Assembly: GCA_025924315.1 (NCBI GenBank)
Contig: JAICIO010000059.1
Span: forward strand, 1-33,293
Source: Phycisphaerae bacterium
GTDB taxonomy: Bacteria > Planctomycetota > Phycisphaerae > Tepidisphaerales > Tepidisphaeraceae
Reading direction: 5' to 3'
DNA: 33,293 bases
The position numbers and the translations under genes were made by a program. This document shows positions 1 to 33,293 of this stretch, one piece after another. The notes under the pieces are model-generated. The model did not search any database and had not been told where the DNA came from. It saw nothing but the letters and a program-made list of their open reading frames with translations. Each line of letters begins with the position of its first letter. Position 1 is the stretch's first letter.

Positions 1-58
1 CCAGCCGAGCCGAATTGCCGCCAACGGGAACCGGCTCGGCAGGAGCCTCGCCCTCCCG
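1..58. repeat. Partial inverted-repeat element, family D
   Basis: This stretch has GCCGAGCCG (4-12) facing CGGCTCGGC (33-41), followed by a tail ending CCTCGCCCTCCCG. The right half closely matches the right arm of the element at 32566-32637, so it is probably another copy whose left arm lies outside the window. It sits just upstream of the SRAP gene. Confidence 0.7.
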
Positions 59-74
59 AAGGGAAGACACCCAA

Positions 75-818
75 ATGTGCGGACGATACACGCTGATCAA
101 ACTTTCTGACTTCACGGACATGTTTCCGTGGATTCGTTCCCCGGACGAGTTTCCGCCAGCGAGGTACAACATCGCGCCGACGCAGGCGGTGGCGGTCGTG
201 CCGAACGATGGGGAGAACAAAGTCGATTTCTTCCACTGGGGGCTGATTCCGTTCTGGGCGAAGGATCCGAAGGTGGGGAACAAGATGATCAATGCGCGGG
301 CGGAGACGCTTTCCGCGAAGCCTGTGTTTCGCAAGCTGCTCGAGCGGCGGCGATGTCTCATCCCCGCGGATGGTTTCTATGAATGGAAGCGCAATCCGGA
401 CAACACGAAGATCCCGATGTACATTCGAATGAAATCGCACCGCCCATTCGCCTTCGCGGGGCTGTGGGAGCGATGGCATTCGCCGGATGGATCAATCGTG
501 CCGAGCTGCACGGTGATCACCGGCAAGCCAAATTCGCTCGTCCGCAACATTCACGACCGCATGCCGGTGATTCTCAAGCCCGAAGATTATGAGAAGTGGC
601 TCGATCCGGAGCTGAAAGATCCTGAGGTGCTCGAGACGATGCTCAAGCCGTACCCCGCCGAACAGATGGAGGCCAATCCGGTCGGCACGCGGGTGAACAA
701 ACCGACGGAAGATTCGCCGGAGTGCATCGAATCGATGACCGATCCGGCGCCGGCGCCCGAGGAGCCGGAAAAGAGAAAGAAGATCAAAGAGCCGCAAAAG
801 GGTTTGTTCGACGAGTAG
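75..818 (+). CDS. yedK: SOS response-associated peptidase (SRAP / YedK / HMCES family)
   Basis: A 247-residue protein starting MCGRYTL. The start at 75 is chosen because SRAP proteins lose Met1 to expose Cys2, which crosslinks to abasic sites in single-stranded DNA; an in-frame start further upstream would bury this cysteine. The family active-site set is visible: Cys2, Asn73 (MINARAET), Glu103 (GFYEW) and His160 (NIHDRMP). The WGLIPFWA motif near 55-62 is also typical. Length fits the family (about 220-250). The C-terminal 30 residues are Pro/Glu/Lys-rich and probably disordered. The expected role is cytoplasmic: shielding and later releasing abasic sites at replication forks. It stands alone, with repeats on both sides. 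Its TAG stop is the first three bases of the downstream repeat. Confidence 0.95.
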   Translation: MCGRYTLIKLSDFTDMFPWIRSPDEFPPARYNIAPTQAVAVVPNDGENKVDFFHWGLIPFWAKDPKVGNKMINARAETLSAKPVFRKLLERRRCLIPADGFYEWKRNPDNTKIPMYIRMKSHRPFAFAGLWERWHSPDGSIVPSCTVITGKPNSLVRNIHDRMPVILKPEDYEKWLDPELKDPEVLETMLKPYPAEQMEANPVGTRVNKPTEDSPECIESMTDPAPAPEEPEKRKKIKEPQKGLFDE

Positions 819-844
819 GGTGCGCTTCAGCGCACCGGTTATTC
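816..844. repeat. Hairpin repeat, family A (single arm)
   Basis: TAGGGTGCGCTTCAGCGCAC followed by CGGTTATTC. The core GGTGCGC-TTCA-GCGCACC is a 7-bp hairpin with a 4-base loop. This copy has one arm only; the copies at 2941-3014, 6594-6668 and 7639-7699 have two. It begins with the stop codon of the SRAP gene. I see no gene in the remainder up to 1015. Confidence 0.85.
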
Positions 845-1015
845 GCCGTGTTTCGTCCGATAATACATCCGAAGCCACAAATCCCGCGCAACTTTCCCTC
901 TGCAAATAATGGGACTATCGCGATTCGTCGATGTTGGATTCATCGGCGCGGGGACCGCGCTCGCGCATCAGCTTGATGCTCATGATCCGCTTTTTGTTCA
1001 GGAGACCGAGCGATA

Positions 1016-2920
1016 ATGCAATCGAAGAATGCCTATCGAATTCTGATCATTGATGACACGCCGTCGATTCACGACGACTACCGCAAAGTGCTCGGCGCGG
1101 GTTGCGACTCGGCCAGCGCCGATGTGGCGCAGATGGAAGCATTGCTCTTTGGCGCCAATGACGCCGCGGCCGACGAGCCGCGGTTTGAGATCGACTCCGC
1201 GCTGAGCGGCGAAGAAGGCGTCGAGCTGCTGAAGAAGTCGATCGAAAAGAACGCCCCGTATGCGATGGCGTTCGTCGACATGCGCATGCCGCCGGGATGG
1301 GACGGCGTGCAGACGATCCGCGAGCTGTGGAAGATCGAACCGAACCTGCAGGTCGTGATCTGCACTGCATATTCCGACTACACGCCACAGCAGATCTCCG
1401 CGGAGCTCAGGCTCGGCGGGCGGATGCTGATCTTGCGCAAGCCATTCGACGGCGTGGAAGTGCAGCAGCTGGCGAAGATGCTCTCGGACAAGTGGCAGAT
1501 CGGAAAGCGCAAGGCGGATCTGGAGAAGATCGTCGAAGTGCGCACGGCCGAGCTGAAAAAGGCGGCGCTTCATGACGCGTTGACGGGCTTGCCTAATCGC
1601 CTGCTGTTTGCCGATCGTTTGAATCACACCCTCTCCCGCGCCAAGCGCGACGAGAGCTTCAAGTTCGCGGTGCTGTTTGTGGATGTCGACGAATTCAAGC
1701 TCGTGAACGACGGCCTCGGCCACGAGGCGGGTGATGCGCTGCTGCTCGAAATCGCGGCGCGATTGAACTACGCCACGCGCACGGTCGACACCGTCTCGCG
1801 GACGGATGTCTGCGAGCTGACGGGCGCCAATCCTGTCGCGGCGCGATTGGGTGGGGACGAGTTTGCGCTGCTGCTGGACGATGTTCGTGCCGACGCGGAT
1901 GCAGCGCGCGTCGCGCAGCGAATTATCAACGAAGTCAGCCGGCCGTTCGAGATTCACGGCCACACGATTCACACGGCGGTGAGCATCGGTTTGACGACCA
2001 GCTCGCGAAAGTATGAGAAGGCCGACGACATGCTGCGCGACGCGGATACCGCGATGTACCACGCGAAGCGCGAGGGTCGCGGGCGATTTGTGATGTTTGA
2101 CCAGCAGATGCACGCGGCCGCCGTCGCGCGGTTGACGTTCGAATCCGACCTGCGCGCCGCGATCGCCAGCGATGAGTTCGTGCCGCACTATCAACCCATC
2201 GTCGATATTCATACAAGCCGCCTCGTCGGTTTCGAGGCGTTGGCGCGGTGGCAGCATCCGCAAAACGGCCTGATCTCGCCGGCGGATTTCATTCCGATCG
2301 CGGAGGAAACCGGGCTGATCGTTCCGCTTGGCATCAAGATTCTGGAGACCGCGTGTCAGCAGCTCTCTGTATGGCAACGGACGACGCCCGAGTTCGCGGA
2401 TCTGACGATGAGCGTGAACGTCTCGCGTAAGCAGCTCGTCAGCGCCGACCTGGTGCAGCACGTTCAGCGAATTCTCCGCGAGAGCGGTATCAAACCGCAG
2501 AATCTCAAGCTCGAGATCACGGAAAGCTCGGTGATGGCCGACGTGAAAGCGTCGCTCGACGTGCTGAAGCGTATTCAGTCACTCGGCGTTCAGCTTCACA
2601 TCGATGACTTTGGCACCGGCTATTCGTCGCTCAGCTGCCTGCAGAATTTCCCGCTGAACGGTCTGAAGATCGATCGCGGCTTCGTCAACGAAATCACCGT
2701 GAAGCCGGATCAGGCGGCGATTCTGAAGGCGATCGTGTCGCTGGCGCACAGCCTGAATCTGCCGCTGGTTTCCGAGGGTGTGGAGACGACCGAGCAATCG
2801 CAGTTGCTTCAGTCGATGGGTTGCGATTACGCGCAGGGGTATCTGTTCTCGAAGCCGATGGATGTTACCGCCGCGACCGCGTTTGTTTCGCGATGCGCAC
2901 AGCATCAGGCCGCGGCATGA
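1016..2920 (+). CDS. Receiver-GGDEF-EAL cyclic-di-GMP turnover protein
   Basis: A 634-residue cytoplasmic signalling protein with no membrane segment. Residues about 8-155 are a response-regulator receiver: acidic pair IIDD near the N-terminus, probable phospho-acceptor Asp88 in FVDMRMPP, and Lys142 in LRKPFDG. A short helical linker (about 155-175) leads into a diguanylate cyclase domain with an intact GGDEF at 279-283. The EAL phosphodiesterase domain (about 365-630) has EAL at 407-409, LEITES, HIDDFGTGYSSL and KIDRGF, so its metal and catalytic residues look complete. Both activities may therefore work, switched by phosphorylation; that is inference. The receiver has an insertion between its first strand and the phospho-acceptor, making it longer than usual. 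GGAG lies 11 bases before the ATG. No histidine kinase is adjacent. Confidence 0.93.
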   Translation: MQSKNAYRILIIDDTPSIHDDYRKVLGAGCDSASADVAQMEALLFGANDAAADEPRFEIDSALSGEEGVELLKKSIEKNAPYAMAFVDMRMPPGWDGVQTIRELWKIEPNLQVVICTAYSDYTPQQISAELRLGGRMLILRKPFDGVEVQQLAKMLSDKWQIGKRKADLEKIVEVRTAELKKAALHDALTGLPNRLLFADRLNHTLSRAKRDESFKFAVLFVDVDEFKLVNDGLGHEAGDALLLEIAARLNYATRTVDTVSRTDVCELTGANPVAARLGGDEFALLLDDVRADADAARVAQRIINEVSRPFEIHGHTIHTAVSIGLTTSSRKYEKADDMLRDADTAMYHAKREGRGRFVMFDQQMHAAAVARLTFESDLRAAIASDEFVPHYQPIVDIHTSRLVGFEALARWQHPQNGLISPADFIPIAEETGLIVPLGIKILETACQQLSVWQRTTPEFADLTMSVNVSRKQLVSADLVQHVQRILRESGIKPQNLKLEITESSVMADVKASLDVLKRIQSLGVQLHIDDFGTGYSSLSCLQNFPLNGLKIDRGFVNEITVKPDQAAILKAIVSLAHSLNLPLVSEGVETTEQSQLLQSMGCDYAQGYLFSKPMDVTAATAFVSRCAQHQAAA

Positions 2921-2940
2921 AGCGGTGCTGCCGGACTGCG

Positions 2941-3014
2941 TAGGGTGCGCTTTAGCGCACCGGTTATTTCTTTCCGTGCAAACGACGAATAACCGGTGCG
3001 CTGAAGCGCACCCC
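2941..3014. repeat. Two-armed inverted repeat, family A
   Basis: The left arm (2941-2968) starts TAGGGTGCGCTTTAGCGCAC and the right arm (2988-3014) is its near reverse complement, AATAACCGGTGCGCTGAAGC onward. Each arm also folds on itself (GGTGCGC/GCGCACC). It lies between two convergent genes and could serve as a two-way terminator. Confidence 0.9.
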
Positions 3015-3024
3015 ACAAAAAAGC

Positions 3025-4332
3025 TCATCGCAGTGGATTGATCACCATCCCGGTCGCGAGTTTGGGATAGAAGAACGTGCTCTTTTGCGGCATGACTTCG
3101 TTGTGCTTGCCGAGCTCTTCGAGCGCGTGCAGCGGGGTTGAGCGAAGCAACAGGGCAATCTGAAACTTTGAACCATTCACCTGCGGCGCGATTTGGTCCG
3201 CGTAGGCGGTGTAGCCTTTGGTCACTTCTTTGTTCGCGGTGAAATTCGGCGCGATCACCTCGTCGAGCAGATAGCGCTGAAGGATTGCCACGTCGAGTCG
3301 GCGCCATGCGTCGCTCTTCTGCGGCTCGAAGGGCTTCAGCACCTCTTCATTTTTCAGCGTAAGTTGGTAAAGCTTCTTCGCCTTGCCATCGTACAGGCCG
3401 AACGTGTGCGGCGGCTGCTTGGCCAGCTCGCCGTCGACGTAATCATCGACCTCATTTTCACCATACGACGTCTCCGCGATGTCGAAGCTCGTGGCGACGA
3501 GCGATTTAAACTTGTTGATGTCGAAGTTCGTGAGCCCGCCGATGAGCCGGTGCGTCGGCAAGATGAGCAGGCCGTCGTCCTGCATCGAGACGAGCGAGAA
3601 GAGGCAGTAATTCGCGGGATGCTCGGGTGGCAATGGCCCGCCGTTCTTCTGCTCGGCTTCTTTCTGATATTGCAGCGCGGTCGTATAGCGATGATGTCCA
3701 TCGGCGATGTAAATCGGCTTTCGCGCCATCAGGTCTTCGACCTTGCTGATCACTCCGCTGTCGTTCACCGTCCAAAGCTGATTGCGGATGCCGTCCATCG
3801 ACGCGTCCATCTGCGGACGACCGACTTGCGCGTAAAGCGCCTTCGTTACCTCGCTCGTCGGATCGCTGAAGAGCCCGAAGATCGGCGAAAGCTGCACGCC
3901 CGTCGCGCGCATTAATTTGAGTCGATCCTCGATCGCCGAAGCGTAGGTGAGCTCGTGCGGAACGACTTCGCCTTTGCCAAAAGGCGAGAGTCGCACGAGC
4001 GCGAAGAATCCACGGCGATGGAAGGTCTTGCCGGCGTGATCGTAGGTCTGTGTGTAAGGATACAGAGCGGGACGCGTGTCCCTTTTCAGAATGCCCGCCG
4101 AAAGCCACGCCTGCAGCGTGAGATTTGCCTTTTCGTAAGCGTCGTCCGGCCCCACAGTCTTCGGCGGAAGCCAGGGCAGATCGACCGACACGATGTTGTT
4201 CGGATGCTTTGCCTGCAGCGCGGCCTTTTCCTTCACATCCAGCACGTCGTACGGCGGGGCGATGACATTGGAGAGATCCAGTTCAGGCCGGGCTGCGTAA
4301 TGAATCCCGGCAAACGGTCGGATGTGCGCCAC
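3025..4332 (-). CDS. DUF1015 family protein
   Basis: A 435-residue protein of the DUF1015 family (once described as uncharacterised HTH/SpoIIJ-like; function unknown). Recognisable family blocks are HIRPFAGIHY and NVIAPPYDVL at the N-terminus, FHRRGFFALVRL, VVPHELTYASAIEDRLKLM, IADGHHRYTTAL in the middle and MPQKSTFFYPKLATGMVINPL at the C-terminus. I start it at the GTG at 4332 because AAGGAG (plus-strand CTCCTT 4338-4343) sits at ideal spacing and because the family starts with this IRPF block; a longer reading frame back to 4464 would run through the neighbouring promoter region. It is divergent from the GNAT gene with about 106 bases between starts. Convergent with the GGDEF-EAL gene. Confidence 0.93.
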   Translation of the reverse strand: MAHIRPFAGIHYAARPELDLSNVIAPPYDVLDVKEKAALQAKHPNNIVSVDLPWLPPKTVGPDDAYEKANLTLQAWLSAGILKRDTRPALYPYTQTYDHAGKTFHRRGFFALVRLSPFGKGEVVPHELTYASAIEDRLKLMRATGVQLSPIFGLFSDPTSEVTKALYAQVGRPQMDASMDGIRNQLWTVNDSGVISKVEDLMARKPIYIADGHHRYTTALQYQKEAEQKNGGPLPPEHPANYCLFSLVSMQDDGLLILPTHRLIGGLTNFDINKFKSLVATSFDIAETSYGENEVDDYVDGELAKQPPHTFGLYDGKAKKLYQLTLKNEEVLKPFEPQKSDAWRRLDVAILQRYLLDEVIAPNFTANKEVTKGYTAYADQIAPQVNGSKFQIALLLRSTPLHALEELGKHNEVMPQKSTFFYPKLATGMVINPLR

Positions 4333-4396
4333 AAACGCTCCTTGATTGGCTGAGTCACAGAGAATAGGCGTGGCGCTTCGAAGATCAAGCGCGCGA

Positions 4397-4425
4397 TTGA
4401 CGAGCGGAAGCGATTGCGTTTTAAG
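4397..4425 (+). promoter_or_regulatory. Possible sigma-70-type promoter for the GNAT gene
   Basis: TTGACG (4397-4402), a 17-base spacer, then TTTAAG (4420-4425). The -35 is one base from consensus; the -10 matches four of six. It would leave only a very short leader before the ATG at 4439. Confidence 0.35.
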
Positions 4426-4438
4426 TAAGATCAGCGAT

Positions 4439-4888
4439 ATGCCGGCCACCATTCGCGAATGCATGATCGACGATTTGCCGGCCGCGCGGGCGTTTCTCGC
4501 TGCGTTGTACCGCGATCGATCGCGCGACTTGCATCTGGACGAGCTGCCCCGTCGTCTCTCGAAGTTTTCGCTCGTGGCGGAACGAGACCGCCAGGTCGTC
4601 GGGCTGGTGATCGCGGAGCAGCGCTCGACTCAAGATCTCCGCAATGAGATCGGCCACGACGCGTTCCCGGACGATGAAATCTATCTCGAAATCCAGGACC
4701 TGTTCGTGAGAGAAGACGAACGCGGCGAAGGCATCGGCACGGCGTTGGTCCGAGCGGTCCTGGAACGAGCCAGAGCGGCTGGCATCCATCGCTCGATGGT
4801 TTATTCGGGCAATGCGGATTATGTGCGCATCGCCCGGTTCTACGAACGCTGTGGTTTCAGGATGTGGCACATTTTCATGACGCAATGA
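4439..4888 (+). CDS. GNAT family N-acetyltransferase
   Basis: A 149-residue single-domain acetyltransferase of the GCN5 superfamily, transferring acetyl from acetyl-CoA to an unknown amine. The acetyl-CoA-binding motif A is clear: LFVREDERGEGIGTALVRAV, with the R-x-x-G-x-G signature in RGEGIG, followed by the typical ending NADYVRIARFYERCGFRMWH. The start at 4439 (MPATIRECMIDDLPAA) is preferred because it begins right at the first strand of the fold; the reading frame is open further upstream but that part has no family features and lies over the divergent DUF1015 promoter region. Substrate cannot be predicted from context. Confidence 0.88.
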   Translation: MPATIRECMIDDLPAARAFLAALYRDRSRDLHLDELPRRLSKFSLVAERDRQVVGLVIAEQRSTQDLRNEIGHDAFPDDEIYLEIQDLFVREDERGEGIGTALVRAVLERARAAGIHRSMVYSGNADYVRIARFYERCGFRMWHIFMTQ

Positions 4889-4975
4889 GCCGGGCCCACC
4901 ATCGACCGGTTTCAAATCGTTCGATTACCGGCATAATGGAGCACAGGTGACAATCGTCCTACAGTTGTGAGAGAC

Positions 4976-5914
4976 ATGAAGGTGATTCTTGCAAATCCCC
5001 GCGGGTTTTGTGCGGGCGTCAACATGGCGATCGAATGCGTCGATCAGGTCCTGAAAACCAAGGGGCCGCCGGTCTACGTCTATCACGAGATCGTTCACAA
5101 CCGGCACGTTGTCGAAGATTTTAAATCCCGCGGTGTGACCTTCGTCGATGACATCAGTGAAGTGCCGGAGAACGGGCTGGTGGTTTACAGTGCGCACGGC
5201 ATCTCGCCGGAAGTCCGCCTCGCATCGAAGAATCGAAAGCTCGTCGAAGTCGACGCGACCTGCCCGCTGGTGACGAAGGTGCACATGGAGGTGCTGCGTT
5301 ACGCGCGCGACGGCTACACGATCATTTTCATCGGCCATCGCAATCACGACGAGGCGATCGGCACCGTCGGCGAAGCGCCGAATTCAATTGTGGTCGTTGA
5401 ATCGCCCGAAGAAGTCGCGGCGCTTCAGGTGCCGGATGAAAACAAGCTCGCGTTCGTCACGCAGACGACGCTGAGCGTTTCCGACGCCCAGCGCATCATC
5501 GCCGCCCTCAAACAGCGTTTCCCGAACATTCGCTACCCCGCGAAGGATGACATCTGCTACGCGACGACGAACCGTCAAACCGCGGTCACGCAACTTTCAC
5601 CCGAGGCGGATCTGGTGCTCGTCATCGGCAGCAAGAACAGCTCGAACTCGAAGCGCCTCGTCGAGCGCGCGATCGAGCAGGGCGTGCCCGGTTATCTCAT
5701 CGACGATCAATCCGAGATCGATCCCGCCTGGTTTGAAGGAAAACGCAGCGTGCTTGTGACGGCCGGCGCATCCGCTCCTGAGCGATTGGTGATGGAGCTG
5801 CTCGATCGCCTCAAGCGCGATTTCCGCGCGACCATAGAGACGCGCACGCTGGTCGAAGAAGATGTGTCGTTCGAGCTTCCGAAATCCGCGCGCAGTTTGA
5901 CGGTGGTCCGATAG
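4976..5914 (+). CDS. ispH: 4-hydroxy-3-methylbut-2-enyl diphosphate reductase (IspH/LytB)
   Basis: The last enzyme of the MEP isoprenoid pathway: a cytoplasmic [4Fe-4S] protein that reduces HMBPP to IPP and DMAPP. The protein has 312 residues, normal for the family. The three cluster ligands are present: Cys12 (PRGFCAGV), Cys96 (DATCPLVTKVH) and Cys194 (DDICYATTNRQ). The catalytic acid Glu126 is in GHRNHDEAIGT, and the histidines in YHEIVHN and YSAHGISPEV are in place. ATG at 4976 is chosen over an in-frame GTG nine bases upstream because the family starts MKVILANPRGFCAGV. It appears to be a single gene, followed at once by an inverted repeat. Confidence 0.97.
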   Translation: MKVILANPRGFCAGVNMAIECVDQVLKTKGPPVYVYHEIVHNRHVVEDFKSRGVTFVDDISEVPENGLVVYSAHGISPEVRLASKNRKLVEVDATCPLVTKVHMEVLRYARDGYTIIFIGHRNHDEAIGTVGEAPNSIVVVESPEEVAALQVPDENKLAFVTQTTLSVSDAQRIIAALKQRFPNIRYPAKDDICYATTNRQTAVTQLSPEADLVLVIGSKNSSNSKRLVERAIEQGVPGYLIDDQSEIDPAWFEGKRSVLVTAGASAPERLVMELLDRLKRDFRATIETRTLVEEDVSFELPKSARSLTVVR

Positions 5915-5918
5915 GATC

Positions 5919-5985
5919 ATCCGCAGATTGCGCAGATTTTCGCAGATTCTTTCTTCCAATCTGCGCAATCTGCGAAATCTGCGGA
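5919..5985. repeat. Inverted repeat made of AGATT/AATCT units, family G
   Basis: The left arm (5919 to about 5948, ATCCGCAGATTGCGCAGATT onward) faces the right arm (5958-5985, AATCTGCGCAATCTGCGAAA onward) around a short T/C-rich loop. The arms are themselves built of repeated GCAGATT units. It starts five bases after the ispH stop and may end its transcript. Confidence 0.85.
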
Positions 5986-6034
5986 TCTATTTCCCTCGGT
6001 CTGGTGACCGGCCGAAAATCCGACGATAATTCAC

Positions 6035-6589
6035 ATGATGCAGTTGATCGAAACCGCCATCCCTGCCGTGAAAATCCTCGTGCCGAAAAAGCACGGGGAC
6101 CATCGCGGATTTTTTTCTGAGACGTATTCGCAGAAGACGCTGCACGATGTCGGCATCGACAGCGTCTTCGTCCAGGACAACCATTCCCTGTCGGCCGAGA
6201 AGGGCGTCGTCCGCGGGCTGCACTGGCAGATCGCACCGATGGCGCAGGACAAGCTCGTGCGCGTGACTCGCGGAGCGATCCTCGACGTCGCCGTCGATAT
6301 TCGTCGCGGTTCACCGACCTTCGGCAAACACGTGACTGCCGTCCTCAGCGCCGAAAACTGGCACCAAATCTTTGTTCCCGTCGGCTTCGCCCACGGCTTC
6401 ACCACGCTCGAGCCGAACACGGAAGTGCTCTACAAGGTGACGACGTACTACTCGCCCACCCACGAACGCGGAATTCGCTGGAACGATCCGAAGCTCGGCA
6501 TCGACTGGCGGGTCGACGAATCCGGCGCCACGCTGTCCGCCCGCGACCGTGAGCATCCGATGTTTGCGGACGCGAAAGACCTTTTTTAG
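6035..6589 (+). CDS. rfbC: dTDP-4-dehydrorhamnose 3,5-epimerase (RfbC/RmlC)
   Basis: The third step of dTDP-L-rhamnose synthesis, a cupin enzyme of 184 residues, which is the normal length. Diagnostic blocks are HGDHRGFFSETYS at the N-terminus, NHSLSAEKGVVRGLHWQ with catalytic His63, the barrel strand LVRVTRGAILDVAVDIRRGSPTFG (read as two motifs), FVPVGFAHGF, and the C-terminal GIRWNDPKLGIDW. Two ATG codons are adjacent (6035, 6038). First gene of the rhamnose cluster; a family A repeat follows its stop, so it may be transcribed separately from rfbA. Confidence 0.96.
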   Translation: MMQLIETAIPAVKILVPKKHGDHRGFFSETYSQKTLHDVGIDSVFVQDNHSLSAEKGVVRGLHWQIAPMAQDKLVRVTRGAILDVAVDIRRGSPTFGKHVTAVLSAENWHQIFVPVGFAHGFTTLEPNTEVLYKVTTYYSPTHERGIRWNDPKLGIDWRVDESGATLSARDREHPMFADAKDLF

Positions 6590-6593
6590 TTTT

Positions 6594-6668
6594 GTAGGGT
6601 CCGCTTCAGCGGACCGGTTACTCGCCTTTCGGACGATGGAATAACCGGTCCGCTAAAGCGGACCCTAC
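6594..6668. repeat. Two-armed inverted repeat, family A (GGTCCGC variant)
   Basis: The outer ends GTAGGGTCCGC and GCGGACCCTAC mirror each other. The hairpin core is GGTCCGC-TTCA-GCGGACC, so relative to the copy at 816 both sides of the stem have changed together. It separates rfbC from rfbA. Confidence 0.92.
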
Positions 6669-6769
6669 AATTGCGGTCCGATAACGCTCGCGATTGGCTT
6701 TCACCGCACCGATGTTGTATCTAAAAGAACTTGGCGCGCATGTCCTGCGCGCGTGATTCGGGAGCGACC

Positions 6770-7642
6770 ATGAAAGGAATTATCCTCGCGGGCGGCGCGG
6801 GTACGCGGCTTTATCCGCTGACCGCCTGCATCAGCAAGCAGCTGCTCCCGGTCTATGACAAGCCAACCATCTACTATCCGCTGAGCGTGCTCATGCTCGC
6901 GGGGCTGCGCGAGATTCTGATCATCAGCACACCGCGGGATCTGCCGATGATCGAGCGATTGCTCGGCGACGGCTCGCAGATCGGTCTTAAGCTCTCGTAC
7001 AAAGTTCAGCCGGAACCGAAAGGCATTGCTCAGGCTTTCACGCTCGGCGCCGAATTCATCGGCAACGATTCCGTCTGCCTCATCCTTGGCGACAACGTTT
7101 TCTACGGCCACGATCTCACCACGCTTGTGCAGAACGCGACGACGCTGAAGAACGGAGCCTGCGTCTTCGCGTATCAGGTGAAAGACCCCGAACGTTACGG
7201 AGTCGTCGAGTTTTCGAAAGATGGCAAAGCCATCAGCATCGAAGAAAAGCCGAAGCAACCGAAGAGCAACTACGCGGTTGTCGGCCTGTACTTTTACGAC
7301 AACAAAGTCGTGAACATTACGCAGAACCTGAAGCCCTCGGCTCGCGGCGAGCTGGAGATCACGGACGTGAACCGCGTTTATCTCGCCAATGGGACGCTCA
7401 CGGTTCAACCCATGGGCCGCGGGATTGCGTGGCTCGATACGGGAACGTACGAATCGCTGCTGTCGAGCTCCCAATTCGTGCAGACATTGGAAGAACGGCA
7501 GGGATTGAAAATCGGCTGCATCGAGGAAATCGCGTTCGCACAGAAATTCATCGATGGCGCGCAGCTGCAAAAGCTCGCGGATCAGGCTGGGAAAAGTGAT
7601 TATGGAAATTACCTGCGGCGAGTGTTGAAGGATGCCATGTAG
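6770..7642 (+). CDS. rfbA: Glucose-1-phosphate thymidylyltransferase (RfbA/RmlA)
   Basis: The first step of dTDP-L-rhamnose synthesis: joins dTTP and glucose-1-phosphate to give dTDP-glucose. The 290-residue length is typical of RmlA. The nucleotide-binding signature [18 protein letters not shown] opens the protein; [17 protein letters not shown], the metal-binding [32 protein letters not shown] and [15 protein letters not shown] follow. ATG at 6770 is chosen because the family begins exactly here, with GGAG just upstream. Its stop TAG (7640-7642) is the beginning of a family A repeat. The repeat lies between rfbA and rfbB, which are 78 bases apart. Confidence 0.97.
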
Positions 7643-7699
7643 GGTGTGCTTCAGCACACCATCCGGTGCGCAGAAATGGTGTGCTGAAGCACACCCTAC
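7639..7699. repeat. Two-armed inverted repeat, family A (GGTGTGC variant)
   Basis: GTAGGGTGTGCTTCAGCACA at the left and its reverse complement at the right end (to 7699). The hairpin core is GGTGTGC-TTCA-GCACACC, a third version with paired substitutions. Its TAG is the stop codon of rfbA. Confidence 0.92.
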
Positions 7700-7720
7700 G
7701 AAGAAATCGAAGAACGAACC

Positions 7721-8746
7721 ATGCGAAGCATTCTCGTCACCGGCGCCGCCGGATTCATCGGTAGCAATTTCGTCCGCATGCTCATGAGCCGCGGCGAAGA
7801 CGTGAAGCTCGTCGTGCTCGACAAGCTCACTTACGCCGGCAACATCGCCAATATTCAGGATCTGATCGACGACGAGAAACTCTTCTTCGTCAAAGGCGAC
7901 ATCTGCGACGCCGCCCTTGTCGAGCAACTCTGGACGAATCACGCGATCAACCAGGTCGTTCACTTCGCCGCCGAGTCGCATGTCGATCGCTCGATTCTCT
8001 CGTCCGGGCCATTTGTGCAAACCAATGTCGTCGGCACGCAGGTGCTGCTCGACGTCGCGAAAGCGAAGGGCGTCGATCGCTTCGTGCATGTCAGCACCGA
8101 CGAAGTCTACGGCTCGCTTCCGGAAGACAAGCCGGACGTGAAATTCACCGAAGAAACTTCTCTCGCGCCGAATAGCCCGTACAGCGCCAGCAAAGCCGGC
8201 AGCGACTGCCTCGCGCGATCGTATTTTCACACGCATCATTTGCCGGTGATGATCACGCGCTGCAGCAACAACTACGGCCCATACCAATTCCCCGAGAAAG
8301 CGCTTCCGCTGTTCATCACCAACCTGATGGAAGGGAAAAAGATCCCCCTTTACGGCGACGGCATGAATATCCGCGATTGGCTCTACGTCGAAGATCACTG
8401 CGACGCGATCTGGACCGTGCTGAATAAAGGCACGCCCGGCGAGGTCTACAACATCGGCGGAAATAACGAGATGACGAACCGCAAAATCGTGGAGACGATT
8501 CTGCGCGAGATGGGCAAGACCTGGGACGACGGCGTGCAGTACGTGAAAGATCGCCCCGGCCACGATCGTCGCTACGCCATCGACGCCAGCAAGATCAAGC
8601 GCGAGCTCGGCTGGGAGCCCAAGCACCGCTGGGAACAGGCGATCAAAACCACGATCCAATGGTTCAAGGATCACCAGGACTGGTGGCGCGCGATCAAGAG
8701 TGGTGAATATCTCAAGTATTACGATCAACAATACACGCAGCGATAA
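7721..8746 (+). CDS. rfbB: dTDP-glucose 4,6-dehydratase (RfbB/RmlB)
   Basis: The second step of dTDP-L-rhamnose synthesis, an extended short-chain dehydrogenase of 341 residues. The NAD-binding motif GAAGFIGSN is at 8-16. The dehydratase triad STDEVYG gives Thr126, Asp127 and Glu128, and the catalytic YxxxK is Tyr154/Lys158 (PYSASKAG). The substrate-binding block NNYGPYQFPEKALPLFI and the C-terminal RPGHDRRYAIDASK are typical of RmlB and separate it from UDP-sugar epimerases. It stands 78 bases after rfbA, with the intervening repeat, and is followed by a short GC-rich hairpin. Confidence 0.97.
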   Translation: MRSILVTGAAGFIGSNFVRMLMSRGEDVKLVVLDKLTYAGNIANIQDLIDDEKLFFVKGDICDAALVEQLWTNHAINQVVHFAAESHVDRSILSSGPFVQTNVVGTQVLLDVAKAKGVDRFVHVSTDEVYGSLPEDKPDVKFTEETSLAPNSPYSASKAGSDCLARSYFHTHHLPVMITRCSNNYGPYQFPEKALPLFITNLMEGKKIPLYGDGMNIRDWLYVEDHCDAIWTVLNKGTPGEVYNIGGNNEMTNRKIVETILREMGKTWDDGVQYVKDRPGHDRRYAIDASKIKRELGWEPKHRWEQAIKTTIQWFKDHQDWWRAIKSGEYLKYYDQQYTQR

Positions 8747-8759
8747 ACCCACATTTAGC

Positions 8760-8777
8760 CGCGGGGCTCGCCCCGCG
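8760..8777. repeat. Small GC-rich hairpin after rfbB
   Basis: CGCGGGG-CTCG-CCCCGCG, a perfect 7-bp stem with a 4-base loop. No run of T follows, so it is not a standard intrinsic terminator; it may be a short REP-like unit or an mRNA stabiliser. Confidence 0.7.
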
Positions 8778-8796
8778 CGAAACGTCGAAGCGCAAA

Positions 8797-9303
8797 ATGC
8801 CCTCGCCGAACGACCAAGCCGTAACGATCCGTTCCGCCACCGAAGCAGACGTCCCCACAATCCTTTCCTTCATCCGCGCGCTCGCGGAGTACGAAAAACT
8901 CGCCCATCAATGCATCGCGACGGAGGGGGATCTGCGCAAAACATTGTTTGGCGCCCGTCGCTATGCTGAAGTGCTCATCGCGCGCATCGGCGACGTTCCG
9001 GTTGGACAGGCGCTCTTCTTCCACAACTACTCGACCTTCCTCGCCCGTCCCGGCATTTACATCGAAGACATCTTCGTCCTGCCCGAATATCGCGGTCGTG
9101 GCGCCGGAAAGGCGCTGTTGCAATCGGTCGCGAAGATCGCTCGCGAGTGGAATTGCGGGCGGCTGGAGTGGGCGGTGCTTGACTGGAACCAGCTCGCGAT
9201 CGATTTTTACGAGCGCTGCGGCGCGGACGTCATGCCGGACTGGCGGATTTGCCGGATGAACGACCTGCAGCTCGCGAAATTCACGGAAGGATTGACGAAG
9301 TGA
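8797..9303 (+). CDS. GNAT N-acetyltransferase, SSAT-like (diamine/thialysine type)
   Basis: A 168-residue acetyltransferase resembling the spermidine/spermine (SAT1/SAT2) and thialysine acetyltransferase group: ALAEYEKL near residue 30, FGARRYAEVLIA, LFFHNYSTFLARPGIYIEDIFV, the acetyl-CoA motif LPEYRGRGAGKALLQSV, and the group's ending LDWNQLAIDFYERCGADVMPDWRICRM. It probably acetylates a small amine such as a polyamine or lysine analogue; the exact substrate is inferred from family only. Its stop overlaps the GTG start of rfbD by four bases (GTGA at 9300-9303), so the two are probably translated together, though it has no known step in rhamnose synthesis. Confidence 0.88.
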   Translation: MPSPNDQAVTIRSATEADVPTILSFIRALAEYEKLAHQCIATEGDLRKTLFGARRYAEVLIARIGDVPVGQALFFHNYSTFLARPGIYIEDIFVLPEYRGRGAGKALLQSVAKIAREWNCGRLEWAVLDWNQLAIDFYERCGADVMPDWRICRMNDLQLAKFTEGLTK

Positions 9304-10175
9304 GCCTGTACGACAGCATCGTGATCACTGGGGCGGCGGGGATGCTTGCACATGCCCTCAAGCGGGCTTTCAAAGCTCGCCGACTGTCTTTCAACGCGGT
9401 CGCTCGAAGGGAATGGGACATCACTGACCCACCGCAGATCGAATTGATGTTCGAAGACTACCAACCGACGCTTGTGCTGAACTGCGCCGCTTACACGAAG
9501 GTCGATCTGTGCGAAGAAAAACAGGCCGAGTGCAATGATGTGAATGGAACAGCTGTCGAATCGCTGGCAGAAATATGTCGCGAGCGTCGTGCCGCTCTAG
9601 TCCATTTCAGCACAGATTATGTGTTTGATGGGAGTCTTTCGCGGCCACTTCGTCCCGATGATCCGATTGGGCCGCAAAGCGCGTATGGCCGATCCAAGCT
9701 TCTCGGTGAACAACTCCTTCAGGCAAAGGCACCTGAACGATGGTTACTCATCCGCACCGCCTGGCTCTACGGTCCGAACGGCTCATGCTTTCCGCAGACG
9801 ATGATCAACGCCGCGAAATCCGGCAAGCCGCTGAAGGTCGTGAACGATCAAACCGGCACGCCGACGTTCACTTACGATCTCGCAGAGGCGACGCTCGATC
9901 TGCTGGATCGCAACGCGACCGGAATTTGGCATATCACCAATTCCGGTGAGACGACGTGGTTCGATTTCACGCGCGCAATTATCGAAGAGTTCAACCTGAA
10001 GACAGATCTTTCGCCAACGACATCGGCGGAGTGGAAAAAACTCAAACCCAACTCCGCCATCCGTCCCGCGTACAGCGTGCTCGATGTTTCGCCGTACGAA
10101 AAGCTCGTCGGCAAACCGATGCCACACTGGCGAGATGCACTGCACCGCTATCGCCTCGCGCTCGAGACGCCATGA
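9300..10175 (+). CDS. rfbD: dTDP-4-dehydrorhamnose reductase (RfbD/RmlD)
   Basis: The last step of dTDP-L-rhamnose synthesis: NAD(P)H-dependent reduction of dTDP-4-keto-L-rhamnose. With the GTG start at 9300 the protein has 291 residues, the normal length, and begins just before the nucleotide-binding motif ITGAAGMLAHAL. Further signatures are the REWDITD block, LNCAAYTKVDLCE, LVHFSTDYVFDGS, the catalytic YGRSKLLGE (YxxxK), IRTAWLYGPNG and NDQTGTPTFTYDLAEAT. GGAAGGA lies just before the GTG. An earlier in-frame ATG exists inside the acetyltransferase gene, but it would add unrelated residues. The four-base overlap with the upstream gene suggests translational coupling. Confidence 0.95.
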   Translation: MSLYDSIVITGAAGMLAHALKRAFKARRLSFNAVARREWDITDPPQIELMFEDYQPTLVLNCAAYTKVDLCEEKQAECNDVNGTAVESLAEICRERRAALVHFSTDYVFDGSLSRPLRPDDPIGPQSAYGRSKLLGEQLLQAKAPERWLLIRTAWLYGPNGSCFPQTMINAAKSGKPLKVVNDQTGTPTFTYDLAEATLDLLDRNATGIWHITNSGETTWFDFTRAIIEEFNLKTDLSPTTSAEWKKLKPNSAIRPAYSVLDVSPYEKLVGKPMPHWRDALHRYRLALETP

Positions 10176-10179
10176 TCAT

Positions 10180-10241
10180 GTGGCACAGCCGCCCTCGGCT
10201 GTGCTCCGCATCGCAAGTACTTCCGGGGGCGGCTGTGCCAC
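10180..10241. repeat. Inverted repeat, family B copy 1
   Basis: The left arm starts GTGGCACAGCCGCCCTCGGC and the right end is GGGGGCGGCTGTGCCAC. The left arm also folds on itself (CACAGCCG/CGGCTGTG). It starts five bases after the rfbD stop. A second copy lies at 20896-20970. Confidence 0.9.
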
Positions 10242-10267
10242 ATTGCCGCCGGGTCTACAATTTGGGT

Positions 10268-10567
10268 ATGAACGAATCGTACGAACGCTGCGAGCTTTGC
10301 GGGCGCGAGGTGCCGCGGCACTTGATTACGCAGCATCATCTGACACCGAAAGAGCGCGGCGGAAAGCCCGAGCACCGCGTGCCGTTTTGCAAACCGTGTC
10401 ACAAGCAGGTGCATGCGCTGTTCGATAACAAGCAGCTCGAGAAACAGCTGGCCGACGTGAAATCACTCCATAAAACCCCTGAACTGCAAAAGTTTATCCG
10501 CTGGATCCGCAAACAACCGGCGACGGCGAATGTGACGACGCGGACGTCAAAGTCTCGCTCGAGGTGA
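10268..10567 (+). CDS. Small HNH-type zinc protein
   Basis: A 99-residue protein with the layout of a compact HNH nuclease-like domain: CELC (Cys8, Cys11), the histidine pair His23-His24 in TQHHLTPKERGG, and FCKPCHKQVH (Cys41, Cys44, His45, His49). The four cysteines probably bind structural zinc and His23/His24 occupy the catalytic position; the usual central Asn is not obvious, so nuclease activity is uncertain. The C-terminal third is Lys/Arg-rich. ATG at 10268 is taken because upstream in-frame sequence is repeat DNA. Its TGA overlaps the GTG of the next gene by four bases. Restriction or housekeeping role cannot be decided. Confidence 0.75.
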   Translation: MNESYERCELCGREVPRHLITQHHLTPKERGGKPEHRVPFCKPCHKQVHALFDNKQLEKQLADVKSLHKTPELQKFIRWIRKQPATANVTTRTSKSRSR

Positions 10568-11063
10568 GAGAGCGCATGGGCAGCTGGAACGACAGTGATT
10601 TTCCGTCGCGCGAAGGTGACGAATTCGATTTGCTTCCGCTGTGGCGCGAAGCGGTCGGGCAGTTTCGTTTGACCGAGCATTCAATTCACGGTCCGCGGCA
10701 CTGGCGGGCGGTGCATTACAAGGGGACGTCGCTGTGCGAGGAGACCGGGGCGGATCGATTCGTCGTTCGCCTCTTCGCGGTTTTGCACGATTCACAACGA
10801 TCAACGAAGTGAGCGATCCAAAGCATGGCGATCGCGCAGCGAACTGGGCGAAATCCCTCCGCGGGGAATTCTTCGAATTGGACGACGAGCGCTTCGGGTT
10901 CCTTCGTTACGCGCTCATCTGGCACGACAAGGGGTTGACGAGCGAGGACGCGACCATCGGCACGTGTTGGGACGCGGACCGGTTGGATCTTCCGCGCGTG
11001 GGAATTCCACCGATCGCGAAGTTTATGAGCACGGACGCGGGGAAGAGTCGTACGACGGGTTAA
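10564..11063 (+). pseudogene. HD-domain protein broken by a one-base frameshift
   Basis: The first part (10564-10800) encodes about 79 residues ending HGPRHWRAVHYKG and RLFAVLHDSQR. The second part, in another frame from 10803 to the stop at 11061-11063, continues with NEVSDPKHGDRAANWA, YALIWHDKG and TCWDADRLDLPRVGI. Together they make one HD-like metal-dependent phosphohydrolase of about 166 residues, with the histidine of HGPRHW, the HD of LHDS, and the Asp of CWDADRLD. The frame changes at about 10801-10802 and is explained by loss of one base after CGA. There is no homopolymer there, so a real mutation is as likely as a read error. The GTG start overlaps the HNH gene stop (GTGA); an ATG at 10576 is an alternative. 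Confidence 0.75.
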
Positions 11064-11072
11064 ACCATGAAA

Positions 11073-11160
11073 TTGCAAGCGGGAGCCCAGCGACTCTGTC
11101 GCGGGTTGTGAGAACGTAGGTTTAAAACCCGCGACGGAGTCGCCGGGCTCCCGCTTGCAA
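11073..11160. repeat. Long inverted repeat, family E
   Basis: Two 35-base arms (11073-11107 and 11126-11160) match in reverse complement at 33 positions. The left arm begins TTGCAAGCGGGAGCCCAGCG. The 18-base loop includes AACGTAGG. It begins nine bases after the HD-gene stop. Confidence 0.9.
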
Positions 11161-11221
11161 CTGACGGGTGATCCTCTTCTTTACGTATTCGAAAAATTGC
11201 GGTGCGATTCGACGCGCGCAT

Positions 11222-11248
11222 AAAAAAGCCGTCCCGGGCAAGGACGGC
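11222..11248 (-). terminator. Rho-independent terminator on the minus strand
   Basis: Read on the minus strand: GCCGTCC (11248-11242), a 7-base loop, GGACGGC (11234-11228), then six U (11227-11222). The T-run is on one side only, so it serves a minus-strand transcript. No minus-strand gene is recognised before it. Confidence 0.75.
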
Positions 11249-11697
11249 TCGAATGGGGCTGGTGAAAGATTCTTCGGGTTGTGGGAGAGAAGAATCCTTC
11301 ACATCGGGGGAAGAATGGGCTGAAATTTTAAATCTGACCCTCTGTCTCATGGAGGCATACGGCCAGACGTTGTAGGAAGGAACAACCCGGATGCCAGACG
11401 ATTCGCGAAAAATGCTTGCAGTTGGAGTGCTGCATCTAAGGGGCGCAGAAATCGGCGGTTATGAAGTGCTTCAGGAAAAACGAAGCAAAAACTTGCCTTT
11501 TTCATCCACACGTTATCGACGACACAATGACCCCTTGTCGTACCTTAAGTGCGACTTTCGCGGTTTCGTGTCGCATCGAAACACAATCTGTTGATTCTGA
11601 AATATGCTTGATGTGGATGGATTGTGGATGAGCATAGGGGCACTGGTGAATCGGTAGTCGAGGGCTACAATCCCGCCCGCTGATTCGGAGGTCTAAA
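11249..11697. other. Gene-free region with structured minus-strand RNA candidate and DnaA-box-like sites
   Basis: No recognisable protein is encoded here. Next to the minus-strand terminator there is a second perfect hairpin, GATTCTTC (11268-11275) against GAAGAATC (11289-11296), and further along GTTGT/ACAAC around TAGGAAGGA-like sequence (about 11369-11386). At 11502-11510 there is TCATCCACA, and at 11612-11620 and 11623-11631 the opposite-strand forms TGTGGATGG and TGTGGATGA; these are one or two bases from the DnaA-box consensus. An A/T-richer patch (about 11470-11505) lies beside the first. A small plus-strand frame starting at 11391 is not convincing as a gene. Confidence 0.5.
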
Positions 11698-12636
11698 TTG
11701 CGCGTACTCGTCACCGGCGGAGCCGGGTTCATTGGATCGAATCTTGCCAAGCGGCTTGCCAAAGACGGCCACGATGTCGTCGCGGCCGACTCGTTTCTCT
11801 CCGCCCACTTCTTGAATCTTGTCGACTTCCCCGGGGACGTGCTCACCCTGAGAGATCACGAGGACGTGCAGTCGATGATCGACCTCGGCCGGTTCGACGC
11901 GATCTTTCATGAAGCGAGCATCACCGGCGTGGTTGGCGCCAACGGCGAGAACTTCAACGATCAGCAGAGGATGATGCGGAACAACGTGGAGACCTTCCGC
12001 CAGCTGCTCGATTGGTCGGTCGAAACAAAAGCCCAGATGATCTGGGCGAGCAGCTGCAGCATCTACGGCCGCGGCGCGGTGCCGATGAAGGAATCGCAAG
12101 CGCCCGATCCGCTGAACATCTATGCCTTCAGCAAGCTGACGATGGAGCGCATGGCCGCGCGGTACGCGCCCAGGCTCGCCAAACCAATCGTCGGCCTGCG
12201 TTACAGCAACGTGTACGGCCCCGGCGAAGATCACAAGGGCAAGCTCGCCAGCATGATTCATCAGCTCGCCAAGCAGATGCGTGCGGGGAAGCGTCCCCGC
12301 ATCTTCACTGCCGGCGAGCAGAAACGCGATTTCGTTTATATCGACGACGTCGTCGACGTGAATCTCAAGGCGATGAAGTCGAAGACGAGTGGCGCATTCA
12401 ACGCGGGCGCGGGCGCCGCATGGTCGTTCAATCAAGTCGTCGCGGAGCTGAATCGCGTGCTCAAGACGGACCTTCAGCCGGACTACTTCACGAATCCGTA
12501 CTCGTTTACGCAGGACTGGACGCAGACGGATCTGTCGGCCGCGAAAGCCGCGTTCGGGTACGCGCCGCAGTACGACCTCGCGAAGGGGATCGACGCATAT
12601 CACGCGTCCGGCAAGCTCGGCATTTCGTTCGCGTGA
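11698..12636 (+). CDS. NAD-dependent sugar-nucleotide epimerase, HldD-like
   Basis: A 312-residue extended short-chain dehydrogenase. The TTG start at 11698 is supported by GGAGG six bases upstream and by the protein opening directly into the NAD-binding strand (LVTGGAGFIGSN). The catalytic region is SSCSIYGRG with YAFSKL (YxxxK). The blocks FLNLVDFPGD, YSNVYGPGEDHKGKLASMI, GKRPRIFTAGEQKRDFVYI and FNAGAGAAWSFNQVV most resemble ADP-L-glycero-D-manno-heptose 6-epimerase (HldD/RfaD), which makes the heptose of LPS inner core. Without the other heptose genes nearby, a related sugar-nucleotide 4- or 6-epimerase cannot be excluded. It is a single gene followed 67 bases later by the radical SAM gene. 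Confidence 0.85.
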   Translation: MRVLVTGGAGFIGSNLAKRLAKDGHDVVAADSFLSAHFLNLVDFPGDVLTLRDHEDVQSMIDLGRFDAIFHEASITGVVGANGENFNDQQRMMRNNVETFRQLLDWSVETKAQMIWASSCSIYGRGAVPMKESQAPDPLNIYAFSKLTMERMAARYAPRLAKPIVGLRYSNVYGPGEDHKGKLASMIHQLAKQMRAGKRPRIFTAGEQKRDFVYIDDVVDVNLKAMKSKTSGAFNAGAGAAWSFNQVVAELNRVLKTDLQPDYFTNPYSFTQDWTQTDLSAAKAAFGYAPQYDLAKGIDAYHASGKLGISFA

Positions 12637-12703
12637 GCTTTCAACACATTTGAAAGGAGTTCGGTAAAAGTTCGGTTATCCTCCGCGTCGAGAAAGGGAC
12701 GCG

Positions 12704-13957
12704 ATGGACCTCCGCGCTAAGCTCGCCATTCTCGCCGATGCCGCGAAGTACGATGCTTCCTGTGCAAGCAGCGGATCGAAACGCCGTGCGCGTGACGGGC
12801 AGCTTGGTGACACGAACAAAATCGGCATCTGTCACAGCTACACGCCCGACGGCCGATGCGTCTCGCTGCTGAAAATTCTGCTCACCAATTACTGCATTTA
12901 CGACTGTCAATACTGCGTCAACCGCGTTTCATCCGATTCGCCTCGCGCGCGCTTTACTCCAGAAGAAGTCGTCCGTCTGACGCTCGAGTTTTACAAACGC
13001 AACTACATCGAAGGCCTCTTCCTTAGCTCAGGCGTGATTCAATCTGCCGATCACACGATGGAACAGCTCGTCGAGGTGGCGAGATCCCTTCGGGAAGATC
13101 ACAAGTACAACGGGTACATCCATCTGAAGGCGGTACCGGGCGCATCGGAAGATCTCATGGCGCAGGCGGGGCGATATGCCGATCGACTCAGCGCGAATAT
13201 TGAGCTGCCCACACAGCGCGACCTGCAGCAACTCGCACCGGAAAAGAAACTAATCGACATTCACCGCACGATGGTGCAGCTGAAAGTGCGTATTGCGGCG
13301 GCGAAGGAGGAGCAGAGGGCGAGCAAGCGTGCGCCGCAGTTCGCACCGGCGGGGCAGTCGACGCAAATGATCGTTGGCGCGACACCGAGCACCGACGCGC
13401 AGATTTTAACGACGGCAGATTCCCTTTATCGCACCCATCGATTGCGGCGCGTGTATTACTCTGCGTTCAGTCCGATTCCGCACGCGGACCTGCGCCTGCC
13501 GACAAAATCCCCACCGCTCGTTCGCGAAAATCGGCTGTATCAGGCCGATTGGCTTTTGCGCTTTTACGGATTCAAGGTCCACGAGCTGACCACGCCGGAC
13601 GATCCGCAGCTTGACCTTTCGATCGATCCCAAAACCGCCTGGGCCCTGCGCCATCGCGAACAATTCCCGGTGGATGTGAACCGGGCGAGCCGCGAGTTGC
13701 TGCTGCGCGTGCCGGGACTCGGCGCGCGAAATGTTCAGCGGATTCTGCAGATCCGCCGGCTGCACTCGATTCGGCTTTCCGATCTGCTCAAACTACGCGT
13801 GCCGATGGCGCGAGCGAAGTATTTCGTCGTAACCGCCGACCATAATCCCGATTCGCTGCGGATTGATCGCATGAATCTGCGGTCGCGTGTTGTGAAGCCG
13901 GAGCAACAGTTGAATCTGTTCGAGGTCGCGGTGAGCGCAAAGACGGGGGAGATCTAG
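12704..13957 (+). CDS. Radical SAM protein with helix-hairpin-helix (putative DNA repair/modification)
   Basis: A 417-residue radical S-adenosylmethionine enzyme of the group annotated as putative DNA modification/repair radical SAM protein (TIGR03916-like). The cluster motif CxxxCxxC is Cys64, Cys68 and Cys71 (NYCIYDCQYC). Additional conserved-looking cysteines at 20, 43 and 52 precede it and could bind another metal site. The C-terminal part (about 325-390) has a helix-hairpin-helix DNA-binding motif around VNRASRELLLRVPGLGARNV, plus a second similar helical unit. AAAGGGA lies before the ATG. The partner gene downstream (14029) is a DUF4130-UdgX fusion, the usual companion of this family, so the pair probably acts on damaged DNA; the reaction is unknown. 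Confidence 0.9.
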   Translation: MDLRAKLAILADAAKYDASCASSGSKRRARDGQLGDTNKIGICHSYTPDGRCVSLLKILLTNYCIYDCQYCVNRVSSDSPRARFTPEEVVRLTLEFYKRNYIEGLFLSSGVIQSADHTMEQLVEVARSLREDHKYNGYIHLKAVPGASEDLMAQAGRYADRLSANIELPTQRDLQQLAPEKKLIDIHRTMVQLKVRIAAAKEEQRASKRAPQFAPAGQSTQMIVGATPSTDAQILTTADSLYRTHRLRRVYYSAFSPIPHADLRLPTKSPPLVRENRLYQADWLLRFYGFKVHELTTPDDPQLDLSIDPKTAWALRHREQFPVDVNRASRELLLRVPGLGARNVQRILQIRRLHSIRLSDLLKLRVPMARAKYFVVTADHNPDSLRIDRMNLRSRVVKPEQQLNLFEVAVSAKTGEI

Positions 13958-13965
13958 TCGTCCGT

Positions 13966-14017
13966 ACGTGACATGGCCTTGCAGGCCGTGCGCATGGCCT
14001 GGAAGGCCCTGTCACGT
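13966..14017. repeat. Inverted repeat between the radical SAM and UdgX genes, family H
   Basis: Arms 13966-13987 (ACGTGACATGGCCTTGCAGG onward) and 13996-14017 pair at 20 of 22 positions around a short loop. It fills the 71-base gap between the two genes, and may thin out readthrough or protect the upstream mRNA. Confidence 0.85.
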
Positions 14018-14028
14018 TGTGGCTTAAG

Positions 14029-15456
14029 ATGACGAACGCAGTACACATTCAGCGCAGCTTCGAAGCGTGGCGAGACGCCGCGAGGAAGCTCATCGCGCTC
14101 GACGTTCCACCGGATGCTATCGCATGGATTGATGACGACTCGTCATCGCTTTTGCCGGAGCTTGATTTGCCCGACGCGGCGCCCTCGGCATTTCAAGTTC
14201 CCGCCGAATTTGTCGGCTTCTCGCGCCTCGTCGCCTGCTTTCGCGATCCGCAGCGATGGGCGCTTCTCTATCGCATGCTTTGGCGGCTGACCCATGGCGA
14301 GAAGCAGTTGCTGCAGGACGCGACCGACGACGACACGCATCGGTTCTTCGCAATGCACCGCAAGGTGCGCCTCGATCGCCACAAGATGACCGCGTTCGTG
14401 CGCTTTCGTGCGGTTCAGTCGGAAGATGGATCGGAGCCGCACTACATCGCGTGGCATCGGCCGGACCATTTTATCCTGCGTCTCACGGCTCCGTTTTTTC
14501 AACGTCGCTTCGCAAGTATGAAATGGACTATCCTGACGCCTGACGAGAGCGTTACCTGGGATGGGACCGACCTTCGCTTCAGCGAGGGCGTGCCCGCGTC
14601 GCAGGCGCCGGCGGGCGATGAGTTGGAGACGCTTTGGCGAACGTATTACGCGAACAGTTTCAACCCGGCTCGGTTGAACCTGAAGATGATGCGCCGCGAG
14701 ATGCCGGTGCGGCATTGGGCGACGCTGCCGGAGACGGAGGTAATCGATGACCTCATCCGAGAAGCGCCCAGGCGCGTGGAGGAGATGGTGAAGAAGCAAA
14801 CGGCGACGAAGTGCAAATCGACCGGATCGGCCGCGGATTTTCTTCCGCCGCGGATTTCGCTTCCGCAGCTGCGCGATGCGATTCAGGGCTGCCGTGGTTG
14901 CGACTTGTATTGCAACGCGACGCAGGCGGTATTCGGCGAGGGCCCGAAGGACGCGTCGATCATTTTCGTCGGTGAACAGCCAGGCGATCAGGAGGACCTC
15001 GCGGGCAAACCGTTCGTCGGCCCATCGGGTCATTTGCTCGATGAGGTGATGGAGGAAGTCGGCATTCCGCGTGATGAGGTGTACGTGACGAACGCGGTGA
15101 AACATTTCAAATTTGAGCCGCGCGGCACGCGGCGAATTCACGCGAAGCCGAATGCACGTGAGATGGCGGCATGCAAGCCGTGGTTGGCCTCTGAGATTTC
15201 GGTCATCAAACCAGAGATCGTCGTCTGCCTCGGATCCACGGCGGCTCAACAACTCTTAGGCAAACAATTCCGCGTCACGAAATCCCGCGGCGAGTGGATC
15301 AAAACCGATTTCGCACCGCGCGTGATGGCGACGGTGCATCCGTCGTCACTATTGCGGATGCCCGATCACGATGCGCGTGTTCAGGCGCGGAAGATGTTCA
15401 CGCATGACCTGAATCTTGTCGCGAAGGCGCTGCGGAAGATGAAGGCAAGTGCGTAG
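14029..15456 (+). CDS. udgX: DUF4130 - UdgX-family uracil-DNA-binding fusion protein
   Basis: A 475-residue two-domain protein. The N-terminal half (about 1-260) is the DUF4130 / SAM-associated DNA metabolism domain, with LLYRMLWRLTHGE, MHRKVRLDRHKMTAFVRFR and HYIAWHRPDHFIL. A short linker leads to a UdgX-type uracil-DNA glycosylase (about 285-470). That domain has the iron-sulfur cysteines CRGCDLYC, the uracil-pocket motif GEQPGDQED (315-323), the UdgX-specific loop ending RRIH with His371, and HPSSLLR (His437). In characterised UdgX proteins the histidine of this loop forms a covalent bond with the abasic site after uracil removal. ATG at 14029 is chosen over a TTG 12 bases earlier; neither has a strong ribosome site. 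It is probably co-expressed with the radical SAM gene. Confidence 0.93.
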   Translation: MTNAVHIQRSFEAWRDAARKLIALDVPPDAIAWIDDDSSSLLPELDLPDAAPSAFQVPAEFVGFSRLVACFRDPQRWALLYRMLWRLTHGEKQLLQDATDDDTHRFFAMHRKVRLDRHKMTAFVRFRAVQSEDGSEPHYIAWHRPDHFILRLTAPFFQRRFASMKWTILTPDESVTWDGTDLRFSEGVPASQAPAGDELETLWRTYYANSFNPARLNLKMMRREMPVRHWATLPETEVIDDLIREAPRRVEEMVKKQTATKCKSTGSAADFLPPRISLPQLRDAIQGCRGCDLYCNATQAVFGEGPKDASIIFVGEQPGDQEDLAGKPFVGPSGHLLDEVMEEVGIPRDEVYVTNAVKHFKFEPRGTRRIHAKPNAREMAACKPWLASEISVIKPEIVVCLGSTAAQQLLGKQFRVTKSRGEWIKTDFAPRVMATVHPSSLLRMPDHDARVQARKMFTHDLNLVAKALRKMKASA

Positions 15457-15522
15457 CGGCGAATTGATTCCGCTTCGCGCTTCGAGTCATCCTGAAAGAG
15501 TGTGATGTTTTGGAATGAGTGA

Positions 15523-15595
15523 ACGAGCCGCGACCGTAAGGGAGCGGTTCTCGTTTCAACATCGCACAAACCGCTCCCTGACGGTCGCGGCTCGT
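15523..15595. repeat. Long inverted repeat, family F
   Basis: Two 27-base arms (15523-15549 and 15569-15595) match at 26 positions; the left arm starts ACGAGCCGCGACCGTAAGGG. It lies in the 347-base gene-free gap after udgX, which is filled almost entirely by three repeats in a row. Confidence 0.92.
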
Positions 15596-15613
15596 CATAA
15601 AAAGTCACAGGCT

Positions 15614-15679
15614 CTGAGCGCAGCGAAGGATCCTCAGCATCAAGCGGCGCCCGATATCGAGATTCTTCGCTTCGCTCAG
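15614..15679. repeat. Inverted pair of CTGAGCG(A/C)AGCGAAG units
   Basis: CTGAGCGCAGCGAAGGATC (15614-15632) faces GATTCTTCGCTTCGCTCAG (15661-15679), 17 of 19 positions paired. Similar units are widespread in the genomes of soil bacteria. The loop contains no gene. Confidence 0.75.
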
Positions 15680-15696
15680 AACGTGTCATCTTTTCA

Positions 15697-15770
15697 GCGT
15701 GGCGAGGGCAGCTTGTCCTCGCCAACGCGGCTGTAGCCGCAAATGCGAGGGCGAGACGCCCTCGCCACGC
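15697..15770. repeat. 74-base palindromic repeat, family C copy 1
   Basis: The ends GCGTGGCGAGGGC and GCCCTCGCCACGC mirror each other, and the centre holds a second hairpin, GCGGCTGTAGCCGC. Outer flanks continue the symmetry toward 15796 (AAAAGATCACACGCTCTCAG). It differs from the copy at 21595-21668 at three of 74 positions. Confidence 0.93.
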
Positions 15771-15803
15771 AAAAGATCACACGCTCTCAGAATGACGGCT
15801 TGT

Positions 15804-17045
15804 CTAAACGCGCGATCCGATGAGGCTAGGTTCTCGAACGACGGGCTGAGGCACGATCGGCGATGTCGGTTCCGCATGATCGTCCGCTTTCGGAAGTTCA
15901 GGCTTTCGGAAGCGGTTCTTCAGCTTCAGGAAGGGTTGTTCATACATCCAATAGCTCACCGTTGCCATCGCGATGCTGATGACCAGCGCGATCACGAAGA
16001 AGAGCCAGTCATGCTGGCTCCGCACGCGCTTCGTCGCGTTCATCGCGAGCATGTGCAGGAGATACAGGCCGTAGCTGATCGTGCCGATGTAGCGGACGAC
16101 GGGGTTGCCGAGGATCAGCGACAGGCCGTTGTCGTTGCGGATGCAGCACGCGCCGACGATCAGCACCATCGCGAGAATGAGCGGCGGTTCGAAGAAGAGA
16201 ACCATGAGATGCTGATGAGCGATGTCTTCTTCGCCGAGCCCGACGCCGTGTTGGTACAGGAGGTATGTGCCGAGGAGTAGTAGCATCGCGACCGGTGCGG
16301 CGGCTCGGGAGCCTAAAACCTTCCACGCGATCTTGAACCCGCCGGGGCGATGGAAGAGGTAAGCGAGACCGCAGCCCAGGCAGATCGATGACGCGATGCT
16401 CGTGACGAACCGCGACGTCGTCGTCCACGGATAGTTGATGATCCCAAGACCCGCGCAGATCTCCATCGCCATATCGATGCCGGCGAGGCTCAGGATGATC
16501 GCCAGCGGCATCCACCATTTCACTTTCGAGAAGAAGCGCACGACCGACGGCCAGAAGAGATAAAACTGCTCTTCCGTCGCGAGCGACCACGCGAACGCGA
16601 AGATGACGCGGTCGGAAGCATCTTTGTTCACGAACCAGTTGTTGGTGTAGCTGAGATAGAACGGCAGGTTGTGGAAATACGCGCCCCGTTCGGGGCCGTG
16701 CTCGATCACAAACACCAGCCCGGTGTACAGCAGCACCGAAGCGTAATAGAGCGGAAAGATGCGCAGTGTCCGGCGGATGTAAAAGTTTTTGAGCGAGATC
16801 TCGCCGCTCTTCATCTGCTCGCGCAAAAGCAGCGTGGTGATCAGGAACCCACTGATGACGAAGAAGAGCGAAACGCCATGCTGGCCGGTGCGGAAAAAGT
16901 TGGTGGAGATCAGCTGACAGTGAAAGCCGATCACCATGATGATGCTGAGGCAGCGCAGGCCGTCGAGCGACCCAAAGTATTTGGCGCGCAGGTACTGCTC
17001 GTGCGCAATCTGATAGTCCAGTTTCTCCGACAACTTGCTCTCCAC
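15804..17045 (-). CDS. Membrane acyltransferase, AT3 family (OafA/YrhL-like)
   Basis: A 413-residue integral inner-membrane protein of the acyltransferase-3 family, which O-acetylates or O-acylates surface glycans and similar substrates using cytoplasmic acyl-CoA. Family signatures: LDGLRCLSIIMVIGFH with conserved Arg31 and His42, VSLFFVISGFLITTLLL, and the loop IRRTLRIFPLYY. About ten hydrophobic segments follow, with the positively charged C-terminal tail ending in a Pro-rich stretch (about 380-413). The start is a GTG at 17045 without a clear ribosome site. The gene is divergent from the first glycoside hydrolase, with 113 bases between starts, so both may share a control region. Substrate is unknown; the setting suggests a cell-surface polysaccharide. 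Confidence 0.92.
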   Translation of the reverse strand: MESKLSEKLDYQIAHEQYLRAKYFGSLDGLRCLSIIMVIGFHCQLISTNFFRTGQHGVSLFFVISGFLITTLLLREQMKSGEISLKNFYIRRTLRIFPLYYASVLLYTGLVFVIEHGPERGAYFHNLPFYLSYTNNWFVNKDASDRVIFAFAWSLATEEQFYLFWPSVVRFFSKVKWWMPLAIILSLAGIDMAMEICAGLGIINYPWTTTSRFVTSIASSICLGCGLAYLFHRPGGFKIAWKVLGSRAAAPVAMLLLLGTYLLYQHGVGLGEEDIAHQHLMVLFFEPPLILAMVLIVGACCIRNDNGLSLILGNPVVRYIGTISYGLYLLHMLAMNATKRVRSQHDWLFFVIALVISIAMATVSYWMYEQPFLKLKNRFRKPELPKADDHAEPTSPIVPQPVVREPSLIGSRV

Positions 17046-17158
17046 TCTTGTCGAGCACCCACAGGAAGGACGTGTTCGATAAGCATGTCACATGGGTCAA
17101 AGAATGCAAGTTTTTTGGTAAGCTTTGCGCGTCAAATCGATGGAAAGGCAGAGTTTGT

Positions 17159-19039
17159 ATGGGGCGTGCCGTGTGTTATCGGATCTTCGTGATTGTCTGT
17201 GTTCTTGCGGTTTTTGCCGAGCCGGTGCGGGCGGAGCGATCACTCCCCAAGCCGTTGCCGAATCATCCAGGCAATATCTTTCAGGCCGGCGAGGACGTGC
17301 AGGTTCCTCTTCCCGCCAAAGCGACCGGAAATTGGACGCTGTTTGATATCGAGAACAAGCAGATCGGCGAATCGCATCCGGCTTCAGAGAAAGTTGATCT
17401 CGGGAAACTTCCTGTCGGCTATTACGAATTGCGCGGCGAGCAGCCGGCGCAGAAAGTTTACAGCGGCGTGATTGCGCCGCTCGTCGCGCCGACGCCGATG
17501 ACTTCGCCCATCGGCATCGATGTCGGCATGGCGTGGTTCTGGCCCGATGACGCTTCGCGAAAAGCCGTCGCGAACATCTGCACGCTCGCCGGAATGAACC
17601 GCGTGCGCGATCGCATGAGCTGGCCGGAGCTCGAGCCGAAGAAGGGGGTGTTCGCGCCGCGGAATCGATACGACGAGACCGCGGAGATTCAAAGCGAAGC
17701 AGGCCTTCAAGTCTTGCAGGTGAACCACATCGGCGCGCCGTGGTCGAAAAATGGTCGTCGCTTTCCTGAAGACCTGCGCGATGCCTACGACTTCTACAAG
17801 GAGATCGCCAAGCGCTTCAAAGGGAAGATCGTCGCGCTCGAGCCGTGGAACGAAGCCGACATCGAAATGTTCGGCGGACACACCGGAACTGAGATGGCGT
17901 CGATGCAGAAGGCGAGCTATCTCGGCATCAAGGCGGGCAACGCGGACATGATCGCGTGCGAAAACGTGTTCGCGATCGCGCGGCCGGAAACGCTTAAAGA
18001 TTTCACCGCCAACGACGCGGGCCCTTACTTCGATCGCTTCGATATCCACCACTACGTCATCATGGATCGCTACCCGTCGTATTACGCGCTCTACCGTGCC
18101 GCCAGCGCCGGCAAGCCGATGTGGGTGACGGAGTTCAACGTCACCGTCGATTGGGCGGACGAGAAGACGCACGAGCCGGATGAAAAAAACCTGCGCATTC
18201 AGGCGCTGCGCTTGCCGAAAATGTTCGCGATGTCGCTCTATGAAGGCGTCGAAGCGCAGTTTTATTTCATGCTGCCGCACTACGTCGAGCGCAAGCTGCA
18301 ATACGGGTTGCTGCACGAGGATTTGACCCCTCGGCCGGCGTTTATGTCCCTCGCCGCGGTCGGGCGTTTGCTTGCGGATGCGAAGCCGATCGGGCGATGG
18401 GATGTGGGCAATCCGAAGGTCCATGGTTACGTCTTTCGCGCCAAGCCCGACGGCGTGGAGAAGTATGTCATCGTGCTTTGGTCCAGCGGCGGGGATAAGA
18501 CATATCTGCTCAACGTCCCGACCGAAAAGATTTTCGACGAATACGGCCGCGAGACCAAAGGCAGCTGGATCGGCGAGGTGAAGCTGATGAACGAACCGCT
18601 GATCGCGGTGACGAGCGTCGATCCGTCGGGCGCGATGAAGCTGATTCCACCACCGAAAGCGCCGCCGGTCTCCGATGAAAAGCCGTCGCCGGTGGTGCTC
18701 CAAGTGCTGTTTCCAGATTCGGCGCGAAGCGTGAACCAGTCGCTGTACCACCTCGCGACCGATCAGCCGCAGAAGGTGGCGCTTTTCGCCTACAACTTTT
18801 CCGATCACGCGGTGAAGGGTGAGCTCAAGGTCGATCCGAACGACGAATGGCAGCCGAAGCTCAAATCCGCGAACGTTGAACTTAAGCCCAACGATCGCGT
18901 CGAGATCCCGCTCACGGTTACCGCTTCAACCGAGCATCCCACGACCCAACCCATCCGAGTGACCGGCGATTTCGCGGCCGATGGGAAACCGATCGTCTCG
19001 TTCGTCGTTGCCCCGCCGGCGCAGGAGAACCGGAAGTGA
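17159..19039 (+). CDS. Secreted clan-A-like glycoside hydrolase, paralog 1
   Basis: A 626-residue exported protein. A signal peptide (about 1-26, MGRAVCYRIFVIVCVLAVFA then EPVRA) is followed by a small beta domain (PNHPGNIFQAGEDV), and a TIM-barrel-like catalytic domain from about 120 to 430. The expected acid/base is Glu232 in LEPWNEAD and the probable nucleophile Glu325 in MWVTEFN, as in GH families of clan A (GH5, GH39, GH44 and others); the family cannot be fixed by eye. The C-terminus (about 520-626) is an immunoglobulin-like domain (AYNFSDHAVKGELKVD). ATG at 17159 is chosen since it directly starts the signal peptide. A paralog follows with a four-base overlap. Confidence 0.82.
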   Translation: MGRAVCYRIFVIVCVLAVFAEPVRAERSLPKPLPNHPGNIFQAGEDVQVPLPAKATGNWTLFDIENKQIGESHPASEKVDLGKLPVGYYELRGEQPAQKVYSGVIAPLVAPTPMTSPIGIDVGMAWFWPDDASRKAVANICTLAGMNRVRDRMSWPELEPKKGVFAPRNRYDETAEIQSEAGLQVLQVNHIGAPWSKNGRRFPEDLRDAYDFYKEIAKRFKGKIVALEPWNEADIEMFGGHTGTEMASMQKASYLGIKAGNADMIACENVFAIARPETLKDFTANDAGPYFDRFDIHHYVIMDRYPSYYALYRAASAGKPMWVTEFNVTVDWADEKTHEPDEKNLRIQALRLPKMFAMSLYEGVEAQFYFMLPHYVERKLQYGLLHEDLTPRPAFMSLAAVGRLLADAKPIGRWDVGNPKVHGYVFRAKPDGVEKYVIVLWSSGGDKTYLLNVPTEKIFDEYGRETKGSWIGEVKLMNEPLIAVTSVDPSGAMKLIPPPKAPPVSDEKPSPVVLQVLFPDSARSVNQSLYHLATDQPQKVALFAYNFSDHAVKGELKVDPNDEWQPKLKSANVELKPNDRVEIPLTVTASTEHPTTQPIRVTGDFAADGKPIVSFVVAPPAQENRK

Positions 19040-20892
19040 TTTTGGCGCGATGGTGTTTGATCCTCGCTTCGCTCGGCATCGCGACGCTTGTGCGCGGTGC
19101 GGATCGACCGATTCCCCGCCCGCTGGCGAATCATCCTGGGAATGTATTTCTGCAAGGCGAAGACGTCGTGGTGAAGGTTGCGCCGAAAGCGGTGGAAGAT
19201 TGGAAACTGATCGATTACGACGGCCACACGGTCCGCGAAGGAAAGTCACACGGTCAATCGATTGATTGCGGCGCACTGAGCGTCGGCTACTACGATCTGG
19301 AGATCGGAACGACACGCGTCGCGATTGGCGTGATTGCTCCACTGCGCGCGCCGACGCCGTGGGATTCACCGATCGGATCAGATACCGCCGCTTCGTGGTT
19401 TTACAAAACCGATGCCGAGTGGAAATCCGCGGCGAACTTAGCGGCGCTGGCGGGGATGAACTGGGTCCGCGATCGGCTCAGCTGGCGCGAAACTGAGTTG
19501 AAGCGTGGCGAGTTTGTTCCGCACATCAAGTACGACGACACTGCCCGCATCTTACACGACGCGCAGCTGCGGATTCTTACCGTGATGCACGCATCGCCGC
19601 CGTGGGCGAATCCGGATTTTCGACGGTTTCCTACGGATCTGCGCGACGCCTCTCATTTCTACCACGTGTGGGCGGGACGGTTGAAAGGATTGGTCGATGC
19701 CTTCGAGCCCTGGAACGAGGCGGACTGGAATCACAGCGGGGCGGAGATGGCCTCGTTGCAGAAGGCGTGTTATCTCGGCATCAAGTCCGCCAATCCAGAT
19801 GCGATCGTTTGCCAGAACGTTTTCGCTACAGCGTATCCCAACACCGTGCGCGAGTTCGCCGCGAACGACGTCTGGCCCTACTTCGACACCTTCAACTTTC
19901 ATCATTACCAGCCGATCGAGCAGTATGCGGAGCTCTATGGCGCGCTGCGACCGATCTCGGCCGGGCGCCCGCTCTGGATAACCGAAGTCGGCACCAAGGA
20001 CATTTCCTGGACCGGCGATGCAAAGGTGCAGGATCCGGATGAGGCGAACCTGCGGTTGCAGGAGGAGCTTGTTCCCAAGATGTTCGCCGCGGGGCTGAAT
20101 CAGGGCGCGGCGGAGATGTTCTATTTCATTCTCGGGAATTATGCGGAAGGGCAAACGCAGTTTGGTCTCCTGCGGCGCGACCTGACTCCGCGGCCCGGAT
20201 ATCTCGCGCTCGCGGCTGTGGGACGTTTGCTCGCCGGCGCAAAGCCGCTCGGGCAGATCAAAGATGATCAAAAGAATCTGCGCGCATTCGCGTTTGAGGC
20301 GCTCCCGGATGGAACGAAACGCGATGTCATTGTGGCGTGGGCGACGCGCGACGAGGCGGACCTGAATCTCAGGACGATGCCCGCCGCGGTGTTCGACCAC
20401 CTCGGCCGCGAGATGAATGCACAATCGAAGACATTCAAGGTCGGTGCAGCGCCCGTGTTCGTGATCCTTCCGTCGAATTCGGCGGGGCAAATGAACTTGA
20501 TTTCACCACCCAAACCCCCACCGCGGCTCGAAGGTCACCCCTCGCCGATTGTTTTGCAGGCGGCGTTCCCGGCGGCGCAGCTCGCACCGCCGCCTCTGTT
20601 CGCCGAGCGAGTTGCCGCCGGATCGGCGCAATCGATTCCGCTCGCGGCATATAACTTCTCCGACCACCTCGCGAAGGGTGATCTGAAGGTTGATCCGCCC
20701 GCCGGTTGGAGAGTTTCGCTTCCGAATCCTTCAGTCGAGTTGAAGCCGCATGACCGCCAGGCAATTGCGATGACAATTGAGATCCCGGCGGTGGCGACGA
20801 CGCAACCAATTCGCGTCACAGGTGATTTCGGCAACGACGGCAAAGCGATCGTCTCGTTCGCAGTTGCGCCGGAAACGCGGCCCGCGAAGTAG
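19036..20892 (+). CDS. Secreted clan-A-like glycoside hydrolase, paralog 2
   Basis: A 618-residue exported protein with the same architecture and many identical blocks as the upstream gene: NHPGNVF, GEDV, GVIAPLRAPTP, LAGMNWVRDRLSW, RRFPTDLRDA, EPWNEADW, EMASLQKACYLGIKSANPD, QFGLLRRDLTPRP and AYNFSDHLAKGDLKVD. The putative acid/base is Glu228 and nucleophile Glu317 (LWITEVG). Signal peptide about 1-21 (MILARWCLILASLGIATLVRG). The GTG start at 19036 lies inside the end of paralog 1 (GTGA), indicating coupled translation. The Ig-like end is shorter in the loop regions. The pair likely arose by tandem duplication and diverged. Polysaccharide target unknown. Confidence 0.82.
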   Translation: MILARWCLILASLGIATLVRGADRPIPRPLANHPGNVFLQGEDVVVKVAPKAVEDWKLIDYDGHTVREGKSHGQSIDCGALSVGYYDLEIGTTRVAIGVIAPLRAPTPWDSPIGSDTAASWFYKTDAEWKSAANLAALAGMNWVRDRLSWRETELKRGEFVPHIKYDDTARILHDAQLRILTVMHASPPWANPDFRRFPTDLRDASHFYHVWAGRLKGLVDAFEPWNEADWNHSGAEMASLQKACYLGIKSANPDAIVCQNVFATAYPNTVREFAANDVWPYFDTFNFHHYQPIEQYAELYGALRPISAGRPLWITEVGTKDISWTGDAKVQDPDEANLRLQEELVPKMFAAGLNQGAAEMFYFILGNYAEGQTQFGLLRRDLTPRPGYLALAAVGRLLAGAKPLGQIKDDQKNLRAFAFEALPDGTKRDVIVAWATRDEADLNLRTMPAAVFDHLGREMNAQSKTFKVGAAPVFVILPSNSAGQMNLISPPKPPPRLEGHPSPIVLQAAFPAAQLAPPPLFAERVAAGSAQSIPLAAYNFSDHLAKGDLKVDPPAGWRVSLPNPSVELKPHDRQAIAMTIEIPAVATTQPIRVTGDFGNDGKAIVSFAVAPETRPAK

Positions 20893-20895
20893 TGT

Positions 20896-20970
20896 GTGGC
20901 ACAGCCGCCCTCGGCTGTGCTCCTGGGGATGCCGCGCGAAGCGAAGCACAGCCGAGGGCGGCTGTGCCAC
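20896..20970. repeat. Inverted repeat, family B copy 2
   Basis: Left arm starts GTGGCACAGCCGCCCTCGGC, identical in its first 26 bases to copy 1 at 10180; the right arm ends GAGGGCGGCTGTGCCAC. It lies between paralog 2 and the ECF sigma gene, ending 18 bases before the sigma start, so it is in the probable leader of that gene. Confidence 0.92.
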
Positions 20971-20988
20971 ATGCAGCGAGCGTCAATC

Positions 20989-21543
20989 ATGGCCGACACC
21001 AAGCCCGATCAAACCGGTTCTTCATCCTCGCGTGATCGCTCCGCGGAGGAGTTGTTGCCGGCGATTTATGACGAGCTGAAAAACCTCGCGATCCATCGCA
21101 TGGCACAGGAACGGCCGGGGATCACGCTGCAGGCGACGGCGCTCGTGCATGAGGCGTATTTGCGACTGGGGACGTCGAAATTCGCGAACAAGGCTCATTT
21201 CTTTCACGCCGCCGCGGAGGCAATGCGGCGAATCCTCATCGAATCGGCCCGAAAACGCGGACGCGTGAAGCGCGGCGCGGGCATGAAGCAGCTGCCAATG
21301 AACGTGCTCGATTTGGCGGTCGCGCCCGATCCGACAGAAATCGTGGCGTTCGATGACGCGATTCGGCGCCTTGAAGAACAGACGCCGTTAGCCGCACAGG
21401 TCGTGCGGCTGCGTTTTTATGCCGGATTGACGGTCGACGAGGCGGCCGAGGCGATGAACGTGTCGCCGCGAACGATCAACCGCGAGTGGACGTTCGCGAG
21501 GGCGTGGCTGTTTCGCGAGTTGAATCAGGCGGAGACGGAATGA
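20989..21543 (+). CDS. ECF-type RNA polymerase sigma factor (TIGR02999-like)
   Basis: A 184-residue extracytoplasmic-function sigma factor. Region 2 is DELKNLAIHRMAQERPGITL, ATALVHEAYLRL and the DNA-melting/-10-reading helix HFFHAAAEAMRRILIESARK; region 4 is LRFYAGLTVDEAAEAMNVSP with the recognition helix RTINREWTFARAWLFREL. This layout is the subgroup common in planctomycetes and acidobacteria that is encoded next to Ser/Thr kinases instead of an anti-sigma factor. Start at 20989 (MADTKP) is preferred; an in-frame ATG at 20971 lies at the edge of the repeat. No anti-sigma gene is seen. The kinase at 21736 is the probable upstream regulator, by phosphorylation or common pathway (inference). 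Confidence 0.93.
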   Translation: MADTKPDQTGSSSSRDRSAEELLPAIYDELKNLAIHRMAQERPGITLQATALVHEAYLRLGTSKFANKAHFFHAAAEAMRRILIESARKRGRVKRGAGMKQLPMNVLDLAVAPDPTEIVAFDDAIRRLEEQTPLAAQVVRLRFYAGLTVDEAAEAMNVSPRTINREWTFARAWLFRELNQAETE

Positions 21544-21566
21544 CGGACGTCGTTCGGCGAACACCC

Positions 21567-21694
21567 GTCATCCTGAGAGCGTGTGATCTTTTCAGCGTGG
21601 CGAGGGCATCTTGCCCTCGCGAACGCGGCTGTAGCCGCAAATGCGAGGGCGAGACGCCCTCGCCACGCAAAAAATCACAGACTCTCAGGATGAC
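21567..21694. repeat. 128-base palindromic repeat, family C copy 2
   Basis: Outer arms GTCATCCTGAGAGCGTGTGA (from 21567) and ATCACAGACTCTCAGGATGAC (ending 21694, shown shortened) enclose the 74-base core 21595-21668 that is 71/74 identical to copy 1. It occupies most of the gap between the sigma gene and the kinase gene. Confidence 0.93.
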
Positions 21695-21735
21695 ACTTCC
21701 AACACCTGTGCGCGGCAAATCGTGGCGACTGTGAA

Positions 21736-23550
21736 ATGCAAACCGCGGAACCTCCTGGCGATCCAGTGCGAGAGATTTTCGATCACGCGGTCGAACTGCG
21801 CGCCGAAGAGCGGGAGGCGTTCATCAAGGCTGTCTGCGGCGGAGATGCGGATCTGCTCAAAAAAGTTCGCGAGCTGCTCGAGGCGCATGACTCCGCCGGC
21901 GCGTTTCTCAGCGATCCGGCGATCGACCCGGCGGCGCTGGGTGGGGAGTTGCCGGCGACGGGGCATCGGATTGGTCCGTACAAGCTGCTTCGCGTGCTCG
22001 GTGAAGGAGGCTACGGCGTAGTTTACCTCGCGGAGCAGGATCCGCCGCTGCGGCGACGCGTGGCGCTGAAAGTCATCAAGGCCGGCATGGACACGCGACA
22101 AGTCATCGCGCGATTTGATGTGGAACGACAGGCCCTGGCACTGCTCGATCATCCCGGAATTTCCAGGGTGCTCGACGCCGGCGCGACCGAAGCCGGTCGG
22201 CCGTACTTCGTGATGGAGCTCGTCGAAGGTGAGCCGATCACACGGTATTGCCAGAAGCATCACACGCGTCTCGACGATCGCCTGCGACTTTTCATCGGCG
22301 TGTGCGCCGCGGTTCAGCACGCACACTCGCGTGGGATTCTGCATCGCGATATCAAGCCGGGAAATGTGCTCGTCAGCACGCAGGATGGTCAGCCGATCGC
22401 AAAGGTGATTGACTTTGGGATCGCCAAGGCGATCGGCCGTGAGGACGGGCAAACGATTTCGCCGTCGCTCACGCTCGAAGCACAAATGCTCGGCACGCCG
22501 CAGTACATGAGCCCGGAGCAGGCGGATCCGTCGCATGCCCACGTCGATTCGCGGACGGATGTGTACGGCCTCGGCGGATTGTTGTACGAGCTGCTGTGCG
22601 ACGCTCCGCCGCTCGCGCCGGAACTCTTCAAACGCGCCGCCATCGGAGAAACCGCGAGGATTCTCACGGAAGTTGATCCGCCGCTGCCGAGTACGCGCGT
22701 GCTCGCGACCGAAGTCTCTCCGAAGCATGTGCATCAGCTCAAGCGCTGGTCGCGGCGCCTTCGCGGCGATCTCGATCGCATCGCGGCCAAGGCGCTGGAG
22801 AAAGATCCATCGCGGCGGTACGAGAATCCGGAAGAACTCGCCGCCGACGTGCGCCGGTACCTCGAGCACGAGCCCGTGCTGGCCCGCGGGCGCGGCGCGC
22901 TTTACCGTGCTCGAAAGTTCACGATTCGACGTCGTCGCGCGATTGGACTCTTTCTCATCGCGATCATTTGCGGTGGGATTGGCTCGGGCATCGCACTATC
23001 GCTGCGGCGTCCGCTTCCCCCGAAAACATCGCTCGTGCCGACCACATTCCCCACGACTTCGACCGCACTTGTTCCCGCGACGAAACCGCTTGAGCCGCTG
23101 CTGCCGGGCTTGATCGGTCGCTACTATTCCGACATCGAATTCAAACATTTCGTCACGCAGCGGATCGATCGGGAGATCGAGTTTCACTGGTCGACTGGTG
23201 TTGCGCCCGCGCCGGGCGTCGGCACGCCGAAGTACGGCGTGCGATGGACCGGCGTCGTCATCGTTCCGTCCGGCGGAATCAAGCGCATCGGTTTCTATGC
23301 CGACGACGGCGCCCGTCTGCGAATCGACGGCCAGCTGAAGATCGAAACGCATTCGCCAATGCGGCTCGACACGGGCCCAGAGGAAACAATTTCTCCGGGC
23401 CGACATACAATTCAACTCGACTATTGGAACAAATTCTCGCTCGGCGACGTCAGGCTGCACTGGGCGATTCACCCCGGAAAAGTCGAGCCAATCCCGGCAG
23501 ATTGCCTGTTTCACACTGCCTCCGACGCCGCACTTCCGACCACCCGATGA
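21736..23550 (+). CDS. Transmembrane Ser/Thr protein kinase with extracellular PA14 domain
   Basis: A 604-residue receptor-like Hanks kinase. An N-terminal segment (1-75) precedes the kinase (about 80-380): glycine loop GEGGYGVVY, ATP-binding Lys112 in VALKVIK, catalytic Asp205 in HRDIKPGNV, DFG Asp226, and SPEQ in the activation segment. All catalytic residues are present. A single membrane helix (about 403-422, GLFLIAIICGGIGSGIAL) leads through a Pro/Thr-rich linker to a PA14-like domain (about 456-600: LIGRYYSDIEFK, RWTGVVIVPSGG, YADDGARLRIDG, ISPGRHTIQLDYWNK). PA14 domains often bind carbohydrate, so the kinase may sense glycans outside the cell membrane. The ECF sigma gene 192 bases upstream is the probable target pathway. 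Confidence 0.94.
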   Translation: MQTAEPPGDPVREIFDHAVELRAEEREAFIKAVCGGDADLLKKVRELLEAHDSAGAFLSDPAIDPAALGGELPATGHRIGPYKLLRVLGEGGYGVVYLAEQDPPLRRRVALKVIKAGMDTRQVIARFDVERQALALLDHPGISRVLDAGATEAGRPYFVMELVEGEPITRYCQKHHTRLDDRLRLFIGVCAAVQHAHSRGILHRDIKPGNVLVSTQDGQPIAKVIDFGIAKAIGREDGQTISPSLTLEAQMLGTPQYMSPEQADPSHAHVDSRTDVYGLGGLLYELLCDAPPLAPELFKRAAIGETARILTEVDPPLPSTRVLATEVSPKHVHQLKRWSRRLRGDLDRIAAKALEKDPSRRYENPEELAADVRRYLEHEPVLARGRGALYRARKFTIRRRRAIGLFLIAIICGGIGSGIALSLRRPLPPKTSLVPTTFPTTSTALVPATKPLEPLLPGLIGRYYSDIEFKHFVTQRIDREIEFHWSTGVAPAPGVGTPKYGVRWTGVVIVPSGGIKRIGFYADDGARLRIDGQLKIETHSPMRLDTGPEETISPGRHTIQLDYWNKFSLGDVRLHWAIHPGKVEPIPADCLFHTASDAALPTTR

Positions 23551-23636
23551 AAATCCTGGCGTGATTTGGCCAGCAACGGCGCCTTGTTCTGTGACCGTGG
23601 CGAATGGTTCGCCGCGAAAATCGAACGAGGTGAATC

Positions 23637-23969
23637 ATGCAACGCATCGCACTCATCATCATCCTGCTGCTCATGCCCGTCGTGGCTCACGCTGCTTCGA
23701 AGAACTGCTGCACGAACAGGACCGTGATTCACCACCATCACAAGCACCATCATCATCATCATCACTGGCGCCGCTGGCATCATCACCATCGCCGTTGCTT
23801 GGCGCACCTGCGAGCGCTGCGAAGCATCGTGCATCCCGCCCACTTCCGCACCCAGATTCATCGCGGCGCTCGATGCTGGAGATATCGGAAAGCGTACGTG
23901 CTGATGGGAAGCGCCCGCGGCGAGCGAGAACTGCTGAGTCTGGAAGCATCGCTGCGAAGCCTGCGATGA
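23637..23969 (+). CDS. Small secreted histidine-rich protein
   Basis: A 110-residue protein with a clear signal peptide (MQRIALIIILLLMPVVAHA) and AGGTGA at proper spacing before the ATG. After Cys24-Cys25 comes a histidine run: four His, Lys, seven His (32-43), then WRRW and four more His (48-51) and Cys54. The remainder is Arg-rich, with no known domain. The His/Cys content suggests binding of zinc, nickel or copper in the periplasm; this is inference. The CAT/CAC codon run is a near-microsatellite and could vary in length between strains. A terminator follows, so it appears to be the last gene of its transcript. No homolog family is recognised. Confidence 0.75.
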   Translation: MQRIALIIILLLMPVVAHAASKNCCTNRTVIHHHHKHHHHHHHWRRWHHHHRRCLAHLRALRSIVHPAHFRTQIHRGARCWRYRKAYVLMGSARGERELLSLEASLRSLR

Positions 23970-23987
23970 ACGCGTCGCGCGGAAAGT

Positions 23988-24016
23988 GCCAGGAGAAGGG
24001 GGGCTCCTGGCTTTTT
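23988..24016 (+). terminator. Rho-independent terminator
   Basis: GCCAGGAG (23988-23995), an 8-base loop, CTCCTGGC (24004-24011), then five T. It is 18 bases after the stop of the His-rich gene and separates it from the ankyrin gene at 24034. Confidence 0.85.
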
Positions 24017-24033
24017 GATCCAACGGAGGCGCT

Positions 24034-24546
24034 ATGCGAACAGCACATCACATCAGGCCATGGCTCGCGCGATTTGTGTTAGTGATTATGTTCGCGCTAA
24101 TCGCGCTCGCGGCTCGATATGGGGCCGATCTTCAGGATCGGCTTGCCGGCTGGCCGCGGGGAAATGAGTTGCTTCTTTCGGCGGCGGGAAATGGCGATAA
24201 CGAGCGATTAGAGAGGGCACTCGCCGAGGGCGCAGACGTCAACGCGCGTGACATCTTCGGCACAACCGCGCTGATGCTTGCATGCAGCAACGGCAACGAG
24301 GCCACCGTGCGGCGGCTGGTGGATCATGACGCGGCTGTGACGCTCGACAATCACGGGATTGACGCGCTGAACAGTGCCGTGATCACGGGAAACACGTCGA
24401 TTGTGAGATTGCTCATCCAATCCGGCGCCGATCCACGTCGCGTGCTGCGTGGGCGATCCGCCATCGATTACGCGATCGAGTACAATAGCCCGGCGATGGT
24501 CCGCGTTCTCTCTTCGACCCTTCGCGACGGGCACACCTTGAAGTAA
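24034..24546 (+). CDS. Membrane-anchored ankyrin-repeat protein
   Basis: A 170-residue protein with an N-terminal membrane helix (about 13-30, FVLVIMFALIALAARYG) and about three ankyrin repeats (48-160): ELLLSAAGNGDNERLERALA, GADVNARDIFGTTALMLACS, the DHDAAVTLDNHGIDALNSAV unit, and SGADPRRVLRGRSAIDYAIE. GGAGG lies five bases before the ATG. Orientation of the single helix (few positive residues after it, several before) suggests that the repeats face the periplasm. Its TAA stop overlaps an ATG in the next gene (TAATG), so the two are probably expressed together. Ankyrin repeats mediate protein-protein contact; no enzymatic function is implied. Confidence 0.85.
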   Translation: MRTAHHIRPWLARFVLVIMFALIALAARYGADLQDRLAGWPRGNELLLSAAGNGDNERLERALAEGADVNARDIFGTTALMLACSNGNEATVRRLVDHDAAVTLDNHGIDALNSAVITGNTSIVRLLIQSGADPRRVLRGRSAIDYAIEYNSPAMVRVLSSTLRDGHTLK

Positions 24547-24557
24547 TGGAGCTGAAG

Positions 24558-26075
24558 ATGAATCGGATGTTTTGGATTGCTCTGCTGATCTGCATCGCGC
24601 CGCTCGCGCGGGCTGTTGGCCCGACGACCGCGCCCGCGACGCAAGCTGGGCATTGGGACGAGATGAGCGATCGCGTCGTCTTCCTGACCACCGCGCTCGC
24701 GACGGTCGAAGCGTCGATCGACGCGGTGAATGCGCAGATCCGCAACGCAGGCTATCGCGCGAATGTGAAAACCGACGAGGCGAAGCTCTATGCCAAGGGC
24801 AACGAGCTGATGAACCGCAACGGCGGGATTCCCATGTCGATCGATTGGCGGCAATTCTACGGCCGCACCGCGCAGCGGTTCTTTTATCATCCGAAGGGCG
24901 GAGAAAACATCTACATCAACCCGCACCCGATCTCCGAGCGTCCGCCGCAGTTTGATTACATCTTCAAGGCGAACAATCAGGCGAAGCAGCAGGCGCTGGC
25001 GGATGCTTCTGCGCTGGGGAATCAAGTCGATAAGCTTCTTCGTCGTCGAACAGAGCTCGAAGAAAAACAGGTCGCGCTCTGGATGCAGATTCCGTTTGAG
25101 TCAGAGGCGTATCAGGGCCTCGCGGAGAAGCCGATCTATCGTTACGAACTTCGTGCGACTTCCGATGGCCCCATGGCGCAACAGCAGCTCGCCGCCGTCG
25201 GCGCGGGCGCTCACTGCATGCGGACGATCGACGCGCTGATGAATGCCACAAAAGCGAACGTGTCGAAGGATCTCGGCGGATCGTTGCACGCCCTGCAGTT
25301 CGACACCGCCGCCGCAGAAAAGACGCTGGAAAAATCGCTGCTCGCGCAAAGCGATCTCAACGTCGAGCTCACGTCGCAGATCGAACCCCTCGGCCAGCTC
25401 TTCGCCGCCGCGAAACGAACCGTGGCGCTGGCGAACAATGTCGTCGACGCGAGCGATCTCGCCCGCGAAGCGACGAGCTCGAGCGATGAAAAGTCCAAAG
25501 CGCAGTACCGCGCCGTGCTCGGCAATTCGCTGCTCGAATACGCCTCAACCGTCTCCGCGGCCGATCATTATCTCGAGCAAGTTGCGCAGTCGTACAAGAT
25601 CGTTCCCGATACGTCGCACGAGTTGTCGGAGTTGAAGTTCACACCGCATTTTTCCGAGTTAGGCGCCGGGCCTTCATCGCCCACAGACGTTGGCATCCCC
25701 AAAGATGCTCGCATGTTTAACGGGCACCATTTCAAAGTGTTCTGGGAAGCAATCGACTGGAACGAAGCCGATCAGCGCTGCCGCGACATGGGAGGCTATC
25801 TCGCGTGGCCGCCCAATGACAATGTCACGAAGTTCCTCGAGAGACTGAAGGGCGAGAACAACGAAGTGTGGCTCGGCGGATATCTCGGCAAGGACGGCTG
25901 GAAGTGGGCGAAAGATGATCACCCCATCAAGGAAGATCGCCTTCGCGTGAAGGCCGGCGACAAGTGCATCGCACTCTCACCGCATGGTTACCTCGTCGGT
26001 CACACCATCAAGCACGACGACCCGGGAATCAAAGTGAAGGACGTGCCGGGATATATCTGTGAGTGGGATCATTAA
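24558..26075 (+). CDS. Secreted coiled protein with C-terminal C-type-lectin-like domain
   Basis: A 505-residue protein with signal peptide (MNRMFWIALLICIAPLARA) and then a planctomycete-like linker (PTTAPATQ). The middle (about 30-360) is mostly helical and Ala/Gln/Glu-rich, with probable coiled coils and no family I recognise. The C-terminal 120 residues look like a C-type-lectin-like fold: GHHFKVFWEAIDWNEADQRC, GGYLAWPPND, NNEVWLGGYLGKDGWKWAKD and PGYICEWDH, ending with the usual final cysteine. The start at 24558 is chosen because GGAG precedes it by seven bases; an ATG at 24546 would put Glu in the signal peptide n-region. Likely bound at the cell surface or in the periplasm. Confidence 0.83.
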   Translation: MNRMFWIALLICIAPLARAVGPTTAPATQAGHWDEMSDRVVFLTTALATVEASIDAVNAQIRNAGYRANVKTDEAKLYAKGNELMNRNGGIPMSIDWRQFYGRTAQRFFYHPKGGENIYINPHPISERPPQFDYIFKANNQAKQQALADASALGNQVDKLLRRRTELEEKQVALWMQIPFESEAYQGLAEKPIYRYELRATSDGPMAQQQLAAVGAGAHCMRTIDALMNATKANVSKDLGGSLHALQFDTAAAEKTLEKSLLAQSDLNVELTSQIEPLGQLFAAAKRTVALANNVVDASDLAREATSSSDEKSKAQYRAVLGNSLLEYASTVSAADHYLEQVAQSYKIVPDTSHELSELKFTPHFSELGAGPSSPTDVGIPKDARMFNGHHFKVFWEAIDWNEADQRCRDMGGYLAWPPNDNVTKFLERLKGENNEVWLGGYLGKDGWKWAKDDHPIKEDRLRVKAGDKCIALSPHGYLVGHTIKHDDPGIKVKDVPGYICEWDH

Positions 26076-26081
26076 GCGCCG

Positions 26082-26423
26082 ATGGCGGATCGGGAGCCGA
26101 CCATTCTGCCGTATGAACCGAAGCCGCGGCGAAACTTTCGCCGCTGGTGGTTGGCCATTCAAATCGGGTTGACAGTCATCGTCGCAATCGCGGTGATCCG
26201 GTCGCTGTGTTCCTCATATCCGCGCAAACCCATAATCGGCTTCGTTCAGATAAGTCCCATACGAGCTGCATCAACAGCGCCTGTCACAACGTCCGATCTC
26301 TCGCGCGGCCTCTTCCTTTTGCTCCGATCGCAGGATATCACGTCGACAAACTTCACGGGGCCTACAACGGAACCGACGAAATGGGAATCCGATCCCTCGG
26401 ATTTGCGGAGCCTCAAACCATGA
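26082..26423 (+). CDS. Small single-pass membrane protein, function unknown
   Basis: A 113-residue protein: a basic N-terminus (YEPKPRRNFRRWW), one membrane helix (about 25-43, LAIQIGLTVIVAIAVIRSL), and a polar tail rich in Ser/Thr/Pro. It is not recognised. The tail (SRGLFLLLRSQDITSTNFT) faintly recalls the small prepilin-like proteins of planctomycetes, but there is no prepilin cleavage motif. It begins six bases after the lectin gene stop, and its TGA overlaps the ATG of the PhyH gene (ATGA at 26420-26423), so it lies in a tight operon. Confidence 0.6.
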   Translation: MADREPTILPYEPKPRRNFRRWWLAIQIGLTVIVAIAVIRSLCSSYPRKPIIGFVQISPIRAASTAPVTTSDLSRGLFLLLRSQDITSTNFTGPTTEPTKWESDPSDLRSLKP

Positions 26424-27232
26424 TGCTTTCCGCTGAGCAAATCGCGCAGTACGAGCGCGACGGATTCGTAGTGGTGCGCGCATTATTCGACGAGCTATGG
26501 CGAACGGGCGTGTCGGATTGGCTCACCGATTTGGCACAGCGACGCGAGCAGTTGCCGAAGGAACAATTCGTGCTCGAAGCGGCTACGCGCGACGGATCAC
26601 CCCATTCATCGCTCACCGCCGTGCGGAAGTTCGAAAGCTTGAACAAGCATCCCGAGGCGCTGCGTTATTTCGGCGCGGGCAGCCCCGGCGCGCTTGCCAC
26701 CGAGAAGCTCATCGGCCGCGACGATCTGCGGATCATCTATCTCTCCGCGTTCGCCAAGCCCGCGGGCCACGGATCGAAAACGCCGTGGCATCAGGATCAG
26801 GCGCTCTGGCCGAACTGGATGCCGACCGCCACGAGCTGCTGGGTTGCGCTCGATCCCTGCACGCATGAGAACGGCTGTCTGCAATTTCTCCGCGGAAGCC
26901 ATCGCGAAGGATTGGCCGAGCACGTCATGACCGAAGGCACACCGCATCAACATATTCCCGCCGATCATGCAGATCCCGACCGCATTGTGTCAGTGCTGAT
27001 GCAACCCGGCGACGCGATTTTCTTCGGCGGACGCGTCTGGCACTTCAGTGAAGCGAATGGATCCCCGCAGCGACGACTAGGGATCGTCGCGGTTTATGCA
27101 TCCAATCGGGAGCTACACGACGCCGCCGACAACGCCGCCTTCGTCCGTCAGAAACAGCGGTTAAACCGGCCGATCGGTTCAGATCGGTCCTGGTATGAGT
27201 CCCGCCCGTGGGCATCCGAAATCGGTCGATAA
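26420..27232 (+). CDS. Phytanoyl-CoA dioxygenase (PhyH) family Fe(II)/2-oxoglutarate oxygenase
   Basis: A 270-residue cupin-fold oxygenase. The iron-binding triad is visible: His124 and Asp126 in TPWHQDQALWP and distal His208 in GRVWHFSEANG, with Arg in QRRLGIV expected to hold 2-oxoglutarate. The opening MLSAEQIAQYERDGFVVVRALFDE is typical of the family, as is CWVALDPCTHENGCLQFLRGSHREG. Such enzymes hydroxylate lipids, amino acids, alkaloids or other small molecules; the substrate here is unknown. The ATG at 26420 overlaps the stop of the preceding small gene (26423 is another possible ATG). The upstream in-frame sequence lacks family features, so the shorter form is chosen. Confidence 0.9.
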   Translation: MMLSAEQIAQYERDGFVVVRALFDELWRTGVSDWLTDLAQRREQLPKEQFVLEAATRDGSPHSSLTAVRKFESLNKHPEALRYFGAGSPGALATEKLIGRDDLRIIYLSAFAKPAGHGSKTPWHQDQALWPNWMPTATSCWVALDPCTHENGCLQFLRGSHREGLAEHVMTEGTPHQHIPADHADPDRIVSVLMQPGDAIFFGGRVWHFSEANGSPQRRLGIVAVYASNRELHDAADNAAFVRQKQRLNRPIGSDRSWYESRPWASEIGR

Positions 27233-27331
27233 GTTGTCCCCGCCACCAAACCGATATAAGATTGAGACGTATTATTTCTGCCCGATTCTTTGACATTCAG
27301 ACCCATCGGCTTTTCGACTCTGCTCAAAGCA

Positions 27332-27713
27332 GGGGGCGATCGGTTTCGACCGGGTGGCTACGGTGGTGGTGGCATGCAGGGGACGCTCACTTGGCCCCTT
27401 AAAAATGTGAGCAAACATCAACTGCCAATAACAGTGATGTCGCTGGTCGCGTTGGTTTCAACGCCCAGCTCGCAATGGCTGCCTAATTAACTAGGTGGTC
27501 TCGGCACAGTGCGGATGTCTGCGACGCGCTGGCTGAAAACAGCAGGCTGGTCCTTTGATTCGGTCGTTGGTCAGAGGATGAGATAAAGACGGCTGGAGCC
27601 TGATGCAGGGTGCTCGTGTTCGGCGTCAGGATCGAGATCAAAACGCGAGATAAGCATGTAGAGGCCACGACTGGCGTTACTTCGGGACGAGGGTTCAATT
27701 CCCTCCGCCTCCA
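27332..27713 (+). ncRNA. ssrA: Transfer-messenger RNA (tmRNA, one-piece)
   Basis: Rescues stalled ribosomes with SmpB and tags the nascent chain. The 5' end GGGGGCG pairs with CGCCTCC (27706-27712), including the G3-U pair expected for alanine charging, and A27713 is the discriminator; CCA is not encoded. The T arm is GAGGG-TTCAATT-CCCTC (27689-27705). The tRNA-like 5' region contains the typical GGTTTCGAC block. The reading frame at 27424-27483 encodes the 20-residue tag ANNSDVAGRVGFNAQLAMAA, then TAA (27484-27486); resume codon is GCC. A TTGACA at 27290-27295 may be its -35 box, though no good -10 follows. Length is 382 bases, normal for bacteria. Confidence 0.96.
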
Positions 27714-27812
27714 TTCGACTCGCTGCGCTCGCTCATGGCGGGCCAGCGAGCGGGGAATTACGCATGCTTCATTCGGGGAGACGACTCACGAACACAAAGC
27801 AGCGAGTCGAAT
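27713..27812. repeat. Inverted repeat directly after tmRNA
   Basis: ATTCGACTCGCTGC (27713-27726) and GCAGCGAGTCGAAT (27799-27812) are perfect reverse complements, with CGCTC-rich sequence between. The left arm starts at the tmRNA discriminator base. A GCGCAGCGCATCGAAGGG unit follows at about 27825-27842. The segment between tmRNA and the next gene carries no other feature that I see. Confidence 0.8.
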
Positions 27813-27851
27813 GCCCTGAGTAAGCGCAGCGCATCGAAGGGCCATCTCTCA

Positions 27852-28160
27852 ATGGCATCTGCTTCAGCAGATTCCTCTTGCTTCCACGTCTACATCCTGC
27901 GCTGCGCCGATGGGTCTCTCTACGTCGGCCACACTCGCAATCTCGAAGGCCGTTTGAACGTCCACAATGACGGTCGCGGCGCGCTTTGGACGGCCTGCCG
28001 CCGACCCGTTGAACTCGTTTATCACGAGGAACTTCCGACCGAGGCAGATGCCATCGCTCGTGAGCGGCAGTTGAAACGTTGGGCACATGCCAAGAAGTTG
28101 TCTCTGATCAACGGCGACCTCACAAAATTGAAATCCCTTGCGCGTCGCCGCATCCGATGA
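27852..28160 (+). CDS. GIY-YIG nuclease-domain protein
   Basis: A 102-residue single-domain protein of the small GIY-YIG family (YhbQ/URI-like). The motif is VYILRCADGSLYVG (Tyr14, Tyr24), with Arg34 in EGRLNVHN, RRPVELVYHEEL and the metal-binding Glu71 in AIARERQLKRW. All main catalytic positions are present, so it is probably a DNA endonuclease-type protein of unknown role. I start it at 27852 because the sequence upstream in frame is repeat DNA. It is convergent with the ankyrin gene at 28174, only 13 bases away. The location next to tmRNA is noted; tmRNA genes are common integration sites but there is no integrase here. Confidence 0.88.
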   Translation: MASASADSSCFHVYILRCADGSLYVGHTRNLEGRLNVHNDGRGALWTACRRPVELVYHEELPTEADAIARERQLKRWAHAKKLSLINGDLTKLKSLARRRIR

Positions 28161-28173
28161 CATGGCGCTGCGA

Positions 28174-29517
28174 TCACGCCGGCGGCAGTTCGCCGCGGAG
28201 GGCGGCGAGCATGATTGCGTCGGATTGGATTTTCTTTGCCGCGGGCTGCCGAGTTGCGCCGGTTTCAAACCATCGCGGTTCGGGTGCGGCGCCGGCGCGG
28301 ACCAGCATCGCGACCACCTTGTAATAGTCGAAGCGTTTGGATTCGTCGGAGTTGCTCCACGCGAAGATCGCCCATTCCAGCGGCGTGCTTTGATGGGCTT
28401 GGTCTTTCATGTTAACCCGCGTTGCGCGTTTCAAGAGAAGCTCCACGATCGCAACGTGAGCTCCGAGAGCCGCCCAATGCAGGCCGGTCTCACCGCGTTG
28501 CGTTAGAGTGGCGTCTGCCTTCATCCCGTTTTGCAGAAGAAACGTGACGACTTCCGTTCGACCGAATTCACACGCCCAAGCGAAACCGGCGGTCATTTGG
28601 CGTTGCGTCGCGCCGGACGTGAGCTGACCTGCGTCGTCAAAGAATGATTTCACGAGGTCGAGACAGCCAACGCCCGATGCGCCTTCGAGATCGAGGCGCG
28701 CGCCACGAGTCGCGAGGAACTCTGCGGCTTGGCCGCGACCGTTGCGAAGACAGGCGTTGACTGCACTCCCACCATCCGAAGACTCAATCGCCGATCCGCT
28801 TCTGATGAGCAGATCGAGCAGTTTCAGCTGTACGCCCGCGGCTTCGGGATGGTAGCTGGTAGCGGTAAGCCCGAGCGTGTTCGATCGGCCGCCGTAAGCG
28901 ATTGATTCCGCATTCACGTCGGCGCCGGCGCGCAGCAGTAGCTTGGTAATCTCGACGATGTTCGGCGGGGTCTTCTGGCGATAATTTTCCACCCCATTCG
29001 CGGAGGTGTAGTGAAGCAGCGTCGCTTCGTGCTCGCGCGTCGAGCGCGCGGTGGCGAGGGCGGGTTGCTCGCGCAATAGCTTCTCCAGCCTCGCCAGATC
29101 GCCGCTGACAATCGCATCGACGGCGGATTCGAATGCGGAGATCGGCGAATGAGCGCGCGCCAGATCTTCGACATGTCGCGCGAACTGCGGCCAACTCGCG
29201 AAGCCGAATTCACGCGCGAGCGCAAACTGAGCGCGCGTGAGCGTGCAATCGCGGCGCGACGCGGCGTCGGTTGCGCCCAGATGCTTCATCATCCGCTCGA
29301 CGCCCATGCGAACGCGCGGCGCGATCTCGCCCGCCGTGTACGGACGGCGGGCGCTGGCATCGACCGGATCAATCTTGAGCTGACCCTGAAGCCATTGCGC
29401 GATCCACTCAGGCAGCGTCTTCGGATCATCCGCCTTACAGGCTCTCAATAATTCTTTCGCCTGCTTTTTGTATTGCTCGAGATTCGGGTAGGGCGGGAGG
29501 GGAAGTGCGTCCAGCAT
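28174..29517 (-). CDS. Ankyrin-repeat protein with N-terminal helical domain
   Basis: A 447-residue cytoplasmic protein (no signal peptide). The first 110 residues are a helical domain often found before ankyrin repeats: PNLEQYKKQAKELLRACKAD and LTRAQFALAREFGFASWPQF. Ankyrin repeats run from about 125 to 425, e.g. IVEITKLLLRAGADVNAES, LKLLDLLIRSGSAIESSD, TEVVTFLLQNGMKADATLTQ and GETGLHWAALGAHVAIVELL. The start at 29517 has AAAGGAG at good spacing. The ankyrin region acts as a protein-binding scaffold; partner unknown. It is transcribed away from the DUF1152 gene, with 236 bases between starts and nothing else seen there. Confidence 0.9.
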   Translation of the reverse strand: MLDALPLPPYPNLEQYKKQAKELLRACKADDPKTLPEWIAQWLQGQLKIDPVDASARRPYTAGEIAPRVRMGVERMMKHLGATDAASRRDCTLTRAQFALAREFGFASWPQFARHVEDLARAHSPISAFESAVDAIVSGDLARLEKLLREQPALATARSTREHEATLLHYTSANGVENYRQKTPPNIVEITKLLLRAGADVNAESIAYGGRSNTLGLTATSYHPEAAGVQLKLLDLLIRSGSAIESSDGGSAVNACLRNGRGQAAEFLATRGARLDLEGASGVGCLDLVKSFFDDAGQLTSGATQRQMTAGFAWACEFGRTEVVTFLLQNGMKADATLTQRGETGLHWAALGAHVAIVELLLKRATRVNMKDQAHQSTPLEWAIFAWSNSDESKRFDYYKVVAMLVRAGAAPEPRWFETGATRQPAAKKIQSDAIMLAALRGELPPA

Positions 29518-29753
29518 ACGAAGCTCCTTTCATGAATGCCTGGAGTCCGCGCAAATCAGGCTGAAAGAAGATTCGAGTTTTCGATCGTTCAATTGGGTGG
29601 GCACGGCCCTTTCCGCGGACTGGATGCGCCCCTAGCGCTGGAAGAGATTCTGACAAAAAGATGCGGCCGTGAAAAGCGCCGAGGACGTCGAGCCCTCGAA
29701 ACGGATCGGCGAGCATGTAGAATTGCATCAGGTCAACGAAACCGGGGGTCTTT

Positions 29754-30707
29754 TTGCGTATTCCATTCTTTGAAGAGGTTGCTCAGGCGAAGCGAGTGCT
29801 CATCGCCGGAGCGGGCGGTGGGTTCGACGTCTTCAGCGGGCTGCCGTTGTATTTTTCGTTGCAGTCCGAAGGCAAGGAGGTGTTCCTCGCCAATCTGTCG
29901 TTTTCGAATCTTCCGCCAAGCGCTGGGCGCCATCTGACGCGGGCGCTCGTCCAGGTCACAGCCGATTCATACGGATCGGCGAGCTACTTTCCCGAGAAGC
30001 ATCTCTCGCAATGGTTTCGCGACCGTGGATCGGAGGTGCCGATTTACTCATTCCACCGAACCGGTGTCGCGCCAATCGTGCGCAGCTACAAGGTTCTTCA
30101 GGAGGAACTGAACTTTGACACGCTGATCCTCGTCGATGGTGGGACCGACAGCCTGATGCGCGGCGATGAAGCCGGCATCGGCACGCCAGAAGAGGATCTG
30201 ACCTCCATCGTTGCGGGCAACAGCCTCGACGACGCGCTCGTCCCGCGAAAGTATCTCGTCTGTCTTGGCTTCGGAGTGGATTCCTTCCACGGGGTTTGCC
30301 ACGCCGATGTGCTCGAAGCAGTCGCAAGACTTTCGGCCGACGGTGGATATCTCGGCGCGTATTCCCTCACGCTCGATATGCCTGAAGTTCAGGAATTCCG
30401 CGCCGCGACGCACTACGTTCAACAGCGAACGCCGGATCGAGAAAGCATCGTCTGTTCATCGATCATTTCCGCGATTGAAGGGCGGTTCGGAGATCATCAC
30501 GCCACCACGCGTACTGAAGGCAGCGAACTGTTCATCAATCCGTTGATGTCGATGTACTGGTGCTTTCGATTGGGCAATGTCGCGCGGCAGAATCTTTATC
30601 TTGATCGCATCGTCGATACCGAAGAATACTTCGATCTGTCGCGGACGATTGAGCGGTTTCGCATGCAACTCGCGAGAACCGGCCCGCGGCGTACGCTGCC
30701 GATGTAG
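29754..30707 (+). CDS. DUF1152 family protein
   Basis: A 317-residue protein of the DUF1152 family (function unknown; present in archaea and bacteria). Conserved blocks: VLIAGAGGGFDVFSGLPLYF with a nucleotide-binding-like glycine loop near residue 20, NLSFSNLP, TLILVDGGTDSLMRGDEAGI, GTPEEDLTSI and LVCLGFGVDSFHGVCHADVL. The TTG start at 29754 is preferred because it begins just before the first strand, though the ribosome site (a G-run) is not good. Length fits the family. A single gene, with the strongest promoter candidate of the window following before the next gene, so it is probably not in an operon with YnbC. Confidence 0.85.
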   Translation: MRIPFFEEVAQAKRVLIAGAGGGFDVFSGLPLYFSLQSEGKEVFLANLSFSNLPPSAGRHLTRALVQVTADSYGSASYFPEKHLSQWFRDRGSEVPIYSFHRTGVAPIVRSYKVLQEELNFDTLILVDGGTDSLMRGDEAGIGTPEEDLTSIVAGNSLDDALVPRKYLVCLGFGVDSFHGVCHADVLEAVARLSADGGYLGAYSLTLDMPEVQEFRAATHYVQQRTPDRESIVCSSIISAIEGRFGDHHATTRTEGSELFINPLMSMYWCFRLGNVARQNLYLDRIVDTEEYFDLSRTIERFRMQLARTGPRRTLPM

Positions 30708-30729
30708 CCGCGGCGCCCCCACATTGTCA

Positions 30730-30759
30730 TTGACCGCTTCTCTAAAGTTACTGTATGCT
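30730..30759 (+). promoter_or_regulatory. Sigma-70-type promoter candidate
   Basis: TTGACC (30730-30735), an 18-base spacer, TATGCT (30754-30759). Each box is close to consensus. GGAGG (30769-30773) and the ATG at 30780 follow, giving a short leader. Confidence 0.5.
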
Positions 30760-30779
30760 AACCTCAATGGAGGTCGGTT

Positions 30780-32555
30780 ATGACGGCGACAGCGACGATG
30801 GTGAGTAGGGTCGTGCAATCGGCTGACGACACGGCCGACCTTCGCAGTTTCGTCAGCCACGATGGCATCGAGCTGAAGTATCGGGCGTGGTTGCCGGCTC
30901 AGCAGGCGACGCGCGCGATTCTTCTGGTTCATCGGGGGCATGAGCATTCCGGCCGGCTTGCGGAGCTGGCGGAAGCGCTTCGCGATGAGCGGACCGCAAT
31001 CTTCGCCTGGGATGCACGCGGGCACGGGCTTTCGCCCGGCGAGCGCGGATGGGCCGCGAGCTTCGCCGACGTCGTTCGCGATCTCGATCGCTTCGCCCGG
31101 CATGTCGAGCGAGAACATTCGGTCGCCATCGAGGACATGGCGATCGTGGGCCACAGCGTTGGCGCGGTCACCGTTGCGGCGTGGGTGCACGATTATGCGC
31201 CGCCGGTTCGCGCAATGGTGCTCGTCACGCCGGCATTTCGCGTGAAGCTGTATGTGCCTCTCGCCCTCCCGTCGCTGCGCGCGCTCAACCTCGTCAAGAA
31301 AAAGGCCTTCATCAAAAGCTACGTGCGCTCAAAGGTGCTGACCCACGATCCAATTGAGCAGAAACGGTACGACGACGATCCGCTGATCTCGAAGCAGATC
31401 GCGGTGAATATTCTCATCGACCTGTACGACACCGCCACGCGATTGATCGACGACGCCGGCGCGATCGTCACGCCGACGCTCGTTCAGTCCGCGGGGTCGG
31501 ATTGGGTGGTGAAGACGGACGCGCAGCAACGGTTCTTTGCGCGGCTGTCGTCGCCGCTGAAGGAGCATCGCAGCTATCCGGGCTTTTATCACGCGCTGCT
31601 GCATGAGAAGGATCGGGCCAAGCCGATCGAGGATATTCGTGTCTTCATTGAGCGAGCGTTTGAACAGCCGACGGATCGATCGTCGCAGCTTCGCGCGGAT
31701 CAATCGGGATACACGTTCGACGAATACGAGCGATTGAAACGCCCGCTGTCGGCGCTGAGGCCGGCGAAGGTTTCGTTCGCGATCCAGCGCGTCGCGATGA
31801 AGACGCTGCTGCGGCTGAGCAAGGGCGTGCGAATTGGCTGGCGGCATGGGTTCGATTCCGGCCAATCGCTCGACCACGTATATCTGAATCGGGCGGAGGG
31901 AATCACGCCGCTCGGCAAGTTGATCGACCGCAGCTATCTCAACGCGATCGGTTGGCGAGGAATTCGTCAGCGGAAGATCAATTTGCAAAGTGCTCTGAGA
32001 GAGACGATCGGCGCGCTGGAGAACGGTTCGCCGATGCACATTGTCGACATCGCCGCGGGGCCGGGACGGTATCTGCTGGAGGTCCTGAGGGAGCATCCGT
32101 GTGCAACGGCGACATTGCGCGATTGCAGCGAGAGCGGTTTATCGGCGGGGCGAATGCTCGCGAAGGCGTTGGGCGTCACGAATGCGACCTATGAAGTCGG
32201 CGACGCGTTCAGTTTCGATTCGCTCACCGCGATGAAGCCTTCGCCGGACATCGTCATCCTCTCAGGTTTATATGAGCTTTTTCCAGACAACGCGCTTGTG
32301 CTGGAATCGCTGCGGGGCATTGCCGCGGCGCTCAAGCCCGGCGGTCGACTCATTTACACCGGTCAGCCGTGGCATCCGCAGGTCGAAATGATCGCTCGCG
32401 TGCTTCCCAATCGCGATGGGAAGCCGTGGATTATGCGCCGGCGCACACAGCGCGAGCTCGATCAGCTCGTCCAATCGGTCGGCTTCAAGAAGCTCGACAT
32501 GAAGACCGACAACTTCGGCATCTTCACCGTGTCGACGGCAGTGAAAGCCGCATGA
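30780..32555 (+). CDS. ynbC: Bifunctional alpha/beta hydrolase - SAM methyltransferase (YnbC-like)
   Basis: A 591-residue fusion. The N-terminal half (about 20-300) is a monoacylglycerol-lipase-like alpha/beta hydrolase: LVHRGHEHSGR, DARGHGLSPGERG, and nucleophile Ser126 in VGHSVGAV; a late His in YPGFYHALLHE completes the site. The C-terminal part (about 360-590) is a class I SAM methyltransferase, with the SAM-binding loop VDIAAGPGRY (422-431) and LKPGGRLIYTGQPWHP. This architecture and size match E. coli YnbC, which sits with ynbA (CDP-alcohol transferase), ynbB (CDP-DAG synthase) and ynbD (PAP2 phosphatase). Here a PAP2 gene follows, so a role in a lipid pathway is likely. GGAGG precedes the ATG. 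Confidence 0.9.
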   Translation: MTATATMVSRVVQSADDTADLRSFVSHDGIELKYRAWLPAQQATRAILLVHRGHEHSGRLAELAEALRDERTAIFAWDARGHGLSPGERGWAASFADVVRDLDRFARHVEREHSVAIEDMAIVGHSVGAVTVAAWVHDYAPPVRAMVLVTPAFRVKLYVPLALPSLRALNLVKKKAFIKSYVRSKVLTHDPIEQKRYDDDPLISKQIAVNILIDLYDTATRLIDDAGAIVTPTLVQSAGSDWVVKTDAQQRFFARLSSPLKEHRSYPGFYHALLHEKDRAKPIEDIRVFIERAFEQPTDRSSQLRADQSGYTFDEYERLKRPLSALRPAKVSFAIQRVAMKTLLRLSKGVRIGWRHGFDSGQSLDHVYLNRAEGITPLGKLIDRSYLNAIGWRGIRQRKINLQSALRETIGALENGSPMHIVDIAAGPGRYLLEVLREHPCATATLRDCSESGLSAGRMLAKALGVTNATYEVGDAFSFDSLTAMKPSPDIVILSGLYELFPDNALVLESLRGIAAALKPGGRLIYTGQPWHPQVEMIARVLPNRDGKPWIMRRRTQRELDQLVQSVGFKKLDMKTDNFGIFTVSTAVKAA

Positions 32556-32565
32556 AACCATTGTT

Positions 32566-32637
32566 GGGAGGGCGAGGCTCCCGCCGAGCCGTCGTCGCGC
32601 GATTCACGGAACGGCTCGGCGGGTCCCTCGCCCTCCC
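32566..32637. repeat. Inverted repeat, family D copy 2
   Basis: Left arm GGGAGGGCGAGGCTCCCGCC (from 32566 to 32591) and right arm 32612-32637 pair at 24 of 26 positions. The right arm resembles 33-57 at the start of the window. It lies between ynbC and the PAP2 gene, whose ATG is at 32661. Confidence 0.9.
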
Positions 32638-32660
32638 GTCGCGCGGTTTGAGCAAACGTT

Positions 32661-33293
32661 ATGGACCGCCATCCATTGTTCTTCACCGAAGAGCGCCGCC
32701 GATTGTTCCCGCGCGCTCTCTTCTGGGCGGTCTTCTGCTCCGCGTATTTCATGATCGTCTACGGCTGGTGCAACAACTTCACGCATGCGCGTTACCTGGC
32801 CGGCGAACATATTCCGTCGTTTTACTTCGACTGGGAAAAGCGCATTCCGCTGATTCCGATCTTCATCATCCCGTACATGTCGATCGACCTGTTCTTCTTC
32901 GCGTCGCCATTTCTCTGCACCGATCTCGGCGAGCTGCGCACGCACGGGAAACGACTGCTCCTGGCGATCACGTTCGCCGGGGTGTGCTTTGTCGTGTTTC
33001 CGTTGCGATACGGTTTCGTCCGCCCGGAAGTGGGCGGCGTCTTTGGCCCGATCTTCAAGTTTCTCCACGGGTTCGATCGCCCGTACAACCTCGCGCCCTC
33101 GCTGCACATTGCGCTGCGGTCGCTCATCTGGATGGTTTACGTGCGGCACACGCGCACAATCCTGCGCTGGTCGAGCCGCGTGTGGTTTCTGCTGATCGGC
33201 CTATCAACCTTGTTCGTCATGCAGCATCACGTGATCGATCTCGTCAGTGGTCAGCTGCTCGCGATGCTCTGCTTCTATGCGATTCCGGATCCG
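32661..33293 (+). CDS. ynbD: PAP2-family membrane phosphatase (YnbD-like), 3' end missing
   Basis: An uninterrupted reading frame from ATG 32661 to the window edge (211 codons, no stop), starting MDRHPLFFTEERRRLFPRAL. It is an integral membrane protein with about five hydrophobic segments seen so far. The PAP2 active site is present: FVRPE (end of motif C1), PSLHIAL with catalytic His (C2), and HHVIDLVSG (C3). E. coli YnbD joins such a PAP2 domain to a dual-specificity phosphatase; the second domain, if present, is outside the window. It is spaced from ynbC by a family D repeat only, and probably belongs to the same lipid or inositol-phosphate-like pathway. Confidence 0.85.
   Translation, partial: MDRHPLFFTEERRRLFPRALFWAVFCSAYFMIVYGWCNNFTHARYLAGEHIPSFYFDWEKRIPLIPIFIIPYMSIDLFFFASPFLCTDLGELRTHGKRLLLAITFAGVCFVVFPLRYGFVRPEVGGVFGPIFKFLHGFDRPYNLAPSLHIALRSLIWMVYVRHTRTILRWSSRVWFLLIGLSTLFVMQHHVIDLVSGQLLAMLCFYAIPDP

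Follow-up and report, generated by a model that had tools for sequence, protein, structure and literature searches.

A putative small RNA gene with a sigma-54-type promoter in Tepidisphaeraceae (Planctomycetota)

The minus strand of the window, which is the whole stretch of 33,293 nucleotides that was analysed (lineage Planctomycetota, Phycisphaerae, Tepidisphaerales), appears to encode a small regulatory RNA without a counterpart in Rfam 15. As far as sequence comparison goes, the RNA gene and its promoter are well supported; the targets and the inducing signal are proposals. Our preferred reading, to which we assign a probability of about 0.65, is a gene for a trans-acting small RNA, transcribed by sigma-54 polymerase with the help of an enhancer-binding protein, whose C-rich stretches would pair with G-rich ribosome-binding sites without Hfq. 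The small RNA probably tunes other genes through such base pairing.

Planctomycetes are poorly sampled for regulatory RNA; the table of one review gives a count of 8 for the PVC group versus 345 for Proteobacteria (PMC9029176). In 14 genomes without detected Hfq, the sequence itself here reveals an RNA gene together with its promoter and likely enhancer. The locus lends itself to direct tests of small RNA regulation without Hfq, and gives a way into the role of sigma-54 in planctomycetes.

Structure and covariation

A structured small RNA on the minus strand had been proposed in a preliminary description of this DNA, and it is now supported by homologues, compensatory changes, an asymmetry of G-U pairs, a promoter-like site on the same strand and the lack of a conserved reading frame. 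The sigma-54-type promoter, the upstream sites and the C-rich stretches had all escaped that description. The features are collected in Table 1.

Table 1. Coordinates of the predicted RNA, its parts, its control elements and the divergent neighbouring gene
Feature	Position in window	Strand	Remarks
Predicted small RNA, about 150 nt, from start to end of U-tract	11222-11371	-	Start placed from the -12 element; three-hairpin fold, -50.5 kcal/mol
Conserved RNA core, model R1	11221-11323	-	115.4 bits in own genome
5' hairpin P1	11332-11368	-	Fold kept without sequence conservation
C-rich stretch 1, GCCCAUUCUUCCCCCGAUG	11302-11320	-	94% mean column identity in alignment A3; mean unpaired probability 0.89
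Hairpin P2, 14-bp stem and 13-nt loop	11262-11302	-	Both-side changes in 9 of 14 pairs
C-rich stretch 2 (P2 loop), UCUCCCACAACCC	11276-11288	-	92% mean column identity; unpaired probability 1.0
C-rich stretch 3, CAGCCCCAUUCG	11250-11261	-	94% mean column identity; unpaired probability 0.89
Hairpin P3 and U-tract, intrinsic terminator	11222-11250	-	Both-side changes in 4 of 11 pairs; 99.2% of cells paired
Sigma-54-type -24/-12 element, CTGGCATCCGGGTTGTT	11381-11397	-	9 of 12 consensus positions
TGTCG/CGACA half-site cluster, putative enhancer (UAS), including palindrome GTCGCACTTAAGGTACGAC (11537-11555)	11514-11577	-	Pentamer enrichment
Sugar-nucleotide epimerase gene, nearest to ADP-glyceromanno-heptose 6-epimerase	11698-12636	+	TIGR02197 261.5 bits, below the cut-off of 274.6; PF01370

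A 199-nt piece of the minus strand has a folding energy of -61.9 kcal/mol (z = -3.43), matched by one of 200 shuffles. In the predicted fold of the window transcript, the 150 nt form three hairpins and leave the C-rich stretches unpaired; only the one in P2 is an apical loop, the other two being linkers. The terminator claimed earlier proved exact, with its minus-strand stem at 11228-11248 and its U6 at 11227-11222. The perfect 8-bp stem reported before (11268-11275 with 11289-11296) is also present, as the inner part of the 14-bp stem of P2 (11262-11275 with 11289-11302), in which a single pair reads as G-U on the minus and as A-C on the plus strand. The position given for a third hairpin, 11370-11386, was wrong: this span holds the predicted start and the -12 region, and the actual 5' hairpin is P1. 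A weak hairpin-like site at 11385-11399 mostly coincides with the -24/-12 element. A consensus scan of 9500-13500 found 7 terminator-like sites versus 4.6 +/- 2.4 in shuffles, so such a scan alone proves no terminator.

The alignment A3 and the covariance model R1 were both built from 11 sequences, leaving out a near-duplicate (L011) and a truncated copy (L013). In A3, 92.5% of the pair cells are standard, and the two 3' hairpins, P2 and P3, covary, with changes on both sides in 13 of 25 pairs, a number that none of 500 shuffles equalled. None of the five covariation measures was reached in these shuffles, a test that relatedness among the sequences may inflate; when the partners were slid by one to three columns, a control that retains the relatedness, the pairing signal broke and the values were far lower. 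Furthermore, G-U cells outnumber A-C cells (25 vs 8), as expected if the minus strand is the one transcribed. The leader sequence of P1 differs among the loci and its fold is retained: over 14 loci the mean z against shuffles was -2.79, with p <= 0.02 in 10 of them, 0.047-0.063 in three and no signal in the remaining one (L065).

Another aspect to mention is where the sequence itself is kept. The C-rich stretches show 92-94% identity in A3 versus 75% for the P2 stem, which fits a contact made by sequence. Counting against our preferred reading, the stem and the loop of P3 (90% and 96%) are on a par with some of the C-rich parts.

Distribution among relatives

The family, which we take to be the Tepidisphaeraceae, is represented by 26 genomes, 14 of which contain the RNA core. 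A covariance search in relatives, the kind of check put forward in the preliminary description, matched it in 13 of the 26 at 47-122 bits, high scores that arise partly by construction since most of the 14 positive genomes also built R1; neither G041 nor G022 (congeneric with G001) contributed to the model. The remaining copy, in G010, is cut by a contig end and was detected by BLAST. The other 12 of the 26 genomes have no clear copy. A DNA search of 41 genomes recovered the stretch in its own genome, where it is single-copy, and in 13 others, one of which, G025 (23 bases, E 0.0036), shares just a terminator-like piece and was not counted. A weak R1 match in G016 (L036, 24.2 bits), which rests on the terminator and lacks the C-rich stretches, was not counted either.

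Among 298 genomes sampled from the class, R1 gave no convincing match outside the family. Three weak matches outside the family (L037-L039, 23-25 bits) are based on the terminator, without C-rich stretches; three at a per-genome E <= 0.01 are what chance would give in such a sample. A pattern scan of named genomes returned 14 stretches: seven fit R1 (87-122 bits) and come from Phycisphaerae or Phycisphaerales bacteria and one Tepidisphaeraceae bacterium, and seven do not, including one labelled Planctomycetaceae (L041). Viral contigs gave 0 matches.

At the gathering score, Rfam 15 recognized only tmRNA in the window and in the loci of six relatives, and at E <= 10 no family fitted the region 11050-11750; the miRNA-like matches obtained belong to a palindrome at 11073-11161 and not to the small RNA. 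Literature searches limited to open-licence papers turned up no description of this RNA. It appears to be a real small RNA family absent from Rfam 15, whose control would be unusually readable from the sequence. The tmRNA gene of the window (27332-27716) lies about 16 kb from the small RNA; in two relatives it is at most 1.8 kb away (L055 3267-3647, L058 3578-3936).

Promoter and upstream sites

The consensus used for sigma-54 promoters was TGGCACGN4TTGCW. A GG-containing -24/-12 site matching it at 8 or more of 12 positions stands 57-87 nt before the core in 13 of the 14 loci, and the -24 element reads GGCA in all 13; L062 is the sole locus without such a site. The -12 element is TTGTT in 7 of the 14 loci, in place of the TTGCW of the consensus. 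Over the 14 loci the mean score was 9.14, versus 6.63 (sd 0.30) in shuffles, and none of 1000 shuffle sets scored as high. No sigma-70-type site was found in 9500-13500.

Further upstream, about 170 nt before the predicted start and within the 100-200 nt expected for enhancers of sigma-54-dependent small RNAs, lie the TGTCG/CGACA half-sites. Between -300 and -150 the 14 loci contain 33 of these pentamers versus 6.7 +/- 2.4 in shuffles, 19 of which fall in the bin from -250 to -200, in 11 of the loci. Promoter and UAS regions were picked after inspecting the sequences and these figures are therefore descriptive, although the effect is large enough for this to hardly matter. The half-sites partly form palindromes, as TGTCGTACTTCAAATACGACA in L058 and TGTCGCAGAGAGTGCGACA in L060. 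Searched in the own genome with one mismatch, the UAS pattern gave 9 sites versus 5 for the control, an uninformative result, and the palindrome of the window is spaced differently. Taken together, the -24/-12 site and the distant half-sites correspond to the layout of an enhancer-activated sigma-54 promoter; transcription would be by sigma-54 polymerase and begin at the predicted start site.

The machinery for such control seems available in the family. An RpoN domain was detected in 24 of the 26 genomes and an activator domain in all 26, the latter matches including weaker relatives, as control genomes without sigma-54 also match. The own genome has ten activator domain matches; six of the activators were scanned, and a seventh region, L171, gave no open reading frame after filtering. 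Control of the PrsR/PEP-CTERM kind was considered and rejected: the six own activators scanned all stayed below the cut-offs of PrsR and of the other models shown. For the divergent epimerase gene, candidate sigma-54 sites in 10 loci scored 7-9 of 12 at scattered positions and were unconvincing. In L057 (G023), the sequence CGCCCACAACCCGCCCATT just upstream of the -24 element echoes the wording of the C-rich parts of the RNA.

Neighbouring genes

The epimerase gene is adjacent and divergent to the RNA in 10 of the 14 loci. The orthologue of G013 is located elsewhere in the genome, and no orthologue was detected in G004, G007 or G023. It is also carried by eight genomes that have no accepted RNA match (in two pieces in G009), so the gene can evidently do without the RNA. 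Unfiltered R1 searches of the epimerase loci in these eight genomes gave only weak terminator-like matches, namely L227 2596-2686 (G009, 20.7 bits), L225 1194-1274 (G012, 15.5 bits) and L215 1226-1318 (G016, 12.4 bits), which may be diverged relatives or unrelated terminators. An envelope role is hinted at by the usual heptose-epimerase-like neighbour.

The other side of the RNA is occupied by dTDP-rhamnose genes in the window, and protein similarity places such genes there in L054, L055 and L062 as well; the run in the window (6035-10175) comprises rmlC, rmlA, rmlB, an acetyltransferase gene and rmlD, according to Pfam. Between the RNA terminator and the upstream gene lies the long palindrome mentioned above (11073-11161; GCAAGCGGGAGCCC..., both arms), which is REP- or MITE-like. 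Elsewhere in the window, DUF4130 and uracil-DNA glycosylase domains share one reading frame (14017-15456), and an ECF sigma factor gene is followed by one for a protein kinase with a PA14 domain (20896-23550), perhaps a signalling pair.

Proposed mechanism and targets

Under the preferred reading, a signal-responsive enhancer-binding protein would bind the TGTCG/CGACA sites, which lie about 170 nt upstream, and, once bound, would switch on sigma-54 RNA polymerase at the -24/-12 site; both steps are suggested by the conserved sequence. Transcription would then stop at the intrinsic terminator, giving an RNA of about 150 nt which, by comparison and folding, is predicted to have three hairpins and three exposed C-rich stretches. 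These stretches may pair with the G-rich ribosome-binding sites of target mRNAs, mainly blocking translation. The pairing would proceed without Hfq: the 26 family genomes gave no Hfq match, in a search that detected the control genomes, and so Hfq could not help the RNA to act. Envelope or surface-sugar genes might be among the targets, a faint suggestion that comes from the usual heptose-epimerase-like neighbour.

The searches for complementary sites gave the following picture. In the 14 genomes there is no enrichment of long sites perfectly complementary to the C-rich stretches. With at most one mismatch, GGGGGAAGAATGGG hit the RNA gene itself and scattered sites in these genomes, and GGGTTGTGGGAG showed no excess over its reversed control (490 vs 660, summed). 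A pseudopilin leader in G013 (L151, C1 about 3750372-3750383) carries, directly ahead of the start codon, 13 nt perfectly complementary to the P2 loop and at first looked promising. This candidate was rejected: homologues were located at 37 places in the 14 genomes, 16 of which were read and 14 yielded a leader, and among these 14 the complement is present only in G013's own. Duplex energies for leaders were set aside, as they ignore internal folding.

A more specific version of the scheme is tentative, and we consider it possible rather than probable: an Hfq-free riboregulator under sigma-54 and an enhancer-binding protein, independently evolved with GlmY-like wiring, that would serve as a readout of the envelope's state or that of surface-sugar precursors, and repress several mRNAs with G-rich leaders, envelope genes included, by means of three C-rich arms.

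Alternative explanations

The RNA could instead be a decoy whose C-rich stretches titrate an RNA-binding protein when the sigma-54 promoter is active, much as CrcZ titrates Hfq-Crc. Sigma-54-type control is indeed shared with CrcZ and CrcY, as described in the text cited (PMC8657755), C-rich sequence recurs in the RNA (two CCCAUU-like blocks and one loop) and complementary genomic sites are not enriched; but Hfq had no match in the 26 genomes, no candidate C-binding protein is known in them, and C-rich-loop small RNAs studied elsewhere, such as sX13, are described as pairing with mRNAs (PMC3771888). We regard the decoy as unlikely. Less probable still is a real RNA independent of sigma-54, the -24/-12 match being some other conserved promoter or protein site. 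The TTGTT form of the -12 element, the site-less locus L062 and a start site placed by prediction from the -12 element are in its favour, whereas the correctly spaced GGCA conserved in 13 of 14 loci, the mean score absent from the shuffle sets, the distant half-sites and the lack of a sigma-70-type site in the region scanned argue for sigma-54.

Coding of a short protein, which had been named as a finding that would speak against an RNA, has very little in its favour beyond a 96-aa minus-strand frame (11060-11350) that overlaps the RNA. No frame with a shared start is open in the 11 aligned relatives, and the earlier statement that the terminator has no minus-strand gene to end holds as far as tested; no reading frame is conserved, insertions and deletions are not multiples of three, stops fall in varying frames over the 11 rows, the single conserved AUG is directly followed by UGA in 5 of them, and the changes track base pairs. 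Equally improbable is that the stretch serves a longer minus-strand transcript as its cis-acting leader or terminator: it ends in a terminator that no conserved gene follows, and the neighbour on the promoter side is divergent. As for a mobile or repeated hairpin, or a chance structure beside the palindrome that adjoins the stretch in the window, we give it almost no weight: the RNA is single-copy in its own genome, its position is mostly the same across the 14 genomes that keep it, and a 14-mer of the palindrome is in none of the relatives' loci.

Comparison with known systems

The trans-acting small RNA that we favour shares traits with several described RNAs, compared here with what the cited texts give. 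GlmY of Enterobacteriaceae is a small RNA with a sigma-54 promoter under QseF/GlrR control, the QseF site being TGTCN10GACA (PMC8745638), and is linked to the cell envelope (PMC7073468, PMC6075780). The locus resembles it in the sigma-54-type promoter before a small RNA and in upstream sites built on TGTC/GACA. Unlike in GlmY, the half-sites are TGTCG/CGACA with variable spacing, there are C-rich stretches, the phylum is another one and no link to RapZ or glmS is known; the GlmY/GlmZ model of Rfam had no match in the window at the gathering score, nor in 11050-11750 at E <= 10.

The sX13 RNA of Xanthomonas targets G-rich motifs near start codons and does so independently of Hfq (PMC3771888). 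With it, with the UCCC-motif RNAs of S. aureus and with HPnc5490 of H. pylori, as they are described, our predicted RNA has in common a length of about 115-150 nt, three hairpins and C-rich single strands; it differs from them in having one C-rich apical loop and two C-rich linkers, in its sigma-54-type promoter and in the lack of a sequence match in Rfam. CrcZ and CrcY of Pseudomonas have RpoN-dependent promoters and the enhancer-binding protein CbrB (PMC8657755), a layout of the sigma-54-type, enhancer-activated kind like the one seen here, but they sequester Hfq-Crc, whereas no Hfq was found in the 26 genomes and the conserved stretches here are C-rich. The Rhodopirellula-1 motif, a structured RNA candidate from Proteobacteria and Planctomycetes with no Rfam number (PMC2864571), is alike as a structured candidate from Planctomycetes, a likeness by description and not by alignment. 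As far as can be read, then, the small RNA would resemble sX13 in its C-rich design and GlmY in its control, and neither of them by any sequence feature tested.
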